Origin: Bryobacter aggregatus MPL3
Lineage (GTDB): Bacteria; Acidobacteriota; Terriglobia; Bryobacterales; Bryobacteraceae
Assembly: GCF_000702445.1 (NCBI RefSeq)
Contig: NZ_JNIF01000003.1
Location: forward strand, 3,906,001-3,970,000
Length of the DNA: 64,000 nt
Direction: 5' to 3'
How positions within the stretch are numbered: position 1 is the first letter of the stretch; each line of letters opens with the position of its first letter. A program made the position numbers and the translations under genes. The notes beneath the pieces were generated by a model. The model saw only the letters and a program-made list of their open reading frames with translations. It was not told the origin of the DNA and searched no databases. Positions 1 to 64,000 of the stretch are shown here, in pieces.

Positions 1-22
1 CCGAGGCGAACGGCCTCGTACA

Positions 23-685
23 TTGCTAAAATTTCAATCTCCCCTCGTGATTACAGATCTTGTTGAAATCCAAACTGAAACGCCCGATCCGGGTGCGATC
101 CGCCGGGCCGCGGCGGTCATCCGCGAAGGCGGCATTGTGGCGATCCCAACGGATTCGCTCTATATGATCGTTGCCGATCCGTTCAACCTGAACGCGGTAG
201 GTAAGGTCTTTGCCGCCAAGGGGCGGGAGAGCTCGCGGAGTCTCCCGTTGCTGGTGAACGACGTGATGATGGTGGAGAATCTGGCGAGCGAAGTGACTGT
301 GCGCTTCCAGATTCTGGCCCGGCGCTTCTGGCCAGGGCCACTGACGATCATCGTTCCGGCATCGGCGAAAGTGCCGCTGAAGCTCACGGGCAATACAGGC
401 CGCCTGGCTTTGCGCCATACCAAGAGCGCCGTCGGTAGCGCACTGATCGAGTTTCTCGGAATGCCTCTCATTGCCACGAGCGCGAATATGAGCGGAGTCC
501 CAACCTGCCGCAGCGGCATCGAAGTATTTGGAACGATGGATGGCCGCGTCGATCTTGTCGTCGATGGCGGGCATTGTGTCGGCGAAGGCGCGACCACCAT
601 CGACATCACCGAACCGTACTGGCGCATCATCAAAGAAGGCGCGGTGCTGGAGCGCGAGATCGCCGAAGTTCTAAAGGGAAATTGA
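23..685 (+). CDS. tsaC: L-threonylcarbamoyladenylate synthase (TsaC/Sua5/YrdC family)
   Basis: This enzyme makes threonylcarbamoyl-AMP from threonine, bicarbonate and ATP, the first step of the t6A37 modification of ANN-decoding tRNAs, in the cytoplasm. The YrdC fold fills about residues 25-205. Visible signatures are PTDSLY (42-47), KGRESSRSLPLLV (66-78) and TSANMSG (152-158). At 220 residues it is TsaC-sized and lacks the extra C-terminal Sua5 domain. The start is uncertain: TTG at 23 and GTG at 47 are both in frame, and the frame is open to the window edge. Its TGA overlaps the next ATG by one base (TGATG), so it is probably translated together with the aldo/keto reductase. Confidence 0.9.
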   Translation: MLKFQSPLVITDLVEIQTETPDPGAIRRAAAVIREGGIVAIPTDSLYMIVADPFNLNAVGKVFAAKGRESSRSLPLLVNDVMMVENLASEVTVRFQILARRFWPGPLTIIVPASAKVPLKLTGNTGRLALRHTKSAVGSALIEFLGMPLIATSANMSGVPTCRSGIEVFGTMDGRVDLVVDGGHCVGEGATTIDITEPYWRIIKEGAVLEREIAEVLKGN

Positions 686-1665
686 TGCAATATACAAAGC
701 TGGGCTCGACGGGTTTGCATGTGTCGCGGATCTGTCTGGGGACGATGACCTATGGCTCGAAGCGGTGGCGTCCTTGGGTATTGGAAGAGGCCGAAAGCAT
801 TCCGCTGATCGCACAGGCCTGGGAGGCCGGGATCAACTTCTTCGATACGGCCGACATGTATTCGCTCGGAGTGAGTGAGGAGATTCTTGGGAAGGCGATC
901 CGGCAACTTGGCATTCCTCGGGATCGTGTCGTGATCGCGACCAAGCTGTTCAATCCGATGGGGCCCGATCTGAATGAAAAGGGGCTTTCGCGCAAGCACC
1001 TGCGGCATGCGATTGACGATAGCCTGCGACGATTGCGGATGGACTATGTCGATCTCTATCAGATCCACCGCTTCGATCCGGACACCGAAGTGGAAGAAGT
1101 GATGGGCGGCATGAGCGATGTGGTGCGGGACGGGAAGGCTCTATACCTCGGGGCATCGTCCATGTATGCGTGGCAACTGGCGAAGTTGCAGTATGCTGCC
1201 GAGCGCGCGGGCGGCCCGAAGTTTGTGACGATGCAGAATCACTACAATCTTGCCTATCGCGAAGAAGAGCGGGAGATGATTCCGTTCTGTATCGATCAGA
1301 GGGTGGGGCTCATTCCGTGGAGTCCGCTGGGGCGTGGCCTGTTGACGGGGAGTCTGAAAAAGGACAGCCGTGATTCCTTGCGTGCGCAGACGGATGAGTA
1401 TGCGCAGAAAATCTATTCGCATGACAGTGATTTTGCGATTGCCGACCGTGTGCGAGAAGTTGCGGAGAGCCGTGGCGTGTCACGTGCGACGGTTGCGTTG
1501 GCCTGGCTGCTGGCGCGCCCCGGCGTGACTGCGCCAATTATCGGAGCAAGCAAGCCAAAGCATATTGAAGATGCAATTGCTGCTCTCGATTTCAGGTTGG
1601 AGGCAAGCGAAGTGGCGCGTCTGGAAGAGTTGTATCAGCCGCACCCGATCTTGGGCCATAGTTGA
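685..1665 (+). CDS. Aldo/keto reductase
   Basis: This is a 326-residue cytoplasmic NADPH-dependent oxidoreductase of the aldo/keto reductase superfamily. The catalytic tetrad is visible as D54 and Y59 in the FDTADMY segment, K87 in ATKLF and H128 in YQIHRF. The cofactor-binding end is conserved (PIIGASKPKHIEDA near the C-terminus). The sequence resembles the YajO/AKR11-12 side of the family, but the substrate cannot be read from sequence. The start at 685 was chosen because the protein begins with the usual beta-hairpin (MQYTKLGSTGL) and forms TGATG with the preceding gene. An in-frame ATG at 574 would overlap tsaC by about 110 bases and add residues unlike the family. Confidence 0.9.
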   Translation: MQYTKLGSTGLHVSRICLGTMTYGSKRWRPWVLEEAESIPLIAQAWEAGINFFDTADMYSLGVSEEILGKAIRQLGIPRDRVVIATKLFNPMGPDLNEKGLSRKHLRHAIDDSLRRLRMDYVDLYQIHRFDPDTEVEEVMGGMSDVVRDGKALYLGASSMYAWQLAKLQYAAERAGGPKFVTMQNHYNLAYREEEREMIPFCIDQRVGLIPWSPLGRGLLTGSLKKDSRDSLRAQTDEYAQKIYSHDSDFAIADRVREVAESRGVSRATVALAWLLARPGVTAPIIGASKPKHIEDAIAALDFRLEASEVARLEELYQPHPILGHS

Positions 1666-2621
1666 TGGATTCGCTGCGGCTGCTTCTCGAGTACGGCTAT
1701 CCGCTGCTGGCGATTTGTGTGTTTCTCGAAGCGATTGGGTTTCCTGTCCCGGCGGCGGCCGCTTTGCTGGCTGCCGGAGCAGCTGCGGCGAAGGGCTTGT
1801 TCTCGCCCTGGGAGGCGTTGGCTGTTGCGCTGCTCGGGACACTGACAGGAGACGTGCTGCTGTTCCTGTTGGGACGCAAAACGGGTTGGTGGTTGCTGGG
1901 GGTGTTGTGCCGCGTGTCGATGAATCCGGAGGCGTGCATCTATTCGAGTGCGGCGCAATTCTACCGGCGCGGACGCACAGCCTTACTCGTGGCGAAGTTC
2001 GTCCCGGGCTTCAATACGATGGCCGCTCCGATCGCGGGCAGCATGAATATGCCGCTACTCTTGTTTCTGCGCTACGATCTGGGCGGAGCGCTGCTCTATG
2101 TCGGCTTCTATGGGGTGATTGGCTTCACTTGCAGTGAGGCGATTGGCGCGATTGCGCAGTGGTTTGGCACCCTCGGGCGGGCCTTGGGCCTGGTGGTTGG
2201 GCTCGGCGTTGCGCTGTACTTTGGCTGGCGCTGGTGGCGCAATCATCGTCTGAAGAAGCACGATGTGGTGCCACGAGTGAGCCCGAGTGAGTTAGCGGCA
2301 AGGCTGAGTGACGATATCGTGATTGCCGATGTCCGCAGCCATGGCTATTACGATGCGAATGCGGAGCGCATTCGCGGATCGATTCGCATTGAGCCGAATC
2401 TGCTGCCACAGACTTTGGCGCAATTGCCGCAAGGCAAGGACGTTTTTCTCTATTGCAGTTGCCAGAGTGAGGCGACCAGCCAGCGGGTAGCCGAGATCCT
2501 GAACCAGTCGGGATATGAAGTGAAGGTGCTGGAGGGTGGGCTGAGCGCATGGAAAAAGGCCGGTCACCCGCTGGAGCGAGTGCCGGCCGAAGACGTAGTG
2601 CACCTACCGAGGTTTGCTTAG
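1665..2621 (+). CDS. DedA-family membrane protein fused to a rhodanese domain
   Basis: The protein has about 318 residues. Residues 1-190 are a DedA/SNARE-associated membrane domain with several hydrophobic segments and the DedA-like motif KFVPGFNTMAAPIAGSM near residues 111-129; DedA proteins are linked to lipid or undecaprenyl-phosphate translocation. Residues 205-310 form a cytoplasmic rhodanese domain with DVRSHGYYDA and an active-site cysteine in LYCSCQSEATS (about C266), ending with the typical GGLSAWKKAGHPLE. Rhodanese domains carry sulfane sulfur, so the fusion may couple sulfur chemistry to a membrane protein; this is inference. The start is the ATG at 1665, overlapping the previous TGA; TTG at 1662 is the alternative. 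Confidence 0.85.
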   Translation: MDSLRLLLEYGYPLLAICVFLEAIGFPVPAAAALLAAGAAAAKGLFSPWEALAVALLGTLTGDVLLFLLGRKTGWWLLGVLCRVSMNPEACIYSSAAQFYRRGRTALLVAKFVPGFNTMAAPIAGSMNMPLLLFLRYDLGGALLYVGFYGVIGFTCSEAIGAIAQWFGTLGRALGLVVGLGVALYFGWRWWRNHRLKKHDVVPRVSPSELAARLSDDIVIADVRSHGYYDANAERIRGSIRIEPNLLPQTLAQLPQGKDVFLYCSCQSEATSQRVAEILNQSGYEVKVLEGGLSAWKKAGHPLERVPAEDVVHLPRFA

Positions 2622-3449
2622 CTAAGCGCTCAGACCGGCGAGGACGCCGCGGCAATAGGCGAGGCTCTTGGCGAGTCCGGCAGTGGGGTTGTCGGCGTTG
2701 ATTTCGTATTCGAGCATGACGCCGCCTGCGTACTTCATCTTCTGCAGCAGCTTGAAGATAGCGACGATGGGCAGCTTGCCGTCACCGACATCGCATTGGC
2801 TCTCACGGACCATGGTGTCCTTGAGGTCTTTGACGTGCATGTCGAGCAGCCGCGGACCGGCCATGTCGATCGACTCGAGAATATTCTTGCCGGCGCGCGA
2901 TTCGTGTCCGATGTCGAGACAGACGCCCATGCGCGGATCCATGTTCTTCACCAGCGGCAGGACGTCCTGGATGCTGGGGAAGTTCTTGTCCTCAGGGCCG
3001 TGGTTATGCACCGCAACCTTGATGTTGTATTCCTTGGCGTACTTCTCGAGTTTGGGCAGAATGGCGCGGGTGGGCATGGCGACCATCAGTGGCATGCCGG
3101 CGTTCTTGCAGTATTCAAAAGAAGAACGGATCTCGGGTTCTTCGTCCTTCTGGAAGCTGATCGTGCCCCCGCCGAGGATCTTCAATCCCGCGGCCTCAAA
3201 CTGCTTGCGGCCCTTCTCGACCTCAGCGGGCGGCAGGATGTAGGGCAGATGGAACTCTTTGATATTGACGTAGGTGACGTTCAGTTGCTTGAGGGTCTTG
3301 ATCGCCAGGGAGCGCTGGAATTCGCGCAACGAATAGCTGGCGACACCCAAGTTGAGCTCGTGAATGTTGGGGTTGGAGGCCGGAGGCGCGGCGAGAGCAA
3401 AGCCAGCACCAGCAGTGGACGAGGCGAGGAAAGAACGCCGGTTTGTCAT
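2622..3449 (-). CDS. Tat-exported sugar phosphate isomerase/epimerase-like TIM barrel protein
   Basis: This 275-residue protein has a twin-arginine signal (MTNRRSFLASSTAGAGFAL) followed by a xylose-isomerase-like TIM barrel (AP_endonuc_2 fold). The recognisable barrel strands are LGVASYSLREFQ, VAVHNHG, GVCLDIGHESRAG, LLDMHVKDLKD and GVMLEYEI. These carry the His, Asp and Glu residues that bind a divalent metal in this family. Members isomerise or dehydrate sugars, and many exported acidobacterial and planctomycete paralogues have no known substrate. Its stop codon abuts the stop of the convergent DedA-rhodanese gene with no spacer. The neighbouring LysR gene lies 10 bases upstream in the same direction, so the two may be co-transcribed. 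Confidence 0.85.
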   Translation of the reverse strand: MTNRRSFLASSTAGAGFALAAPPASNPNIHELNLGVASYSLREFQRSLAIKTLKQLNVTYVNIKEFHLPYILPPAEVEKGRKQFEAAGLKILGGGTISFQKDEEPEIRSSFEYCKNAGMPLMVAMPTRAILPKLEKYAKEYNIKVAVHNHGPEDKNFPSIQDVLPLVKNMDPRMGVCLDIGHESRAGKNILESIDMAGPRLLDMHVKDLKDTMVRESQCDVGDGKLPIVAIFKLLQKMKYAGGVMLEYEINADNPTAGLAKSLAYCRGVLAGLSA

Positions 3450-3459
3450 GGGGATTATT

Positions 3460-4362
3460 CTATGTCACAGCCGCGGTCAGTGCAGCGGCGTCCTGATCCA
3501 CCAGTTCGAGGAAAGCCTTTGCTGCATGGCTGAGCGCACGGCGCGCCGGATAGACCAGGCGAATCTTCCGCTCGACATTCAACTCTTTGACCCGGACTTC
3601 GCGCAGTACGCCGGTTTCGATTTCGGGATCGACGCACATCTTCGGCAGGAAGGCGACGCCTTCATTGCGCTGCACCAGGCGGCGGATGGTTTCGACCGTG
3701 GGCATCTCGACATCCATGTTCAGCGGCACGCGGTGGCGTTGGAACTCGCGCAGTACGATCTCGCGATAGGGACTCAAAACATTGTGCGCAATGAAGGTTT
3801 CCATGCCGAGTTCGGTGATGGGGACTTCCGTGCGGGAGGCGAGACGGTGCTCGGGGGAGACGACAAACACCAGACGGTCGGTGTAGATCACGGTGGTGAC
3901 CAGACGCTCATCGCCGGGATCAAAGGAGATCAGGCCGAGTTCGAGATCGCCATCGAGCAGTTGCACGGGGATCTTGCTGGACAAGCTGCGGCGCACCTGG
4001 ATTTTGACCTTCGGATAGAGGCGTCGATACTGCTCGATGTGGTTCAGCAGGTACAGCGAAGTGGATTCATTCGCACCAATGGTGAGGCGGCCGGAGGAAT
4101 TGTCGCGCAACTCGGCGAGCGAGTTGTACATGTCGCCTTCCAGATTCTCAAAGCGGCGGGCGAATTCGAGCACAATCTTGCCGGCATCGGTGAGGAGCAG
4201 TTCCTTCGCCGAACGGTCAATCAGCTTCTCTTCGAGTTCTGCTTCCAGACGCTGGACCGCGAGCGAGATAGCAGGCTGCGTACGCAGCATTTTCTCGGCA
4301 GCGCGGGAAAAGGATTTTTCATTCGCGACAGAAAGGAAGACTTTGAGAGAGTGTAGGAGCAC
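3460..4362 (-). CDS. LysR-family transcriptional regulator
   Basis: This is a 300-residue LysR-type regulator. A winged helix-turn-helix occupies residues 1-62 (SFSRAAEKMLRTQPAISLAVQRLE). A two-lobed effector-binding domain follows from about residue 90, starting RLTIGANESTSLYLL. The gene diverges from leuA, and the 130-base gap contains a T-N11-A palindrome typical of LysR operators. It may therefore regulate the leucine operon, itself, or the isomerase downstream. The effector is unknown. The start ATG at 4362 gives the usual short N-terminus before the helix-turn-helix. Confidence 0.9.
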   Translation of the reverse strand: MLLHSLKVFLSVANEKSFSRAAEKMLRTQPAISLAVQRLEAELEEKLIDRSAKELLLTDAGKIVLEFARRFENLEGDMYNSLAELRDNSSGRLTIGANESTSLYLLNHIEQYRRLYPKVKIQVRRSLSSKIPVQLLDGDLELGLISFDPGDERLVTTVIYTDRLVFVVSPEHRLASRTEVPITELGMETFIAHNVLSPYREIVLREFQRHRVPLNMDVEMPTVETIRRLVQRNEGVAFLPKMCVDPEIETGVLREVRVKELNVERKIRLVYPARRALSHAAKAFLELVDQDAAALTAAVT

Positions 4363-4388
4363 TGTGATACCTGGGTGTTGCTGATGCG

Positions 4389-4442
4389 ATAAGACTTGCT
4401 TATTGCATTATGACGGATTATGTCCAGCGTCAGCAATATAAA
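4389..4442. promoter_or_regulatory. Putative LysR operator and divergent promoters between lysR-type gene and leuA
   Basis: The perfect palindrome ATAAG-ACTTG-CTTAT lies at 4389-4403 and satisfies the LysR-box rule T-N11-A. On the minus strand, TTGCTG (4436-4431) and CATAAT (4412-4407) with an 18-base spacer form a plausible promoter for the regulator. On the plus strand, TTGCTT (4396-4401) and TATGTC (4419-4424), spaced 17, overlap the palindrome and point to leuA. The leuA start is preceded by a strong ribosome binding site, AGGAGG, ending a few bases before the ATG at 4493. The promoter calls are by eye. Confidence 0.5.
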
Positions 4443-4492
4443 TTTGCTAAATCCGTGCGCCCCGAGGATAATGAGGAAATTAGGAGGCGCCT

Positions 4493-5680
<1,188 letters not shown>

Positions 5681-6757
5681 ATGCAATTGAAGGTTCTGGC
5701 CTTGCCGGGTGACGGCATTGGCGTGGAAGTGACAGCCGAAGGCCTGCGCGTCTTGCGCCACGTGGCCGCGAAGTTCAAGCATGATTTGGTGTTGAGTGAG
5801 GGCCTGTTGGGTGGCATTGCCATTCATAAGACGGGCACCCCATTCCCCGCCGAAACCGAAAGGTTGGCGCTGGAGGCGGACGCAACCGTGATGGGCGCCT
5901 TTGGGCTTCCCGAATTCGACAATGCGCCGCCCGACAAGCGTCCGGAGCGCGGACTTCTGGGCATTCGCAAGAGCCTGGGTGTGTTTGCGAATCTGCGTCC
6001 GGTCAAGGCTTACGATGCGTTGATTGAATCGTCACCGCTCAAGAACCATTTGCTCACTGGCGTCGATATGATCATTGTGCGTGAACTCACCGGCGGCCTG
6101 TATTACGGCACGCCGCGTGGGATCACGGGGGCAGGCGACGAGGAACGCGGCACCAACACGATGACCTACACGCGGGCCGAGATTGCTCGCATCACGCGCA
6201 TGGCTTTCCGCCTGGCGGCGAATCGCAAGAAGAAGGTCACGAGCGTCGATAAATCGAATGTGCTCGAGACTTCGCAGCTTTGGCGCAAGGTGGTGGAGGA
6301 GATCGCTCCCGAGTTCCCCGACGTCAAGCTCGAGCATCTGCTGGTGGACAACTGCGCGATGCAGTTGGTGTTGAAGCCGGCGCAGTTCGATGTCGTGTTG
6401 ATGGAGAACATGTTTGGCGACATTCTCAGCGATGAGGGGTCGGTGATTACGGGTTCGATCGGCATGTTGCCGTCGGCCTCGATCGGTGGCCAGAAGCCGA
6501 GCGGCGCCTGGGTCGGATTGTATGAGCCGGTGCATGGTTCCGCACCGGACATTGCGGGCCAGGGGATTGCGAATCCGTTGGGCGCAATTGGCAGCATCGC
6601 GGCGATGCTCGAGTACAGCTTCGGCTTGCTTGAGGAGGCGGCGGCTGTGAACGCGGCGATGGAAGCCGTGTTGAATTCCGGCAACGTCACGCGGGACCTG
6701 AAGGGGACAGCGACGACGGTGCAGGTGGGTCAGGCAGTTTGTGAAGCGATCGGATAA
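5681..6757 (+). CDS. leuB: 3-isopropylmalate dehydrogenase
   Basis: LeuB oxidises and decarboxylates 3-isopropylmalate to 2-oxoisocaproate with NAD+. The 358-residue protein is full length. It shows the N-terminal LPGDGIGVEV, the family-typical YYGTPRGI and RITRMAFRLA segments, SVDKSNVLETSQLWR, the metal-binding aspartates in MENMFGDILSDEGS, and GLYEPVHGSAPDIAGQGIAN, which includes nicotinamide-nucleotide contacts. The ATG follows the leuA stop codon directly, with no spacer, indicating translational coupling in the leuABCD operon. Confidence 0.96.
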   Translation: MQLKVLALPGDGIGVEVTAEGLRVLRHVAAKFKHDLVLSEGLLGGIAIHKTGTPFPAETERLALEADATVMGAFGLPEFDNAPPDKRPERGLLGIRKSLGVFANLRPVKAYDALIESSPLKNHLLTGVDMIIVRELTGGLYYGTPRGITGAGDEERGTNTMTYTRAEIARITRMAFRLAANRKKKVTSVDKSNVLETSQLWRKVVEEIAPEFPDVKLEHLLVDNCAMQLVLKPAQFDVVLMENMFGDILSDEGSVITGSIGMLPSASIGGQKPSGAWVGLYEPVHGSAPDIAGQGIANPLGAIGSIAAMLEYSFGLLEEAAAVNAAMEAVLNSGNVTRDLKGTATTVQVGQAVCEAIG

Positions 6758-6763
6758 CGAAGT

Positions 6764-8173
<1,410 letters not shown>

Positions 8174-8189
8174 GGAAAGGAAGCGAGAG

Positions 8190-8792
8190 ATGGAAAAGTT
8201 TGTACCGTTTGAAAGCCGGATGGTCGTCATGCCGATCGACAACATCGACACCGACCAGGTGATTCCGGCGCGCTTCTTGAAGAAGACGGATCGCGTGGGT
8301 TGGGGAGAGCTGCTCTTCAACGACTGGCGCTATGAGGCCGACGGCGCGCCGAAGCCGGACTTTGTGTTGAATCAGGATTGGGCGAAGGAATGCAAGGTGC
8401 TGCTGGCCGGAGACAACTTCGGTTGCGGCAGCTCGCGCGAACATGCTCCCTGGGCGCTGACGCAATATGGCTTCCGTGCGATTCTCAGCACCTCGTTTGC
8501 AGACATCTTCAAGAGCAATTCCTTGAAGAACAGCCTGCTGCCGATCGTGGTGAGTCCGGAGACGCATAAGAAGCTGCTCTCGATGCCGGAGGGCACCGTG
8601 AAGGTGGATCTGGCTTCGCGTACGCTGACGCTACCGGACGGCAGCACCGCCGAGTTCCCGGTGGACAGCTTCTCGCAGCAGTGCATGCTTGAAGGGGTCG
8701 ACGAACTCGGCTTCATCCTGAAGCACTCCACCGAGATCGCCGCCTATGAAGTGCACCGCGACTCTACGCTGAATACGCTGGACGCCGCTTAG
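8190..8792 (+). CDS. leuD: 3-isopropylmalate dehydratase small subunit
   Basis: This 200-residue protein is the swivel-domain partner of LeuC. Conserved parts are [15 protein letters not shown] near the N-terminus, the substrate-contact loop [17 protein letters not shown], and [18 protein letters not shown] ribosome binding site (AGGAAAGGAAG) precedes the ATG. It is the last gene of the leu operon. Its 3' end overlaps the 3' end of the convergent methyltransferase gene by 29 bases, and no terminator hairpin was recognised between them. Confidence 0.96.
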
Positions 8793-10110
8793 CAATTGCC
8801 TCGACTGGCGGCGACATCTGCTCGCCGCCAATCACATTGATCGTGAGTGTCCCTTCGGCGATGCCCGAAGGAAGCAGCGCATTCACCTGCGTGACCCCAT
8901 CCTCTGGTTCTGATACAAAGCTACTTGGTACGTCCGTACCGTTGATCCTTACCTTCACTTCACCCGTTGGCAGATCCCGTACCCACATCGAAAACGCGGC
9001 TCCTGTTTGTACCTCAATGACGTTCCGCTCCCAGGTAAATCCGTCCGTGAGGGTCTCGATCACGGGCGATCCGCTGGTCTTTGGGATTGCTCGTCCTAAC
9101 CGTTGTAAGTCGGAGACATCAAGACCAATCGTGACCGTATTGCTGACTGCGCTGTTGCCGACGCGCAAGGTGACGGGGATCCATCCGGGGTCAAGGCCGA
9201 GCGGAATCTTGAAGACGGCGTGCCAGCCTCCCTCGCCTGCACTGGTCAGCGACACAGCGCTCGATGCGTAAGGGCCAAACTGCGCATAGATCGTATTCCT
9301 CTCGACAAGCTGTGTTGCCTTGAACCAGACCGAGGCATAGGGATCTTCGTTGCTCTCAAAGCGGAAATCGCAGGAGATCGCATTCTCAATCGCGGTGATC
9401 TTGGGCGCACTTTCCGGTCCGATGGGAAGCCGCCACTGGCGGTCACATTGGATATGCGCGCGCTGGTCCAGGACGCTCTTCAGCCGGACATCGACTAAGC
9501 CTGCGGTGCGGCAAAAGGCCAGCAGGCAGCTTGTATTGGGACCCGCCCAGTTATCGAATTGTCCGCATAACTCGGTGCCTTCGTAGAATTCCATAACCGG
9601 AGGGCGATTGGGCTCGCTGCCGTCATCGGAGACAAAGGACTCGACACACACGGTTCCAGTCGCGACAGAGCAGACTTTCTCCAGGCCAAGCAGCGGATGT
9701 TTCAGGTGGTAAAGGACACCGAAGAACAGGACGATATCAAAGCGGCCGATCTTGGCAGGGTCTAGATCATAGACCCCCATGGTGAGGTATTCGGCTTTTG
9801 ATCCAAGTAAGGAGCGTGCTTCCAGGAAGCGTGGATTCTCTACGAGGTCAATCGCTGTCACCGTGGCGCCTCGCCGCTCCATTTCGAAGGTGAACCAGCC
9901 GTCCCACGCGCCAATATCGAGAACACGAAGGCCATCCATGCGCTCTGGTAAGTCAAACTGCGCAATGCGATGTTTTAACTGGTCAATGCTTTGCAAACCC
10001 TCAATCAGGGAGCCATCAGGTAACTCGATGGAATGATACCAACCGAGTCTGTTGAGCTTCTTGATGAGCTCACCGACAGCCGCCGTGACGACAGGGTTAG
10101 AGGCTTTCAT
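8764..10110 (-). CDS. SAM-dependent methyltransferase with two C-terminal Ig-like (TIGR03437-like) modules
   Basis: This 448-residue protein joins a class I methyltransferase (about residues 45-215, SAM motif LDIGAWDGW at 64-72, post-motif AIDLV at 87-91) to two beta-sandwich modules at about 235-335 and 345-440. The methyltransferase part resembles the CmoB/DUF1698 group. The modules carry segments such as [20 protein letters not shown] and [15 protein letters not shown], which match the recurring pattern of the Solibacter C-terminal domain TIGR03437. A related fusion lies at 12660-13961. No signal peptide is seen, so both domains are expected in the cytoplasm. The substrate is unknown; a glycan or lipid-linked glycan is suggested only by the neighbouring Wzt-like protein. 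Confidence 0.8.
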
Positions 10111-10141
10111 GCATCTAGTGAATCATGATTTCAGCAAGGAG

Positions 10142-10471
10142 TCAGGCAGAGAAGGTCTGAGTTCTTTCTGATACATAAATCGGTTCGCGAGGGATGATGA
10201 TCCAGCAGAGGAGATAGACCAGAAGCCCTGTGCCCGCCAAGATGATGGAGGCGGCCCAGAGGAGCCGGACGAGGGTGAGATCGACCTGAAAGTAGTTTGC
10301 AAACGCACCGCAGACGCCCGCAATCCACTTATCTTCGCGCGGCCGCAGGAGTTTTTTCTCTCTCCTCGGGTCCTCCTGCAAGACTGGTCCGGCACTTGCG
10401 GTTCTCGCTCCGCAGTTTGGGCAGAAATTTGCCTTCTCGTCGATCGAGTTCCCACATTGCGTGCAAAACAT
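10142..10471 (-). CDS. Zinc-ribbon and PspC-domain membrane protein
   Basis: This small protein of 109 residues begins with a zinc ribbon (MFCTQCGNSI...FCPNCG, four cysteines at about residues 3-26). A PspC domain follows at about residues 45-100, with WIAGVCGAFANYFQVDLTLVRLL and a strongly hydrophobic helix (ASIILAGTGLLVYLLCWIIIP). PspC proteins act in envelope-stress responses in some bacteria, but a PspC domain alone does not establish a Psp system, and no pspA-like gene is present here. The start ATG at 10471 was chosen because the cysteine ribbon begins at the first residues. The frame can be extended to 10621, but the extra residues look non-coding. Confidence 0.85.
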   Translation of the reverse strand: MFCTQCGNSIDEKANFCPNCGARTASAGPVLQEDPRREKKLLRPREDKWIAGVCGAFANYFQVDLTLVRLLWAASIILAGTGLLVYLLCWIIIPREPIYVSERTQTFSA

Positions 10472-10505
10472 CCTATTGTCTCCTGCTATCCAATACGCGT
10501 GCTCT

Positions 10506-11324
10506 CTAGGAAAGTTCCGCCTTCGCACGGAGATTCGCGACACCCGCGGTGTAACGTGTGTCGGCGACCGAGAAACTGATCGCATCTTCCATCCATTCGT
10601 GCCAGACCCCATTGGGATCATGCGAGGCGGCTGTGACCGTGTAGCTTTGCGGGCAAAGCATGCACTGGAAGCGGAAGGACACCGTACGCGTGTCCCCAGC
10701 GGCCACCGGGCCGAGCTTTAGCGCTTCCAGTTCCGTATTCGTTCCATAGACTTCCATGCCGATACGGGTACGGATCATGATTCCGATGACGGGATCCTCC
10801 ACTGCCGCGTTGTAGCGGACCTCGACTCGCAAGCAAGCGGCTTCTCCCGACTGGAGCAGCGCAGTCGGATGATTGTGGTGATCGAGCGCCACCACGGAGA
10901 GGATCTCGGCGCGTCCGTCGCCCCGGCGGAGGCTGGGATGCAAGGCGGCCGAGGGCTGGGTGCGGAGATGGGTGATGACGCTGGTGATGTAGGCGGCAAT
11001 CACTTCGCCAGGGTCGCCTCGTTGTGCGAGTTGACCCTGATCGAGCCACCAGATCTCGTCGACCGCGTTGCGGAGCAGTTCCGGATCGGTAGAGGCGACA
11101 AGGGTAACCGCTCCCGAGCGGGGGCGCCCGAGCCACTGGAGCCGTGCCGGCAGGTCGAGCGCGGCGAGGTTCGGGCAGAGAATCGTCGAGGCCGGCGCAG
11201 CGGCCAGGAGTTGTGCGATGCCAGAATCTCCATGCCCAATGAGCCCGATGACGCTCCCCGAGGGGGCGCTGGCGCTAAACTGATGAAGGGTTCCCGACGT
11301 CACATTATCGAAGCGAATGGACAT
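10506..11324 (-). CDS. Wzt-like protein: collapsed ABC ATPase remnant plus Wzt C-terminal cargo domain
   Basis: This 272-residue protein resembles polysaccharide ABC exporters of the Wzt/TagH type, in which an ATPase is followed by a beta-sandwich that binds the glycan end. The C-terminal domain (about 135-265: AEILSVVALDHHNH, VYGTNTE, FRFQCMLCPQSYTV, SFSVADTRYT) looks intact. The N-terminal part is only about 120 residues, against the usual 220-240. It keeps a start resembling a P-loop, but as GLIGHGDSG without the essential lysine, and an end matching the switch region (VDEIWWLDQGQLAQRGDPGEVIAAY). The signature and Walker B stretch are missing. It should not hydrolyse ATP. No permease gene is adjacent. 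The start at 11324 overlaps the divergent gene by 8 bases. Confidence 0.7.
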   Translation of the reverse strand: MSIRFDNVTSGTLHQFSASAPSGSVIGLIGHGDSGIAQLLAAAPASTILCPNLAALDLPARLQWLGRPRSGAVTLVASTDPELLRNAVDEIWWLDQGQLAQRGDPGEVIAAYITSVITHLRTQPSAALHPSLRRGDGRAEILSVVALDHHNHPTALLQSGEAACLRVEVRYNAAVEDPVIGIMIRTRIGMEVYGTNTELEALKLGPVAAGDTRTVSFRFQCMLCPQSYTVTAASHDPNGVWHEWMEDAISFSVADTRYTAGVANLRAKAELS

Positions 11325-12663
11325 TATTCTCAGGATAGCGGTGCTGGCGCTCGCGGGGGTGCTCGCCGCAAAAGACCTTGTCTTGCCGCCGGGCACGACG
11401 GAGCTGGACGCTCCGATGGTGCTGGAGGCTGCTGCCGATGGCTTGCACGTCATGGGCGCGCCCGGGGGATCGACTCTGAAGGCCTCCGCGAAGTTCCAAG
11501 GTGAGGCTCTTCTAGTCGCGCGTGGCATCAAGAATGTCACGATCGAGCGAGTGAAGTTCGATGGCAACCGGCAGTTGCTGGACCGTCGCTTTCCCATCGC
11601 GCCCTACAACAAAAGCTTTGCCGAGTTCTACCCGTTGAACGGAGTTCTGATTGAGCAATGCGAAGGCGTGATCCTGCGGGATCTGGAACTGCGCAATGTG
11701 GTGAATTTTCCGGTTCTGGTAAGCCGCTCGAAGCAAGTGCGCTTGCAAACGATGCGGATTGAGTACTCGGGCTCGCGGGACGAAAAGGGCCGCAACAACA
11801 CCACTGGCGGCATTCTGCTCGAAGATGGGACTTCTGACTTTGAAGTCCGTTTCGTGAAGCTGCGGGCGATTCGCGGCAATGGCATCTGGACGCATTCTCG
11901 CTATGAACGGCCGCGGAACCGGGATGGTCTGATCCAGGAGAACGAAGTGAACGGCAGTGCTCGCGATGCGATTCAGATCGGCCATGCGACTAATGTCCGG
12001 GTGTTGCAGAATGTGATGGCAAACATCGGCTATCCGGCGGACCTGATCGATGTGGAGCATGGCGGCATTCCGGTGGGGATCGATACCGCTGGCAACGTAG
12101 ACAACAGCCTCTATGCCGGCAATTTGATGCAGGAAATCAACGGAAAATGTATCGATCTCGATGGCTTCCATGATGGTGAGGTGCGAGCGAATCGCTGCTT
12201 CAATCGCAAGCCCGCAGCGGCCTATCCACAAGGGCATTTCGGGATTGTCATGAACAATACGAATCCGGATATGCAGAGCCGCAATATTCTGATTGAAGAA
12301 AACGAGATCGAAGGGATGAAATTCGGCGGAATCTTTGTGATTGGCCGCGGACATGTGATTCGCAAGAACCGGATGCGCTATCTGAACATGGCGAGCTGTA
12401 CGGAGAGCCATGGCAAGGGTTTTGAGTGCTATTTCGGAGAAGATGAGCCGGATCTTTTGCGCAGCGGCATCTATCTGGGGAAGGGCGCGGAGCGTCCGGA
12501 CCGGACGCGCGATGTGGTGATCGAGAACAATCTGATCACCGGCTACAAAATGAAAGAACGCTGTGTCGGACACTCGCCGCTGGTCGATACCGCCACTGTC
12601 ACGATTCAACATAATATCTGCGTCGATGTCGACCCGGAGATGCGAGGGAAGCAGGCAAAATGA
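11317..12663 (+). CDS. Secreted right-handed beta-helix (pectate-lyase-like) protein
   Basis: The 448-residue product has a signal peptide (MDIILRIAVLALAGVLAAKD) and then a parallel beta-helix of the NosD/polysaccharide-lyase type. Coils are recognisable as repeats of about 22-25 residues, for example GIKNVTIERVKFDG, CEGVILRDLELRNV, SKQVRLQTMRIEYS, ATNVRVLQNVMANI, SRNILIEENEIEGM and TRDVVIENNLITGY. Such proteins bind or cleave polysaccharides or act as epimerases; no specific catalytic set was recognised. It is the first gene of a six-gene plus-strand run. Its last bases overlap the next gene as ATGA. Its start codon lies inside the start region of the divergent Wzt-like gene. Confidence 0.8.
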   Translation: MDIILRIAVLALAGVLAAKDLVLPPGTTELDAPMVLEAAADGLHVMGAPGGSTLKASAKFQGEALLVARGIKNVTIERVKFDGNRQLLDRRFPIAPYNKSFAEFYPLNGVLIEQCEGVILRDLELRNVVNFPVLVSRSKQVRLQTMRIEYSGSRDEKGRNNTTGGILLEDGTSDFEVRFVKLRAIRGNGIWTHSRYERPRNRDGLIQENEVNGSARDAIQIGHATNVRVLQNVMANIGYPADLIDVEHGGIPVGIDTAGNVDNSLYAGNLMQEINGKCIDLDGFHDGEVRANRCFNRKPAAAYPQGHFGIVMNNTNPDMQSRNILIEENEIEGMKFGGIFVIGRGHVIRKNRMRYLNMASCTESHGKGFECYFGEDEPDLLRSGIYLGKGAERPDRTRDVVIENNLITGYKMKERCVGHSPLVDTATVTIQHNICVDVDPEMRGKQAK

Positions 12664-13961
12664 GTGTGGCCGAGACGATGCGCGAGGACTGGAACCGCCG
12701 CGCCAAAGAAGATGCGCATTACTATGTCGCTTTTGGCCGCCATGAACAGGATGAGGCTGAGTTTCTGGCCACCGGCGCCGATGTGTTGCGTGGTCTGCGC
12801 GGAGAAATGAAACGCGGGCTGCCAGGGAAGAATCCCCGGGCCCGCCGCGCACTGGAGATCGGCTGCGGTCCTGGCCGTCTGATGAAACCCCTTTCGCAGG
12901 ACTTTGGTGAGATCCATGGCGTGGACGTCTCCGATGAGATGATCGCGATTGCTCGCCGCCGCTTGCAGGCGATTCCTCACGCGCATCCCCATGTGGGTAG
13001 TGGCGCGGATCTGCGCCAGTTCGCCGACGAAAGCTTCGACTTCATCTACAGCTATGCCGTCTTCCAGCACATCCCCGATCCGGCGGTTGTGATGTCCTAT
13101 TTGCGGGACGCGGCGCGGGTGCTGAAGCCCGGCGGACTGATGCGATTTCAGGCGAATAATCTCGATGCCGAACGGACTTCGGCGGCCACCTGGCATGGTT
13201 GTTCGATCAGTGCCGAAGACGTTCGTGCCTATGCGGCGGAGCACGGGTTGAGCTTGCTGGCTCTGGAGGCGATTCGTACACAGTACATGTGGGTGACGCT
13301 GCGCAAACCGGCAGGCGAGGGGCGCCCGTCCACTGCCGCGATCCGGATCCGGCGGATTACGAATAGCGAATCGAGCGAGCCTGTGGCTCCGAATCGTGGA
13401 CGCTACGCGGCGCTCTCGCTTTGGGTGGAGCACTTGCCGGCCGACGCCGATCTGTTGCGCCTCACGCTTGCGGTGGGCGGCGAGCGGGCGCGGCTTACTT
13501 ATCTCAGTCCGCCTGAAATGGATGGCCTTGTGCAACTGAATGCCGTGCTGCCTGCCGGGCTCTCAACCGGGCTGCAGCCGCTACAACTCCGCATCGATGG
13601 GGAACTGAAAGCCGAATCAAGTTTTCGGATTATTCCTGCGCCTCCCGCGGTACCACGTCTGGTGGAGGCGGTGGATGGGATGGACTATCTGTCGGGCCAG
13701 CGAATCATCAGTGGTTGTGTGAAGCTCTTTGTCGAGGAGTTATTGGAACCCGAGAGCCTGGTGGCCACCATTGACGGGGAGCCCGCTTATGAGTACTCAA
13801 TCCTGTGTACGGACCCATTGCCGCCGCGCCATGAAATCAACTTCCGCATTGCGGCCGAGGCAGGTGTCGGATCGAAAATCCTGCGTCTTGAGGCCGGCCG
13901 TCGCCTTATCGGACTGGTTCCAATCGAAATTGCTCCCGCTGAAATTTCCGAGGTGAAATGA
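12660..13961 (+). CDS. SAM-dependent methyltransferase with C-terminal Ig-like (TIGR03437-like) modules
   Basis: This 433-residue protein carries a class I methyltransferase (about residues 40-215; LEIGCGPGR at 65-73, GVDVSDEMI, FDFIYSYAVFQHI, RVLKPGGLMRF). About 210 residues of two beta-sandwich modules follow. The first module contains LTYLSPPEMDGLVQLNAVLP and aligns by eye with the last module of the methyltransferase at 8764-10110. No signal peptide is visible. It overlaps both neighbours by four bases (ATGA), which points to coupled translation with the beta-helix and ceramidase-like genes. The methyl acceptor is not known. Confidence 0.85.
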   Translation: MSVAETMREDWNRRAKEDAHYYVAFGRHEQDEAEFLATGADVLRGLRGEMKRGLPGKNPRARRALEIGCGPGRLMKPLSQDFGEIHGVDVSDEMIAIARRRLQAIPHAHPHVGSGADLRQFADESFDFIYSYAVFQHIPDPAVVMSYLRDAARVLKPGGLMRFQANNLDAERTSAATWHGCSISAEDVRAYAAEHGLSLLALEAIRTQYMWVTLRKPAGEGRPSTAAIRIRRITNSESSEPVAPNRGRYAALSLWVEHLPADADLLRLTLAVGGERARLTYLSPPEMDGLVQLNAVLPAGLSTGLQPLQLRIDGELKAESSFRIIPAPPAVPRLVEAVDGMDYLSGQRIISGCVKLFVEELLEPESLVATIDGEPAYEYSILCTDPLPPRHEINFRIAAEAGVGSKILRLEAGRRLIGLVPIEIAPAEISEVK

Positions 13962-15295
13962 TGATGCGTTTGATGCTGTTGTCGCTGGTTGCCGTGCTCT
14001 GTGCCGGCGCGCAGGGATGGAAGGCAGGTGTCGCAAAAGTAGACATCACGCCGTCCGGGCCCATCTGGATGGGCGGCTACGGCGCTCGCAATCGCCCCAG
14101 TGAAGGCGTGCTCCAGCCACTGTATTTGAAGGCGCTGGCGATTGAGGATGGCAAGAAGGGGCGCGTTGTTTTTCTGACTGCCGATCTGATTGGCTTTCCG
14201 CGGAGCGTGGCCGACGAGATTGCGATTGCGGCGCTCAAGCGCTATGGACTGCAGCGCAATGAGCTGGTGATCAACGCTTCGCACACGCACTCCGGGCCCG
14301 TGGTCTGGCCGAATCTATCCACGATGTATCCGATGAACGATGCGCAGCGCGCGAGCGTCGAAGCCTTCACCCGTAAGCTCGTGCTGCAGGCTGGCGAGGC
14401 GATTGGCGCGGCGCTCGGTGCTTTGCAAAATGCCTCTGTCGAGTATAGTCGTGGGAGCGCGGACTTCGCGATTTACCGCCGTCTGCCGGATGGCCAGGGA
14501 AATTACAAGCTTGCCCCGAATCCAGCGGGTCCTACGGACCATTCTGTGCCGGTTTTGAAGGTGATGGGCAAAGAAGGCAAGCCGATTGCCATCCTGTTCA
14601 GTTATGCCTGCCACAACACGACGATGACCGGAGAGTTCTACGAACTGAACGCTGACTATGCCGGCTTTGCACAAGCCGAGTTGGAGCAGCGTTATCCCGG
14701 CAGCGTCGCTCTCTTTGCCACGGGATGTGGGGGCGATCAGAATCCCAATCCGCGCAGTTCTCTCGATCACGCCAAGGAGCACGGACGCGCACTGGCTAAC
14801 GCGGTGGCCAAGGTGGCCGACGGGAAAGGCGAGGTGTTGTCCGGGCGGATCCGCAGCGGCTTCCACCTGATCGAGCTACCGTTCCAGCCCTTTAGCCGTA
14901 GTGATTTTGAAGCAGAACTGAAGTCGCCCAACAAGTACAACGCTGCCCGGGCAAAAGACATGTTGCGGGCGATGGACAACCGGACGATTCCCCGCAGTCT
15001 GCCCTATCCAATTCAGGTCTTGAAGCTGGGACAAGCCGATATCGTCGCGCTGGGGGGCGAAGTGGTGGTGGGCTATTGCCTGCGGCTTCGGCAGGAGACG
15101 GGGAATGAGAAGCTGATTGTTTTCGGCTACTCCAATGACGTCATGAGTTACATTCCAACGCGCCGGCAAGTGGAGGAAGGAGGCTATGAGGGCAAAGATA
15201 GTTTTGTTTACTATGGCCAGCCTGCGCCCATCTCCGTGAATGCCGAAGACATGATCATCGACCGTGCGAAGGCGCTCTTGAAGAAGGTGAAGTAA
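13958..15295 (+). CDS. Secreted neutral/alkaline ceramidase-like hydrolase
   Basis: This is a 445-residue protein with a signal peptide (MRLMLLSLVAVLCAGAQG) and an N-terminal neutral ceramidase domain. Signatures include AGVAKVDITP at the mature N-terminus, the HTHSGP zinc-site segment in INASHTHSGPVVWPN, SYACHNTTM, and GCGGDQNPNP. Neutral ceramidases cleave the N-acyl bond of ceramide. Many bacterial relatives have this domain without a proven substrate, and the usual C-terminal domain appears reduced here. The start is at the ATGA overlap with the methyltransferase gene (ATG at 13958 or 13961). The stop TAA shares its last base with the next ATG. Confidence 0.85.
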   Translation: MMMRLMLLSLVAVLCAGAQGWKAGVAKVDITPSGPIWMGGYGARNRPSEGVLQPLYLKALAIEDGKKGRVVFLTADLIGFPRSVADEIAIAALKRYGLQRNELVINASHTHSGPVVWPNLSTMYPMNDAQRASVEAFTRKLVLQAGEAIGAALGALQNASVEYSRGSADFAIYRRLPDGQGNYKLAPNPAGPTDHSVPVLKVMGKEGKPIAILFSYACHNTTMTGEFYELNADYAGFAQAELEQRYPGSVALFATGCGGDQNPNPRSSLDHAKEHGRALANAVAKVADGKGEVLSGRIRSGFHLIELPFQPFSRSDFEAELKSPNKYNAARAKDMLRAMDNRTIPRSLPYPIQVLKLGQADIVALGGEVVVGYCLRLRQETGNEKLIVFGYSNDVMSYIPTRRQVEEGGYEGKDSFVYYGQPAPISVNAEDMIIDRAKALLKKVK

Positions 15296-16821
15296 TGAAT
15301 CGTCGCAGCTTGTTGGGGAGCCTGCTTGCTCCTGCGTTTGTGCGGGCAGAAGAGTCCCGGCCGCAGATCACACATGGCGTGCAGAGTGGAGATCCGGATC
15401 TTGATTCGGCCCTCGTATGGGTGCGCGGGGATCGGCCCAGCCGGATGTGCATCGAGGTGGCGACGGATGAGCAGTTCCGCAAGGTGATCCAGCGGATTCG
15501 CGGGCCGCATGTGCTGGAAAGCAACGATTACACCGCCCGGCACGTGCTGAGCGGTCTGCCCAGCGGAGCAGATCTTCACTATCGTGTGACGCTCGAAGAC
15601 TTGCGCGAGAGCCGGGCTTTGAGTGCGCCTGTTGCCGGTCATTTGCGTACGGCCTCGATGACGCCGCGCAATCTCCGCTTTCTTTGGAGTGGCGATATGG
15701 TGGGGCAGGGCTACGGTATCAATCCCGATCGAGGCGGCATCCAGATGTTCAGCCAGATGCTCTCCCGGCAACCGGATTTCTTTCTCCACTCGGGAGATAC
15801 AATCTATGCCGATTCGCCTTGTCCCTCGGAGTTTAAGACCCCCGACGGCGTGCTTTGGAAGAATCTTGTCACCGAAGCGAAGAGTAGAGTGGCAGAGACG
15901 CTCACCGACTTTCGGGGCTGCTACCAATACAACCTGCTCGATGAAAACGTGAAGCGTTTCAATGCGCAGGTGACGCAGGTTTGGCAGTGGGATGACCACG
16001 AGGTGCTGAACAACTGGTCGCCGTCGAAGGATCTCAGTAAGAACAACCTCTACGGAGAGAAAAGCATCGCGTTGCTGGCCTCCCGCGCCGGACAAGCCTT
16101 TCGTGAGTATGCGCCAATGCGGCGCAATGCTGTTGAAAGCGAGCGGGTGTATCGCAAGATCAGCTACGGCCCGTTGCTCGATGTCTTTCTCATTGATATG
16201 CGAAGCTATCGTGCTGGAAACAGCTACAACCGGCAAGAGACGGAAAGTGATGAGACCACTTTTCTGGGTGCGGAACAACGCGCCTGGTTGAAGCGGGAAC
16301 TGAAAGCTTCGAGAGCCGCATGGAAGGTGATTGGCAGCGATATGCCGATCGGTCTGCTGGTTGGCGATGGCAAAGACGCGGCGGGGCGTCCGGTTTTTGA
16401 AGCGGTGGCAAACGGTCCGGGCCCCGTGCTGGGACGGGAGTTGGAGATTGCGGACTTGCTGCGTTATCTCAAGCAGGAGAAGATTCGCAATACGGTTTGG
16501 CTGACGGCTGACGTGCATTACACGGCAGCGCATCACTATCATCCGTCACGCGCCAGTTTCCAGGACTTTGATCCATTCTGGGAGTTTGTCAGTGGGCCGA
16601 TGAATGCCGGGACGGGGAGTCCCGGTACTACTGATCCTAGTTTTGGGATTGACGTTGTATTCTCAAAAGGTGCGGAGAAGGGTAAATCGAATGCATCTCC
16701 GGCAGCAAATTTACAGTTCTTTGGTGAAGTTGAGATTGATGCGCGCACGAAAGAACTCACTGTGACGCTACGGGATGTTACGGGAGCTGGCCTATTCACG
16801 CAGCGCCTTAGAAATAGCTAA
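15295..16821 (+). CDS. Tat-exported PhoD-like phosphatase/phosphodiesterase
   Basis: This 508-residue protein has a short Tat signal (MNRRSLLGSLLAPAFVRAEE), a PhoD N-terminal beta-sandwich (THGVQSGDPDLDSALVWVRGD), and a metallophosphatase domain. The metal-binding motifs seen are WSGDMVGQGYG, FFLHSGDTIYAD, WQWDDHEVLNNW and, near the C-terminus, VWLTADVHYTAAHHY. PhoD enzymes are Ca/Fe phosphodiesterases acting on phosphomonoesters, phosphodiesters and teichoic acids, and some act as phospholipase D. It begins on the last base of the ceramidase-like gene and ends three bases before the patatin gene. Confidence 0.88.
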   Translation: MNRRSLLGSLLAPAFVRAEESRPQITHGVQSGDPDLDSALVWVRGDRPSRMCIEVATDEQFRKVIQRIRGPHVLESNDYTARHVLSGLPSGADLHYRVTLEDLRESRALSAPVAGHLRTASMTPRNLRFLWSGDMVGQGYGINPDRGGIQMFSQMLSRQPDFFLHSGDTIYADSPCPSEFKTPDGVLWKNLVTEAKSRVAETLTDFRGCYQYNLLDENVKRFNAQVTQVWQWDDHEVLNNWSPSKDLSKNNLYGEKSIALLASRAGQAFREYAPMRRNAVESERVYRKISYGPLLDVFLIDMRSYRAGNSYNRQETESDETTFLGAEQRAWLKRELKASRAAWKVIGSDMPIGLLVGDGKDAAGRPVFEAVANGPGPVLGRELEIADLLRYLKQEKIRNTVWLTADVHYTAAHHYHPSRASFQDFDPFWEFVSGPMNAGTGSPGTTDPSFGIDVVFSKGAEKGKSNASPAANLQFFGEVEIDARTKELTVTLRDVTGAGLFTQRLRNS

Positions 16822-16824
16822 ACC

Positions 16825-19008
16825 ATGTTCTTGCGAATCGTTTCCTTCAGCGCCATTCTGGCGATGCTCTGTCATGGGCAAACGCAAACTCCGAAGTCCA
16901 GGCCTCGCGTAGCTCTCGTTCTGGAAGGAGGCGCCGCCCTTGGATTTGCGCATATTGGAGTTTTGGAATGGTTCGAAGCGAATCACATCCCCATTGACCT
17001 GATCACTGGGGCCAGCATGGGCGGTCTCATCGGCGGCTTCTATTCCATCGGAATTCCTCCAACCGAGATCCGGGAGATTGCGCGGACTGCCGATTGGGCC
17101 ATGCTACTGGGAGGCGAAACCGCCTTCGCCGATCTCGCCTACCGCCGCAAGCAAGACAAGCTCGCATACCCGAACCGGATTGAGGTCGGGATTACGCGGA
17201 AGGGTCTTTCGTTGCCGCCCGGCTTGAATGATGGGCATCAGATTGGCCTCCTGCTGAGCCGTCTGACGCTCGCTTATCCGCCGCTGCAAAGTTTCGATGA
17301 GTTGCCCACCCGCTTTCGTTGTGTGTCCGCAGATCTGGTGAGTGGCTCAACCAAGGTGTGGGATTCCGGGTCGCTGAATGAAGCGTTGCGGAGCACGATG
17401 TCGATTCCTGGAGTCTTCTCGCCGGTGCGCAAGGACAATGCCGTCTATGTGGATGGAGGAACCCTCGATAACCTGCCTGTGGATGTGGCCAAGAAGGTGG
17501 GGGCGGATCTGATCATTGCTGTTCATCTCAGCAAGGGGCCGGTTGACCCGAAGAGCTTGAGCAGTTTCGGGGAGGTGATGGGGCGCAGCATCAGTGTAAT
17601 GGTGGGTGCTGACGAGATGAGAACGATTCGCGAAGCGGATATCGTGCTGGTGGCCGATCTGGCGCAGTTCGAATCGACCGCCTACCACCGCAATCAAGAG
17701 ATTGTCGATGCCGGAGTGGCGGCGGCTGAGGCAAAAGCGAAGTTGTTGAAGCGTTTTGCGCTGGACGATGCCGCCTGGGCAGACTACCAACGGACCCGTG
17801 CCCAAAGAACGCGCAGCGTGCCCCCTTCCTTCTCGAAGGTGGTGGTGGAAGGGCCGTCCCGGGATACAGGGGGCGCGGTGCAGGAGCAACTCACAGCGTT
17901 GGTGCAGCATCACGCGAGCATCCAGGAAATTGAAACCGAGCTGACCAAGACCGTTGGTCTGGGCCGTTACGCCAGCATCCGCTACCAACAAAAAGCCGGT
18001 GCAGCTTCTCCGGAATTAGAAGTCGTGATGACCAAGAAGGAGAATGGCTCGATTGTGATGAACCCGGCCATCGAGATCAATGGTGTGGACACGAGCAATA
18101 CCCGCTTCTCGATCGGAACTCGTATTACCTGGCTGGACATTCTCGGGTACCGGAGTGAGTGGCGTAACGACTTCTGGTTTGGCGCTCACTTTGGAGCCTC
18201 CTCGGAGCTCTACAAGCCTCTGCGCCGAAACAGCCGCTTCTTTGTGGCGCCGCGACTTTATGTCGATAGCAATCCCTTTGATTTCTATCTGTTTGGCAGC
18301 CGCCTGGCAGAGTACCGGCTGCGGCAGCAAGGCCTGGCTCTCGACACGGGCATGAGTCTGAATCGTTTTTCGGAACTGCGGCTTGGCTATCAGTTCAATT
18401 GGATCCAAGCAAATCTGCGTGTGGGGCTTCCCTTGCTTGGGCCGCTCTCCATCCATCGGGATGCCGTGACGCTTCGCTATAACTACGAGGGCCAGGATGA
18501 TGCCGTTGTTCCGAGACGTGGGATTCGCTTCAATTCACGTGCGGAATACTATCCCAATCTGAGCAATTCTTTCAGCGGCTATGGCTTGGCGGAGGCGGCA
18601 TTCCAGAATTTCATTCCCATTTCAAAACAGAACTCATTGCTCCTGGGGGCCTCGGCAGGAGGTACTGCGGGTCCGCTCCGGTCGAGTTTCTTCACCTTCT
18701 CGCTAGGAGGGCCGCAGCGCCTTGGCGCCTACGGGCTCAATGAGATTCTGGCGCGCAACTATGCGATGGGAACCTTCGGCGTGGTGCATGAGTTGAAGAG
18801 CCAGCCCTCGCTACTTGGGAGCCGGGTGTATTTGGCAGGCTTCGGGCAGTTTGCACGATCCCGCGATGTGTTTGACGACGTTCGTTTCCCTATGAGTGCG
18901 ACCGGTGCGGTGGTCGTGCGCAGTGCTTTCGGACCGATCTTTATCGGAGCCAGCATGGGGGACTCGGGTCATCGCAAATGGTTCTTTGGAGTAGGCCGGC
19001 TCTTCTGA
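16825..19008 (+). CDS. Patatin-like phospholipase with POTRA and outer-membrane beta-barrel (type Vd/PlpD-like)
   Basis: This 727-residue protein starts with a signal peptide (to about residue 19). A patatin domain at about 28-310 follows, with oxyanion loop EGGAALG, nucleophile S64 in GASMGG and catalytic Asp in YVDGGTLDNLP. A POTRA-like segment lies at about 330-420, and a C-terminal barrel at about 435-727 ends in WFFGVGRLF, with the terminal aromatic expected for BAM substrates. This is the layout of PlpD-type autotransporters, in which the lipase is carried across the outer membrane by its own barrel. It follows ceramidase-like and PhoD-like genes in one apparent operon, so a shared role in lipid attack is plausible but unproven. 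Confidence 0.88.
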   Translation: MFLRIVSFSAILAMLCHGQTQTPKSRPRVALVLEGGAALGFAHIGVLEWFEANHIPIDLITGASMGGLIGGFYSIGIPPTEIREIARTADWAMLLGGETAFADLAYRRKQDKLAYPNRIEVGITRKGLSLPPGLNDGHQIGLLLSRLTLAYPPLQSFDELPTRFRCVSADLVSGSTKVWDSGSLNEALRSTMSIPGVFSPVRKDNAVYVDGGTLDNLPVDVAKKVGADLIIAVHLSKGPVDPKSLSSFGEVMGRSISVMVGADEMRTIREADIVLVADLAQFESTAYHRNQEIVDAGVAAAEAKAKLLKRFALDDAAWADYQRTRAQRTRSVPPSFSKVVVEGPSRDTGGAVQEQLTALVQHHASIQEIETELTKTVGLGRYASIRYQQKAGAASPELEVVMTKKENGSIVMNPAIEINGVDTSNTRFSIGTRITWLDILGYRSEWRNDFWFGAHFGASSELYKPLRRNSRFFVAPRLYVDSNPFDFYLFGSRLAEYRLRQQGLALDTGMSLNRFSELRLGYQFNWIQANLRVGLPLLGPLSIHRDAVTLRYNYEGQDDAVVPRRGIRFNSRAEYYPNLSNSFSGYGLAEAAFQNFIPISKQNSLLLGASAGGTAGPLRSSFFTFSLGGPQRLGAYGLNEILARNYAMGTFGVVHELKSQPSLLGSRVYLAGFGQFARSRDVFDDVRFPMSATGAVVVRSAFGPIFIGASMGDSGHRKWFFGVGRLF

Positions 19009-19877
19009 TGCTTGCTCCTCTTGCCACCAGTGGACGATCGATTGTCGATGCTGGTACGGGGCTTCCCGTGTTGTTACGCGGTGTGAATGTGAGTGGCATG
19101 GAATATTCGCCATATGCCTATGCGGGGATGAACCCGGACGAACTGCGTCTGGTGGTGGAGGGCTGGGGCTCGAATATCGTGCGGATTCCCTTTGTGCAAT
19201 CCCTTGTTGTTGCGGGTACGGGATCACGGGACTACATTGGGGAATTAAAGACAATCGTACAGTGGTTGGCGGATCTGGGTGCTTACACGATTCTTGATTT
19301 GCAATGGCTCGATCAGGAAACCGTGGTTGGTCCGGGTGAGAACCGGGTGCCTCCGGAACCAACGAACAGCTCAATCGCTTGCTGGGACATTCTGGCGCGA
19401 GAATTCCACGGTGTGCCGCATGTGATTTTCGATCTCTTCAATGAACCACACGGCATCCCGGCCTCCCGTTGGGTGGACTGGGCCTATGTACTTGCTGGGG
19501 CGGTGCGGAGCGTGGAGGAGAGCCGGGTGCTGATGGTGGGTGGTCTCGATTGGGCTTATGATCTGCGGGGCGTTGTGCTCAGCTTGCCAAATCTTATCTA
19601 TTCCACGCATGTCTACCGCGTGAAGGGGAAGGATTGGGATGGGGCTTTTGGCGACCGTGCCCGGGAAGTGCCGGTCTTTGCCGGGGAATGGGGCGGCGGG
19701 GACGATGATCTTCGTTGGGGAAGCAAGCTGGCCCACTACTTTGAAGAGCGCGAGATGGGCTGGACTGCATGGAGCTGGCGTGATTTTCCGCATCTGCAGC
19801 AGGACGGAGTTGCTACCCGGTTCGGCTCGCTGGTGCGCTCCTTGCTGCTGCGTCCAGGGAATCTTTTGACGCCTTAA
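18978..19877 (+). CDS. Glycoside hydrolase family 5 (cellulase-like)
   Basis: This is a GH5-type TIM barrel of about 289-299 residues. The domain opens with LPVLLRGVNVSG and RIPFVQ. The acid/base glutamate is in FDLFNEPHG and the nucleophile glutamate in VFAGEWGG, followed by GWTAWSWRDFP. GH5 enzymes cleave beta-linked glucans or mannans. Two starts are possible. ATG at 18978 gives a signal-like N-terminus (MVLWSRPALLMLAPLATSG) but overlaps the patatin gene by 31 bases. ATG at 19008 forms TGATG with the patatin stop but gives no signal peptide. The longer form is listed because the enzyme and its neighbours look exported. It is the last gene of the six-gene run. Confidence 0.78.
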   Translation: MVLWSRPALLMLAPLATSGRSIVDAGTGLPVLLRGVNVSGMEYSPYAYAGMNPDELRLVVEGWGSNIVRIPFVQSLVVAGTGSRDYIGELKTIVQWLADLGAYTILDLQWLDQETVVGPGENRVPPEPTNSSIACWDILAREFHGVPHVIFDLFNEPHGIPASRWVDWAYVLAGAVRSVEESRVLMVGGLDWAYDLRGVVLSLPNLIYSTHVYRVKGKDWDGAFGDRAREVPVFAGEWGGGDDDLRWGSKLAHYFEEREMGWTAWSWRDFPHLQQDGVATRFGSLVRSLLLRPGNLLTP

Positions 19878-20479
19878 TAGGTAGGAACCAACACCCGGTT
19901 CGGGAATCGGATTTCTGCATGCGATTGGAGCGATACCGATCCAGATACTCGACGATCAGTCTTCGCATCGCGAGAGTCCGCGTGGCGCGACACGGATTAC
20001 ATTGCCAGCTTTTAGCGCTGATAGCCCGGGAGGATCACCATGGATTTGGGAGACTGAGTCCCCGCCTCGCAACTGCAGGGAGGCCGACGGAGTTCTATTG
20101 TCCCTGGTGTTCCAGATAGGGTTGCTCAGTGATCTGAGCTAGATTCTCGTGACGACTAGTTAGATTGGCCGGTGCACCGGGGATTCGATTCGCAACTGCC
20201 GGATCGAGGCTGCACGCGATTCATCCGGATGCCGAATGACCTGACCCAATCCCCAGCAAGGGATACGGAGAGGGGGCTTTGCATCACGCAAACGCAGCCG
20301 ATGGCAGCAATTCTCGATAGTCACGCGCTTTAGCAGAGGCCAGAGAGCGCGTAGTGGTGATGACGAAGAAGACTCAAGTTGCACATGGTTGTGGACAGTC
20401 TGGAATATCTGTTGGATCTTCATCGTACTCCAGCAAGTGACGGGAGAGCTTGTCTGGGTGGGCTAGCGTGATACAGTCA
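19878..20479. other. Non-coding or decayed stretch
   Basis: About 600 bases between the GH5 gene and the IS5-type remnant. Only short frames without recognisable domains occur on either strand. No promoter, terminator or RNA gene was recognised. It may be older insertion-sequence debris, as the next kilobase clearly is. Confidence 0.5.
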
Positions 20480-20533
20480 GCAGCAGCCGAGGTCGTACAC
20501 GAACATGGCATCGAACTGGAAGCTGTCAAGGTT
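20480..20533 (+). pseudogene. Inverted fragment of the IS5-type transposase
   Basis: Read on the plus strand, this segment encodes AAAEVVHEHGIELEAVKV, which resembles the part of IS5/IS1031-group transposases that normally follows the VDQGYTG motif. The preceding part of the transposase lies next to it on the opposite strand, 15 bases away. The piece therefore appears to have flipped during decay. Confidence 0.6.
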
Positions 20534-20548
20534 GGGACTCATCTCGGA

Positions 20549-21000
20549 TTGGCCGGTGTAGCCCTGGTCCACCCAGGCCAGAGGGACATTCTCTCCGGTC
20601 ATATGCTGGATTTAGGCGGCCAACTCACTGGCTTGGGCAAGACCCTATTCCTCGGCAGGGTGACATGAGGGCCAATAGATGCACCCTGGTGCCTTTTCTT
20701 CTCTTGGCTCCGCCGTCGCCACCAAGCGCCCCACTCTCCATCATCGACTGCAGAGTAGGCCTAGCGAGAATCGCTGCTGTCGGTCGGCCTTGCGCTGCGC
20801 TTTCACTCGAAGTCATGCGCAAAAACTCTGCGCAGATCCAACGTTGCGGCTGCAGGTACATCACCTCCCAATGTGGCAGATCATTCGGCATCCACCGCCA
20901 GGGTCACCAGTCTTAACGATGGAGCGAAGCCCGGTGCAGCCCTCTCGCGGATCCAAGTTCTGCTGCGGTGTGGAGTTATCCATCAATGGCAGATAGAAAC
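20549..21000 (-). pseudogene. Decayed IS5-family transposase
   Basis: Minus-strand fragments in changing frames match an IS5/IS1031-type transposase. In order they include WMPNDLPHWEVMYLQPQRW, then GRPTAAILARPTLQSMMESG with GAKRRKGTRVH, and finally TGENVPLAWVDQGYTGQ (20611-20549), which holds the second catalytic Asp of the DDE triad. Frameshifts, in-frame TAG and TAA codons near 20620-20660 and an apparent internal deletion after KGTRVH show that it is dead. The C-terminal part is missing except for the inverted fragment at 20480-20533. No terminal inverted repeats were identified. Confidence 0.8.
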
Positions 21001-21084
21001 CTCCACTCTTCGTTATTGCGATCGGTCTGGCGTCGCCTCCCGAGGCCAGACCGACCTCAGCGTCTCAATAAGGAATGACTGGCT

Positions 21085-22488
21085 CTAGGCCAGAATCTCC
21101 TTGATCACTTCGCCTTCCACATCGGTCAGGCGCATCTGACGGCCATTGTAGGGATAGGTGAGCCGTGTGTGATCGAAGCCCAGACAATGCAGCACGGTCG
21201 CGTGCACGTCGTTGACGGACTTCTTATTTTCTTGCGCCGCGAGCCCGAATTCATCGGTGCTGCCGATGATGCTACCGCCCTTGACGCCACCACCAGCCAT
21301 CCACATCGAGAAACCATAGGGATTGTGATCCCGGCCATCCATGCGCTGGGAGATGGGCAGACGGCCGAACTCGCCGTGCCAGATGACCAGTGTCGAATCG
21401 AGCATGCCGCGCGCGGCAAGGTCCGCCAACAACCCGGCAATCGGTTTGTCGGTTTCGGCGCAATGCAAGCCATGATTCTCGCGCATGTCCCAGTGCGCAT
21501 CCCAGCTTTCCTGGAAGTTGCCGCCACCCGAGAAGACCTGCACATAACGGACGCCGCGTTCCACCAAACGCCGCGCCATCAGGCACTGCTTGCCGACATA
21601 CTCGCTGACCTTGTTGTCGATGCCATACATGGTCTGTGTGGCCTGCGATTCCTTGGTGAGATCGACGGCGTCACTGGCCTCGGTCTGCATCTTGTAGGCC
21701 AGCTCATAAGAGGCGATGCGCGCGGAGAGTTCGTTGTCGTGCGGATTCTTCGCCAGGTGCTCTTCGTTCAATTTCTGCAGGAAGGCGAGCCAGCGCCGCT
21801 GCCGTGCGTCGTCCATGCCCTTTGGCGGTTTGAGGTCGACAATCGGGTCGCCTGTCGACCGGAACTGCGTGCCCTGATACGCGGCGGGCATAAAGCCATT
21901 GCCCCAGTTGGGTGCGCCGCCGATCGGTCCGCCACGCGGGTCGCTAAAGACCACAAATGCCGGCAGATTCTGATTCTCTGTGCCGAGGCCATAGGTCACC
22001 CAACTGCCCATGCTGGGATAGCCGGCCTGGATGAATCCGGTGTTCATCTGGTACAGCGCCGGTGCGTGGTCGTTCGACTTCGAATACATGGAGCGGATGA
22101 GCGCGATCTTGTCGACATGCTGTGCCACGTTGGGAAACAGAGTCGAGACATCCATGCCGCACTGGCCGTGTTTCTTTGTCTCCCACAAGGACGGCATGAG
22201 ACCGCCCGGCGTGCCTTGGGAGGGAGTGATATCTTTGCCCGGGATGGTTTCGCCTGCGTGTTTGACCAGATAAGGCTTCGGGTCGAAGGTATCGATGTGA
22301 CTCACCCCGCCGTAGCAGAAGATCGAGATCACACTCTTCGCCTTGGCAGGGAAGTGGGGCGCACGCGGAGACATAAGCGAGGCGCCCGAGGCGGACTCGG
22401 TATGAAGCAACTGCGCTGCCGCCATTCCGGCAATGCCACCGCCGACACGGTTGAGAAGCTGACGTCTTGACCAGAAGCGTTGATCCAT
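21085..22488 (-). CDS. Tat-exported DUF1501 protein
   Basis: This 467-residue protein has a twin-arginine signal (MDQRFWSRRQLLNRVGGGIAGMAAAQLL) followed by a DUF1501 domain of the alkaline-phosphatase/sulfatase-like fold. Recognisable family segments are ISIFCYGGVSHIDTFDPKP, IRSMYSKSNDHAPALYQMNTG, YPSMGSWVTYGLG, WHGEFGRLP and RDHNPYGFSMWMAGGGVKGG. DUF1501 genes almost always sit next to DUF1549/DUF1553 genes in planctomycetes, verrucomicrobia and acidobacteria, as here, with 11 bases between them. The biochemical role of the pair is unknown, although polysaccharide or sulfated-substrate use is often suggested. Confidence 0.9.
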   Translation of the reverse strand: MDQRFWSRRQLLNRVGGGIAGMAAAQLLHTESASGASLMSPRAPHFPAKAKSVISIFCYGGVSHIDTFDPKPYLVKHAGETIPGKDITPSQGTPGGLMPSLWETKKHGQCGMDVSTLFPNVAQHVDKIALIRSMYSKSNDHAPALYQMNTGFIQAGYPSMGSWVTYGLGTENQNLPAFVVFSDPRGGPIGGAPNWGNGFMPAAYQGTQFRSTGDPIVDLKPPKGMDDARQRRWLAFLQKLNEEHLAKNPHDNELSARIASYELAYKMQTEASDAVDLTKESQATQTMYGIDNKVSEYVGKQCLMARRLVERGVRYVQVFSGGGNFQESWDAHWDMRENHGLHCAETDKPIAGLLADLAARGMLDSTLVIWHGEFGRLPISQRMDGRDHNPYGFSMWMAGGGVKGGSIIGSTDEFGLAAQENKKSVNDVHATVLHCLGFDHTRLTYPYNGRQMRLTDVEGEVIKEILA

Positions 22489-22499
22489 GGCGTTGTTCC

Positions 22500-24947
22500 T
22501 TAGAGAATATAAGCGAATTCGTTGAGATTGAAGAGCGTCTGGCAGAAGTCCACCAACGAGGTGTCGCCCTTGGCGAGGAAGGCGAGCGCCTCTTTGCGCT
22601 CCGTCGCACTGGGCTGCCGCGCCAGTGCATGCTCGAAAGCAAGTGAGATCAGCTTGTTGTGATCACCACCTGATTCCGTGGTGAGGCGTGCGGCAAAGCG
22701 CTTGGCGTGGAGGCCGAAGAAGCTGTTGTTCATCAGCATCAGGGCCTGGGGGGCTACTGTAGACCGGGTACGCCGAGCGCAGGAGCCGATCGTGTCCGGC
22801 TTGTCGAAAACCTCGAGCATCGGCAGTGGAATACTACGCTTGGAGAAGACATAGATGCTGCGGCGCCAGGTGGAGGGATCGTCGTCTGGCTTTCCGTTCC
22901 AGGTGCGTTTGGAGGAGGCCTGAAACAGCGACGGATCGATCCAGGGGAAGATCGCCGGGCCACCGACGGTAGAGTCGAGTGAGCCGGCGACTGCCAGTAC
23001 GGAATCGCGAATTGCTTCCCCTTCGAGACGCACTCGCGGCATGCGCCACAGTTGGCGATTCTCCGGGTCCTTGGCGAGATTTGCTTCGATGTCATTGCTT
23101 GCCATGCGATAGGCGGCAGACATCAGAATCAGCTTGTGGATCGGCTTGACCTGCCAGCCATTCGACATGAATTCGACGCTGAGCCAATCGAGCAATTCGG
23201 GATGGGTGGGCCGCTCGCCCATCTTGCCGAAATTGTTGGGCGTACGCACCAGACCTTCACCGAAGTGATGCTGCCAGATGCGATTGATCATCACGCGCGC
23301 CGTGAGTGGATTGTCCGGGTTGGTGAGCCACTTGGCAAAGGCCTCGCGGCGATGGCTGGTGGTTGCGCCTTCTGGCGGTGCAGGGAAGGCCCACTCGGTC
23401 TCCTGCGCCACACTGAGTACTCCAGGCTGCATCACCGAACCCTTCTGGCTGCCGCGGTGCAAGAAGTATGACGGAGGAGGAACAGGGCCCTTCTCCGTAA
23501 TCGCCATCGCTGTTGGGAGCGGCTTAGGCATTTGCGCGGCGAGATCTGCAATCTCTTTTTGGAGACGGTCGTAGCGGGTCTTGTCGGCGAGGCTGAAGCG
23601 AGCGGGCAGCGTCTCCGGAGTGCCCGAGAGAGTCTTCTCTACCTGGATCACATTCAGCTTCTGGCCTTCCGTTCGTTTTTCTACTGGAGTGGCTAAGGCG
23701 GCCTTCATGTAGTCGGGCAGGGCAGCTTTCTTTTCGGCGACATAGGCGTCCTTATACGGCTTGATTAACGCATCGACTTCCTTCTTGAGCGGCGTCTGGA
23801 GATCCTGGATTCGCTTGGTTTCCGCTTTGTGCTGGGCGACCTCGTCGGCGCCGACAATGGGGCGTTCCTCGCTCACTGTTGGCCAGAAAACGGCCTGGAT
23901 GCGGTAGTAATCCTTTTGCGGAATGGGGTCGAACTTGTGGTTGTGGCAACGGGCGCAACCGACGGTCAGCGCCATTAAGGAATTGGAAGTGGTAGCGACT
24001 ACGTCATCGAGTTCATCGAGGCGAGTTTGCTCATTCCGAATATTGTTTTCCGGGCCGAGCCGTAAAAATCCCGTGGCGATTCTGGCTTCATTCGAATTCG
24101 GCCACATCTCGTCGCCGGCGATCTGTTCCTGCAAGAAACGATCATAGGGCTTGTTGCTATTGAAACTATTCACGACATAGTCGCGATAACGCCAGGAATT
24201 ATCGCGGTCCCGGTCATACTCATAGCCGCCCGAATCGGCATAGCGCGCAATATCAAGCCAATGCCGCGCCCAACGTTCTCCATATCGTGGGGAGGCAAGA
24301 AGCCGGTCGACGACTTTCTCCCAGGCATTCGGAGCTTGATCGTTCAAAAATGTCGCGACTTCATCGCGAGTTGGCGGGATTCCAGTGAGGTCGAGGTAGA
24401 TGCGGCGGATCAGCGTGCGACGGTCGGCCTCGTTAGAAGGAGTGAGTCCGCGTTCAGTCCAACGGGCAGCGAGGAAGCCATCGACAGGATTCGTCTTCGC
24501 TCCAGGAATCGCTTTCCGGACCGGTTTCTGGAATGCCCACCAAGCGCGTTCCTGAGGCTTGATCGGCCGGTCTTCCAGGCGCGCCAGTGCCGCATCGACA
24601 TTAATGGGGCCTAGGTTCGCAGCTTCGTTCCATTCCGCGCCTCCGTCGATCCAATCCTTTAAGACTTTGAGCTGCTCGGCACTCAGTGGTTTATTTGGAG
24701 GCATCTGGGGTGCCTCCAAACCTGCGGCAAATCGGTAGATGCGACTCTCCGTCGATTTGCCTGGGACGATTGCCGGACCACGTTCGCCACCTTGCAAGGC
24801 GAGTTCTCGCTTGGTGAGGTTGAGTCCTGAAGACACCAAGCCAGTGGCGCCATGGCAGGGAGCGCAGTTCTCTCGAATGATCTGCGTTCCATCCTGGCTG
24901 AGCGCAATGGAAATGAGCGAGAAAGAAGCCAATAGGGAGCGCAGCAT
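22500..24947 (-). CDS. Cytochrome-c-domain protein with DUF1549 and DUF1553
   Basis: This 815-residue exported protein begins with a signal peptide (MLRSLLASFSLISIALS). A planctomycete-type cytochrome c domain follows, with haem motif CAPCHG near residue 28. Next come a DUF1549 domain holding a second CxxCH (CARCHNHKFDPIPQKDYY) and a C-terminal DUF1553 domain (AKWLTNPDNPLTARVMINRIWQ). It forms a pair with the DUF1501 gene and is likely periplasmic and haem-bearing. The start at 24947 gives a clean signal peptide. A perfect TATAAT lies at 24959-24954 on this strand, placing the predicted transcript start at or next to the ATG, so the message may be leaderless. Confidence 0.9.
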   Translation of the reverse strand: MLRSLLASFSLISIALSQDGTQIIRENCAPCHGATGLVSSGLNLTKRELALQGGERGPAIVPGKSTESRIYRFAAGLEAPQMPPNKPLSAEQLKVLKDWIDGGAEWNEAANLGPINVDAALARLEDRPIKPQERAWWAFQKPVRKAIPGAKTNPVDGFLAARWTERGLTPSNEADRRTLIRRIYLDLTGIPPTRDEVATFLNDQAPNAWEKVVDRLLASPRYGERWARHWLDIARYADSGGYEYDRDRDNSWRYRDYVVNSFNSNKPYDRFLQEQIAGDEMWPNSNEARIATGFLRLGPENNIRNEQTRLDELDDVVATTSNSLMALTVGCARCHNHKFDPIPQKDYYRIQAVFWPTVSEERPIVGADEVAQHKAETKRIQDLQTPLKKEVDALIKPYKDAYVAEKKAALPDYMKAALATPVEKRTEGQKLNVIQVEKTLSGTPETLPARFSLADKTRYDRLQKEIADLAAQMPKPLPTAMAITEKGPVPPPSYFLHRGSQKGSVMQPGVLSVAQETEWAFPAPPEGATTSHRREAFAKWLTNPDNPLTARVMINRIWQHHFGEGLVRTPNNFGKMGERPTHPELLDWLSVEFMSNGWQVKPIHKLILMSAAYRMASNDIEANLAKDPENRQLWRMPRVRLEGEAIRDSVLAVAGSLDSTVGGPAIFPWIDPSLFQASSKRTWNGKPDDDPSTWRRSIYVFSKRSIPLPMLEVFDKPDTIGSCARRTRSTVAPQALMLMNNSFFGLHAKRFAARLTTESGGDHNKLISLAFEHALARQPSATERKEALAFLAKGDTSLVDFCQTLFNLNEFAYIL

Positions 24948-24979
24948 GCAGACATTATATGCAACAAAACACAAAAGAA

Positions 24980-25003
24980 AAAGGCCGCCCGAAGGCGGCC
25001 TTT
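24980..25003 (-). terminator. Rho-independent terminator after the PEP-CTERM gene
   Basis: The stem GGCCGCC/GGCGGCC (24983-24989 and 24994-25000) has the stable loop CGAA and flanking A/T pairs. On the minus strand it is followed by a T-rich run (TTTTTCTTTT). It lies 19 bases after the stop of the PEP-CTERM gene. It also sits directly upstream of the promoter for the DUF1553 gene, separating the two transcripts. Confidence 0.88.
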
Positions 25004-25021
25004 TCTAAGTTAAGACTAATC

Positions 25022-25837
25022 TTACTTCTTACGGCGAGCGTAAGCGAGACCTGCAAGACCCGTGCCAATCAGGGCATAGGTGCTGGGCTCGGGAACGGCG
25101 CCAGGACCACCGGTGCCGGAGGAAGAAGAGCTGCTACCGGAACCGAGACCCAATGCACGGAGGTTGTCGAAGAACACTTGGTCACCGCCCCAGCCGCTAG
25201 CAGAATCGGTTCCGTTGAAGGTAAACACGATCGAAGTGATGGCTGCGATTCCGTTCGTGTCGCCAGTGGTTGTGTAACCAATCTGTGCACCAGTATTGTT
25301 GCAATTGGTGCTGCAGGCGGCATTTTGCGGCAGCGTGGTCTGGTAGGAAGACCCACCCAAACCGTAAATGGTCATGGTGTTGAGCGTGGAGTTATTGCTG
25401 AAGTAGTCGATCAGGAAATCTGACACTCCACCGCCTCCAAAAGTGATGGTGATCGTGTGAACAAAGTTGTTCGGGTTGGATGTCACCGGATATGGATCGT
25501 TCGCCTGGCTAAAGGTACTGATGTAACGCCCGGTCAGCTGCGCTGCACCGCTACCTGCATAGTACGAGGACTGACCGCTCGAAAGGGAAGCCTGGTTTCC
25601 TTTATCGTAGGTGCCGCTCGAAGTACCAGCAGTGGTGATGGTGCCAGCATTGCTCCCTACTGTAAAGGGAATCGAGCTGAAAGCCCCCAGCGGAATCGCT
25701 CCAACTGTGCCTGAATCAAAGTCGATCAGCGTGACGCCTGATCCGCTCAGATTGCTATTAGCAGACGTGATTACGCCTGCGTAGGAGGCCGCAGAGACCC
25801 CAATCACCAGGCTAAGTGTAGTTAAAAAACGCTTCAT
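25022..25837 (-). CDS. PEP-CTERM sorting-domain protein
   Basis: This is a 271-residue secreted protein. It has an N-terminal signal peptide (MKRFLTTLSLVIGVSAASYA), a Ser/Gly/Thr-rich beta-strand body, a Ser/Gly linker, and a C-terminal PEP-CTERM signal: VPEPSTYALIGTGLAGLAYA followed by RRKK. PEP-CTERM proteins are recognised by exosortase and are associated with exopolysaccharide and biofilm matrix; no exosortase gene is in this window. The body has two cysteines (AACSTNC) that may pair. A strong ribosome binding site (GGAGG) precedes the ATG, a promoter lies about 50 bases upstream, and a terminator follows. Confidence 0.92.
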   Translation of the reverse strand: MKRFLTTLSLVIGVSAASYAGVITSANSNLSGSGVTLIDFDSGTVGAIPLGAFSSIPFTVGSNAGTITTAGTSSGTYDKGNQASLSSGQSSYYAGSGAAQLTGRYISTFSQANDPYPVTSNPNNFVHTITITFGGGGVSDFLIDYFSNNSTLNTMTIYGLGGSSYQTTLPQNAACSTNCNNTGAQIGYTTTGDTNGIAAITSIVFTFNGTDSASGWGGDQVFFDNLRALGLGSGSSSSSSGTGGPGAVPEPSTYALIGTGLAGLAYARRKK

Positions 25838-25885
25838 TCATTCCTCCATTGTCACAGTACTAAAGTCTTAGCCTGCGAAGTATTG

Positions 25886-25914
25886 ATATTAGTACAAGTT
25901 GTCCTTGATCGCAA
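25886..25914 (-). promoter_or_regulatory. Sigma-70-like promoter for the PEP-CTERM gene
   Basis: On the minus strand, TTGCGA (25914-25909) and TAATAT (25891-25886) are separated by 17 bases. The expected transcript start is near 25879, giving a leader of about 40 bases before the ATG at 25837. The wider 25838-26040 gap also holds TAGTACAA twice (in ATTAGTACAAG and CTAGTACAAAT), which could be operator copies. Confidence 0.55.
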
Positions 25915-26024
25915 TAGTAAAAACGGAAAAGCGCCTGTTTTGATGCAGATTCGGGGAAACACCCTACATGGACCCTTGCAGTACCTAATGCTAGTACAAA
26001 TTCCCAATCCGTTGATCGGCCCCA

Positions 26025-26033
26025 TGCTAGCAT
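26025..26033 (+). promoter_or_regulatory. Extended -10 promoter of rnpB
   Basis: TGCTAGCAT fits an extended -10 element (TGn followed by TAGCAT). It lies 8 bases before the predicted 5' end of RNase P RNA. No good -35 was seen, which is common for extended -10 promoters. Confidence 0.4.
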
Positions 26034-26040
26034 TACTTTA

Positions 26041-26440
26041 GTCCTTCTTCGGGCAATCGCTTCATTCCTTGTTTTTTCCAGGCATGGAGAGGAAAGTCCG
26101 GTCTCCGTAGGGCAGTGTGCCGGCTAACGGCCGGGCTGGATCGCTCAAAGCGATTTGGACGGAAAGTGCCACAGAAAATATACCGCATTCTTCGATTTCG
26201 GTCGGGGTTTGTAAGGGTGAAATGGTGCGGTAAGAGCGCACCGCGGGACGAGCAATCGTACCTGGCAGGGAAAACCCCACGCGGAGCAAGGCCAAATAGG
26301 GGAGCAGAGGCGGCCCGTCTCATTACGACTCCCGGGTAGGCTGCTGGAACGGCTTAGTAATAGGCCGTCTAGAGGAATGATTGCCGATTGGGGAGGCTTG
26401 CCTTCTCGATCACAGAAACCGGCTTATAGAAGTAAGGACG
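26041..26440 (+). ncRNA. rnpB: RNase P RNA, bacterial class A
   Basis: This is the catalytic RNA that removes 5' leaders from pre-tRNAs. The universally conserved core is visible: GAGGAAAGTCCGG at about 26089 (P4 5' strand and J3/4), GGAAAGTGCCACAGAAAAT, the AGGGTGAAATGGTGCGGTAAGAG block, and ACAGAAACCGGCTTAT at about 26412 (P4 3' strand). The ends were placed from the P1 pairing of GTCCTTCTTC (26041-26050) with GAAGTAAGGAC (26429-26439). A terminator hairpin follows within 10 bases. No protein-coding frame is credible here. Confidence 0.95.
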
Positions 26441-26448
26441 CAAATGAA

Positions 26449-26485
26449 AATCCCGCCAATCTGATCGAATCAGGTTGGCGGGATT
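26449..26485. terminator. Shared hairpin terminator of rnpB and the convergent small transcript
   Basis: A long stem pairs AATCCCGCCAA (26449-26459) with TTGGCGGGATT (26475-26485), with an inner CTGAT/ATCAG helix. On the minus strand the stem is followed by TTTTCATTTG, a usable U-tract. On the plus strand it is followed by CTACAAG, a weak one. It ends rnpB and also the minus-strand unit described next. Confidence 0.75.
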
Positions 26486-26572
26486 CTACAAGACCGTTAC
26501 GCGCGAAGCGACCGGGCCACATTCACAGCGGCTCCAAAGCACTGGGGAGCCGTCAGAATGACCGAAGCTGCG

Positions 26573-26626
26573 TCAGCAGTCGATCACCTCACGCAAGATC
26601 TCGTCTGAATTACAACCATTTAACAT
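26573..26626 (-). CDS. Possible 17-residue small protein
   Basis: This short frame starts at ATG 26626 and encodes MLNGCNSDEILREVIDC, ending in TGA. It lies 13 bases after the AGGAGG core of a 15-base extended Shine-Dalgarno sequence, which is longer than the usual 5-9 base spacing. The residues suggest an amphipathic helix with a cysteine near each end. Coding is uncertain: the same transcript could function purely as RNA. Confidence 0.3.
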   Translation of the reverse strand: MLNGCNSDEILREVIDC

Positions 26627-26662
26627 TTAGACTGGATCACCTCCTTCCTCAGTGATGTTTTG

Positions 26663-26691
26663 ATCATAGACCCGGCGGCGAGCGCCGTCAA
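26663..26691 (-). promoter_or_regulatory. Strong sigma-70 promoter of the small transcript
   Basis: On the minus strand, TTGACG (26691-26686) and TATGAT (26668-26663) have exactly 17 bases between them, each one mismatch from consensus. It faces away from the MFS gene and towards rnpB, with no annotated gene to serve other than the small unit at 26656-26449. The rest of 26695-26824 holds no recognised feature apart from a weak TTGTGG-N18-TATGGG on the plus strand. Confidence 0.65.
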
Positions 26692-26824
26692 GCCTCTTCC
26701 GGGCTCATCCGCAAGATCTTGTGGGGCGACTATTTTTGTGTCTATGGGTAGCCGCGGACATCTTCTACTCACAATTCGTTTTTGCGAGAAGTGCACAAGA
26801 AACGACGAGTCCCGCTAGAATCGA

Positions 26825-28051
26825 GTGGTGGCTTCGCCTGCGACAGCTCCGATCCAGACCGAAGTGGCTCGTCCTCTTTACGGCAATACGAGCAGGCGCT
26901 CGTTTCTGGGCTTCTTTGTCATCGGAATCTTGATTTCCACCCCAGCAACTGCGCTGCTGGTTTGGGACTATCATTTCCAGCCTCCCTATCTCTCGATCGG
27001 GTTTCACTTCCTTAGCTATGCAGTGGGCGTACTCTGTGCACTGCGGCTCGGGAACTTTTGGCTGGCGATCTTAGGTGCGCATCGGGTGCTTGCTGCTGCT
27101 TTGTTGATCGCCTCAGTGGGGATGGCTTTACTCGAATACGCCTCTCCGCCGGCCTCGAGTGCTCTGCGGCACACCTCATTCGCACTGCTCGGACTCGCCC
27201 TGGGTGGCATCATTGCCTCCACCTTTCAGCTTATGCAGCGTCTTTATGAGCGCGATCCTGCTGCCACTGTGAATGTTGCCGGTGGCTTGATTGGGACAGG
27301 CGCCTTGGTGCCTGCATTGATGAGCGCCCTCGCCTATTCTTGGACTGCCTTCCAGGGTTTCTTTGGATTCCTTGCTCTTGCCCCTGCGGCAGCCGCTGCA
27401 TTCCTGCTCTCACAGAAGTCCACTGCCGAGCCGAGCCGTCTCGATCTTGGTTTTGTGGCGGCTCTACGTGAATTGCGGAGTCCGGTACACATTCTTTTTG
27501 CGGCGCTGCTGTTTTTTGAGACGGCGGCCGAACTCTCGGTGGCGCAATGGGCCGCACTGCACCTGGTGTTGCATGCCGGCATGAGCCCGTCGACTGCGCT
27601 GTACTTCCTCTCCTTCTATTTCCTTTCCCTTCTCGGGGGACGTTTTGCTGCGCAGGCGATGTTGCAGCGTTTTCCTCATCGCCGCTTGCTTCTGGCAAGT
27701 GCCGCGATGTCCTGGCTTGGGATTCTCATTCTCGGGAGTGCCAGCAACTTTCTAGGCGCAGGGCTTGGACTCGCCCTCTCGGCCTGTGGCTTCTCCTTTG
27801 TCTACCCGCTACTGGTGGAGCGCATTGGCAGCCGCTTCCGGGAATACCACTCGAGCATGTTCCACGGAATTTTCGGTTTGGGAATGATCGGTGGTTTTCT
27901 TGCCCCCACCGTCATCGCTTTTTGGGCTTCTCTGTCTGGGGAAACCTCGGCGATGACGGTACCACTGTGGTGCAGCTTGCTCGTCTTCCTGTTGCTGGTT
28001 CTACTTTGGATTGAGTCGAAGATTAGCGCGAGCCGGTTTCGTCAAGGCTGA
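26825..28051 (+). CDS. Major facilitator superfamily transporter
   Basis: This 408-residue integral membrane protein has about 12 hydrophobic helices in two halves (for example FVIGILISTPATALLVW, FALLGLALGGIIASTFQL, LLLASAAMSWLGILILG and FGLGMIGGFLAPTVIAFWA). The overall pattern resembles the sugar-permease side of MFS (FucP-like), but no substrate motif was recognised. The start is GTG at 26825, with GTG 26828 as alternative. It stands alone, 14 bases from the end of the convergent lipoprotein gene. Confidence 0.8.
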   Translation: MVASPATAPIQTEVARPLYGNTSRRSFLGFFVIGILISTPATALLVWDYHFQPPYLSIGFHFLSYAVGVLCALRLGNFWLAILGAHRVLAAALLIASVGMALLEYASPPASSALRHTSFALLGLALGGIIASTFQLMQRLYERDPAATVNVAGGLIGTGALVPALMSALAYSWTAFQGFFGFLALAPAAAAAFLLSQKSTAEPSRLDLGFVAALRELRSPVHILFAALLFFETAAELSVAQWAALHLVLHAGMSPSTALYFLSFYFLSLLGGRFAAQAMLQRFPHRRLLLASAAMSWLGILILGSASNFLGAGLGLALSACGFSFVYPLLVERIGSRFREYHSSMFHGIFGLGMIGGFLAPTVIAFWASLSGETSAMTVPLWCSLLVFLLLVLLWIESKISASRFRQG

Positions 28052-28065
28052 AATCGAAGCGGTGC

Positions 28066-28731
28066 TTACTGGGTGACGGTGAACTCGCGCGAGGCGCTCG
28101 TCTTGCCATCCGGATTCTGCACCGTAACCTTGATCTTGCCGGCTTTCTGGAAAAATTCAGGCGGCACAACGGCGGCGAGCTGATCGACATTTCCAAAGCT
28201 CGTTGCGAGTTCTTTGCCATCAAAGAAGATTTTCGCTCCGGGCCGGAAATTTAGGCCCGTCATTCCTAGTGCGGAGATCCCGTTCGGCTGCACGTTGAAG
28301 CCTTTCCCGGCTAGGGTGGTGTTGGGGTGCATCGTACGGATTTCCGGGGCCGGGCCTGTTTTGGCGAGCACTGTCCAGGTCAGGCTGTTGGTGGTTCGGC
28401 CGTCTGGAGTTTCTACTGTGACAACAAAATTCCCAGGCTTTGCAAACATCTCATTGGGCACGAGCGCGGCAAGGGAGGTTCCATCGCCTGAAGAGGTCTC
28501 AAGCGGCATCCCATTCATCTTGATCCGCGATCCTTTCACCAGGCTGCTGCCCAGGATGCTCATCGCACTGGCTCCGTTGGGCTGTTGCTGAAAAGGCTGG
28601 CCCTCCATCACCTTATCGGGAAGCAGTTTGTCGATCCTGGCTTCCGGTAAGGTCGGCGACTTTTCCTTTTCGCTCACACACGAATTCAAAAACAGCGCGG
28701 CCAGCAGAGCCGCCAAGTAGAAGTGCTTCAT
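28066..28731 (-). CDS. Lipoprotein with two IPT/TIG repeats
   Basis: The 221-residue protein has a type II signal peptide with lipobox LNSC (cysteine at about residue 18). Two Ig-like IPT/TIG modules then cover about 30-125 and 128-220. Each module repeats the pattern seen in QPNGASAMSILGSSLVKGSRI and QPNGISALGMTGLNFRPGAKI, and ends with strands such as FVVTVETPDGRTTNSL and IKVTVQNPDGKTSASREF. The two repeats are clearly homologous. It is probably anchored in the outer or inner membrane and binds carbohydrate or protein. It lies six bases upstream of the glycosyltransferase gene at 28738-30645 in transcription order and may be the last gene of that unit. Confidence 0.85.
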   Translation of the reverse strand: MKHFYLAALLAALFLNSCVSEKEKSPTLPEARIDKLLPDKVMEGQPFQQQPNGASAMSILGSSLVKGSRIKMNGMPLETSSGDGTSLAALVPNEMFAKPGNFVVTVETPDGRTTNSLTWTVLAKTGPAPEIRTMHPNTTLAGKGFNVQPNGISALGMTGLNFRPGAKIFFDGKELATSFGNVDQLAAVVPPEFFQKAGKIKVTVQNPDGKTSASREFTVTQ

Positions 28732-28737
28732 TCTTTA

Positions 28738-30645
28738 TCAGAGTAGTCGAAATACAACGTATCCGCCGTCATCAAAGAGCACTTCTGTTCCTGGAATTTC
28801 CAGAAAGCGCTTGGCCAAACCGGTCTGCAGAAACGCGCTACCGTAGATGGAACCATGGCGGGAGGCGCGATCTCGATCGACAATCACATATTGGAAGCCC
28901 TCGGACTTCAGCCGGGCCAGCATTTCAACTGCGTTCTGCACACGTGGTCCGGTATGGACATCGCCGAGCCAGGTATAGGTATAGCCCCCAAACCAATCGC
29001 CGTAAGAGGTGCCAGGCGCATAGTAGCGGATGTCATCGCAGAACCAGGTGTATACCTTGTCCCCCAGCTTGGCAGAGTGAGACAGGGCTTGTGTCGCACG
29101 GTAATAAGGCAGCACGGCATTGAGTACGCCTTGGGTTGCGGGCCAGGTCACCGGCGGTGGTACTCCATAGCGGACTACGTTGCTTGTCATCGCATAACTG
29201 GAGAGCAGCAAAGGCAACAAGAGCAATCCGAGCACTGGCCCTCCCCAACGCCAGCGGGAAATCGAACCCAAGAGCAGGATGGTCCAGATCGGCAACAGGC
29301 AGGCCTCGTAGCGCATCACCTGTCCGGAACGGAACCACAATAGGGTGAAGAGGATGCTTCCGAGCGCTACAACCAGGCTTGCGAAATCCAGCTTCCGGCG
29401 TCGGAGGACCAGTGCGATCAGGCAAAAGAGCAGCAAGATCAGGAAAGCGGGTCCGAAGCGAAAGGAATCCGCAAAGACGTGGGGCTCGATGATGATCATA
29501 TTCCAGGGAAGCGCCAGAAAACTCAGCCAATCCCGGCCCACGCCATAGTGTGAATTCACCTCGAAAAGGGCGGGCACGTCGGGGGAGGAGGTGAGGAAGG
29601 GAAAGACCGGGCTTCCCGTGTGCTTCCAGCTTCTCGCCCACCAGCCGGCTCCTGCCGCGACCACGCCACCCCCAAGTAAGACGGCTCTTGAAAAGACAAG
29701 CGGTAACGAGCGCTGCTTCCAGAAGAACACCACCAGGTCCGCCAGCACAAAGCTGCCTACCGCTACCAGACCCTGTAGTTTGCAGGCAGCAGCAAACCCC
29801 AGCAAAAGCCCGGCAGCCAGAAGACGATTGCGGTGCCAGCGCCCACCACGGGCGAGCAAAAGCGACACTCCCGCGCTCAGGAAAGCGGTGAGTGCGAGGT
29901 CTGCGTACTCCTGCTGCACGATGTAGCTGAAGATCGGTGCGCCAAACACAAAGCCGAGCGCCGCTAACATGCCCCAGCGAACGCGATAGCGCCGGACCTG
30001 CCAGTGAAAAATTCCAAGCAGAATCGCGACGTACTCGAGATTCTGCAGCTTGATCAGATTCGCATCCTGAGTCAACCACCACTGCCGCATATAGAGCAGT
30101 ACGGAGAGATGCGGTTGCGCGTTGAAGCGGATCCCCTCGTGATAGACGATCTTGTGGTGCAGCATGTACCATTTGGCTGCGGCCATGTGATACATCGTGC
30201 TGTCGTATTCGATCACCGGCAGCATGAGATTCGGGACGAGGAGGAGTAAAAGCAGATAGCTCCAACGCCAACGCAGGCGGGGCCATTCTCCGCGGGACCA
30301 CCATAACCCAAGCAGTCCCTGGATGATCGTGAACGCGAGGAGCCCCTTGCCTGTAAGCCTGCCGAAGACTCCGAAAAAGAAGATCCCGGTGCCCGCAACT
30401 CCCATCCCGAGGGCGAGAGCCGTCGCGATCCTCAAGCCCCCTGCCAGGCGTAACTTCAAGAGCCGTAATAAGCCGAGGCCGAAAAGGAAGTCAGCCAGCC
30501 AGATGGGAGCACTGGTCAGCAGTGCTTGCAGCGTGTAGCGAGCCAGCAGTACGCCATCGAAGCTTGGCTCGCGCATTTCTCCAATCAGGGTCTCCAGATG
30601 CGGTAGCCACCAATCGGGAATCCAGCTCCACTCTGCGGGCGTCAC
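28738..30645 (-). CDS. Multi-pass membrane glycosyltransferase (GT39/ArnT-like, GT-C fold)
   Basis: This is a protein of about 635 residues with around a dozen transmembrane helices. It has a GT-C-like lumenal loop with an acidic motif (LPVIEYDSTMYHMAAAKWY, in which the Asp is the likely metal or substrate ligand) and a periplasmic C-terminal domain. Such enzymes move a sugar from a polyprenyl-phosphate donor to lipid or protein. It follows a DPM1-like GT2 gene that could make that donor. The start at GTG 30645 was chosen because it overlaps the GT2 stop as GTGA. ATG 30576 (MREPSFDGVLLARY) is a shorter alternative, and an in-frame start at 30735 seems too far upstream. Confidence 0.75.
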   Translation of the reverse strand: MTPAEWSWIPDWWLPHLETLIGEMREPSFDGVLLARYTLQALLTSAPIWLADFLFGLGLLRLLKLRLAGGLRIATALALGMGVAGTGIFFFGVFGRLTGKGLLAFTIIQGLLGLWWSRGEWPRLRWRWSYLLLLLLVPNLMLPVIEYDSTMYHMAAAKWYMLHHKIVYHEGIRFNAQPHLSVLLYMRQWWLTQDANLIKLQNLEYVAILLGIFHWQVRRYRVRWGMLAALGFVFGAPIFSYIVQQEYADLALTAFLSAGVSLLLARGGRWHRNRLLAAGLLLGFAAACKLQGLVAVGSFVLADLVVFFWKQRSLPLVFSRAVLLGGGVVAAGAGWWARSWKHTGSPVFPFLTSSPDVPALFEVNSHYGVGRDWLSFLALPWNMIIIEPHVFADSFRFGPAFLILLLFCLIALVLRRRKLDFASLVVALGSILFTLLWFRSGQVMRYEACLLPIWTILLLGSISRWRWGGPVLGLLLLPLLLSSYAMTSNVVRYGVPPPVTWPATQGVLNAVLPYYRATQALSHSAKLGDKVYTWFCDDIRYYAPGTSYGDWFGGYTYTWLGDVHTGPRVQNAVEMLARLKSEGFQYVIVDRDRASRHGSIYGSAFLQTGLAKRFLEIPGTEVLFDDGGYVVFRLL

Positions 30646-31388
30646 GCCACCGTGCTCGACCCTTGTTCGAGCGACTGTATGGTTTCTGGCATTGGTTTCT
30701 CCATCGGGGCAAAGCGATACTTCCACAACGTCCACATCGCGTGGAAGCCGTCCTGCCAGCGGATCTTCTTGCCTTCCAGAATGCCGCGCGCGTTGTAGCG
30801 GATCGGCACTTCGTGGATCGTGTGGCCCAGCCGCCGTACCTTTGCGGTGACTTCCGGGCAGAATTCAAACCCTACACAACGCAGCCGCATGGAACGCAGC
30901 ACATCAATCCGGAAAGCCTTATACGCAGTCGCCTCGTCGGTGAGCCTTGCTTTGTATAAGACATTGGTTGTGAAGGTCAGCAGCTTGTTTGCCACCCAAT
31001 TGGCGAACTTCATCCCCTTCAAATTGCCTTGGAAGCGGCTGCCATACACGACGGTCGCGGTGCCATCGACGATGGGTTGCAGCACTTGCAGGTAGTCATT
31101 AGGGTCATACTCCAGATCGCCATCCTGCACGAGAACGATGTCGCCTGTTGCCTTGCGAATCCCGATGCGCAAGGCCGCACCTTTGCCGAAATTCTCCACG
31201 GAGTGGTGCAGTGTGACCAGATCGCGATAATGAGTGAGGAGTTCTGAGGTGCCGTCTGTCGAGCCATCGTCGACAATCACGATCTCTTTCTCGCAGCCTG
31301 CAGGCAGGGGGGCCTTCATGACGCGCTCCAGAACCATCGGGAGGACGTTCACTTCGTTGTAGACGGGAATGATGATTGAGATTTTCAA
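30642..31388 (-). CDS. Glycosyltransferase family 2, dolichyl-phosphate-mannose-synthase-like
   Basis: This cytoplasmic GT2 enzyme of about 248 residues transfers a sugar from a nucleotide donor, most likely to polyprenyl phosphate. It shows the start KISIIIPVYNEVNVLPMVLERV, the donor-site EIVIVDDGSTDGT, the metal-binding DGDLEYDP, and the acceptor region FAMW-like tail (WQDGFHAMWTLWKYRF). The start is uncertain. TTG at 31388 gives the standard N-terminus; TTG at 31397 and ATG at 31442 are in frame, the last overlapping the methyltransferase gene by 38 bases. With its neighbours it forms a methyltransferase, GT2 and GT-C series. Confidence 0.82.
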   Translation of the reverse strand: MKISIIIPVYNEVNVLPMVLERVMKAPLPAGCEKEIVIVDDGSTDGTSELLTHYRDLVTLHHSVENFGKGAALRIGIRKATGDIVLVQDGDLEYDPNDYLQVLQPIVDGTATVVYGSRFQGNLKGMKFANWVANKLLTFTTNVLYKARLTDEATAYKAFRIDVLRSMRLRCVGFEFCPEVTAKVRRLGHTIHEVPIRYNARGILEGKKIRWQDGFHAMWTLWKYRFAPMEKPMPETIQSLEQGSSTVA

Positions 31389-31404
31389 CGCGTTCAATCG
31401 GATC

Positions 31405-32145
31405 TTAACGCTTCTCGAGCACGGCGAAGACACTTTGCCCAAACGGCGGCGTCATCGCGTTCTCCAGCTTCTCAAGGATCGGCACGACCTTGCGGTCAAA
31501 GAACTCAATTTGTCCTTCGCTCTGTTCTTCGCGTTTCAGTACTTTTGCATTGGCCCACCAGCCAAAGAACCCTACGGCATTCATATAGCGCAACACCGGA
31601 GTGGCAAATCCGGCAGCTCGCGCCGTCTGGGCGAAGCTCTTGGTCGTGTAGCGGCGGTAATGGCCCAGATGCTTGTCAATCGGCCCGTAGAGCGACATAA
31701 AGGCGGGCACCATCAGAACTGCTTTGCCACCGCGAGGAAGTATCGAAGCGAATGCACGTAGCGTTCCGAGGTCGTCTTCGATGTGTTCGAGCACGTTCAG
31801 GCAGACCACACTATCGGGCTCTTCGTCCTTCAGTTGGAGAAATGCCGGATCCATCGCGTCCAGGACATGCGATTTCACATGCGGGTATTCGGCAAATCGC
31901 TTGCGATGTTCCGTGATACAGGCCGGTTCAATATCCACTCCGATGACCAGATCCCGATCCGCGATCATGCGCGTAAAGTTGCCGATTCCGCAGCCCACTT
32001 CGACAATCCGGCGTCCGAGCGGCGCCATGGCAAGCCTGGCCTGCCATTCAAAATAGTTGACGGCTCGGGACATCCGTTGCTGGTCGCGGACGGTGTAATC
32101 GCTGGTGGTAGAAACTTCCGACGGAATCAAACCGTATTCTAACAA
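31405..32145 (-). CDS. Class I SAM-dependent methyltransferase
   Basis: This 246-residue methyltransferase has SAM motif [13 protein letters not shown] near residue 50, the acidic post-motif [20 protein letters not shown] and [16 protein letters not shown]. The later [12 protein letters not shown] segment is common in methyltransferases found with glycosyltransferases. It is likely the first gene of the glycosylation unit running down to 28066. The start is TTG at 32145, as no ATG occurs before the conserved region except at residue 25. It diverges from ftsY across 33 bases. Confidence 0.82.
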
Positions 32146-32178
32146 GCCTCGCCCGGTTACACTGGATCTTTACCTCAC

Positions 32179-33096
32179 ATGACCAGCCTCCTGGACCGCC
32201 TCAAGCAGGGCATCCAAAAGACACGCAGCGGACTCGTCGGATCGCTCGATAATCTCATCTACGGAAAGAAGGAGATCGATCCGGATCTCCTCGAAGAACT
32301 CGAGTTCAATCTCATCGGTTCGGACATTGGTGTCCGCACGGCAACGGAGATCCTCGACGGGATCCGGCAACGCGTCGAGCGCCAACAACTCTCCGACGCC
32401 GGGGAACTCCGTTCTCTCATCCGCCAGCAACTCCTCGAAATTCTCGAAGCCAACGAGAAGCCCATCCTCTGGGCAAGCAAGCCTCCCACCGTGGTGATGA
32501 TCGTCGGCGTCAATGGCGTCGGCAAGACCACCAGCATTGGCAAGCTGGCCCATCGCTTCAAATCGGATGGCCAGTCTGTGCTCATCTGCGCAGCCGACAC
32601 CTTCCGTGCCGCGGCAATCGAGCAGCTCGAAGTCTGGGCCAAGCGGAGCAACGTCGATCTCATCCGCCAGCAACATGGAGCAGACCCGAGCGCCGTCCTT
32701 TTCGATGCGCTCCAGGCGGCGCAGGCCCGCAACTCCACGCTTGTGCTGGTGGATACGGCAGGCCGTCTGCACAACAAGGCGCATCTGATGGCTGAACTGG
32801 AGAAGATGACGCGCACGGCAAGCCGTGTCATTCCGGACGCTCCACATGAAGTCTGGCTCGTGCTCGATGCCACCACCGGGCAAAATGGCCTGGAGCAGGC
32901 AAAAAAGTTTACGGAAAGCGCCGGTGTCACCGGCATCGTTCTCACCAAGCTCGATGGAACTGCCAAAGGCGGTGTCGTTGTTGCCATCGCGCGTGAGATG
33001 AACCTCCCCATTCGCTATGTTGGAATCGGCGAGCAGATGGACGATCTCATTCCCTTCGAGGCAGATAAGTTTGTTGCATCCCTATTCGACAATTGA
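32179..33096 (+). CDS. ftsY: Signal recognition particle receptor FtsY
   Basis: FtsY is the membrane-associated SRP GTPase that delivers ribosomes with inner-membrane proteins to the translocon. This 305-residue form has the NG domains only: helical N domain 1-85, then G-domain motifs [15 protein letters not shown] (G1), [11 protein letters not shown] (G2), DTAGRLHNK (G3), [10 protein letters not shown] (G4) and the closing [12 protein letters not shown]. The acidic A domain of E. coli FtsY is missing, which is common outside enterobacteria. ribD starts 25 bases downstream. Confidence 0.96.
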
Positions 33097-33121
33097 GCGC
33101 AATCTCGCTCTGAATCCCTAC

Positions 33122-34207
33122 ATGCGCGCGGCACTGGACCTCGCGCGAGAGGCCATGGGCCAAACCAGTCCGAACCCGAGTGTCGGCTGTGTCATCGTTC
33201 GTGACGAGGTGGTGGTTGGCCGTGGAGCTCACTATTATGCCCAGCGCGATCACGCGGAAATTGTCGCGCTGGCGATGGCCGGGGAGACCGCCCGCAACGC
33301 CGATGTCTATGTCACGCTCGAACCGTGCAGCCATCAGGGGCGTACTGGCCCCTGTGCGGAGGCCCTGATCTCTGCTGGAGTGCGGCGGGTCATCGCCGCC
33401 ATGCAGGACCCCAATCCGCTGGTGGCAGGAATGGGGTTCACGCGTCTGCGCCAGGCCGGAATTGAAGTGGTGATCGATCACGCCGCAGGCGTGGAAGCGG
33501 CTCGTATTAATGAGCCTTTCCTGCACTATATGAGGACCCAGCGTCCGCTCGTCACGCTCAAGAGTGCTGTTACGCTCGATGGCAAGATCGCCGCGCCCGA
33601 AGATAATGAAGGCTGGATCACGAGCATCTCCGCGCGTACTCACGTCCAAAGTCTGCGCCACCACACCGACGTCATGATCACCGGCATCGGCACCGTCCTG
33701 GCGGACGACTGCATGCTCACCGACCGTACGGGCATCCCACGCTCGCGCCCCCTTCTCCGGGTGGTTCTCGATTCTCAACTGCGCTTGCCTCTCTCCTCGC
33801 GCATGGTGCACACGGGCGAGCCCTCCGTCATGGTGGCCACTACGACCGCTTCCTCTGTGGAGCGCAGAAATGCTCTCGAGGCAAAGGGGGTTGAGGTGGT
33901 TGTGTTTGATGCGGCAAATGGCCGCGTCAGCCTCGAACTTCTGGTTCAGGAGTTAGGCCGGCGCAAGTATCTCTCGGCCATGATCGAGGCGGGCAGCAAG
34001 GTCAATTGGGCTGCGCTCGACAGCGAGGTGGTTGACAAGATTTTCTTCTATTACGCTCCAAAGATTCTCGGTGGGCTGCAGTCTCTGCCGGTTGCCGGAG
34101 GCCTCGGCAGGCGACGCCGCGCGGACGCAATTCAGATGCGCGACATCCGGCTCCATCCTGTGGCGCCTGAAGAGTTTGCCGTGGAAGGCTGGGTGCAAAA
34201 GGACTAA
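33122..34207 (+). CDS. ribD: Riboflavin biosynthesis deaminase/reductase RibD
   Basis: RibD deaminates and then reduces the pyrimidine intermediate of riboflavin synthesis. The deaminase domain (1-145) has the zinc site HAEIVALA and PCSHQGRTGPCAEAL. The reductase domain (about 148-361) contains RPLVTLKSAVTLDGKIA and the NADPH-binding DVMITGIGTVLADD. The 361-residue length is typical. The ATG at 33122 gives the standard start MRAALDLAREAMGQTSPNPSVGCVI; an earlier in-frame ATG lies inside ftsY. The ribE start follows the stop with no gap. Confidence 0.95.
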   Translation: MRAALDLAREAMGQTSPNPSVGCVIVRDEVVVGRGAHYYAQRDHAEIVALAMAGETARNADVYVTLEPCSHQGRTGPCAEALISAGVRRVIAAMQDPNPLVAGMGFTRLRQAGIEVVIDHAAGVEAARINEPFLHYMRTQRPLVTLKSAVTLDGKIAAPEDNEGWITSISARTHVQSLRHHTDVMITGIGTVLADDCMLTDRTGIPRSRPLLRVVLDSQLRLPLSSRMVHTGEPSVMVATTTASSVERRNALEAKGVEVVVFDAANGRVSLELLVQELGRRKYLSAMIEAGSKVNWAALDSEVVDKIFFYYAPKILGGLQSLPVAGGLGRRRRADAIQMRDIRLHPVAPEEFAVEGWVQKD

Positions 34208-34801
34208 ATGTTTACTGGTCTCATCGAAGCTCTAGGGGAAGTTGTTTCCTTCACGCCGCAGCCGACCGGCGCCCGTTTGCGGATCCGTTCCCCCTACATT
34301 GTCAGCGACGCGAAAGAGGGAGACTCCATCTGCGTCAATGGAGTTTGTCTCACTGCTCTTGAGGTCGATGCCGAAGCATTTTCCGCAGATCTTGCGCCTG
34401 AAACTCTGGCTCGCACGGCGCTCGCGGCGCTTCAGGCCCATGACCTCGTGAATCTCGAGCGCTCTCTGCTCCCGACCACGCGTCTTGGCGGTCATATTCT
34501 CCAGGGGCATGTCGATGGCGTGGGGCAGGTTGCGGAGATCCGGCAGCTTGGGGAGGGGAATTGGTGGCTCACCATTCGCATTCCTGATGAACTGCAGCGC
34601 TACGTGGTCTTGAAAGGTTCGATTGCGATCGATGGCATCAGTCTAACCGTAGCTGCGGTGGAAGATTCGCTGGTCAGCGTCACGATCATTCCCCACACCT
34701 GGACTCACACCAATCTCTCCCGGCGGGTGTCCGGCGACAGGATCAATCTGGAGACGGACGTAATTGCTAAGTATGTCGAAAAGATGCTCGGCACCCGCTA
34801 A
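34208..34801 (+). CDS. ribE: Riboflavin synthase alpha subunit
   Basis: This enzyme dismutates two 6,7-dimethyl-8-ribityllumazines to riboflavin. The 197-residue protein has the typical start MFTGLIEALGEV and two repeated lumazine-binding barrels (about 1-95 and 98-195). Conserved sites include SICVNGVCLTA, GGHILQGHVDGVG and AIDGISLTV, with NLETDVIAKYVEKML at the end. The start codon abuts the ribD stop. The gene is sometimes named ribC. ribAB and ribH are not nearby. Confidence 0.96.
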   Translation: MFTGLIEALGEVVSFTPQPTGARLRIRSPYIVSDAKEGDSICVNGVCLTALEVDAEAFSADLAPETLARTALAALQAHDLVNLERSLLPTTRLGGHILQGHVDGVGQVAEIRQLGEGNWWLTIRIPDELQRYVVLKGSIAIDGISLTVAAVEDSLVSVTIIPHTWTHTNLSRRVSGDRINLETDVIAKYVEKMLGTR

Positions 34802-35107
34802 GTTCCAGCCTAACTTCCTAGATGATTAAAAACATTCCAGCATTCGTTTTGTGTTGCTTCAGACGTGATTCTCTTAACTCCTGAACTGTATATTGGTGAA
34901 GGAAATCTCTTGAGATTATGGGTAAATGTGCTAATATCCACGGTGTGAGCGAGTTGGGCGGTGTGGCTGTAACCGCTGGACTTGGTTGGGTTGCGGTTTC
35001 ATGTGCCGGGTAGATGCACTATCATTCGGTCTCGCCGTGATTCCTGGAAGTGAAAAGCAGTTCCTTTATCGATTCGTAACTCAAATACCCTCGCCAAGGA
35101 GGCCCGT
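34802..35107 (+). promoter_or_regulatory. Leader and promoter region of the GGDEF/EAL gene
   Basis: This 306-base gap has no coding frame. A promoter-like pair, TTGAGA (34910-34915) and TAATAT (34932-34937) with a 16-base spacer, would start a transcript near 34944. The resulting leader of about 165 bases contains a hairpin AACCGC/GCGGTT (34971-34976, 34993-34998). A strong ribosome binding site (AAGGAGG) ends eight bases before the ATG at 35108. The leader does not match the c-di-GMP riboswitch core as far as can be seen. Confidence 0.5.
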
Positions 35108-36976
35108 ATGCGGCCTGCAATCTGCGAACTGATGGATCAGTTCGACGAGCCAGTGATCGTGGTAGATGAATCGGAAAGAATTTTATTCGGCAACCGCACT
35201 GCGCAGTTAAGGGTAGGGCAGACCGGTCGTGCGATGCCCGAGAATTACAAAGAATTTCTGGTTACATTACCGGAGCCGGAAAAATTCCGCGTGTTACACG
35301 CTCCGGTGGCTGCGGGTTTCGTATTGCTGATTGGCTCGGCAGAAGGCTTGCGTTATGTGAGCCCCTCCTTTGGCCGTGTATTTGGCCGGGAATCGACCCT
35401 TTTGCACAAGGGCCATTCCTCGTTGCTCGATTTTGTACACCATGAGGATCGCCCCGTGACAGAAAAGCACTTTGCCAAGGTGCAAGAGGGGGCCGCTGTC
35501 GATCATGAATTCCGGATTGTGAAACCTTCGGGTGAGATCAGGAAGCTCTGGAACCAGATGCGGCCGATCGTCGATGAGCAGAGCGGCGAACTGCTCATCG
35601 TTTCTCTCTCTGAGGACATAACCGAGAGATCCGAACCTCATCCGATTCTCCAGGTTCTTTCTGATCCCGTCCGTGCCTGCGATTCCGCGAGCCACTTCCG
35701 GCGGGCCATTGAAGATCGAATCCGGATCTGGGGCACGACGCCGAACCCGCCCTTCTTTGCCGTAGCCTTCCTCGATCTGGCCCGGTTTCGATCCATCAAC
35801 GAATCTTTCGGTTACACCGCCGGAGATGGGCTATTGCGCGAGGTGGCCCGCCGGGCTCGCGGGGCTCTGGGCACGGGAGATACTCTGGCTCGTTTTGGCG
35901 CCGATCTCTATGCGGTGCTGCTCGGTTCGCCGCAGGACATTGCGGACGCGGAGACGCGCATGCGGAATCTGCTGCTGCAGATCAGCGGAAACTACTCTGT
36001 CGGCAGTACTACTGTGAACGTTGTTCCTCGTGCCGGATTGGCATTCCCCAATGGAATGGACTGTTCTACGGATTCGCTCCTGCGGGACGCTGATGCGGCA
36101 CACCAGCAAGCGAAGCAGAAACGGGAGAGCCTGGTCACGAGTAAACAGCCGGGATCGCTGAAGTCGCTGGTGCAGTCCTCTCTGGAATTCGATCTTGCCC
36201 GGGCCATCAGCCAGGATGAGTTCTTTTTTGAATTTCAGCCTGTCTTTGATCCGGGGAATGGGCGAGTGCGGATCCTCGAGGCTCTTCTGCGTTGGCATCA
36301 CCCCCGGCTTGGGATTATTTCTCCAGCGTCCTTCATTAGCCTTGCCGAAGATTCCGGACTGGTCCTCAAGCTCGATATGCTGGGTCTTGAACGGCTCGGA
36401 CGGCAGATGAGCGCCTGGCGGGTGGAGTGCCCGCGTATGGCGGAAGTCCCCGTCAGCATCAACATTTCAGGCCGTCATTTCCCCAATTTTGTCTTGGAGA
36501 AGCAATTCCACCGGCTGTTGCGCCAGTCGCCTTTGCGCGAGTCGCGCATTATTTTCGAGATCACGGAAAGCGTCTTTGTCGAAGGAAGCCACCGGACTTG
36601 CGCTGGGCTCCAAGGGCTTCGCGATGCCGGGGTACAAATCTGGCTCGATGATTTTGGCGAAGGCTACTCCTCCTTCCGTTACCTGACTCATTTCCCGATC
36701 GATGGTCTGAAGGTTGCCTCCTGTTTCGTCCGTTCCTGTGCCGATCAGCCCAGGTCTCGCGTCGTCCTTTCTTCGCTGTTTAGCCTGGCTCGCGGGATGG
36801 GCATGCAGGCCATTGCGGAGGGGGTGGAGACTGTGGAGCAGTTTGAGACACTCCGGGCCATGGGTTTTGAGGCGCTGCAGGGGTACTATCTGTCGCGGCC
36901 GATGCCGGCCAAGAATATTCCGGGCCTCTTTGCGGATTCCAGCCCGCGCAGTTTTGAGCTGGCCCGCTCCGCCTGA
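35108..36976 (+). CDS. PAS, degenerate GGDEF and EAL domain protein (c-di-GMP phosphodiesterase)
   Basis: This 622-residue soluble protein has a PAS-type sensor (about 75-172, ending in the PAC-like SLSEDITERS), a GGDEF domain (about 215-345) and an EAL domain (about 365-610). The GGDEF signature is replaced by FGADL, so cyclase activity is not expected. The EAL domain keeps EALLRW, EITES, the metal-binding LDDFGEGYSS, a lysine in DGLKVAS, AIAEGVET and QGYYLSRPMP, so c-di-GMP hydrolysis is likely. The KID triplet has lost its Asp. The degenerate GGDEF may act as a GTP sensor, as in some relatives. The acetoacetyl-CoA synthetase gene starts eight bases downstream. Confidence 0.9.
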   Translation: MRPAICELMDQFDEPVIVVDESERILFGNRTAQLRVGQTGRAMPENYKEFLVTLPEPEKFRVLHAPVAAGFVLLIGSAEGLRYVSPSFGRVFGRESTLLHKGHSSLLDFVHHEDRPVTEKHFAKVQEGAAVDHEFRIVKPSGEIRKLWNQMRPIVDEQSGELLIVSLSEDITERSEPHPILQVLSDPVRACDSASHFRRAIEDRIRIWGTTPNPPFFAVAFLDLARFRSINESFGYTAGDGLLREVARRARGALGTGDTLARFGADLYAVLLGSPQDIADAETRMRNLLLQISGNYSVGSTTVNVVPRAGLAFPNGMDCSTDSLLRDADAAHQQAKQKRESLVTSKQPGSLKSLVQSSLEFDLARAISQDEFFFEFQPVFDPGNGRVRILEALLRWHHPRLGIISPASFISLAEDSGLVLKLDMLGLERLGRQMSAWRVECPRMAEVPVSINISGRHFPNFVLEKQFHRLLRQSPLRESRIIFEITESVFVEGSHRTCAGLQGLRDAGVQIWLDDFGEGYSSFRYLTHFPIDGLKVASCFVRSCADQPRSRVVLSSLFSLARGMGMQAIAEGVETVEQFETLRAMGFEALQGYYLSRPMPAKNIPGLFADSSPRSFELARSA

Positions 36977-36983
36977 TCTTAAA

Positions 36984-38789
<1,806 letters not shown>

Positions 38790-38812
38790 AATTGAAATTG
38801 GAAAAGCGCGCG

Positions 38813-39004
38813 TTACGGTTTCGGCGTTTCCGTCGGCTGCGACGGCTGGGTGGGAGGAGGAGGCGTCTCTTCCTTCAGGGCATTCTTGAAATTCTTGATC
38901 CCTTCTCCCATTCCCTTTGCGAGCTCAGGCAGCTTACGGCCGCCAAACAGCAGCAGCGCAACTCCGAGAATCAGCACAAGTTCCATCGGTCCTAGATTCG
39001 GCAT
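38813..39004 (-). CDS. tatA: Sec-independent translocase subunit TatA
   Basis: This 63-residue pore-forming component of the twin-arginine translocase has the standard plan. An N-terminal transmembrane helix is preceded by a short periplasmic stretch ([22 protein letters not shown]). The hinge and amphipathic helix [24 protein letters not shown] follow, then a Pro/Thr-rich tail. The start at 39004 was chosen because TatA begins just before the helix; a frame extending to 39091 adds an unlikely leader. tatB and tatC are not adjacent. Many proteins encoded in this window carry Tat signals and would depend on it. Confidence 0.93.
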
Positions 39005-39047
39005 ATTTCGTTCCTTCTTTCCTTGAGTATGGCAAATTTGCCGGATC

Positions 39048-41153
39048 TTAGTAAGCCAATAGCCTTTCGCATTCGCGAACCAAGTCCTCAACCTGCGGAA
39101 GAATCACATCTTCCAGAGCAGGGTTATACGCAACCCATGTGTCCTTTGCGGCCACTCTGCCCACCGGCGCATCGAGAAATTCGAACAGTTCGTTCGCGAT
39201 CCTCGCTGCGATCTCGGCGCCAAAGCCCCAACTCAGAACATCCTCATGGGCAATCAGCACGCGGTGATTGCGCCGCACGCTCTCACCGATCGCGGCCCAG
39301 TCGTAAGGAGATAAGCTGCGCAGGTCGATCACCTCGATCGTCTTGTCTGGCTGCTGCTTCTCCACCAACTGTGTCGCGTCGAGGGCCTTCTTCACCAGCG
39401 CCCCATAACAGAGGATGGTGAGGTCCTTGCCCTCTTTCACCGTATTGGCTTTCCCAAACGGGATTGTAAACTCTTCACCAGGATGCGGGCTACGGTTATA
39501 GGGCTCCCGGTAAAGTTTCTTATGTTCCAGAAATAGCACAGGATCGTCGCTCCGCAGCGCCGTCCTCAACAGTCCGCACGCATCGAGAGCATTGGAGGGA
39601 AAAACCACCCGCAGTCCCGGAATGTGCGTAAAGATCGATTCTCCACACTGGCTATGATAAATGCTACCGCCGGTCAGGTAGCCGCCGATCGGCACGCGGA
39701 TCACCGCCGGGCAACTCCAGGCGCCATTGCTCCTCCAGCGCATGATCGCAAGCTCGTCGCGAATCTGCATCATTGCAGGCCAGATATAGTCGAAAAACTG
39801 AATTTCACCCACGGGCTTCAAGCCCCGCAGGCTCAAGCCAATCGCACGCCCGACAATGCCCGCTTCCGCAATGGGTGTATTGAAAACACGGGCGCTCCCA
39901 AACTCACGCTGGAGCCCTAAGGTGGTCTTGAAAACACCGCCCTTGCCTTTGACCTCTTCGAGCAATTCTTCCCGGCTGCAATCGGCGACGTCCTCGCCAA
40001 ACACGAGAACCCGCGGATTGCGCCGCATCTCCTCGGCCAGGGTCTGGTTGATCGTATCCACCATCGTGCGCGGCTCGCCACGGAATTGTGGTTCTACCGC
40101 AAACTCATGGCTTGTGGGATCAATGTCGGGAGAATAGAGATGCTCATAAACACGATCGGACGCCGGCGCCGGATGCTGGAGCGCCAGGTCGGCGGCACTG
40201 GTCACTTCGCGGTCGCATTCCGTCATCATGGCCCGCAACCCGGTCTCGCTGATCAGGCCCTCTTCGAGCAGATAGCGGTACATGCGCTCGATGGGATCAC
40301 GCTCGGCTTCCGAACTCCGCTCTTCCTTTGACTTATAGAACCTCTCGTCGTCGCTCAACGAGTGGGAGTAAGGGCGAACCACCGTTGCATGGACCAGCAC
40401 TGGCCCCAGGCCTTCGCGGCAGTGCTCCACGGCTTCCCGCATCGTGCGATAGCTTGCCTCAAAATCGAGCCCATCCACATCGAGCCGCAGCAGTCCAGGA
40501 AAGCCGCTTAAAAGCTTCGAAATATTGCCGCCGGGAGTCTGAAACTCAACCGGCACACTGATCGCGTAGCCGTTGTCTTCGATCAAGAAGATCACCGGGT
40601 AGCGGTGGAGGCAGGCGAGATTGATCGCCTCCCAGAATTCGCCTTCGCTCGTTGCACCTTCGCCGCTGGTGACGAGCGTGACTTCGCCTTCTATTTTCAA
40701 TAATTTGGATGCTTGGGCGCAGCCAATCGCATGCAGGTACTGCGATCCTGTCGGCGAGCTTCCACTGACAATGTGCAGATCGGGCGAGCTCCAGTGGCTG
40801 GGCATCTGCCGGCCGCCGCTCATCGAATCGGCCGCCGCTCCCACGCCTTGCAGGAACATCTGTTCGGGAGTGATCCCCAGCGTCAGGGCGAGGGCACGAT
40901 CCCGGTAATACAAGTGGAACCAGTCAAATCCGGGCTCACAGGCGAGTCCGGCAGCAACTTGAATGGCCTCGTGGCCTGCTGCGCTCACCTGGAAGTAGAT
41001 CTTGTTCTGGCGCTTGAGAAGGATTTCCCGGTCATCAATCCGCCGGCTCAGGTACATCAAACGGAAGGCGCGGAGCAGTTCATCCGGCGTCAGTACTTTC
41101 GTCTGTGTTTGTAAGGGGGGTCTAAGGCCAGGCTCCGACCGGTAAGCTTGCAT
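39048..41153 (-). CDS. 2-oxoacid dehydrogenase E1 component, fused alpha and beta subunits
   Basis: This thiamine-diphosphate enzyme decarboxylates a 2-oxoacid and passes the acyl group to an E2 lipoyl domain. The alpha part (about 20-330) has the TPP-binding [17 protein letters not shown] and IEDNGYAIS. The beta part (about 360-701) has [32 protein letters not shown] and [17 protein letters not shown]. The two chains normally come from separate genes; here they are one polypeptide of 701 residues. It resembles branched-chain or pyruvate E1. No E2 or E3 gene is close, so the true partner is unknown. The start at 41153 is supported by a nearby AGG; ATG 41201 is an alternative. Confidence 0.88.
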
Positions 41154-41219
41154 CAGTACCTGATATCTCCCTTGTGATTGTATCGAAATTCCATTTCCCA
41201 TAGATGTGGAATCGAAACT

Positions 41220-41699
41220 TTAGCGCTTGGCGAAGCCGTGCGCCGGATGACAAGTGGCGCAGCGGAGCTTCGCGTCTGTTTTGCCGGCGCCTGCACAGGC
41301 TGCCGGAAGGCTGGCATGGCAACTCAGGCAGGTCCTCTCCATCTTGGCGACTGCCCGGGGCGCGTGATTTCCGTGGCAGGTGGCGCATTGCGCCGCCTTG
41401 GCGCCCGCTTGCAGCGCCGCCCAGTGCTTGCTGGTCTCATAGCTCTTGCGCTCGGCCGGATGGCAGCTCCCACAGAGTGCCACCACCTGCGCACGGGTCG
41501 CCACCCGGTCTGGCGGGGCATGCCCTGTCGCCAGGCGATGCTTTTCGCTGCTTCCGTGGCAGGAAGCACAGGTCACCCCCTTGCGAAAGTGTGCGTGTTC
41601 CTCAACGTCGCTGGCCGCCTCGGTATGGCACTGCTGGCAAAGCTGATGAACTCCCTGTCCCCAGGCCAAAAGCCCCACGAATAGGAGCAACCCTCTCAA
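41220..41699 (-). CDS. Six-haem c-type cytochrome, exported
   Basis: The 159-residue product has a signal peptide (MRGLLLFVGLLAWGQG) and six CxxCH haem motifs: CQQCH, CASCH, CGSCH, CATCH, CLSCH and CATCH, about one per 22 residues. Extra histidines could serve as distal ligands. It is expected to carry electrons in the periplasm. Its TTG start overlaps the stop of the FMN alpha-hydroxyacid dehydrogenase gene as TTGA, so the two are probably translated together, and the cytochrome is a good candidate for that enzyme's electron acceptor. A longer frame up to 42122 exists, but its extra part is the shadow of the dehydrogenase gene. Confidence 0.8.
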   Translation of the reverse strand: MRGLLLFVGLLAWGQGVHQLCQQCHTEAASDVEEHAHFRKGVTCASCHGSSEKHRLATGHAPPDRVATRAQVVALCGSCHPAERKSYETSKHWAALQAGAKAAQCATCHGNHAPRAVAKMERTCLSCHASLPAACAGAGKTDAKLRCATCHPAHGFAKR

Positions 41700-42826
41700 G
41701 CGTGTTTCCTCACGAGCCGCCTGTTGATTGTCGCCAGACTCGGCTGGCCGGCTAGCGCCATCGCCAGCTTGAGCTCTGCTCCCAGCATCCACAGCACCCG
41801 CTCGACACCCGCCTGGCCGTAAGCACTCAGCCCCCACAGCGGCGGCCTGCCAATGAGCACGCCTTTCGCCCCCAGGCTCAGCGCCTTCAGCACATCCGTG
41901 CCGCGCCGTAAGCCTCCATCCATCAGCACCGGAATCTTGCCGCCCACGGCGTCCACCACGTCGGGCAGGGCATCCAGTGTTCCGATCACACCGTCCAACT
42001 GGCGGCCTCCGTGATTTGAAACGACAATCCCCGCGGCGCCGCGCTTTACAGCCGTTTCGGCGTCTTCCGGTGCAAGAATTCCCTTCAGGATCACGGGCAA
42101 CTGACTCACCCCGCGCACCCAATCGATGTAGTCCCAGCTCAGGCTCGGCGTGTGCGGCTGCCAGTTGGCCGCCAATGCAGGATTGACGAGCTTTCTGGTT
42201 TCGCCCTCCTTCGGCACTCCGCCTTGCATCATGCCGTAGTCAAAACGGTTCCGGTTGTTCCGGTCGCGGTTCGACTGGTACGCATTATCGACCGTGAGGA
42301 CAATGGCTTTGGCGCCGCTATCCTCGCTGCGCCGGGCAAAATCGGTGGCCAACTGGCGCGTTGCTTGTCCGATCCCGTTTACCCACCAATGGAGCGGCTC
42401 GCCGTCCTCGATCAACTTCCGTGCGCCGGTTGCTGAGCAGAGCACCGTCTTCATTTTGAGTGCAGCTTTGGCCACCACTTCATCGGCCTTGGGCATCACC
42501 AGTTCTTTGCCGCCGGTGGGGGCAATGATGATGGGCTGATCCATCTGGATGCCGAAAAGCTTCGTGCTGGTGTCTACCTTCGAGACGTCGACCATCACCC
42601 GCGGGACCAGGTCCCAATGTCCATAAGCCTCAAAATTGGCCCGCAGGCTGCGCTCATCTTCAACGCCGCCCGCAATAAAGTCGTAAGCAAGCTTGTGCAG
42701 CTTCTTCTTGGCTACTTCTTCGAACTCGTGCAGATTAACCGGACCGAGTACATCCTCCTCAGCCCCCCACAAAGGCGAAGATGCCAAGTAGGCTCCAAAT
42801 ACGGTAAGCGCAGATCTTCGGTTCAT
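41696..42826 (-). CDS. Tat-exported FMN-dependent alpha-hydroxyacid dehydrogenase (lactate dehydrogenase/oxidase family)
   Basis: This protein of about 376 residues begins with a Tat signal (MNRRSALTVFGAYLASSPLWG) and continues as a full FMN-dependent alpha-hydroxyacid dehydrogenase barrel. Conserved features include YDFIAGGVEDERSL, PIIIAPTGG, LTVDNAYQSNRDR, LPVILKGILAPEDA (FMN-phosphate-side lysine), the active-site IVVSNHGGRQLDG with its base histidine and substrate arginine, and DGGLRRGTDVLKALSLGAKGVLIGRP. Family members oxidise L-lactate, glycolate or mandelate and are usually cytoplasmic or membrane-bound. Export by Tat together with a coupled multihaem cytochrome suggests oxidation in the periplasm. 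ATG 42841 is an alternative start. Confidence 0.88.
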   Translation of the reverse strand: MNRRSALTVFGAYLASSPLWGAEEDVLGPVNLHEFEEVAKKKLHKLAYDFIAGGVEDERSLRANFEAYGHWDLVPRVMVDVSKVDTSTKLFGIQMDQPIIIAPTGGKELVMPKADEVVAKAALKMKTVLCSATGARKLIEDGEPLHWWVNGIGQATRQLATDFARRSEDSGAKAIVLTVDNAYQSNRDRNNRNRFDYGMMQGGVPKEGETRKLVNPALAANWQPHTPSLSWDYIDWVRGVSQLPVILKGILAPEDAETAVKRGAAGIVVSNHGGRQLDGVIGTLDALPDVVDAVGGKIPVLMDGGLRRGTDVLKALSLGAKGVLIGRPPLWGLSAYGQAGVERVLWMLGAELKLAMALAGQPSLATINRRLVRKHA

Positions 42827-42869
42827 TTCGCTTGCGATCATATCGCGACACTTGACGCTCTGGGGCGAT

Positions 42870-43172
42870 TTAGGCCGTTTCGTACTTCAGAATCAGAAAG
42901 CCGCTTTCGACAAACTCGGGCGTGGTGCGATTCCAAACTACCTTGGCCCGTCCTCGTGTGCCTGGCAGGGCGAAGTCACACTCTTGCCCCGAGCGCAGTT
43001 GAGAGTTGGCATGGCGGGCTCGAAAGCCAGAAGTGGAGATATCTAGAAGGCGTGCTTCAAAGGCTGTTTGATAGTCCTCGTTCAAGCGCAGTGAGACACT
43101 TCCGCTGGCCTTATGACGGGCTTCCGAGCGTCGCTCCTCCCAGCCTCGGGCATCCGTCTTCACAACACTCAC
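42870..43172 (-). CDS. PilZ-domain protein
   Basis: This 100-residue protein is a single PilZ domain, a c-di-GMP receptor module. It has the arginine-rich RRSEARHK near residue 14 and the second binding motif DISTSGF near residue 44, which together fit the RxxxR...(D/N)xSxxG pattern. The GTG start overlaps the stop of the sigma-54 activator gene as GTGA, indicating coupled translation. With EAL and HD-GYP/GGDEF proteins encoded nearby, it is a plausible effector of local c-di-GMP signals. Confidence 0.88.
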   Translation of the reverse strand: MSVVKTDARGWEERRSEARHKASGSVSLRLNEDYQTAFEARLLDISTSGFRARHANSQLRSGQECDFALPGTRGRAKVVWNRTTPEFVESGFLILKYETA

Positions 43173-44086
43173 CCAATTCTCCCGGCAATGGTTTCATTCC
43201 CGTGCAGCCCGTGTAGCCGCATACGCCGTGAAAGCGTCGCCTTGGAAATTCCCAACGCATCCGCTGCTCTTTGCCGGTGCCCATGGGCTTCTGCCAGTGC
43301 GAGACGAATCATTGCTGGTTCCACCCCGTCCACGCCGAAATCATGCACACGTTCGGTGAGGTTGGGCTGCGGAGAAAAAACGATATCGTCTGCGTGTAAC
43401 AAGGGACCCTTTGCCATCATGGCAGAACGGAGAACGGTGTTTCTCAATTCCCTGACATTTCCGGGCCACTGGTAAGAATAGAGGGCCATCATCGCGTCCG
43501 AGGCGAAGCGTAATTCCGGATTCTGTTGACTCAGAAAGTGGCAGGCTAACACCTCGATATCTTCGGGTCTTTCCCTTAATGCCGGCACCGAAATCTGGCA
43601 AGCGCCGAGCTCGTCTTTCAGGTGTTCACTCCCCGCAGCCACCAGCCGGACATCCACCCGTGTGGAGCGGGCCGCGCCAATCCGGTGTAAGGCTCCATGC
43701 TCAACGGCTCGTACGACTTTCGCCCGCAAACGTTGGTCTAAACCTCCGGCTTCATCGAGAAACAAGGTGCCGTGATTCGCCAGTTCAAGCAGGCCTGGTT
43801 TCATTGCAGAAGCCCCTGAAAATACACCCTTTTCGTGTCCGAATAACTCGGACTCAACCAGTTCCTTTGGTAATGCGCCGCAGCAGAATTCCAGAAAAGG
43901 ATTTGATTTTCGGTTTGAATAATGGTGAATTGCCCGGGCCACAATTTCCTTGCCACTGCCGGATTCCCCCGCAATCACAATAGGCCGTCCACTCCGCGCA
44001 GCCTCCCTCACTTGATTCAAGAGAAGACGCATGCGCGGGGATGCAATCGCTGCATCCACTCCAAGAAATTGAAAATGTTCCACCAT
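43169..44086 (-). CDS. Sigma-54-dependent transcriptional activator
   Basis: The 305-residue protein is an enhancer-binding AAA+ ATPase without a receiver or other sensory domain. The AAA+ core (about 8-225) has Walker A GESGSGKEIVARAIH, the sigma-54 contact loop as GVFSGA rather than the consensus GAFTGA, Walker B GTLFLDEAGGL, and the sensor WPGNVRELRNTV. A Fis-type helix-turn-helix closes the protein (RQRAADALGISKATLSRRMRLHGL). Domain-poor activators of this kind are often controlled by abundance or by partners. The gene is translationally coupled to the PilZ gene, so c-di-GMP might regulate it in trans; this is inference. Confidence 0.9.
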   Translation of the reverse strand: MVEHFQFLGVDAAIASPRMRLLLNQVREAARSGRPIVIAGESGSGKEIVARAIHHYSNRKSNPFLEFCCGALPKELVESELFGHEKGVFSGASAMKPGLLELANHGTLFLDEAGGLDQRLRAKVVRAVEHGALHRIGAARSTRVDVRLVAAGSEHLKDELGACQISVPALRERPEDIEVLACHFLSQQNPELRFASDAMMALYSYQWPGNVRELRNTVLRSAMMAKGPLLHADDIVFSPQPNLTERVHDFGVDGVEPAMIRLALAEAHGHRQRAADALGISKATLSRRMRLHGLHGNETIAGRIG

Positions 44087-44309
44087 ATTCAGCGCTAGGT
44101 GCTATTCGATGTTACGGTTGCCAGTCAAAAACTCGCATGAGCGCTTGACCTGATAGATTCCTGCGAAAGACCTTAGCTGTAGATCGGATCCTTTCTGACA
44201 AGAAACTGCCCGAGTTACGATTTGATACGTCTGACTAAAGGTTCTACTGCAAATTGCCGATTCTCTTTATGGGAGTGGAATTTTTCTCCTGCCATCACAT
44301 TGTGCTCCT

Positions 44310-46799
44310 ATGAATTTACTGAGCTTGCCCGCTCGTGCTTATGTCCTGCTGATCAGCCTCATTGGCACGATCGTTGGGATTTTCAGCCTGTTGGGTTGGG
44401 AATCGGCTAACATGATTCGCTTCATTTGCTACTTTCTGGTAGCGCTTGTGGCGGCGGGTTTACGTGTGGGCGTCAGTTCAGGCAGTGGCGCCGCGATGCC
44501 GGTCAACATCCTGTTTGTCCTGATCGGGATCATGGAACTCAGTCTTCCAGAGACCATCATCATTGGCGGCGTGACAACGGCCATCCAATGCATCCAAATC
44601 CTCAAGGGCCCTAGCCGGAATTTTCTTACCTTTTTCAACGTTGCAAACATCGCCACCGCAACCTGGATCTCGCACTTTGTCTATTTCCATCCCTCGCTTC
44701 GCCTCAGCATGGCGGATATTCCGGTTCGTCTCGTGCTGGCTGCGGCGGTCTTCTACCTCTTCAATACCTTCCCTGTTGCCGCGGTCATTTCGCTCACTGA
44801 ACACAAAAGCCTCCGCCGCATCTGGCGCGAACGCTACATCTGGAGTCTGAATTTTTACGTGGTGGGCACTGCCGCCGCCGGGCTCTTCAGCTTCGTCAAT
44901 CGTTATCTCGATTGGGGCTATTCGATGCTCGCGCTCTTCTTTTTCTACCTTCTCTATAAGGTCTATTCGATGCATCTGGCGCGGATCGATAAAGAGATGC
45001 AGCATGCGGAACAGATGGCGGCGCTCCACTTGCGCACCATCGAAGCGCTCGCCCTGGCCATTGAGTCGAAAGATGAAACCACGCATGAGCATCTCCAACG
45101 CGTCCAGGTCTATGCTCTCGAGGTGGGCCGCGACCTTGGCATGAAGGACGAGCAATTGGAAGCCCTGCGCGCTGCGGCGATTCTTCACGATATTGGCAAG
45201 CTTGCAGTGCCCGAACACATCATCTCGAAACCGGGAAAGCTCACGCCCGAAGAGTTCGACAAGATGAAGATCCATCCGATTGTCGGTGCTGAGATTCTTG
45301 AGCGTGTGCAATTCCCATACGATGTGTCCCCAATCGTACTCGCCCATCACGAGAAGTGGGATGGCAGTGGCTACCCCTATAGTGTTCGCGGCGAAGATAT
45401 TCCCTTGGGAGCCCGGATTCTCAGTGCTGTCGATTGTCTTGATGCACTGGCGAGTGATCGTCAGTACCGCCGCGCGCTGCCTCTCAATGAGGCGATGGCG
45501 GTTGTGGAACGCGAAAGCGGCACGAGCTTCGATCCGCGTGTCGTTGAAATTCTGAAGAAACGCTACGTCGAACTGGAAGAGTTAGCCCGTGCCGCCATTC
45601 GGAACATTGCTCCTCCGCCAAGGCTCTCCAAAGACATCAAGATCGATGCGGGCATCGCTCCGGCAGCCGGTTTCGAGCAGACCAAACGCTCGATCCAGGC
45701 TGTTTCCAACGGGGACCCCGGCGAGTTTATCAATTCGATTGCGTCCGCCCGGGATGAAGTCCAACAGCTCTTTGAAATCTCCCAGGATATTGGCAAGACA
45801 CTGAGTCTCGACGAAATGTTGAGTGTGCTTTCCCTGCGCGTCAAGCGGATGGTGACTTACGATTCGCTGGCGGTCTATATCCGGCGCGGCGACAGGCTGG
45901 TTCCGGAATACGTTTGTGGTGAGAACTTCCGTTTGTTCTCTTCGCTTCAGATTCCCTTGGGACAGGGTCTTAGTGGCTGGGTGGCCGACAATAATAAAGC
46001 AATTGTGAATGGCAACCCGAGTGTCGAGCCGGGCTATCTGAACGATCCGGCTAAGTTCAGCACTTTGCGCAGTGCGCTCGCGGTGCCTCTGGAAGGCAAG
46101 GTTGGCATTGTGGGGGTTCTTGCCCTTTACCGCGCGGAGAAAGACGCCTTCTCGCGCGACAACCTCCGGGTGATGCTCGCCATTGCTTCCAAGGTCGGGA
46201 TCACGATTGACCACCTACTGCGTCTGAAGGCTGCCGAGAGCAATGCGACCACGGACTTCCTGACCGATCTTCCCAACGCCCGTAGCCTCTTTGTCCATCT
46301 GGATACGGAACTCGCCCGGCGGGCGCGCAGCGGCGAAAGCGTGACGGTTCTGGTCACAGACCTGGATGGCTTCAAGGCCGTCAATGACCGTTTTGGCCAT
46401 CTCGAGGGGAATAAGCTCTTGAAGGCTGTCGCACAATGCCTCAAGCTGAACTGCCGGGAGTACGACTATGTGGCGCGTATGGGCGGTGACGAATTCGTGC
46501 TGGTCCTTCCTGGACTCAAGCGGGAAGACCTTCATCTACGCACTTCGCGCATCTCCACTATGATTGCGGACACGGCGCGGGCCGTGATCGGCGAAGATGT
46601 GGTTGGCATCAGCATCGGAGCGGTCCAGGCGCCCGAGGATGGCCGGGACGCGGAGACCCTGCTTGGCGAAGCCGACCGGCGTATGTACAAGGCGAAAGAA
46701 GCACGCAAGGAAGCCATCAAGACCAACCAACTCCAAAACTTGGGCCGCAAAGATTTCGGTTGGCGTGCTTCCACCCCGACAATTGTCGAGCACACCTAG
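44310..46799 (+). CDS. Membrane HD-GYP, GAF and GGDEF protein (bifunctional c-di-GMP turnover)
   Basis: This 829-residue signalling protein has an N-terminal membrane region of about 6-7 helices (1-225). An HD-GYP phosphodiesterase (about 232-400) shows HEHLQRVQVYALEVG, the metal-binding ILHDIGKLAVPEHI, and HHEKWDGSGYP. A GAF domain covers about 480-640. The C-terminal GGDEF cyclase (about 645-805) has an intact signature, RMGGDEF, and LVTDLDGFKAVNDRFGHLEGN. Both catalytic centres look complete, so the protein could make and degrade c-di-GMP, with GAF and the membrane part as inputs. The 223 bases upstream (44087-44309) hold no other recognised feature. Confidence 0.92.
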   Translation: MNLLSLPARAYVLLISLIGTIVGIFSLLGWESANMIRFICYFLVALVAAGLRVGVSSGSGAAMPVNILFVLIGIMELSLPETIIIGGVTTAIQCIQILKGPSRNFLTFFNVANIATATWISHFVYFHPSLRLSMADIPVRLVLAAAVFYLFNTFPVAAVISLTEHKSLRRIWRERYIWSLNFYVVGTAAAGLFSFVNRYLDWGYSMLALFFFYLLYKVYSMHLARIDKEMQHAEQMAALHLRTIEALALAIESKDETTHEHLQRVQVYALEVGRDLGMKDEQLEALRAAAILHDIGKLAVPEHIISKPGKLTPEEFDKMKIHPIVGAEILERVQFPYDVSPIVLAHHEKWDGSGYPYSVRGEDIPLGARILSAVDCLDALASDRQYRRALPLNEAMAVVERESGTSFDPRVVEILKKRYVELEELARAAIRNIAPPPRLSKDIKIDAGIAPAAGFEQTKRSIQAVSNGDPGEFINSIASARDEVQQLFEISQDIGKTLSLDEMLSVLSLRVKRMVTYDSLAVYIRRGDRLVPEYVCGENFRLFSSLQIPLGQGLSGWVADNNKAIVNGNPSVEPGYLNDPAKFSTLRSALAVPLEGKVGIVGVLALYRAEKDAFSRDNLRVMLAIASKVGITIDHLLRLKAAESNATTDFLTDLPNARSLFVHLDTELARRARSGESVTVLVTDLDGFKAVNDRFGHLEGNKLLKAVAQCLKLNCREYDYVARMGGDEFVLVLPGLKREDLHLRTSRISTMIADTARAVIGEDVVGISIGAVQAPEDGRDAETLLGEADRRMYKAKEARKEAIKTNQLQNLGRKDFGWRASTPTIVEHT

Positions 46800-47170
46800 A
46801 CGCGAGTGGCAATCCAAACCGGATGTCCACTGGGCGCGAGAAACCCCATCTCACGCATTCCATAAGAAGCAACCCGCTCTGGCATCAATACTGGAAACGC
46901 TGACAATGCGGATCGAACCGAATGGAAGTCTTGCACCTCGAGAAACAAGTTCGTCGGCTGTCCTTTTCCTTCGAGAACCGCTTCTGGTGCGTCCGCCTTC
47001 GCGCTGGCCCAAGTCTGCAGCATCACTTCGATGCCTTCACGCACCAGGATGACGAAGCCCAGATGCCCCTCGTGCGGGACCTCCAACGTAACTGTAAATC
47101 CCAGACCCTCTCTCCAAAAAAGAAGAGAACTCTCTATGTCGTCCATCAGGAGGACTGGTGTTAGTTTCAT
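46796..47170 (-). CDS. VOC-family (glyoxalase/bleomycin-resistance fold) protein
   Basis: This 124-residue single VOC module contains paired beta-alpha-beta-beta-beta units (MKLTPVLLMDDIESSLLFWREGLGF at the start, FLAPSGHPVWIATRV at the end). Such proteins include metal-dependent lyases, dioxygenases and drug-binding proteins; metal ligands are not obvious here. Its stop overlaps the stop of the convergent GGDEF gene by four bases. The AraC gene lies 9 bases upstream in the same direction, so the two may be co-expressed. Confidence 0.82.
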   Translation of the reverse strand: MKLTPVLLMDDIESSLLFWREGLGFTVTLEVPHEGHLGFVILVREGIEVMLQTWASAKADAPEAVLEGKGQPTNLFLEVQDFHSVRSALSAFPVLMPERVASYGMREMGFLAPSGHPVWIATRV

Positions 47171-47179
47171 CTTCTGAGA

Positions 47180-47860
47180 CTAATCGCTTGGTTCCGCGGC
47201 GCGATTGGAAAATTCGGCCATCGGGCTCATCCCTGTGAACTCGCGCCAGTCCCGAATCAGATGGGCCTGATCGTAGTACCCGCAATCGACGGCGAGCGCG
47301 CTCCATGCCGTTCCGCTGTGGCGGCGCAAGCTCTGCGCCCGGCGAAAACGGAGCACCCGCGCCAGATGTTTCGGCGAAAGTCCGGTTCGCTCGAGCGACA
47401 CCCTCCGAAAGTGGCGCACCGAAAGGCCTGCCTGCCCGGCGACCCAATCCAAATCGACGTTGCCGTGCCGTTCTGCCAGAAAATCGAGGGCCCGCTGTCC
47501 TGGTGTGAGGACGCAACTCCGCTGCAACCATTCTTCGAGCGGAAAAGTACGAAGCTCCTGAAGCTTATCCACCAATTCGCAGGCGTCCATCTTCAGAAAA
47601 GAAGCCAATCTTCCTGGCCGGAAGCGGATTCCCCGCAAGCGCACACCCACCGGGAGAAGTACTTGTTTCCGAACCGTCATCGATCCCACGATCCGCACCC
47701 GATTCTCTTCATCGAAAATCAAATCCATGCACCCATCGGGGTCCACAGCATAGGCACGTCCGTCGCCACGGACTTGCCAGATGGCATCAATCGATTCGAT
47801 GGGGCTAGCTCTTCTTTCCTGGGGGATCGTCCTGCTCGGTCCGCTCCACCAATTTCTCAA
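47180..47860 (-). CDS. AraC-family transcriptional regulator
   Basis: The protein of about 226 residues has an N-terminal sensor-like part (IWQVRGDGRAYAVDPDGCMDLIF, LLPVGVRLRGIRFRPGRLASFL) and a C-terminal AraC double helix-turn-helix. The latter includes DLDWVAGQAGLSVRHFRRVSLERTGLSPKHLARVLRFRRA and WSALAVDCGYYDQAHLIRDWREFTGMSP. The start is unclear because no ATG occurs before the conserved region within a reasonable distance. TTG at 47860 is listed, which overlaps the upstream gene by 56 bases; ATG 47974 is the next option. It probably controls the VOC gene just downstream or genes elsewhere. Confidence 0.75.
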   Translation of the reverse strand: MRNWWSGPSRTIPQERRASPIESIDAIWQVRGDGRAYAVDPDGCMDLIFDEENRVRIVGSMTVRKQVLLPVGVRLRGIRFRPGRLASFLKMDACELVDKLQELRTFPLEEWLQRSCVLTPGQRALDFLAERHGNVDLDWVAGQAGLSVRHFRRVSLERTGLSPKHLARVLRFRRAQSLRRHSGTAWSALAVDCGYYDQAHLIRDWREFTGMSPMAEFSNRAAEPSD

Positions 47861-48881
47861 CGGCCACCGAAAAGATCGCCGGTTTTCCCAAACGATCCGA
47901 TTGGAAATAGATGCGCTGGGAACTGGGGGAAAAGACCGGCGACACCGATCCTGGATCCGAACTCTTATGTTCACAAAGTGCCATTTCCCGCCTCGTAATG
48001 CGCAGCATGATCAGGATAAAGGGCTGGGCCTTCGACCCCGACGCTCCGACAAAGACGCTTGAATCGGCGTTGCGTCCAAAGTCGACAAACTGGCTGGTTT
48101 TCCCCACCAGCGCTTCTTTGTTTGCATCGAGTGAGAATTCAAAGAGCGCATTCGGAATCCCCTTGCCCTGGTTCACTTTTAGATAAAGGATGCTGCGTCC
48201 ATCGGGGCTCCAAAGCGCCGGGCCGAGTTCTCCCTCGATCGGCAGCTTGCGCATCTTTGCTCCCGCGGTCGTGGCGATCACCGAGATCGAAGCGTCCGTT
48301 CCCCGGACAAATACCTGTCCCGATTTGCTGATCGTTGCTTGCGAAGCTTCCACTTCCGCCAGCGTTCTCGAAACGCGTCCCACTGCTGTTGGCACCAGAA
48401 CCAGCTTCTTCTGGTCAATCAGCACCAGATTCGTTCCATCGTCGGACAGCGACAATCCCCGCTGAAAGATCTCCGGGGCGCTGCCCTGATAGAGCTGCCT
48501 GGGCTTGCCGCCGCTCATCCCGGTTCCCAGCAACAGGTCCCCGTCTGCGTAATACAGGGTCCGGTCATCGGGGGAGAGTGCGAGCGATCTCGGCTCCAGC
48601 GCCGAGGCGGTGGTGAGCAAGCGGGTGGCGCCGCCCTTCACCTCTAGCCTCTGTGCCTGGAATCCATTTGCTGTTTCCGTCGAATAAACCAGAAACCCGT
48701 TGCGCGAGGACACAGAACGATTTCCATGATGCGGCAGATAGCTCGCCTGCGCGGGATCGGAAAGGGCAAGGACCTCGACCTCGGTCGAAGGATCGAAATA
48801 GCGCCGGATTGGATTGCTTTGAGCGCTCGCTGCGGCCGCACCAGCCATGCCGAGCGCAAACTTACGTCGCGTCACGTTCAT
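47805..48881 (-). CDS. Tat-exported TolB-like beta-propeller protein
   Basis: This 358-residue protein has a Tat signal (MNVTRRKFALGMAGAAAASAQ), then repeated beta-propeller blades of the WD40-like/TolB type. Blade motifs include PRSLALSPDDRTLYYADGD, GLSLSDDGTNLVLID, ALWSPDGRSILYLKV and SPVFSPSSQRIYFQSDR. Similar propellers occur in oligogalacturonate lyase-like and TolB-like proteins; catalytic residues were not identified, so a binding role is possible. It is 61 bases from the divergent DapA-like gene. Confidence 0.78.
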   Translation of the reverse strand: MNVTRRKFALGMAGAAAASAQSNPIRRYFDPSTEVEVLALSDPAQASYLPHHGNRSVSSRNGFLVYSTETANGFQAQRLEVKGGATRLLTTASALEPRSLALSPDDRTLYYADGDLLLGTGMSGGKPRQLYQGSAPEIFQRGLSLSDDGTNLVLIDQKKLVLVPTAVGRVSRTLAEVEASQATISKSGQVFVRGTDASISVIATTAGAKMRKLPIEGELGPALWSPDGRSILYLKVNQGKGIPNALFEFSLDANKEALVGKTSQFVDFGRNADSSVFVGASGSKAQPFILIMLRITRREMALCEHKSSDPGSVSPVFSPSSQRIYFQSDRLGKPAIFSVAVEKLVERTEQDDPPGKKS

Positions 48882-48942
48882 CTCTAGAATAAGACGCGCG
48901 CGCTGGACTCTGCGATACCCGTGATAGCATCATGGCCTTATC

Positions 48943-49815
48943 ATGGCCGGTGTTTATCCCATACTTGTTACCACGTTCAAAGAAGATGGCTCGCTCGACA
49001 TCAAAAGCCAGCTTCGGCTTGTCGATCATTTGCTCGAGCAAGGCGCTCATGGTCTTGGCCTCTTTGGCAATGCGAGCGAAGGCTATGCCCTCGAAGGCTC
49101 GGAACGAATTGAGTTGATGCGAGCGATCGCGAGCCACGTCAACGGGCGTGTCCCGCTGATCGCCTCGAGCGGCCACACAGGCACGCGCGCTGCTGTCGAG
49201 CTCAGCAAGCAATTGGCCGGGCTCGGAGCCACCGGGCTGATGGTGTTGCCGCCCTACTTTCTCAAGACCGATGGCGAAGGACTCCTGCACTACTTCTCTG
49301 AGATCAGCAACGGCGCCCGCACGCCGATCATGATTCAGGATGCTCCGCTGCTCACCCAGGTGGCGATGCCTCCTCCGCTGTTGGCCCGGATGGCGCGCGA
49401 GATTGAGTTCGTCACGATGGCAAAGATCGAAGCTCCGCCGACGGCGCCCAAAGTGACACAGACCGCCAAAGCTGCCGGAGAGAGCCTCAAAATCTTCGGA
49501 GGCCTCAATGCGCAGTTTTTCATTGAGGAATACGATCGTGGGGCGCGTGGCACCATGCCGGGCAGCGATTGCATCGCGCAACTGGTGCAGATCTGGAACG
49601 CCCTCGAACGCGGAGACAAGTCCACGGCCTGGGATCTCTTCACCCACGTCCTCCCGCTGCTCCGCTTTGAGCTCCAACCTGGGATGGGCGTCAGCGCGAT
49701 GAAGAACAATCTCGTCGCCGCTGGCATCATCGAATCGGCCACGGTGCGTCATCCCACTGCCAGCCTGGACGCAACCAGCCTGGCCGAATTGAAGTATCTC
49801 CGCGAGCGCCTCTGA
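48943..49815 (+). CDS. Dihydrodipicolinate synthase/N-acetylneuraminate lyase family protein
   Basis: The 290-residue TIM-barrel enzyme is of the DapA/NanA superfamily, which forms a Schiff base with a 2-oxo acid. The catalytic lysine is in TMAKIEAP (about residue 162), and the GLFGNASEG segment matches the substrate-carboxylate loop. The usual catalytic Tyr region (YNxPxxT) is replaced by IQDAP, so it is unlikely to be the lysine-pathway enzyme. Members with this change include sugar-acid dehydratases or aldolases. Its neighbours (MFS transporter, GntR regulator, TonB receptor, enolase-superfamily dehydratase) fit catabolism of a sugar acid. The stop shares a base with the MFS start (TGATG). 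Confidence 0.85.
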   Translation: MAGVYPILVTTFKEDGSLDIKSQLRLVDHLLEQGAHGLGLFGNASEGYALEGSERIELMRAIASHVNGRVPLIASSGHTGTRAAVELSKQLAGLGATGLMVLPPYFLKTDGEGLLHYFSEISNGARTPIMIQDAPLLTQVAMPPPLLARMAREIEFVTMAKIEAPPTAPKVTQTAKAAGESLKIFGGLNAQFFIEEYDRGARGTMPGSDCIAQLVQIWNALERGDKSTAWDLFTHVLPLLRFELQPGMGVSAMKNNLVAAGIIESATVRHPTASLDATSLAELKYLRERL

Positions 49816-51023
49816 TGCACCTCCGTTGGTGGATTGCCGGGCTGCTGTTCCTGTCGGTGGTCATCAATTACATCGATCGCCAGTGCCTCAGCGTACTGGC
49901 TCCCATCATCACCAAAGAGCTCAATCTGAGCCCTACGGGCTACGCGACCATCCTCAACGCCTTCCAGGCCGCCTATACCTTCATGTACGTTGGCAGCGGT
50001 CTGCTCGTGGACCGTTGGGGCACCAAGATCAGTCTCACGGTCTTTATGAGTTGGTGGAGTATCGCCAACGCGCTCCACGCCTTTGCGACTAACGCTTTTG
50101 GTCTGGGCGCCTCCCGCTTCCTCCTCGGCCTGGGAGAGCCGGGCAACTTCATGGCTGGTTTCCGCGTGATCAGCGAGTGCTACGCCAAGCAGGAGCGAGC
50201 GCTTGTCAATGGCTTGCTCAACGCCGGCAGCAGCGTCGGCGCGATGATTGCGCCCTTCCTCATCACCTGGCTCTACGCGCAGCTCAGTTGGCGTGGCGCC
50301 TTTGTCGTCTGCGGCGCTCTTGGCCTCCTCTGGATCATTCCCTGGTGGTTGATTTATCGTCCACTCCTGCCGATCGCGCAAGCTCCGGAGGAGAAGCCCG
50401 CCGGCTGGACTGCCTATCTCCGGCTCCCTCAAAGTTTCGGCCTCCTGAGTGCGCGCTTTCTGAGCGATCCGGTCTGGTGGTTCTATCTCTTCTGGCTTCC
50501 GAAATATCTGGTGGAAGGCCGTGGCTTCTCCATGCAGGACATGGCGCTGGTTGCCTGGATGCCCTATCTCAGTTCCGATCTCGGTGCGATGTTTGGCGGC
50601 TGGATGAGCGGCCATCTGATCGGGCGCGGCTGGGATACCTTGCGTGCCCGGCGCGCGGTGATGTTGCCTGCCGCCTTGGTGATGCCGATCAGTATCGTCG
50701 TTGCCTTTGTGCAATCGAGCGCCATTGCGATCGCCTGCATCTGCATCGTGACCTTCGCCCACATGGTCTGGAAAACAAACCTCTCGACCGTCACCAATGA
50801 CCTCTACCCGGTGCAGGTGATTGGCAGCGTCAGCGGCGTCTTCGCCTTTGGCAATGGACTTGGTGGCTTGCTCTTTACAGCTCTTACCGGCTGGCTGGTG
50901 CAGTACTCAGGTTATTTCTGGGTCTTTGCTTTGATGGGCATCCTGCACCCGCTAGCGTTTCTTCTTTTTCGAGGCTTCGTCCGTGAGCCCTTGCGCCTCG
51001 CGAGCACTGAGGGCAGCCATTAG
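49815..51023 (+). CDS. MFS transporter, ACS/hexuronate-type
   Basis: This 402-residue 12-helix permease resembles the anion:cation symporter family that includes ExuT and GarP. The start region RWWIAGLLFLSVVINYIDRQCLSVLAPII is characteristic (the NYIDR motif). Other segments include WGTKISLTVFMSWWSIANALHA, GLGEPGNFMAGFRVISE and LVNGLLNAGSSVGAMIAPFL. It probably brings a sugar acid across the inner membrane for the flanking DapA-like and enolase-superfamily enzymes. It is coupled to the upstream gene by TGATG. Its last 72 bases overlap the 3' end of the convergent GntR gene. Confidence 0.88.
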   Translation: MHLRWWIAGLLFLSVVINYIDRQCLSVLAPIITKELNLSPTGYATILNAFQAAYTFMYVGSGLLVDRWGTKISLTVFMSWWSIANALHAFATNAFGLGASRFLLGLGEPGNFMAGFRVISECYAKQERALVNGLLNAGSSVGAMIAPFLITWLYAQLSWRGAFVVCGALGLLWIIPWWLIYRPLLPIAQAPEEKPAGWTAYLRLPQSFGLLSARFLSDPVWWFYLFWLPKYLVEGRGFSMQDMALVAWMPYLSSDLGAMFGGWMSGHLIGRGWDTLRARRAVMLPAALVMPISIVVAFVQSSAIAIACICIVTFAHMVWKTNLSTVTNDLYPVQVIGSVSGVFAFGNGLGGLLFTALTGWLVQYSGYFWVFALMGILHPLAFLLFRGFVREPLRLASTEGSH

Positions 51024-51677
51024 GCTTTCCTGCGCCCGAAGGATATGGGCACGCAGTGCCGTTTCCAACTGCGGCAGTGACCCCGCCTCGAGCGCTTTCA
51101 CAATCGCTTCGTGTTCGGCTTGTTCCTGACTCAAGCGATTGCGTAGGGCGGGGAGGCGCGGGCCCTCGCTCGCATGGATGCGGGCAATCTGGATGTGGGC
51201 ATTCAGGCTCTCATAGAGATCGCTCAAACGCTTTGATCCGGCTACTTCAAACAGCGCGCGATGGAAGTCAAGATTCAACGCTTCGTGGTGTTTCATCTCC
51301 TCCTCGTTACGCACAGCCTTCCTCAGCCCCGCAAGCAAAGTATGCAGCCGCTGGAGATTCTTGGCATTCGCGCGAGTGATCGCGCGTTTCCCGGCCAACA
51401 GTTCCAGGGCCAGCCGGATCTCGAAGGTTTCCGCCAGATCCTCTGCTGAAATCGAGGCGACGTAGGTTCCCGAGCGTGGGTGAATCTCCACCAACCCTTC
51501 GACGGCAAGTTGCTGTAACGCATGGCGGATCGGGGTCAAGCTCACACCCAGTTCTTGTGCCAGATCCTCTGCCATCAATCGCTGTCCTGGTAGAAAAAAT
51601 CGCGACAAGATGGCGGCTCGGAGCGATTCATACACCTCGTCCGTTGCCCGTTTTTTAATCAAAGGTTCAAGCGGCAT
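50952..51677 (-). CDS. GntR-family transcriptional regulator (FadR subfamily)
   Basis: The 241-residue regulator has a winged helix-turn-helix (about 10-75: EVYESLRAAILSRFFLPGQRLMAEDLAQELGVSLTPIRHALQQLAVEGLVE). An all-helical FCD effector domain follows (about 90-220), with metal/ligand-type residues in LDFHRALFEVAGS and QEQAEHEAIVKALEAG. FCD regulators commonly sense sugar acids and control the adjacent catabolic genes. The start lies next to the duplicated promoter of the TonB receptor gene. The tail is rich in lysine and overlaps the MFS gene. Confidence 0.92.
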   Translation of the reverse strand: MPLEPLIKKRATDEVYESLRAAILSRFFLPGQRLMAEDLAQELGVSLTPIRHALQQLAVEGLVEIHPRSGTYVASISAEDLAETFEIRLALELLAGKRAITRANAKNLQRLHTLLAGLRKAVRNEEEMKHHEALNLDFHRALFEVAGSKRLSDLYESLNAHIQIARIHASEGPRLPALRNRLSQEQAEHEAIVKALEAGSLPQLETALRAHILRAQESLMAALSAREAQGLTDEASKKKKR

Positions 51678-51749
51678 CTAGACAGGCTATCAGCAATCTG
51701 AAATAATCCGCACCTAGACAGACTATCAAGAATCTGAAATAATCTGCCG
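51678..51749 (+). promoter_or_regulatory. Tandem duplicated promoter/operator between gntR and the TonB receptor gene
   Basis: Two copies of a 36-base unit (51678-51713 and 51714-51749) are joined head to tail with about five differences, and a third begins with CTAGAG. Each unit contains TAGACA, exactly 17 bases, then AATAAT, which is a sigma-70-like promoter on the plus strand. In the second copy these lie at 51715-51720 and 51738-51743, predicting a start near 51750, just 14 bases before the receptor ATG at 51764. The spacer of the second copy also holds CAGA-N10-TCTG, a possible GntR operator. Confidence 0.6.
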
Positions 51750-51763
51750 CTAGAGGTCTTTTG

Positions 51764-54700
51764 ATGCTTCAACGTCTGAACATGTTTTCTATCGCTGCAA
51801 TCCTGGCAGTCTCACTCTCCGCTCAGCAAGGCGGCGGTCTTTTCACTGGAGCTGCCACAGATCCGCAAGGTTCCCCGGTCTCAGGCGCTAAGCTCATCGT
51901 CCGCAATCTGGCGACCAACGCGACATTTGAATCGCTCACCAATGCCGATGGCCTGTTTACAACTCCAACCATGCCCGTGGGTTCCTACGAGATCAGTTGC
52001 GAGAAGACCGGCTTCAAGCGCTCCGTACGCCGCGATCTCACGCTCCAGGTGGACCAGCGTGCTCAGGTCGACTTCACGCTCGACCTCGGTCAGGTCAGTG
52101 AAACGGTTGAGGTCAAGTCCGAGATCGCCATGCTCGATACGGCCAGCGCCACGGTCGGCAAAGTGGTGGAAGAACGTGTGGTCAAAGACTTGCCTCTCAA
52201 TGGCCGCAATGCTCTTGCGCTCACATTGCTCACCCCCAGCGTCAAGTCCAATGCCGGCCCCACCAATAGCGGCTTCACCGATCGTGGCACTACCATCTCC
52301 TCCATCTCGATCAACGGTGGCCCCAACGGCATGAACAACCAGATTCTCGATGGCAATACCAACATCCTCAGCTTTGTCGGCGAGGTTGGCATTCCGCCCG
52401 CGGTCGATGCCGTACAGGAGTTCAAAGTGCAGAGCGGAACGATGCCTGCGGAGTTTGGCTTCACTGCCGGTGGCGTCATCAACCTCGTTCTCAAGAGTGG
52501 CGCCAACGCCTTCCATGGCAACGCTTATGAGTTCCTTCGTAACGACAAACTCGATGCTCGCAACACCTTTGCGCCCCAGAAGAATCCGCTGCGCTACAAC
52601 CAGTACGGCGGCTCTCTCGGTGGCCGCATCATTCGCGACCGCACTTTCTTTTTCGGCAATTTCGAAGAGTACAAGCTCCGCCAGGGCAGCCCCACCGTTG
52701 CCTCCACTCCGCTTGCAGAATGGCGTCAGGGCAATTTCAGCCGCCTCCTGAATGGCACGGGCGACCTCGTCCAGATCTACGACCCCGCCACCACCCGCAC
52801 CAACCCCAACGGCTCTGGCCTCATCCGCGATGTTTTCCCCGGTAATATCATTCCCACCAATCGCCTCGACCCTGTCGCGCAAGCTGTGCTCAAATACTAC
52901 CCGCTCCCCAACCGCACTCCCACTAATAGCTTCACGCAGGCGAACAACTACCAACGCCAGGGGATCAATCAGGTCGATTCCCGGCAGTATCACATCAAAG
53001 TGGATCACCGCTTCAGCGATCAGAACAGCGCCTTTGCTCGCTACAGCTTCTTCAATCACAAGCCCTTCAGCACCGGCTTCTTTGAAGATCCCATCGGCAA
53101 CAGCCGTACCGACATAGTCCAGAATCACAATTTCGTCATGGGGGATATCCACTCCTTCTCACCGACGCTGATCAACGAATTCCGTGCGGGCGGCAGCCGC
53201 CAGTACTTTACCTTCATTTCTTCCAGCTACGGTCTCGGCATCCCGCAAAAGCTCGGCCTTCCTGCGAGCGTGCCCTCGGACGTCATGCCCACCTTTGCGT
53301 TCGGCTACACGAATATCGGCAACCCCACGGTCGGCACTCGGGGCAGCCTGAACTGGCAGTTCACCGACATCGTCACGAAGGTTGCTGGCAAGCACACGCT
53401 CCGCGCCGGTTTTGAGCTGCGTCTCAACCAAGGCAGCAACCAGCAGACCAGCCAACCTTCCGGCACTTTCAACTTCAACGCGACGCTCACCAGCAATCCA
53501 CAGAATCGAACCAATAACGGCAACGGCCTCGCCAGCTTCATCCTGGGCCAAACCGCGAGCGCTTCCGCAGACCGCGTTGTTGGCAGCACCATGCGCGCGC
53601 CGTCCTATACGGCCTTCATCCAGGACGACTTCCGCGTCACGCGCCGTCTCACCCTGAATCTCGGCCTGCGCTACGACTTCCAGAAGCAGCCCACCGAGAT
53701 GAACAACGGCGTGTCCAACTATTCGCTGTCGCTCAACGATCCTACCACCGGGCTCCCAGGCCGCATGATCTACGCCGGGGTCGATGGCGCACCCACCAGC
53801 TTCCGCAAGGAAGACTACAACGACTTCGGGCCGCGTTTCGGCTTCGCTTATGACGTCGGGGGCAATGCAAGAACAGTCGTCCGTGGCGGTTACGCCATCT
53901 TCTACCCTGCCATCTTTTTCCGGAATAACTTCTACTCCACGTCCGGCTTTGGCAGCACGACAACCACCTATGTTGCACCTGGGGGCAATAGCGATTACGC
54001 TGCCTTCCAACTCAGCCAGGGCTTTCCCACTCCGTTGGTGCAGCCTCAGGGTTCCAAGCTCGGCCCCAACCCCTTCATCGGGCAAAATGTCAGCTTTACC
54101 GAGGCCAAGCAGAGCACTCCGATGTCGCAGCAATGGAACCTGGCCATCCAGCGCGTGCTGGGCAAGGGCTGGGTCATCGAAACCGCTTACTCCGGCAATA
54201 AAGGCACTCACTTCAACGCCGCCGGCTACGACGTGAACCAGATGGACCCGCAATACCTTTCGCTCGGCGCTTCGCTGCGCGACAACGTGGTCAATCCCTA
54301 CGCAGGCAAAGTCGGCGGTGCCTTCGGGGGCGCCACCATCACCCGTGCCCAGAGCCTGCGGCCCTATCCGTATCTCGGCGGGGTGAGCACCAACAATCCC
54401 CGGCTCGGCGGCTACATCTCTCACCTCTTCCTGATGAGTGTGGAGCGCCGGATGCGCCAGGGACTCACCGTGATGTTCAGCTACACCGGGGGCAAGATCA
54501 TCAGCGATTCGCTCGCCAGCCCCATCGACTTCGGTGGTGTAGAGCAGGTGACCGAAACCGGCTACCAGAACGGCAAGTTTGACCGCCGCTCCAACCGCAG
54601 CACCGATCCTTCGGACGTCAGCCAGCGCGGCACCCTCAGCCTGCTCTACGAACTGCCCTTCGGCCAGGGCCAACGCTTCAAGTCCTCGCATGCCGCGATC

Positions 54701-55171
54701 AACACCGTCCTCGGCGGCTGGCAGCTGAACTCCATCGGCGTCATGCAAACTGGCTTGCCTCTCATCGTGCGCGGCGCCACCAGCACCATCGGTACGGCCA
54801 ATCGTCCGAACTCCACTGGCAAGAGTGCCAAGCTCGACAACCCCACGCCGCAACGCTGGTTCGATCCGCTGCAGTTCGTGAACCCCACGGACTTCACCTT
54901 CGGCAACGTCGGCCGCGTCCTCCCCGATGTTCGCGGACCCGGCACCATCAACTGGGATCTCAGCGCCATCAAGAACACTCGCCTCCGCGAGACCGTCAAT
55001 CTGCAGTTCCGTCTTGAATACTTCAACGTCTTCAACCACGTGAACTACGGCCAGCCCGCCACCACTTTCACGGCTGGTGCCAACGGACAAAACGTCAACG
55101 GCGCGGCCGGCACCATCACCTCGGCGCGCGATGCCCGCATTGGACAGGTCGCTCTGAAACTGATCTTCTAG
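51764..55171 (+). CDS. TonB-dependent receptor with N-terminal carboxypeptidase-regulatory domain (Oar-like)
   Basis: This outer-membrane protein of 1135 residues has a signal peptide (MLQRLNMFSIAAILAVSLSA), then a carboxypeptidase-regulatory-like beta-sandwich (about 24-105, GLFTGAATDPQGSPVSGAKL). A plug-like domain (about 125-245) includes DLPLNGRNALALTLLTP and GGVINLVLKSGAN, and a large beta-barrel with repeated extracellular loops follows, ending VALKLIF with a C-terminal aromatic. Acidobacteria carry many such paralogues, probably for glycan or organic-acid uptake. ATG 51764 is preferred over TTG 51761. The enolase-superfamily gene follows six bases later. Confidence 0.9.
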   Translation: MLQRLNMFSIAAILAVSLSAQQGGGLFTGAATDPQGSPVSGAKLIVRNLATNATFESLTNADGLFTTPTMPVGSYEISCEKTGFKRSVRRDLTLQVDQRAQVDFTLDLGQVSETVEVKSEIAMLDTASATVGKVVEERVVKDLPLNGRNALALTLLTPSVKSNAGPTNSGFTDRGTTISSISINGGPNGMNNQILDGNTNILSFVGEVGIPPAVDAVQEFKVQSGTMPAEFGFTAGGVINLVLKSGANAFHGNAYEFLRNDKLDARNTFAPQKNPLRYNQYGGSLGGRIIRDRTFFFGNFEEYKLRQGSPTVASTPLAEWRQGNFSRLLNGTGDLVQIYDPATTRTNPNGSGLIRDVFPGNIIPTNRLDPVAQAVLKYYPLPNRTPTNSFTQANNYQRQGINQVDSRQYHIKVDHRFSDQNSAFARYSFFNHKPFSTGFFEDPIGNSRTDIVQNHNFVMGDIHSFSPTLINEFRAGGSRQYFTFISSSYGLGIPQKLGLPASVPSDVMPTFAFGYTNIGNPTVGTRGSLNWQFTDIVTKVAGKHTLRAGFELRLNQGSNQQTSQPSGTFNFNATLTSNPQNRTNNGNGLASFILGQTASASADRVVGSTMRAPSYTAFIQDDFRVTRRLTLNLGLRYDFQKQPTEMNNGVSNYSLSLNDPTTGLPGRMIYAGVDGAPTSFRKEDYNDFGPRFGFAYDVGGNARTVVRGGYAIFYPAIFFRNNFYSTSGFGSTTTTYVAPGGNSDYAAFQLSQGFPTPLVQPQGSKLGPNPFIGQNVSFTEAKQSTPMSQQWNLAIQRVLGKGWVIETAYSGNKGTHFNAAGYDVNQMDPQYLSLGASLRDNVVNPYAGKVGGAFGGATITRAQSLRPYPYLGGVSTNNPRLGGYISHLFLMSVERRMRQGLTVMFSYTGGKIISDSLASPIDFGGVEQVTETGYQNGKFDRRSNRSTDPSDVSQRGTLSLLYELPFGQGQRFKSSHAAINTVLGGWQLNSIGVMQTGLPLIVRGATSTIGTANRPNSTGKSAKLDNPTPQRWFDPLQFVNPTDFTFGNVGRVLPDVRGPGTINWDLSAIKNTRLRETVNLQFRLEYFNVFNHVNYGQPATTFTAGANGQNVNGAAGTITSARDARIGQVALKLIF

Positions 55172-55177
55172 TCAGAG

Positions 55178-56362
55178 ATGAGAATCGCATCTGTTACGGC
55201 CTTCCCGGTCCGCATTCCTCGGGATCATCAGGCGGCACAAGGAAGCGCTGGAAGCCCGCATCGTCTCACGGACGGTGCGGGTGAGTATCGCTGGAGTGCC
55301 CACTATCCTGCGCTCTACAGCACGCAGTTCGAGACCTGCCTCGTCCGTGTCTCGCTCGACAATGGCCTCATTGGCTGGGGCGAAGCACAAGCCCCACTTG
55401 CTCCCGAAGTACCGGCGCAGATTGTCCAAAGTCTCTTATCCCCGGCCATCGTCGGAGAGGATTTCGACATCGCCACGCTCTGGCAGCGCATGTACTCGAC
55501 AATGCGGGTGCGCGGGCAAACCGGCGGCTTCATGCTCGACGCGATCGCTGGCGTCGACTTGGCGCTCTGGGACATCGCAACGCAAATCGAGCAGAAACCG
55601 CTGCGTGAAATCCTCGGTTACAGCCAGCCAAAGAGTCTCGTGCCCGCCTATGTCAGCGGAACGCCGGGACGCACGCTCGAAGACAAGCTCCGCTTTGTCC
55701 AAAAGTATCGCGAGGCGGGCTTCCACATCTTCAAGCTCTACTTCGAGAGCGACTGGGACGATCTACTCGCCCAGATCGACGCGATGCAGGAACGCTTTGA
55801 CGATATCGAGATTGCCGTCGATGCCCTCTGGCACCTGCCTTCGATTGATTGCGCGGCCGACCTTGCCGAACGCCGCGTGCTCTGGCTCGAATGCCCGCTG
55901 CCGCCGGAAGATCTCAAAGGCCACGTCGAATTGGTCAATGAAACGGGCGTCCGCCTCGCCCTCGGCGAAAGCTACCGCACGCGCTACGAGGCGGAGCCCT
56001 TCTTTGAGAAAGAAATCCTCAGTTACTGGCAGCCGGATCTAGGGCGCAGCGGCATCTCAGAAACTTTGGTCTTGGCCAAAATGGCAAAGCAAGCCGGCAT
56101 CGCAATTGTTCCTCACGTCTCAATCGCCATGCCGCCCCAACTCCACGCCGCCATCGAAACGGCCGCAGCGATCCCCAATGCGACGCTATGCGAATTCAAT
56201 CCGAGCGTCGTCGAAATGGCAAATCGCTACGTGCTGCAACCAGGCTTCCAACTCGTCGAAGGCGCTTACTTGCGCAGCGCTTCGAGCTTAGGAGGCGCCT
56301 CATGGGATCGCCTGGCGGCCAGCCTACGCATCAACTCCGGAAACGGCAACGCCCAGGTCTGA
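55178..56362 (+). CDS. Mandelate racemase/muconate lactonizing enzyme family protein (sugar-acid dehydratase-like)
   Basis: This 394-residue enolase-superfamily enzyme has an N-terminal capping domain (1-130) and a barrel holding three acidic metal ligands in IAVDALWHL, LWLECPLPPED and LALGES. A barrel-end histidine is in AIVPHVSIAMPP. The barrel lysine region (FHIFKLYFES) has the KxY pattern rather than KxK. Superfamily members abstract a proton alpha to a carboxylate; dehydration of an acid sugar fits the neighbouring DapA-like, MFS and GntR genes. The predicted C-terminus overlaps the convergent DUF4143 gene by 97 bases, an unusually long overlap. Confidence 0.85.
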   Translation: MRIASVTAFPVRIPRDHQAAQGSAGSPHRLTDGAGEYRWSAHYPALYSTQFETCLVRVSLDNGLIGWGEAQAPLAPEVPAQIVQSLLSPAIVGEDFDIATLWQRMYSTMRVRGQTGGFMLDAIAGVDLALWDIATQIEQKPLREILGYSQPKSLVPAYVSGTPGRTLEDKLRFVQKYREAGFHIFKLYFESDWDDLLAQIDAMQERFDDIEIAVDALWHLPSIDCAADLAERRVLWLECPLPPEDLKGHVELVNETGVRLALGESYRTRYEAEPFFEKEILSYWQPDLGRSGISETLVLAKMAKQAGIAIVPHVSIAMPPQLHAAIETAAAIPNATLCEFNPSVVEMANRYVLQPGFQLVEGAYLRSASSLGGASWDRLAASLRINSGNGNAQV

Positions 56363-57498
56363 TCGTCAATCTTATAGGTGTCCGTGCCCGGATACACCAG
56401 GTACTTCTCGGTTGCCCCAATGTCCTTCGCGCCGATATGGAAGCCCTTGGAAAGCTTGGGGGCCAGGTTGCGCTTGATCTCAATCGCCACCCGATCCGTT
56501 GGCGAGAAGTTCAGAATCAAATCAATCTCCGCGCCGTTTGAGGTGCGGTAGAAGCTCACCGGTGCGTCCTCACCAAGCAGGGCGATCACATTGTCGATCA
56601 CATAACCTTCCCAGCTAAAGCCAGCTACCGGATGTCCCAGCACCTGGTCAAAAGTGCGAAGCTCGAGCAAGGCATGCGTGATGCCGCTATCCCGGACATA
56701 GACCTTATGTGATTTCGTCAAGCGCTTGCCCACATTTAAGCGCCAGGGCGGCAACTTGCGCACGAGAAACAATTCCTGCATCAGATCGAGATAGCGCGAC
56801 ACGGTCACACTCGAAATTCCCAATGCTGTCGCCATCCGGGAGCTATTGAACTCTCCACCTTGATGGTGCGCGAGCATGGTCCAAAAGTTCCGAAGCGTCT
56901 CGATCGGCACTTGCATCCCAAAGAGCTGGATATCGCGCTCCAGGTAGGTGCGGATAAAGGACTTCCGCCAGCGATAGCTGCGATCGACGTCAAACGGAAA
57001 ATAGCTCTCCGGAAAGCCGCCATAGAGCCAATGATGATCGAGGTGGACGTCTCCGGTATCGGCAACTTCCAAGTAATGAAACGGCTGCAGGTCGAGGTAG
57101 ATCACGCGCCCGGCGAGCGATTCTGAAGCCTGCCGGGACAAGGTCAGCGTCGAGGAGCCGAGCAACAGAAACTGATTCGTCCGGATCCCCTTGCGCCGCC
57201 GTTTATCGATCACGCTGCGCAGGATGGGGAACAAGGCCGGCATCCGTTGGACCTCGTCGATGATGACGAGCCTACCCTCAGTGGACGCAAAAAACGTAGA
57301 GGGATCGTCGAGTTTCCGTGCATCTTCCGGATCTTCCAAATCCAGATAGATGACTTCCTGGTCCGAGAGGTCCTGCTTCACCAGAGCCATCGTGGTCTTG
57401 CCGCATTGCCGAGGTCCTAGCAGAACCACCGCAGGAGATTCACTCAGGGCAAGATCAACGTCATTGGTTCTGAACCGTCCATAAACGTGTCCAACCAT
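56266..57498 (-). CDS. AAA+ ATPase with C-terminal DUF4143
   Basis: The protein of about 410 residues has an AAA_14 ATPase domain: Walker A LGPRQCGKTTMA, Walker B GRLVIIDEVQRMP, and sensor FLLLGSSTLTL. A winged-helix segment (ATALGISSVTVSRYLDLMQELFLV) and a DUF4143 domain with a nuclease-like core (SFYRTSNGAEIDLIL...AIEIKRN) follow. The D-x-E...K spacing resembles PD-(D/E)XK folds. These ATPases are common accessory genes in bacteria and archaea and have no settled function. ATG 57498 is the preferred start; a TTG at 57546 extends into the repeat region. Repeats flank the 5' end, suggesting either autoregulation or an insertion scar. Confidence 0.85.
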   Translation of the reverse strand: MVGHVYGRFRTNDVDLALSESPAVVLLGPRQCGKTTMALVKQDLSDQEVIYLDLEDPEDARKLDDPSTFFASTEGRLVIIDEVQRMPALFPILRSVIDKRRRKGIRTNQFLLLGSSTLTLSRQASESLAGRVIYLDLQPFHYLEVADTGDVHLDHHWLYGGFPESYFPFDVDRSYRWRKSFIRTYLERDIQLFGMQVPIETLRNFWTMLAHHQGGEFNSSRMATALGISSVTVSRYLDLMQELFLVRKLPPWRLNVGKRLTKSHKVYVRDSGITHALLELRTFDQVLGHPVAGFSWEGYVIDNVIALLGEDAPVSFYRTSNGAEIDLILNFSPTDRVAIEIKRNLAPKLSKGFHIGAKDIGATEKYLVYPGTDTYKIDDQTWALPFPELMRRLAARRSHEAPPKLEALRK

Positions 57499-57518
57499 CC
57501 ATCCAATTTTAACACACC

Positions 57519-57589
57519 ACTTTAAATTTGCATGGTTCCTCCCCAATCAACCATGTAAATTTAAACTTCAACTTTAAATTTGCATGGTT
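57519..57589. repeat. Three copies of a 17-19-base AT-rich element upstream of the DUF4143 gene
   Basis: ACTTTAAATTTGCATGGTT occurs identically at 57519-57537 and 57571-57589, and an inverted copy with one mismatch lies between them at 57549-57565. The two inner copies can pair into hairpins. The element is much richer in A+T than its surroundings. It covers the promoter region of the DUF4143 gene and reaches the end of the DUF3500 gene, so it may be an operator array or the edge of a mobile segment. Confidence 0.75.
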
Positions 57590-58634
57590 AGTGAGATTTT
57601 TTGTAATGTTCCTTCATCAAATCCCGGCCGAAGTCATTGTTCAAATCGCGCCACATCGCATGGATATGATTTGCCCCGTTTTGGGTGCAGTCATACTCGA
57701 TCAGGTACTCCGGTGTCGACACGCGATAATAGTGCGGCGCGCCCTTTTCCGTACCGCCTGCCCAGGCAAAGTAGGTCTGGTTGGCGAGCTTGGCAAACTG
57801 TGCCTTGCGCGACTGGGCTAACTCCTCGGGGAAGTTGTTCGCGTACTCCTCCACCAGGTTCTTCAACAATTCCTTCTGCTTCACAGTCAGCTTGCTGGCG
57901 GCCAGACCATTCGGCTGTCCCTTCAGTGCCGCGACGCGGTCGGCGCTGGTCAGAATATCGTCCGGCGCCTTCTCGGCAACCAGTGCGGTCTTCAACTGTT
58001 CCGGGTTGAGAGCGCGCACCAGATCGCGAGCCAGATCTTCTTCGCGGGGCAGGGCACGCAAACCCTTGCGTGGGCCTTCCTTCACCTCAGCCGGATTCGA
58101 TCCAAAGAAGGTCGGGCTATAGGCAGGCTTTCCATCGACAAAGGTGAAGTGGAGGCTGATATGGTGCCCCTCAAAGCGGAAGCCCCAGGTCCCGGTCTCC
58201 GAAGGAGTTCCAAACACAGACAGGAAGTACTTATCCGAATTCCGCCGTCCCGTCGTGTCTTTCTCCATTACGCGGAGAACATCGTCCAGACTCATGATTG
58301 TGTTGGCCTTCACCGTACCCTGCTGGGAGAGGCCGGCTGCAATCAAGGCCTGGGCCAGATGCCGTTGCGGCGCATTCAGCTCGAGAAAGGCAACGCCCTT
58401 GCGCGGACGGCCATAGCGCTTGGCGACATCTTCCGCCGGAATGAAGTGGAAGAATTCCCGCTCATCCTCTTCAAACTTGAAGGTCGCCTTGGCCTTCTGT
58501 CCCTCATCGAGCGAGGCAAGAAAATGATTCGCCGCATCGGACATCTGATGTTGCACGCTCAAGCGGGCGTAAGCAGAACCAAGAATGGCGACACAGGCGC
58601 CGGCAAGAAGAATCCGAAGAATCGTAGATCGCAC
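57588..58634 (-). CDS. Exported DUF3500 protein
   Basis: This 348-residue protein has a signal peptide (MRSTILRILLAGACVAILGSAYA) and a DUF3500 domain covering nearly all the rest. Recognisable family segments are WGFRFEGHHISLHFT, PTFFGSNPAEV, YFAWAGGTEKGAPHYYRV and FLIEYD-like PEYLIEYDCTQNGANHIHAMWRD near the C-terminus. The conserved histidines suggest a metal site, but no activity is known for the family. It lies 27 bases downstream of the M23 peptidase gene on the same strand. Confidence 0.82.
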   Translation of the reverse strand: MRSTILRILLAGACVAILGSAYARLSVQHQMSDAANHFLASLDEGQKAKATFKFEEDEREFFHFIPAEDVAKRYGRPRKGVAFLELNAPQRHLAQALIAAGLSQQGTVKANTIMSLDDVLRVMEKDTTGRRNSDKYFLSVFGTPSETGTWGFRFEGHHISLHFTFVDGKPAYSPTFFGSNPAEVKEGPRKGLRALPREEDLARDLVRALNPEQLKTALVAEKAPDDILTSADRVAALKGQPNGLAASKLTVKQKELLKNLVEEYANNFPEELAQSRKAQFAKLANQTYFAWAGGTEKGAPHYYRVSTPEYLIEYDCTQNGANHIHAMWRDLNNDFGRDLMKEHYKKSH

Positions 58635-58661
58635 GAGGCGAGTCTATCAAAAAAGCAAAGC

Positions 58662-59582
58662 TTAGAAAGGGAGTTCCTTTTTCTTCTCTTGCTTGGAGGC
58701 TTCGGCGAGTAAGGATTGCGATTTCAGATAGGTATAAGGGTTCACCGGAGATCCCGAAAGCCGCACTTCATAATGCACATGCGGCGAAGTCGCCCGGCCC
58801 GTTTGTCCCGACCAGCCCACCACTTCTCCGCGTGAAATCCGCTGTCCAATGATCACATTGAAGCGCGACATATGGCCGTAATAGGTCTCCATCCCATTGC
58901 CGTGCGCCAGCACCAGCAACCGTCCATAGCCCGAGAAGGTATCGGCAAACTTCACCTGTCCCCCGGCGGTAGCAACTACCGGCGTTCCTATAGGCACCGA
59001 AATATCAAGGCCGGAATGAAACGCACCCATGCCGTTGAACGGGTCCGTGCGCTGCCCAAAGAAGCTCGTCAACTTCCCCTGCACAGGCCACAGACTCGGC
59101 CGGTCTTCGAGACCGATGCCAGAGCGGATCGGGCTCCCTGTCTGGTAGCTATTGCGCATCGCCGAGGTGAAGTTGATATTGCGCAGGAAGTTGTAGTCTT
59201 CGATCGATTCATGCAGGGTCGGCACTAGCTTCGCCTCAAGACTCAGCGGCTCTTTCGCCGCCAGTTCCCGCTTGATGCCATAGGCCACTGTGATCTCGCT
59301 GGCCAACACCTGGAGCGTCGCAAGCTGCTGCTTGCCCTCGTCATGTTCGCGCTGGAGCCGCAGATAGCGGGTCCGGATCGTATCGATTTCAGAGCGTAAG
59401 GTGTTGTAGTTGCTGACCTTCCAGAACATACGCGCATAGGATGCGGCAATGCCGGCAAGGCTGATCGTTCCAAGTAGCGCCAGCGCGAGAATGCCGTAGC
59501 AAACGCTGTAAGGCACATGAATGCGCCTAAGCCGGCCGTGCAGGGAATGCGCGACCACGAGGATGAAGTAGGGTTGCTGCAT
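58662..59582 (-). CDS. M23-family metallopeptidase with membrane anchor and coiled coil
   Basis: The 306-residue protein has a short cytoplasmic N-terminus, one transmembrane helix (YGILALALLGTISLAGIAASYA, about 28-50), and a coiled-coil stretch (about 55-105, RSEIDTIRTRYLRLQREHDEGKQQLATLQ). A C-terminal LytM/M23 domain (about 165-285) has zinc ligands in FHSGLDIS and HVHYEVRLSG. The domain cuts peptidoglycan cross-links or, when inactive, activates amidases; here the ligands look intact. The anchor-coil-LytM layout resembles NlpD/EnvC or MepM-like cell-wall proteins. Confidence 0.9.
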   Translation of the reverse strand: MQQPYFILVVAHSLHGRLRRIHVPYSVCYGILALALLGTISLAGIAASYARMFWKVSNYNTLRSEIDTIRTRYLRLQREHDEGKQQLATLQVLASEITVAYGIKRELAAKEPLSLEAKLVPTLHESIEDYNFLRNINFTSAMRNSYQTGSPIRSGIGLEDRPSLWPVQGKLTSFFGQRTDPFNGMGAFHSGLDISVPIGTPVVATAGGQVKFADTFSGYGRLLVLAHGNGMETYYGHMSRFNVIIGQRISRGEVVGWSGQTGRATSPHVHYEVRLSGSPVNPYTYLKSQSLLAEASKQEKKKELPF

Positions 59583-59708
59583 CTCGGACGGAGCCTGAGA
59601 ATTGCCCGGTCTTCGCGGACAAACGAACAGGCTAGCAATCCTGGCACGGACCTGTCAACCCAAGGGTACTAGGCCGAAAGTCCATCAAGAACGCGATACC
59701 GTAATAAG

Positions 59709-60332
59709 GTGGCTGCGGATTTTCTCACTTCTCTCGACTCGCTTCCCCTCCATTCGCGAACTCCGCTGGCCTGGGGCGCCACCGCTCTCAGCGATCCGAT
59801 TGCCCTCCTCATTGACCACGCTTTTCTCGAAAAGAAAGCCTGCAACAACGCGATGGAGTTGATGACGCGCTGGCCGGACGAATGGCAAACCGGTTGGGTC
59901 GAAACGATGACGTCTGTGGCCCGCGACGAAGCGGCTCACCTCGCCCAGGTCACCCGCATGCTCATCCGTCGCGGCGGCCGTCTCGACCGTACCCACAAAA
60001 GCGATTACGCGAGCGCCCTCCGCATGCTGGTTCGCAAAGGCAGCACCAGCGACACCATCGATCGCCTCTTCATCTCTGCTCTCATTGAAGCCCGCTCCTG
60101 CGAACGCTTCGCCATCCTCGCCGCCAGCGCTCCGGACGAAGATCTGGCCGCCTTCTATAAAGCGCTCTTCTCCTCAGAACTCGGACACTATAAAGTCTTC
60201 CTGAAGCTCGCTTTCAAGATGACCGACAAGGCCACTGCCGAAGCGCGCTGGCAGCAGATGCTGGCCGCCGAAGCAAAGATTCTTGCGCAACAGCCTCCCG
60301 GCCCGCGCATCCACTCCGGCCATGGATCTTAG
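59709..60332 (+). CDS. miaE: tRNA-(ms2io6A)-hydroxylase MiaE
   Basis: MiaE hydroxylates 2-methylthio-N6-isopentenyladenosine at position 37 of tRNA with a non-haem diiron centre. The 207-residue helical protein has the ferritin-like ligand set: FLEKKACNNAMELM, SVARDEAAHLAQV (ExxH), ALIEARSCERF and SSELGHYKVF (ExxH). The ligands match the family by eye. The start is GTG at 59709, preceded by TAAG. Its 3' end overlaps the start of the AraC gene by 11 bases. Confidence 0.88.
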   Translation: MAADFLTSLDSLPLHSRTPLAWGATALSDPIALLIDHAFLEKKACNNAMELMTRWPDEWQTGWVETMTSVARDEAAHLAQVTRMLIRRGGRLDRTHKSDYASALRMLVRKGSTSDTIDRLFISALIEARSCERFAILAASAPDEDLAAFYKALFSSELGHYKVFLKLAFKMTDKATAEARWQQMLAAEAKILAQQPPGPRIHSGHGS

Positions 60333-61101
60333 CTGCCAGCCCACTGCCGCGCTCCGTCCCTACATTAAATCCTTCTGGTACTCAAATCGCCGCGTCTCCA
60401 CGCATCTGCGGGAGCTCGCTCTGCCCACGGGCGAAATGTCGCTCACCATCCACCTGGGAGGCGATCCCATCCGTATCTTCAATGGCGATCAGACCCACAC
60501 CTTCCGCCACTCCGTCCTCTGGGGTGCCCAATCGCACTACGTTGTCCGCGATAGCTCTCGTCTGGGTCCTGTGCTCGGTGTGCAGTTCCAACCCGGTGGC
60601 GCCTCGGCCTTTCTCGAGATCGAACACCTCACCGATTCGCACACCACCCACGAATCCCTCGCCCCGCGCGAGCAGCTTCTTGATTGCAATACCCCCATCG
60701 CCGCGATCCAGCTTTTAGAGCGCCACTTCCTCGCCCGATCCCTCAGGCCCCTCCACCCCGCAATTGAGCACGCAATCGCGGCACTGGCACGTGGCCCAAA
60801 GCTCACCACCATCCAGTCTCTCGAACGCGAAACCGGCTACAGCCCCAAGCGCTTCATCCACCTCTTTGCGCAATCCACCGGGCTCACCCCCAAACGCTTC
60901 AGCCGCATCCAACGCTTCCAGCGCGTCCTCAAGCAAATCGCCGCGGGCCAAGCGATCGAATGGGCGCAAGTCGCCCTCGACTCCGGTTATTGCGACCAAT
61001 CTCACCTCAATCGCGACTTCCTCCACTTCGCCGGCATCACGCCCACGCAATACCGGCCGCTGCGGCCAGACTGGCACAACCACGTCGCGATCTTGTCCTA
61101 G
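60322..61101 (+). CDS. AraC-family transcriptional regulator
   Basis: This regulator of about 259 residues has an N-terminal cupin-like sensor domain (LRPYIKSFWYSNRR, LPTGEMSLTIHLGG, VLGVQFQPGGASAFL) and a C-terminal AraC DNA-binding domain. Hallmarks of the latter are LERETGYSPKRFIHLFAQSTGLTPKRFSRIQRFQRVL and WAQVALDSGYCDQSHLNRDFLHFAGITPTQY. The ATG at 60322 gives the usual start just before the CQPTAALRPYI segment; an in-frame ATG at 60283 lies inside miaE. Its targets are unknown. Confidence 0.88.
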   Translation: MDLSCQPTAALRPYIKSFWYSNRRVSTHLRELALPTGEMSLTIHLGGDPIRIFNGDQTHTFRHSVLWGAQSHYVVRDSSRLGPVLGVQFQPGGASAFLEIEHLTDSHTTHESLAPREQLLDCNTPIAAIQLLERHFLARSLRPLHPAIEHAIAALARGPKLTTIQSLERETGYSPKRFIHLFAQSTGLTPKRFSRIQRFQRVLKQIAAGQAIEWAQVALDSGYCDQSHLNRDFLHFAGITPTQYRPLRPDWHNHVAILS

Positions 61102-61533
61102 AACTTTCTTTCCGGCATAGGAAGCGATACCCGGCGGCCGTGAGTGGCGAGGTGTGGCCTGCCTCTCGATAGACCAGCAGATTCGGGGCGGGTCTTTGAG
61201 ACCCAGCTGCCTGATCTGAGGGAAGGGCACAAAGTGCAACTTCCAGCCATGATTTTGACTGTGGCACTCAGCAATCCACTCCGGAAAACCATCTGACTGT
61301 CGAGACTCGGGGATCTGCTGGTATTGTATGTGCGAGGATCAAGGCCGGTTCCGTGGCAGCCAGCACGACATTCAACGGGATGTGGCGAAATTGCTCAAGG
61401 CCTAAGAATGGGTTTGTTCTGCTTTCGCTTGCCTGTTTCTCAAACGGACTTCCTCTCCAGTCTGGGAAGTTCATTACAGGTTCTGGGAAAAAACATCCAA
61501 GACGGCAACGCTGCAAGTCAGTAAACTGGCCGC
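61102..61533. other. Non-coding stretch
   Basis: About 430 bases between the AraC and VOC genes. Short frames on both strands show no recognisable domain and no good ribosome binding sites. No RNA gene or terminator was recognised. Decayed coding sequence is possible, but no family could be assigned. Confidence 0.45.
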
Positions 61534-61974
61534 ATGAAAGTCCTTGAGGTCTTCCCCTATCTCCGTGCCCATGATGCGAATGCGGCTCTTGATTTCTACA
61601 AACGCGCCTTCGGAGCTGTCGAAGGTATGCGCCTGACAGAGCCCAACGGCCGCATCGGCCACGCCGAGTTCCAGATTGGTCCCACCACGCTGATGCTCTC
61701 CGACGAATATCCCGAGTACCAGATCTTGGGCCCTCTCAAGCTCGGTGGTGTTGGCATGGCTGTTCACCTCCACACCGATGATGTCGACGCGCTCACCCAG
61801 CAAGCTCTCGACGCCGGCGCCACGCTGCTCATGCCCCTCCAGAACCAGTTCTATGGAGAGCGCAGTTCAAAAGTGCGTGATCCCTTCGGCCACGAATGGC
61901 TGCTCGGCCAGCACATCGAAGACGTCACTCCGGAAGAAATGCAGCGCCGCTTCAACGAAATGACGAAGTCCTAG
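61534..61974 (+). CDS. VOC-family protein, PhnB/glyoxalase-like
   Basis: This 146-residue protein has two VOC modules typical of PhnB-like proteins: VFPYLRAHDANAALDFYKRAFGAVEGMRL, then HAEFQIGPTTLMLSDEYPE, VDALTQQALDAGATLLMPLQNQFYGERSSKVRDPFGHEWLL. The HEW/FGHEW ending and the YGER segment are common in this family. The function of such proteins is generally unassigned; metal-dependent isomerase or lyase chemistry is possible. It is a single gene with no clear operon partner. Confidence 0.85.
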   Translation: MKVLEVFPYLRAHDANAALDFYKRAFGAVEGMRLTEPNGRIGHAEFQIGPTTLMLSDEYPEYQILGPLKLGGVGMAVHLHTDDVDALTQQALDAGATLLMPLQNQFYGERSSKVRDPFGHEWLLGQHIEDVTPEEMQRRFNEMTKS

Positions 61975-62215
61975 GATCATCCTTTGGCCATCGTCTCCGC
62001 CGGCCCATCAGGTTGCGTCAACCAGCAGATCGCCGACACCCTGGACACTCGTTTCCAAGGCGCCCCTGCCTGGTGGGTTGAGACGACGCTGAGCGTTTCG
62101 GCATAGCCAGGAGTTGGCGCTCCTCGCCAAAAGGCTACGTGCAATTGCTGCCTGTTGCTTCAGGGAGTCAGTGCGTCTGAGGTTGGCCCATTCTGCGGCA
62201 GTACGAATCAGCACC
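61975..62215. other. Non-coding or decayed stretch next to the IS630-type remnant
   Basis: No credible gene was found. A minus-strand frame here gives a helix-rich sequence of about 85 residues with no recognised family. It may be part of the same insertion-sequence debris as the fragment that follows. Confidence 0.4.
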
Positions 62216-62513
62216 AGTCCGGACTTCAGTCCCAAGTCCGCCGACGTGGTCGGCCTGTATCTCAACAGCAAGCCATTATAATCGGCGGCGCGAATTCCTG
62301 GATTGTATGAACGAGGTCATGGCGGCGCATCTGGACCGGGAGATTCCCGTGGGCCTGGCTGAAACGACACCGGCCTGAACCAGCCCTCTGGGCCGGCACA
62401 CGTCAGTTGCGGGTAACCAATCAATGACTGCTTCACTGTCTACAACGGGCCGTCCGCTCCGTTTGAAAAGAAGAAGGCGATTGTGTTCCCCTCGGCTCCA
62501 GCTAATGAGGTAG
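62216..62513 (+). pseudogene. Decayed IS630-family transposase (C-terminal part)
   Basis: Successive pieces in different plus-strand frames match an IS630-type transposase. SPDFSPKSADVVGLYLN resembles the segment that normally precedes VDEK, and REFLDCMNEVMAAHLDREIP matches the stretch before the LDN motif. The third piece is INDCFTVYNGPSAPFE, followed by KKK, close to the normal C-terminus. Stop codons, frameshifts and missing stretches (including the DNxxxHK and NxxE parts) show it is inactive. Terminal repeats were not found. Confidence 0.7.
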
Positions 62514-62520
62514 AGAGATC

Positions 62521-64000
62521 CTAGCTCAAATGCGCCAAATACCGGCTCGCACTCTGCGCTCTCCCGCTCGCATCCCGCATCTGCCAACTAACGCAAAGCC
62601 GCCGCCGGGCCCGGCTCACCGCGACATAGAACAGCCGATGCTCCTCGTCGAGACGTCCCTCGCGAATGCTCCGCCAACTCGGATACTCGCCATCGACGGT
62701 CTTGGCGACAAAGATCGTGTCAAATTCGAGGCCCTTCGCCTGGTGCACCGTCAGAATCCGAACCCGGTCATCCTCCCCCAACTGCCGTTCGAGATCGAGA
62801 CCCAGCGAGGCCAGCTCCAGCGCCTGGTCCAGCGTTGTAGTTCGCCCTACAATCCGGCGTAATTCTTCGATATGCTCCAACCGCTCTTCGCTATTCTCTT
62901 CGCGGCTAAAATGCTCTCGAATCATCCCTTCACGCAGCACCATATCAAGACTCTCAAGCGGCGTCTGTCTGCGGCAACGCTTCCGCCACTCTGACACCTG
63001 ATCGGCCAGCTCCACAAAGCGCTTCTCGAGCACCGCAACGACATCCATGCGTTCGGAGACGCTCCCCCGCAGCTTGCCCTGCAACACCTCCAGCACATCG
63101 ACGGTCATCCGCACATCCTCCATCGCCCGATGCGCCTCGCGCTTCGGCAAGCCCAACGCCTCGACAATGCTCTCCAGCTTGTAGCGCGGCAAGCGCAACA
63201 TCCGCCGACTGATGTCGAGCGTATCGGCGGTGCCTGCAATCTCAAAATCAAGCCCGCTATGCCGCAGCAGCAGCGGCCAGTCATAAGCCTCGAGGTTATG
63301 GCCCACCACGACGCAACCCTTCACAAAGGCAGCAAAATCCGCATAGGCCGTCGCCGCGTCCATCCCTTCGGCTTCCACACGCTCCCGCGTCACGCCATGA
63401 ATCCGCGAAGTCTCCTCGAGGCGCCTCCAATGCTCCGCGCTCGAAGGCCGGATCAGCCGGTAAAACTCAACGCCTCCCTTCAGCGCCGCCAGCTCCACCA
63501 CCTCATCGCTTTCGACATCGAGCCCCGTCGTCTCCGTATCCATCACCACCGTATCCAGGCGCAATAAGGCCCCAAACGGCTCGCCATTCCGGAAAGTCTC
63601 GGGCCGCAACAGGTCTCCCAGACGCAAGCCCGCCTGCTTGGGCAAGGCGGCCAGCTTTTGTAGCGTCATCTCACCAATCCCTTTCGGTGGCGTCTGCAAA
63701 AAGCGATGCAGCGCATTCGCCTCATACGAATTCCGCAGAATCCGCAAATGCGCAATCGCTGTCTTGATCTCCGCCCGCTGGAAGAACTTCTCCTCCTCCA
63801 CACGCACATGCGGAATCTGCCGCTGCTCCAGCGCCTCAGAGACATCCCGCGCCGTAAAGTTCGTCCGCACCAGCACCGCAAAATCGCTCCACCGCTTTGC
63901 ATCGCTTTCTTGAAAGCCGCGAATCGAATCGGCAATCCAGGCATACTCTTCTTGCGCGCTGCCAAACTTCTTCACCAGCACCGGCTCGCCCTCGGCAGCC
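62521..64000 (-). CDS. UvrD/PcrA-type DNA helicase with an inserted DnaQ-like 3'-5' exonuclease (partial, runs off the window)
   Basis: The C-terminal 490 or so residues of a superfamily 1A helicase are present; the 5' part lies beyond position 64000. Helicase motifs IV (FAVLVRTNF), V (VRILTVHQAKGLEFDTIFVAK) and VI (RLFYVAVSRARRRL) bracket an insertion of about 170 residues. The insert is a complete DEDDh exonuclease: VVMDTETTGLD, GHNLEAYDWPLLLRHSG and REAHRAMEDVRMT supply the acidic residues and histidine. The insert follows the 2B-type segment PPKGIGEMTLQKL. The combination suggests a repair or recombination enzyme that unwinds and trims DNA. The first visible residues, GEPVLVKKF, match the start of domain 2A. 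Confidence 0.88.
   Translation of the reverse strand, partial: AAEGEPVLVKKFGSAQEEYAWIADSIRGFQESDAKRWSDFAVLVRTNFTARDVSEALEQRQIPHVRVEEEKFFQRAEIKTAIAHLRILRNSYEANALHRFLQTPPKGIGEMTLQKLAALPKQAGLRLGDLLRPETFRNGEPFGALLRLDTVVMDTETTGLDVESDEVVELAALKGGVEFYRLIRPSSAEHWRRLEETSRIHGVTRERVEAEGMDAATAYADFAAFVKGCVVVGHNLEAYDWPLLLRHSGLDFEIAGTADTLDISRRMLRLPRYKLESIVEALGLPKREAHRAMEDVRMTVDVLEVLQGKLRGSVSERMDVVAVLEKRFVELADQVSEWRKRCRRQTPLESLDMVLREGMIREHFSREENSEERLEHIEELRRIVGRTTTLDQALELASLGLDLERQLGEDDRVRILTVHQAKGLEFDTIFVAKTVDGEYPSWRSIREGRLDEEHRLFYVAVSRARRRLCVSWQMRDASGRAQSASRYLAHLS

Follow-up and report, generated by a model that had tools for sequence, protein, structure and literature searches.

The locus beside rnpB raises the question of whether the minus-strand DNA between a promoter-like sequence and the RNase P RNA gene encodes an RNA of its own, and, if it does, what an RNA carrying a long complement of the 16S rRNA 3' tail might do with the ribosome. 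The original prediction, made from the letters of the window alone (the window being the whole stretch of 64,000 nucleotides that was analyzed), had proposed a small minus-strand transcription unit there. Comparison with relatives bears this out, arguing that the unit at 26656-26449 is a real RNA that is conserved as a whole, with its promoter and a near-perfect 16S complement. As we now draw it, the candidate gene extends from a conserved 5' end at 26656 through the 3' hairpin to 26446, and not to 26449 as first drawn. The features discussed below are collected in Table 1.

Table 1. Positions in the window of the candidate RNA gene, its parts and its neighbor; f1 is the window's family.
Feature	Positions	Strand	Evidence
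Promoter TTGACG-N17-TATGAT	26663..26691	-	10/12 consensus matches
RNA gene	26446..26656	-	conservation in relatives and predicted fold
CACUG, 5' arm of the pseudoknot	26650..26654	-	neighboring position covaries with the loop in f1 copies
SD1, AAGGAGGUGAUCCAG, complement of the 16S 3' tail	26632..26646	-	exact match to own 16S ends and duplex energy
Mini-ORF, 17 codons and TGA, MLNGCNSDEILREVIDC	26573..26626	-	translation and frame conservation in copies
P1 helix, 5' strand, holding most of SD2	26581..26594	-	predicted fold and f1 covariation; corresponding helix in Actinomycetota
SD2, GAGGUGAUC, inside the last codons	26582..26590	-	conservation and 16S duplex energy
P3 hairpin GGCUCC/GGAGCC, loop with CAGUG (26544-26540), the pseudoknot partner	26530..26551	-	predicted fold and covariation
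P1 helix, 3' strand, CGGUCGCUUCGCGC	26501..26514	-	predicted fold and f1 covariation
3' hairpin, then TTTT; probable intrinsic terminator	26446..26485	-	predicted fold; terminator scan empty
rnpB (RNase P RNA, class A), convergent neighbor	26041..26443	+	Rfam match, 269.7 bits

The proposed promoter stood up well. Among the 129 copies from f1 with enough upstream sequence, 122 carry a promoter-like TTGAY-N15..19-(not A)(A/G)NNNT just upstream, compared with 0.4% of background positions, and in 108 of these 122 the -10 element ends 6 nt ahead of a conserved A. The start had been placed near 26656, and A26656 is indeed the point at which strong conservation sets in among relatives. At the other end the prediction of a strong hairpin with a T-run held in part: the predicted fold contains a hairpin of 13 + 5 bp, but only four T follow it and the terminator scan reported no site there. 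On the fold, this hairpin is a probable intrinsic terminator, possibly one common to the RNA gene and rnpB. The fold of the whole RNA, 3' hairpin included, is more stable than those of all 200 shuffles (z -4.0).

The 15-base complement of the 16S 3' end that had been noted near the start is exact. Both 16S genes found in the source genome end in GGCTGGATCACCTCCTTTCT, so that comparison with the genome's own 16S is in favor of the complement, and the 15-mer AAGGAGGTGATCCAG occurs three times in the 5.75-Mb assembly, at the two 16S 3' ends and at SD1. When the 16S tail was scanned against 63,980 windows, taken at every second base of either strand, the SD1 duplex, at -33.1 kcal/mol, was the strongest, and the best unrelated site reached -24.3 kcal/mol. 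The pairing spans the tail from CUGGAUC to CCUU in the window, and to CCUUUCU, with one G-U, in several relatives.

To follow the RNA through Acidobacteriota we used BLAST, which found it in 15 of 61 genomes, the window's own included, and a covariance model (R1) made from 15 sequences, one of them from family f27. In f1, R1 matched in 184 of 200 sampled genomes (134 of the 140 of better quality) and in 71 of 76 genera, mostly once per genome, with two matches in eight of the genomes listed. Across the phylum it matched in 23 of 297 genomes, where two of its matches, L091 and L093, look false by eye. A second model (R2), which uses sequence only and covers the first 70 nt, was made from 61 copies of several phyla, none from the window's genus, and finds the window locus as the sole match in its own genome (E 2.9e-6). 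R2 matched in 55 of 247 genomes of the phylum, including 25 of family f8 and members of f24, f27, f45, f47, f53, f54, f60 and f76; the last two listed matches (f12, f15) are weak, and individual reading covered L342, L345, L347 and at most a minority of the others. No f8 genome stands among the 20 listed R2 misses, which give the nearest kin first and are followed by 172 more. A pattern search permitting three mismatches returned 29 places, comprising six copies of the RNA, six sites that were unrelated by eye and 17 that resemble 16S 3' ends. The check on conservation in relatives that went with the original prediction came out in its favor.

Some copies depart from the common form. Eight of the 11 f8 copies read from the phylum-wide R1 search (L084, L087, L088, L090, L094-L096 and L098) have one extra SD1 base, GGAGGATGRTCC or GGAGGTTGATCC, that breaks the 16S complement and may produce a bulge in the SD duplex. 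In L008, a copy in the window's genus (genome G004), the 5' end is enlarged by CAGTGAG-like repeats and SD1 is weakened to GGGGGTGGTCC.

The position beside rnpB holds within the window's genus, where rnpB adjoins the RNA gene in 8 of 8 genomes, but not outside it: for the nine nearest loci from other genera or families (L009-L015, L026 and L027), Rfam scans of the 1.5-kb flanks (just 0.3 kb on one side for L010) gave no rnpB. Among the loci checked, the adjacency is confined to the genus. As to other neighbors, a divergent gene that by eye resembles a membrane transporter lies upstream of the RNA both in L108 and in the window (26825-28051), and a short ORF downstream of the RNA in L108 resembles, again by eye, ribosomal protein L31. 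Elsewhere in the window, the protein predicted at 25022-25837 (-) has a C-terminal VPEPSTYALIGTGLAGLAYARRKK tail that by eye looks like a PEP-CTERM sorting signal.

It had also been suggested that the RNA might be an mRNA for a 17-residue protein, and we therefore read the mini-ORF in 130 f1 copies (L050-L079 and L220-L319), which are mostly the better-scoring R1 matches; the other 54 of the 184 f1 genomes, mostly weaker or unlisted matches, lie outside these counts. An in-frame ATG and an open body are present in all 130, with lengths of 12-22 codons. GAGGTG is present in 126, followed by a stop exactly 9 nt later in 126 of 126, and all three stop codons are used (TGA 66, TAA 47, TAG 13); the remaining four have GAGGTA (two copies), GAGGTC or GAGGTT, and are likewise in frame with the stop in place. 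The stop thus stands three codons after the second SD-like motif, GAGGT(G), in 130 of 130. Within the set of 126 the ATG lies 3-16 nt past the SD core in 123 copies and slightly farther in three more, and the other two frames are open in no copy and in two copies, respectively. Scanning GTDB species with a sequence pattern gave a comparable result: all 120 pattern loci had the ORF open in frame (starts ATG 68, TTG 39, GTG 13), against 0 and 23 for the other frames, noting that the pattern itself demanded T-R-R at the place of the stop, with TGG permitted yet never present.

The amino acids are another matter. In 48 nearest-neighbor pairs of f1 copies the substitutions in the ORF body fall on the three codon positions 56/53/56, and 22 of 88 single changes are synonymous (25% vs 21.6% expected, a count that excludes the ATG and the codons from one before GAG onward), so that there is no synonymous excess. 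The codon preceding EV (GAG) specifies Arg, Gln, Cys, Pro, Ser and others in f1, and the residues after EV differ as well (AAR, TEA, AVR, VTS). Since EV is retained through other Val codons in four f1 copies, the last residues of the peptide could have some role. Overall, the comparison points to selection on the frame of the mini-ORF with none visible on the peptide body, and since that body lacks amino-acid selection the product is probably something other than the peptide. The suggestion of a small mRNA stands as far as the frame is concerned, which is kept in every copy read, but finds no support in the body of the protein.

The GAGGTG ahead of the stop belongs to a second GAGGTGATC, at 26590-26582. 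In the RNA, 6 nt separate the end of its GAGGUG from the last sense codon, and its duplex with the 16S tail has an energy of -16.4 kcal/mol, a value as low being found in 235 of the 63,980 windows. Helix P1 joins this SD2 to the 3' part of the RNA. Over 129 distinct f1 copies P1 is 88.3% paired, with 86 doubly changed cells against a shuffle mean of 35 and maximum of 48 (300 shuffles), while slid versions attain at most 63% and 49 doubly changed cells. Distant copies retain P1 with new letters, for example GGUGGUGAC/GUCACCACC and GGUGGUGUC/GACACCACC (paired by eye). In 51 Actinomycetota P1 takes the form GGUGGCUGC/GCAGUCACC, with 98.3% of cells paired, and is accompanied by a helix H1, in which GUCC at the 3' end of SD1 pairs with GGAC ahead of SD2 (96.6% paired). 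The covariation score of P1 plus H1 in this set is higher than in any of the 500 shuffles or any slid version, and two of the five measures are unremarkable against shuffles (doubly changed pairs 26/500, pair types 193/500); such permutation counts overstate independence because sequences related by descent are counted as independent. The near-invariance of SD2 could arise from P1 alone or from a protein site.

A further conserved element was found in f1, where the 5' end, CACUG(A/G), is able to pair with a (U/C)CAGUG loop in a pseudoknot. CAGTG occurs 3' of the stop in 117 of the 130 f1 copies, and CAGT at the expected loop place in 125, five being without it. Position 8 of the pseudoknot pairs in 103 of these 125, a count that none of 10,000 permutations equaled, kinship being ignored. 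Where position 8 is G (13 copies) the partner is C in 12 and U in one; where it is A (112 copies) the partner is U in 90 and a non-pairing base in 22. Position 3 pairs in 118 of the 125 and fails in seven. The window has the five-base core of the pseudoknot only. The switch originally proposed, in which AUCAC in the leader pairs with the second GUGAU, is not conserved, as other genera carry GAGGUGGCC there; judged by covariation, the conserved elements are instead P1, formed by SD2 and the 3' part, and, in f1, the pseudoknot at the 5' end.

Two other structures were considered and set aside. A helix P2 pairing the stop codon (GCUAGC/GCUGGC, in Actinomycetota) was weakly supported at 77.9% paired, and a 5' hairpin given by RNAalifold barely varies, so it was not relied on. 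At or just before the 3' strand of P1, many copies from outside f1 (L080-L099, L021, L123, L146) have a segment like CAATCYCAACAG, GAATNCC in its Actinomycetota version, the 5' half of which has no obvious pairing partner; a contact with protein or ribosome is possible.

The GTDB pattern scan also took the RNA beyond Acidobacteriota. It returned at least 120 loci, and among the 80 listed with titles there are, besides Acidobacteriota, many Actinomycetota (Streptomyces, Mycobacterium, Nocardioides, Micromonospora and others), two records labeled Deltaproteobacteria, and one each labeled Nitrospirae, Spirochaetia, Zixibacteria and Sumerlaeota. Nine of 14 pattern loci, eight from Actinomycetota and one from Zixibacteria, reach the gathering score (45 bits) of the Rfam family Ms_IGR-5 (RF02471); the non-actinobacterial L123, L129, L160, L168 and L173 fall below it. 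The window copy gave no RF02471 match in the Rfam scan, and its genome had none at E<=1 (0/1); because the gathering score is not reached it is not a member of RF02471, and the Rfam scans of the window ruled out a known Rfam family for this copy, no family other than rnpB, 6S RNA included, exceeding gathering there. Elsewhere Rfam reported rnpB alone, in seven of the 14 loci first checked for the rnpB adjacency, and nothing in 17 further or repeated Acidobacteriota loci. RF02471 itself exceeded its cut-off in 0 of 30 further Acidobacteriota genomes and in none of 14 well-known control genomes. At lower scores, RF02471 and R1 coincide in place in nine of 19 Acidobacteriota genomes from outside f1 in which a copy was known by R1 or the three-mismatch pattern (E 8e-5 to 0.87), with 10 other RF02471 matches at E<=1 lying elsewhere or at non-comparable places; in f1 there was no coincidence in six genomes.

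R2 was used to gauge how common the class is. It matched in 88 of 227 genomes of Actinomycetota (the phylum of L124), where the 27 listed matches with E above 1e-4, some extending over just a part of the model, may be due to chance; in 4 of 297 genomes of the phylum of L129, where the three new ones read keep the arrangement; and in 6 of 217 of the phylum of L160, where all five new ones read are in frame. By these counts, therefore, two phyla commonly carry the class, which is rare or patchy in the two others sampled.

Ms_IGR-5 and the RNA of the window share the order of their parts, namely ACAC..RAAGGAGGTGRTCC, the mini-ORF, GAGGTG with 9 nt and a stop, and P1. They differ in that the 3' half of the window copy has diverged and that f1 adds the 5' pseudoknot, and the structure line of RF02471 in Rfam shows neither P1 nor H1 as drawn here. 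These data argue that the window RNA is a divergent homologue of Ms_IGR-5, linked to it via intermediates and not by a direct match. RNA-seq confirmed Ms_IGR-5 in Streptomyces lividans (PMC8079986); in S. avermitilis it matches a transcription unit (PMC8780764), and in M. smegmatis it overlaps an sRNA transcript (PMC10454040). It shows ribosome footprints in M. abscessus and M. smegmatis, although footprints on sRNAs can be RNP artefacts and such RNAs are described as being without clear evidence of translation (PMC4974804). In the open-licence literature searched we found no stated function for Ms_IGR-5, and against that literature two things look new: the occurrence of the class in Acidobacteriota and other phyla, and its anatomy of a mini-ORF with a fixed stop, two SDs, P1 and a pseudoknot.

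What might such an RNA do? In the sequences compared, promoter, SD1, frame and stop position are conserved and the peptide body is not, with SD2 lying in the covarying P1. The anatomy, with its wide conservation, 16S-tail complement and conserved frame, fits the ribosome-binding regulatory RNA that was one of the original suggestions. Our preferred reading, to which we assign a probability of roughly 0.55, is that the locus represents, in Acidobacteriota, a divergent branch of the class filed as Ms_IGR-5 and encodes a stand-alone ribosome-engaging RNA, a trap or sensor of free or terminating ribosomes and not an mRNA for a peptide. SD1, complementary to the single-stranded 16S tail, would load a 30S subunit; the ribosome would translate the disposable ORF of about 11-22 codons and terminate at the stop codon fixed in position relative to SD2. 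Since the ribosome reaches that stop inside or next to P1, translation would have to open P1. Once the stop codon occupies the A site, SD2 could re-pair with the 16S tail and may hold the terminating or post-termination ribosome, because GAGG, 8 nt and the last sense codon reproduce the geometry of an initiation complex. The freed 3' strand, anti-SD-like (U/C)CACC in most phyla, may then change partner, pairing partly with SD1 though more weakly than in P1, and so limit further loading. Loading, translation and holding in this order would make the RNA a ribosome trap or sensor. A more specific form of the proposal, which we advance tentatively, is that the product is the act of translation: selection keeps the frame and ignores the peptide body, which suggests translation itself as the signal, so that a full-tail SD would load one ribosome, the mini-ORF would be meaningless, and the second SD would park the ribosome at the stop, coupling termination or recycling to refolding in a sensor of free ribosomes or of termination.

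Several known systems resemble parts of this scheme. Like the RNA predicted here, tmRNA carries a short mRNA-like ORF and acts on ribosomes, but the window RNA has its own start codon and SD, and ARAGORN found no tmRNA or tRNA in the window. In leader peptides and uORFs it can be translation, and not its product, that matters, so that the frame is kept and the peptide is free; in contrast, no regulated downstream gene was found in the 27 loci compared, and the RNA is wired to its own 3' end. The frameshift site of prfB (RF2) places an SD-like sequence just upstream of a stop codon, where it acts on the working ribosome, whereas the spacing of SD2 and stop in window-type RNAs is that of initiation.

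The rival explanations differ in which of these features they leave unaccounted for. The one we take most seriously, while considering it rather improbable, is that the RNA is a trans-acting sRNA that base-pairs with mRNAs, ribosome loading and translation of the ORF controlling only its stability or timing. It would be in keeping with a stand-alone gene that has its own promoter and hairpin, with flanking ORFs that differ by eye among 27 loci, and with a loop and 3' parts as variable as targets would be; what is most conserved, however, is the 16S complement, SD2 and the position of the stop, and not a free seed. Binding of SD1 to the 16S tail might also serve some purpose without translation, such as antisense control of 16S 3'-end maturation, protection or quality control, or a sponge for 30S subunits. 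The extent of the pairing and its lead of 9 kcal/mol over any other site in the window speak for this, but it leaves the start codon, the frame and the stop in 130 of 130 copies with a neutral body unexplained, and we regard it as unlikely. Somewhat less likely still is an mRNA for a functional micropeptide ending in REVADC or similar: conservation of frame, start and stop, and of EV, would be expected of one, whereas a length that ranges over 11-22 codons, a body with no synonymous excess and variability on both sides of EV would not.

Little weight can be given to a leader peptide or attenuator acting on a downstream gene, even though the mini-ORF, the alternative pairing and the terminator-like hairpin follow the logic of one. 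The differing flanking ORFs make any cis role on a downstream gene unlikely: no common downstream gene was seen among the 27 loci (crude longest-ORF calling, neighbors compared by eye), of the 22 loci with a next ORF, 16 have it on the opposite strand, and in the window the next feature is the convergent rnpB; the attenuator reading was rejected on these grounds. Finally, the identity of the 15-mer site with the complement of the 16S tail might in itself have come from a chance match or a functionless fragment of 16S, which is very hard to reconcile with conservation of the whole unit across genomes; a 16S fragment was rejected, since by eye there is no 16S similarity past the 15-mer.

In two acidobacterial families nearly every sampled genome has the RNA, in about one copy each. 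If a ribosome-engaging RNA is the correct reading of the locus, Ms_IGR-5 would be offered a testable function, with Actinomycetota, Acidobacteriota and other phyla joined through it, and bacterial biology would gain an RNA that parks or senses ribosomes.
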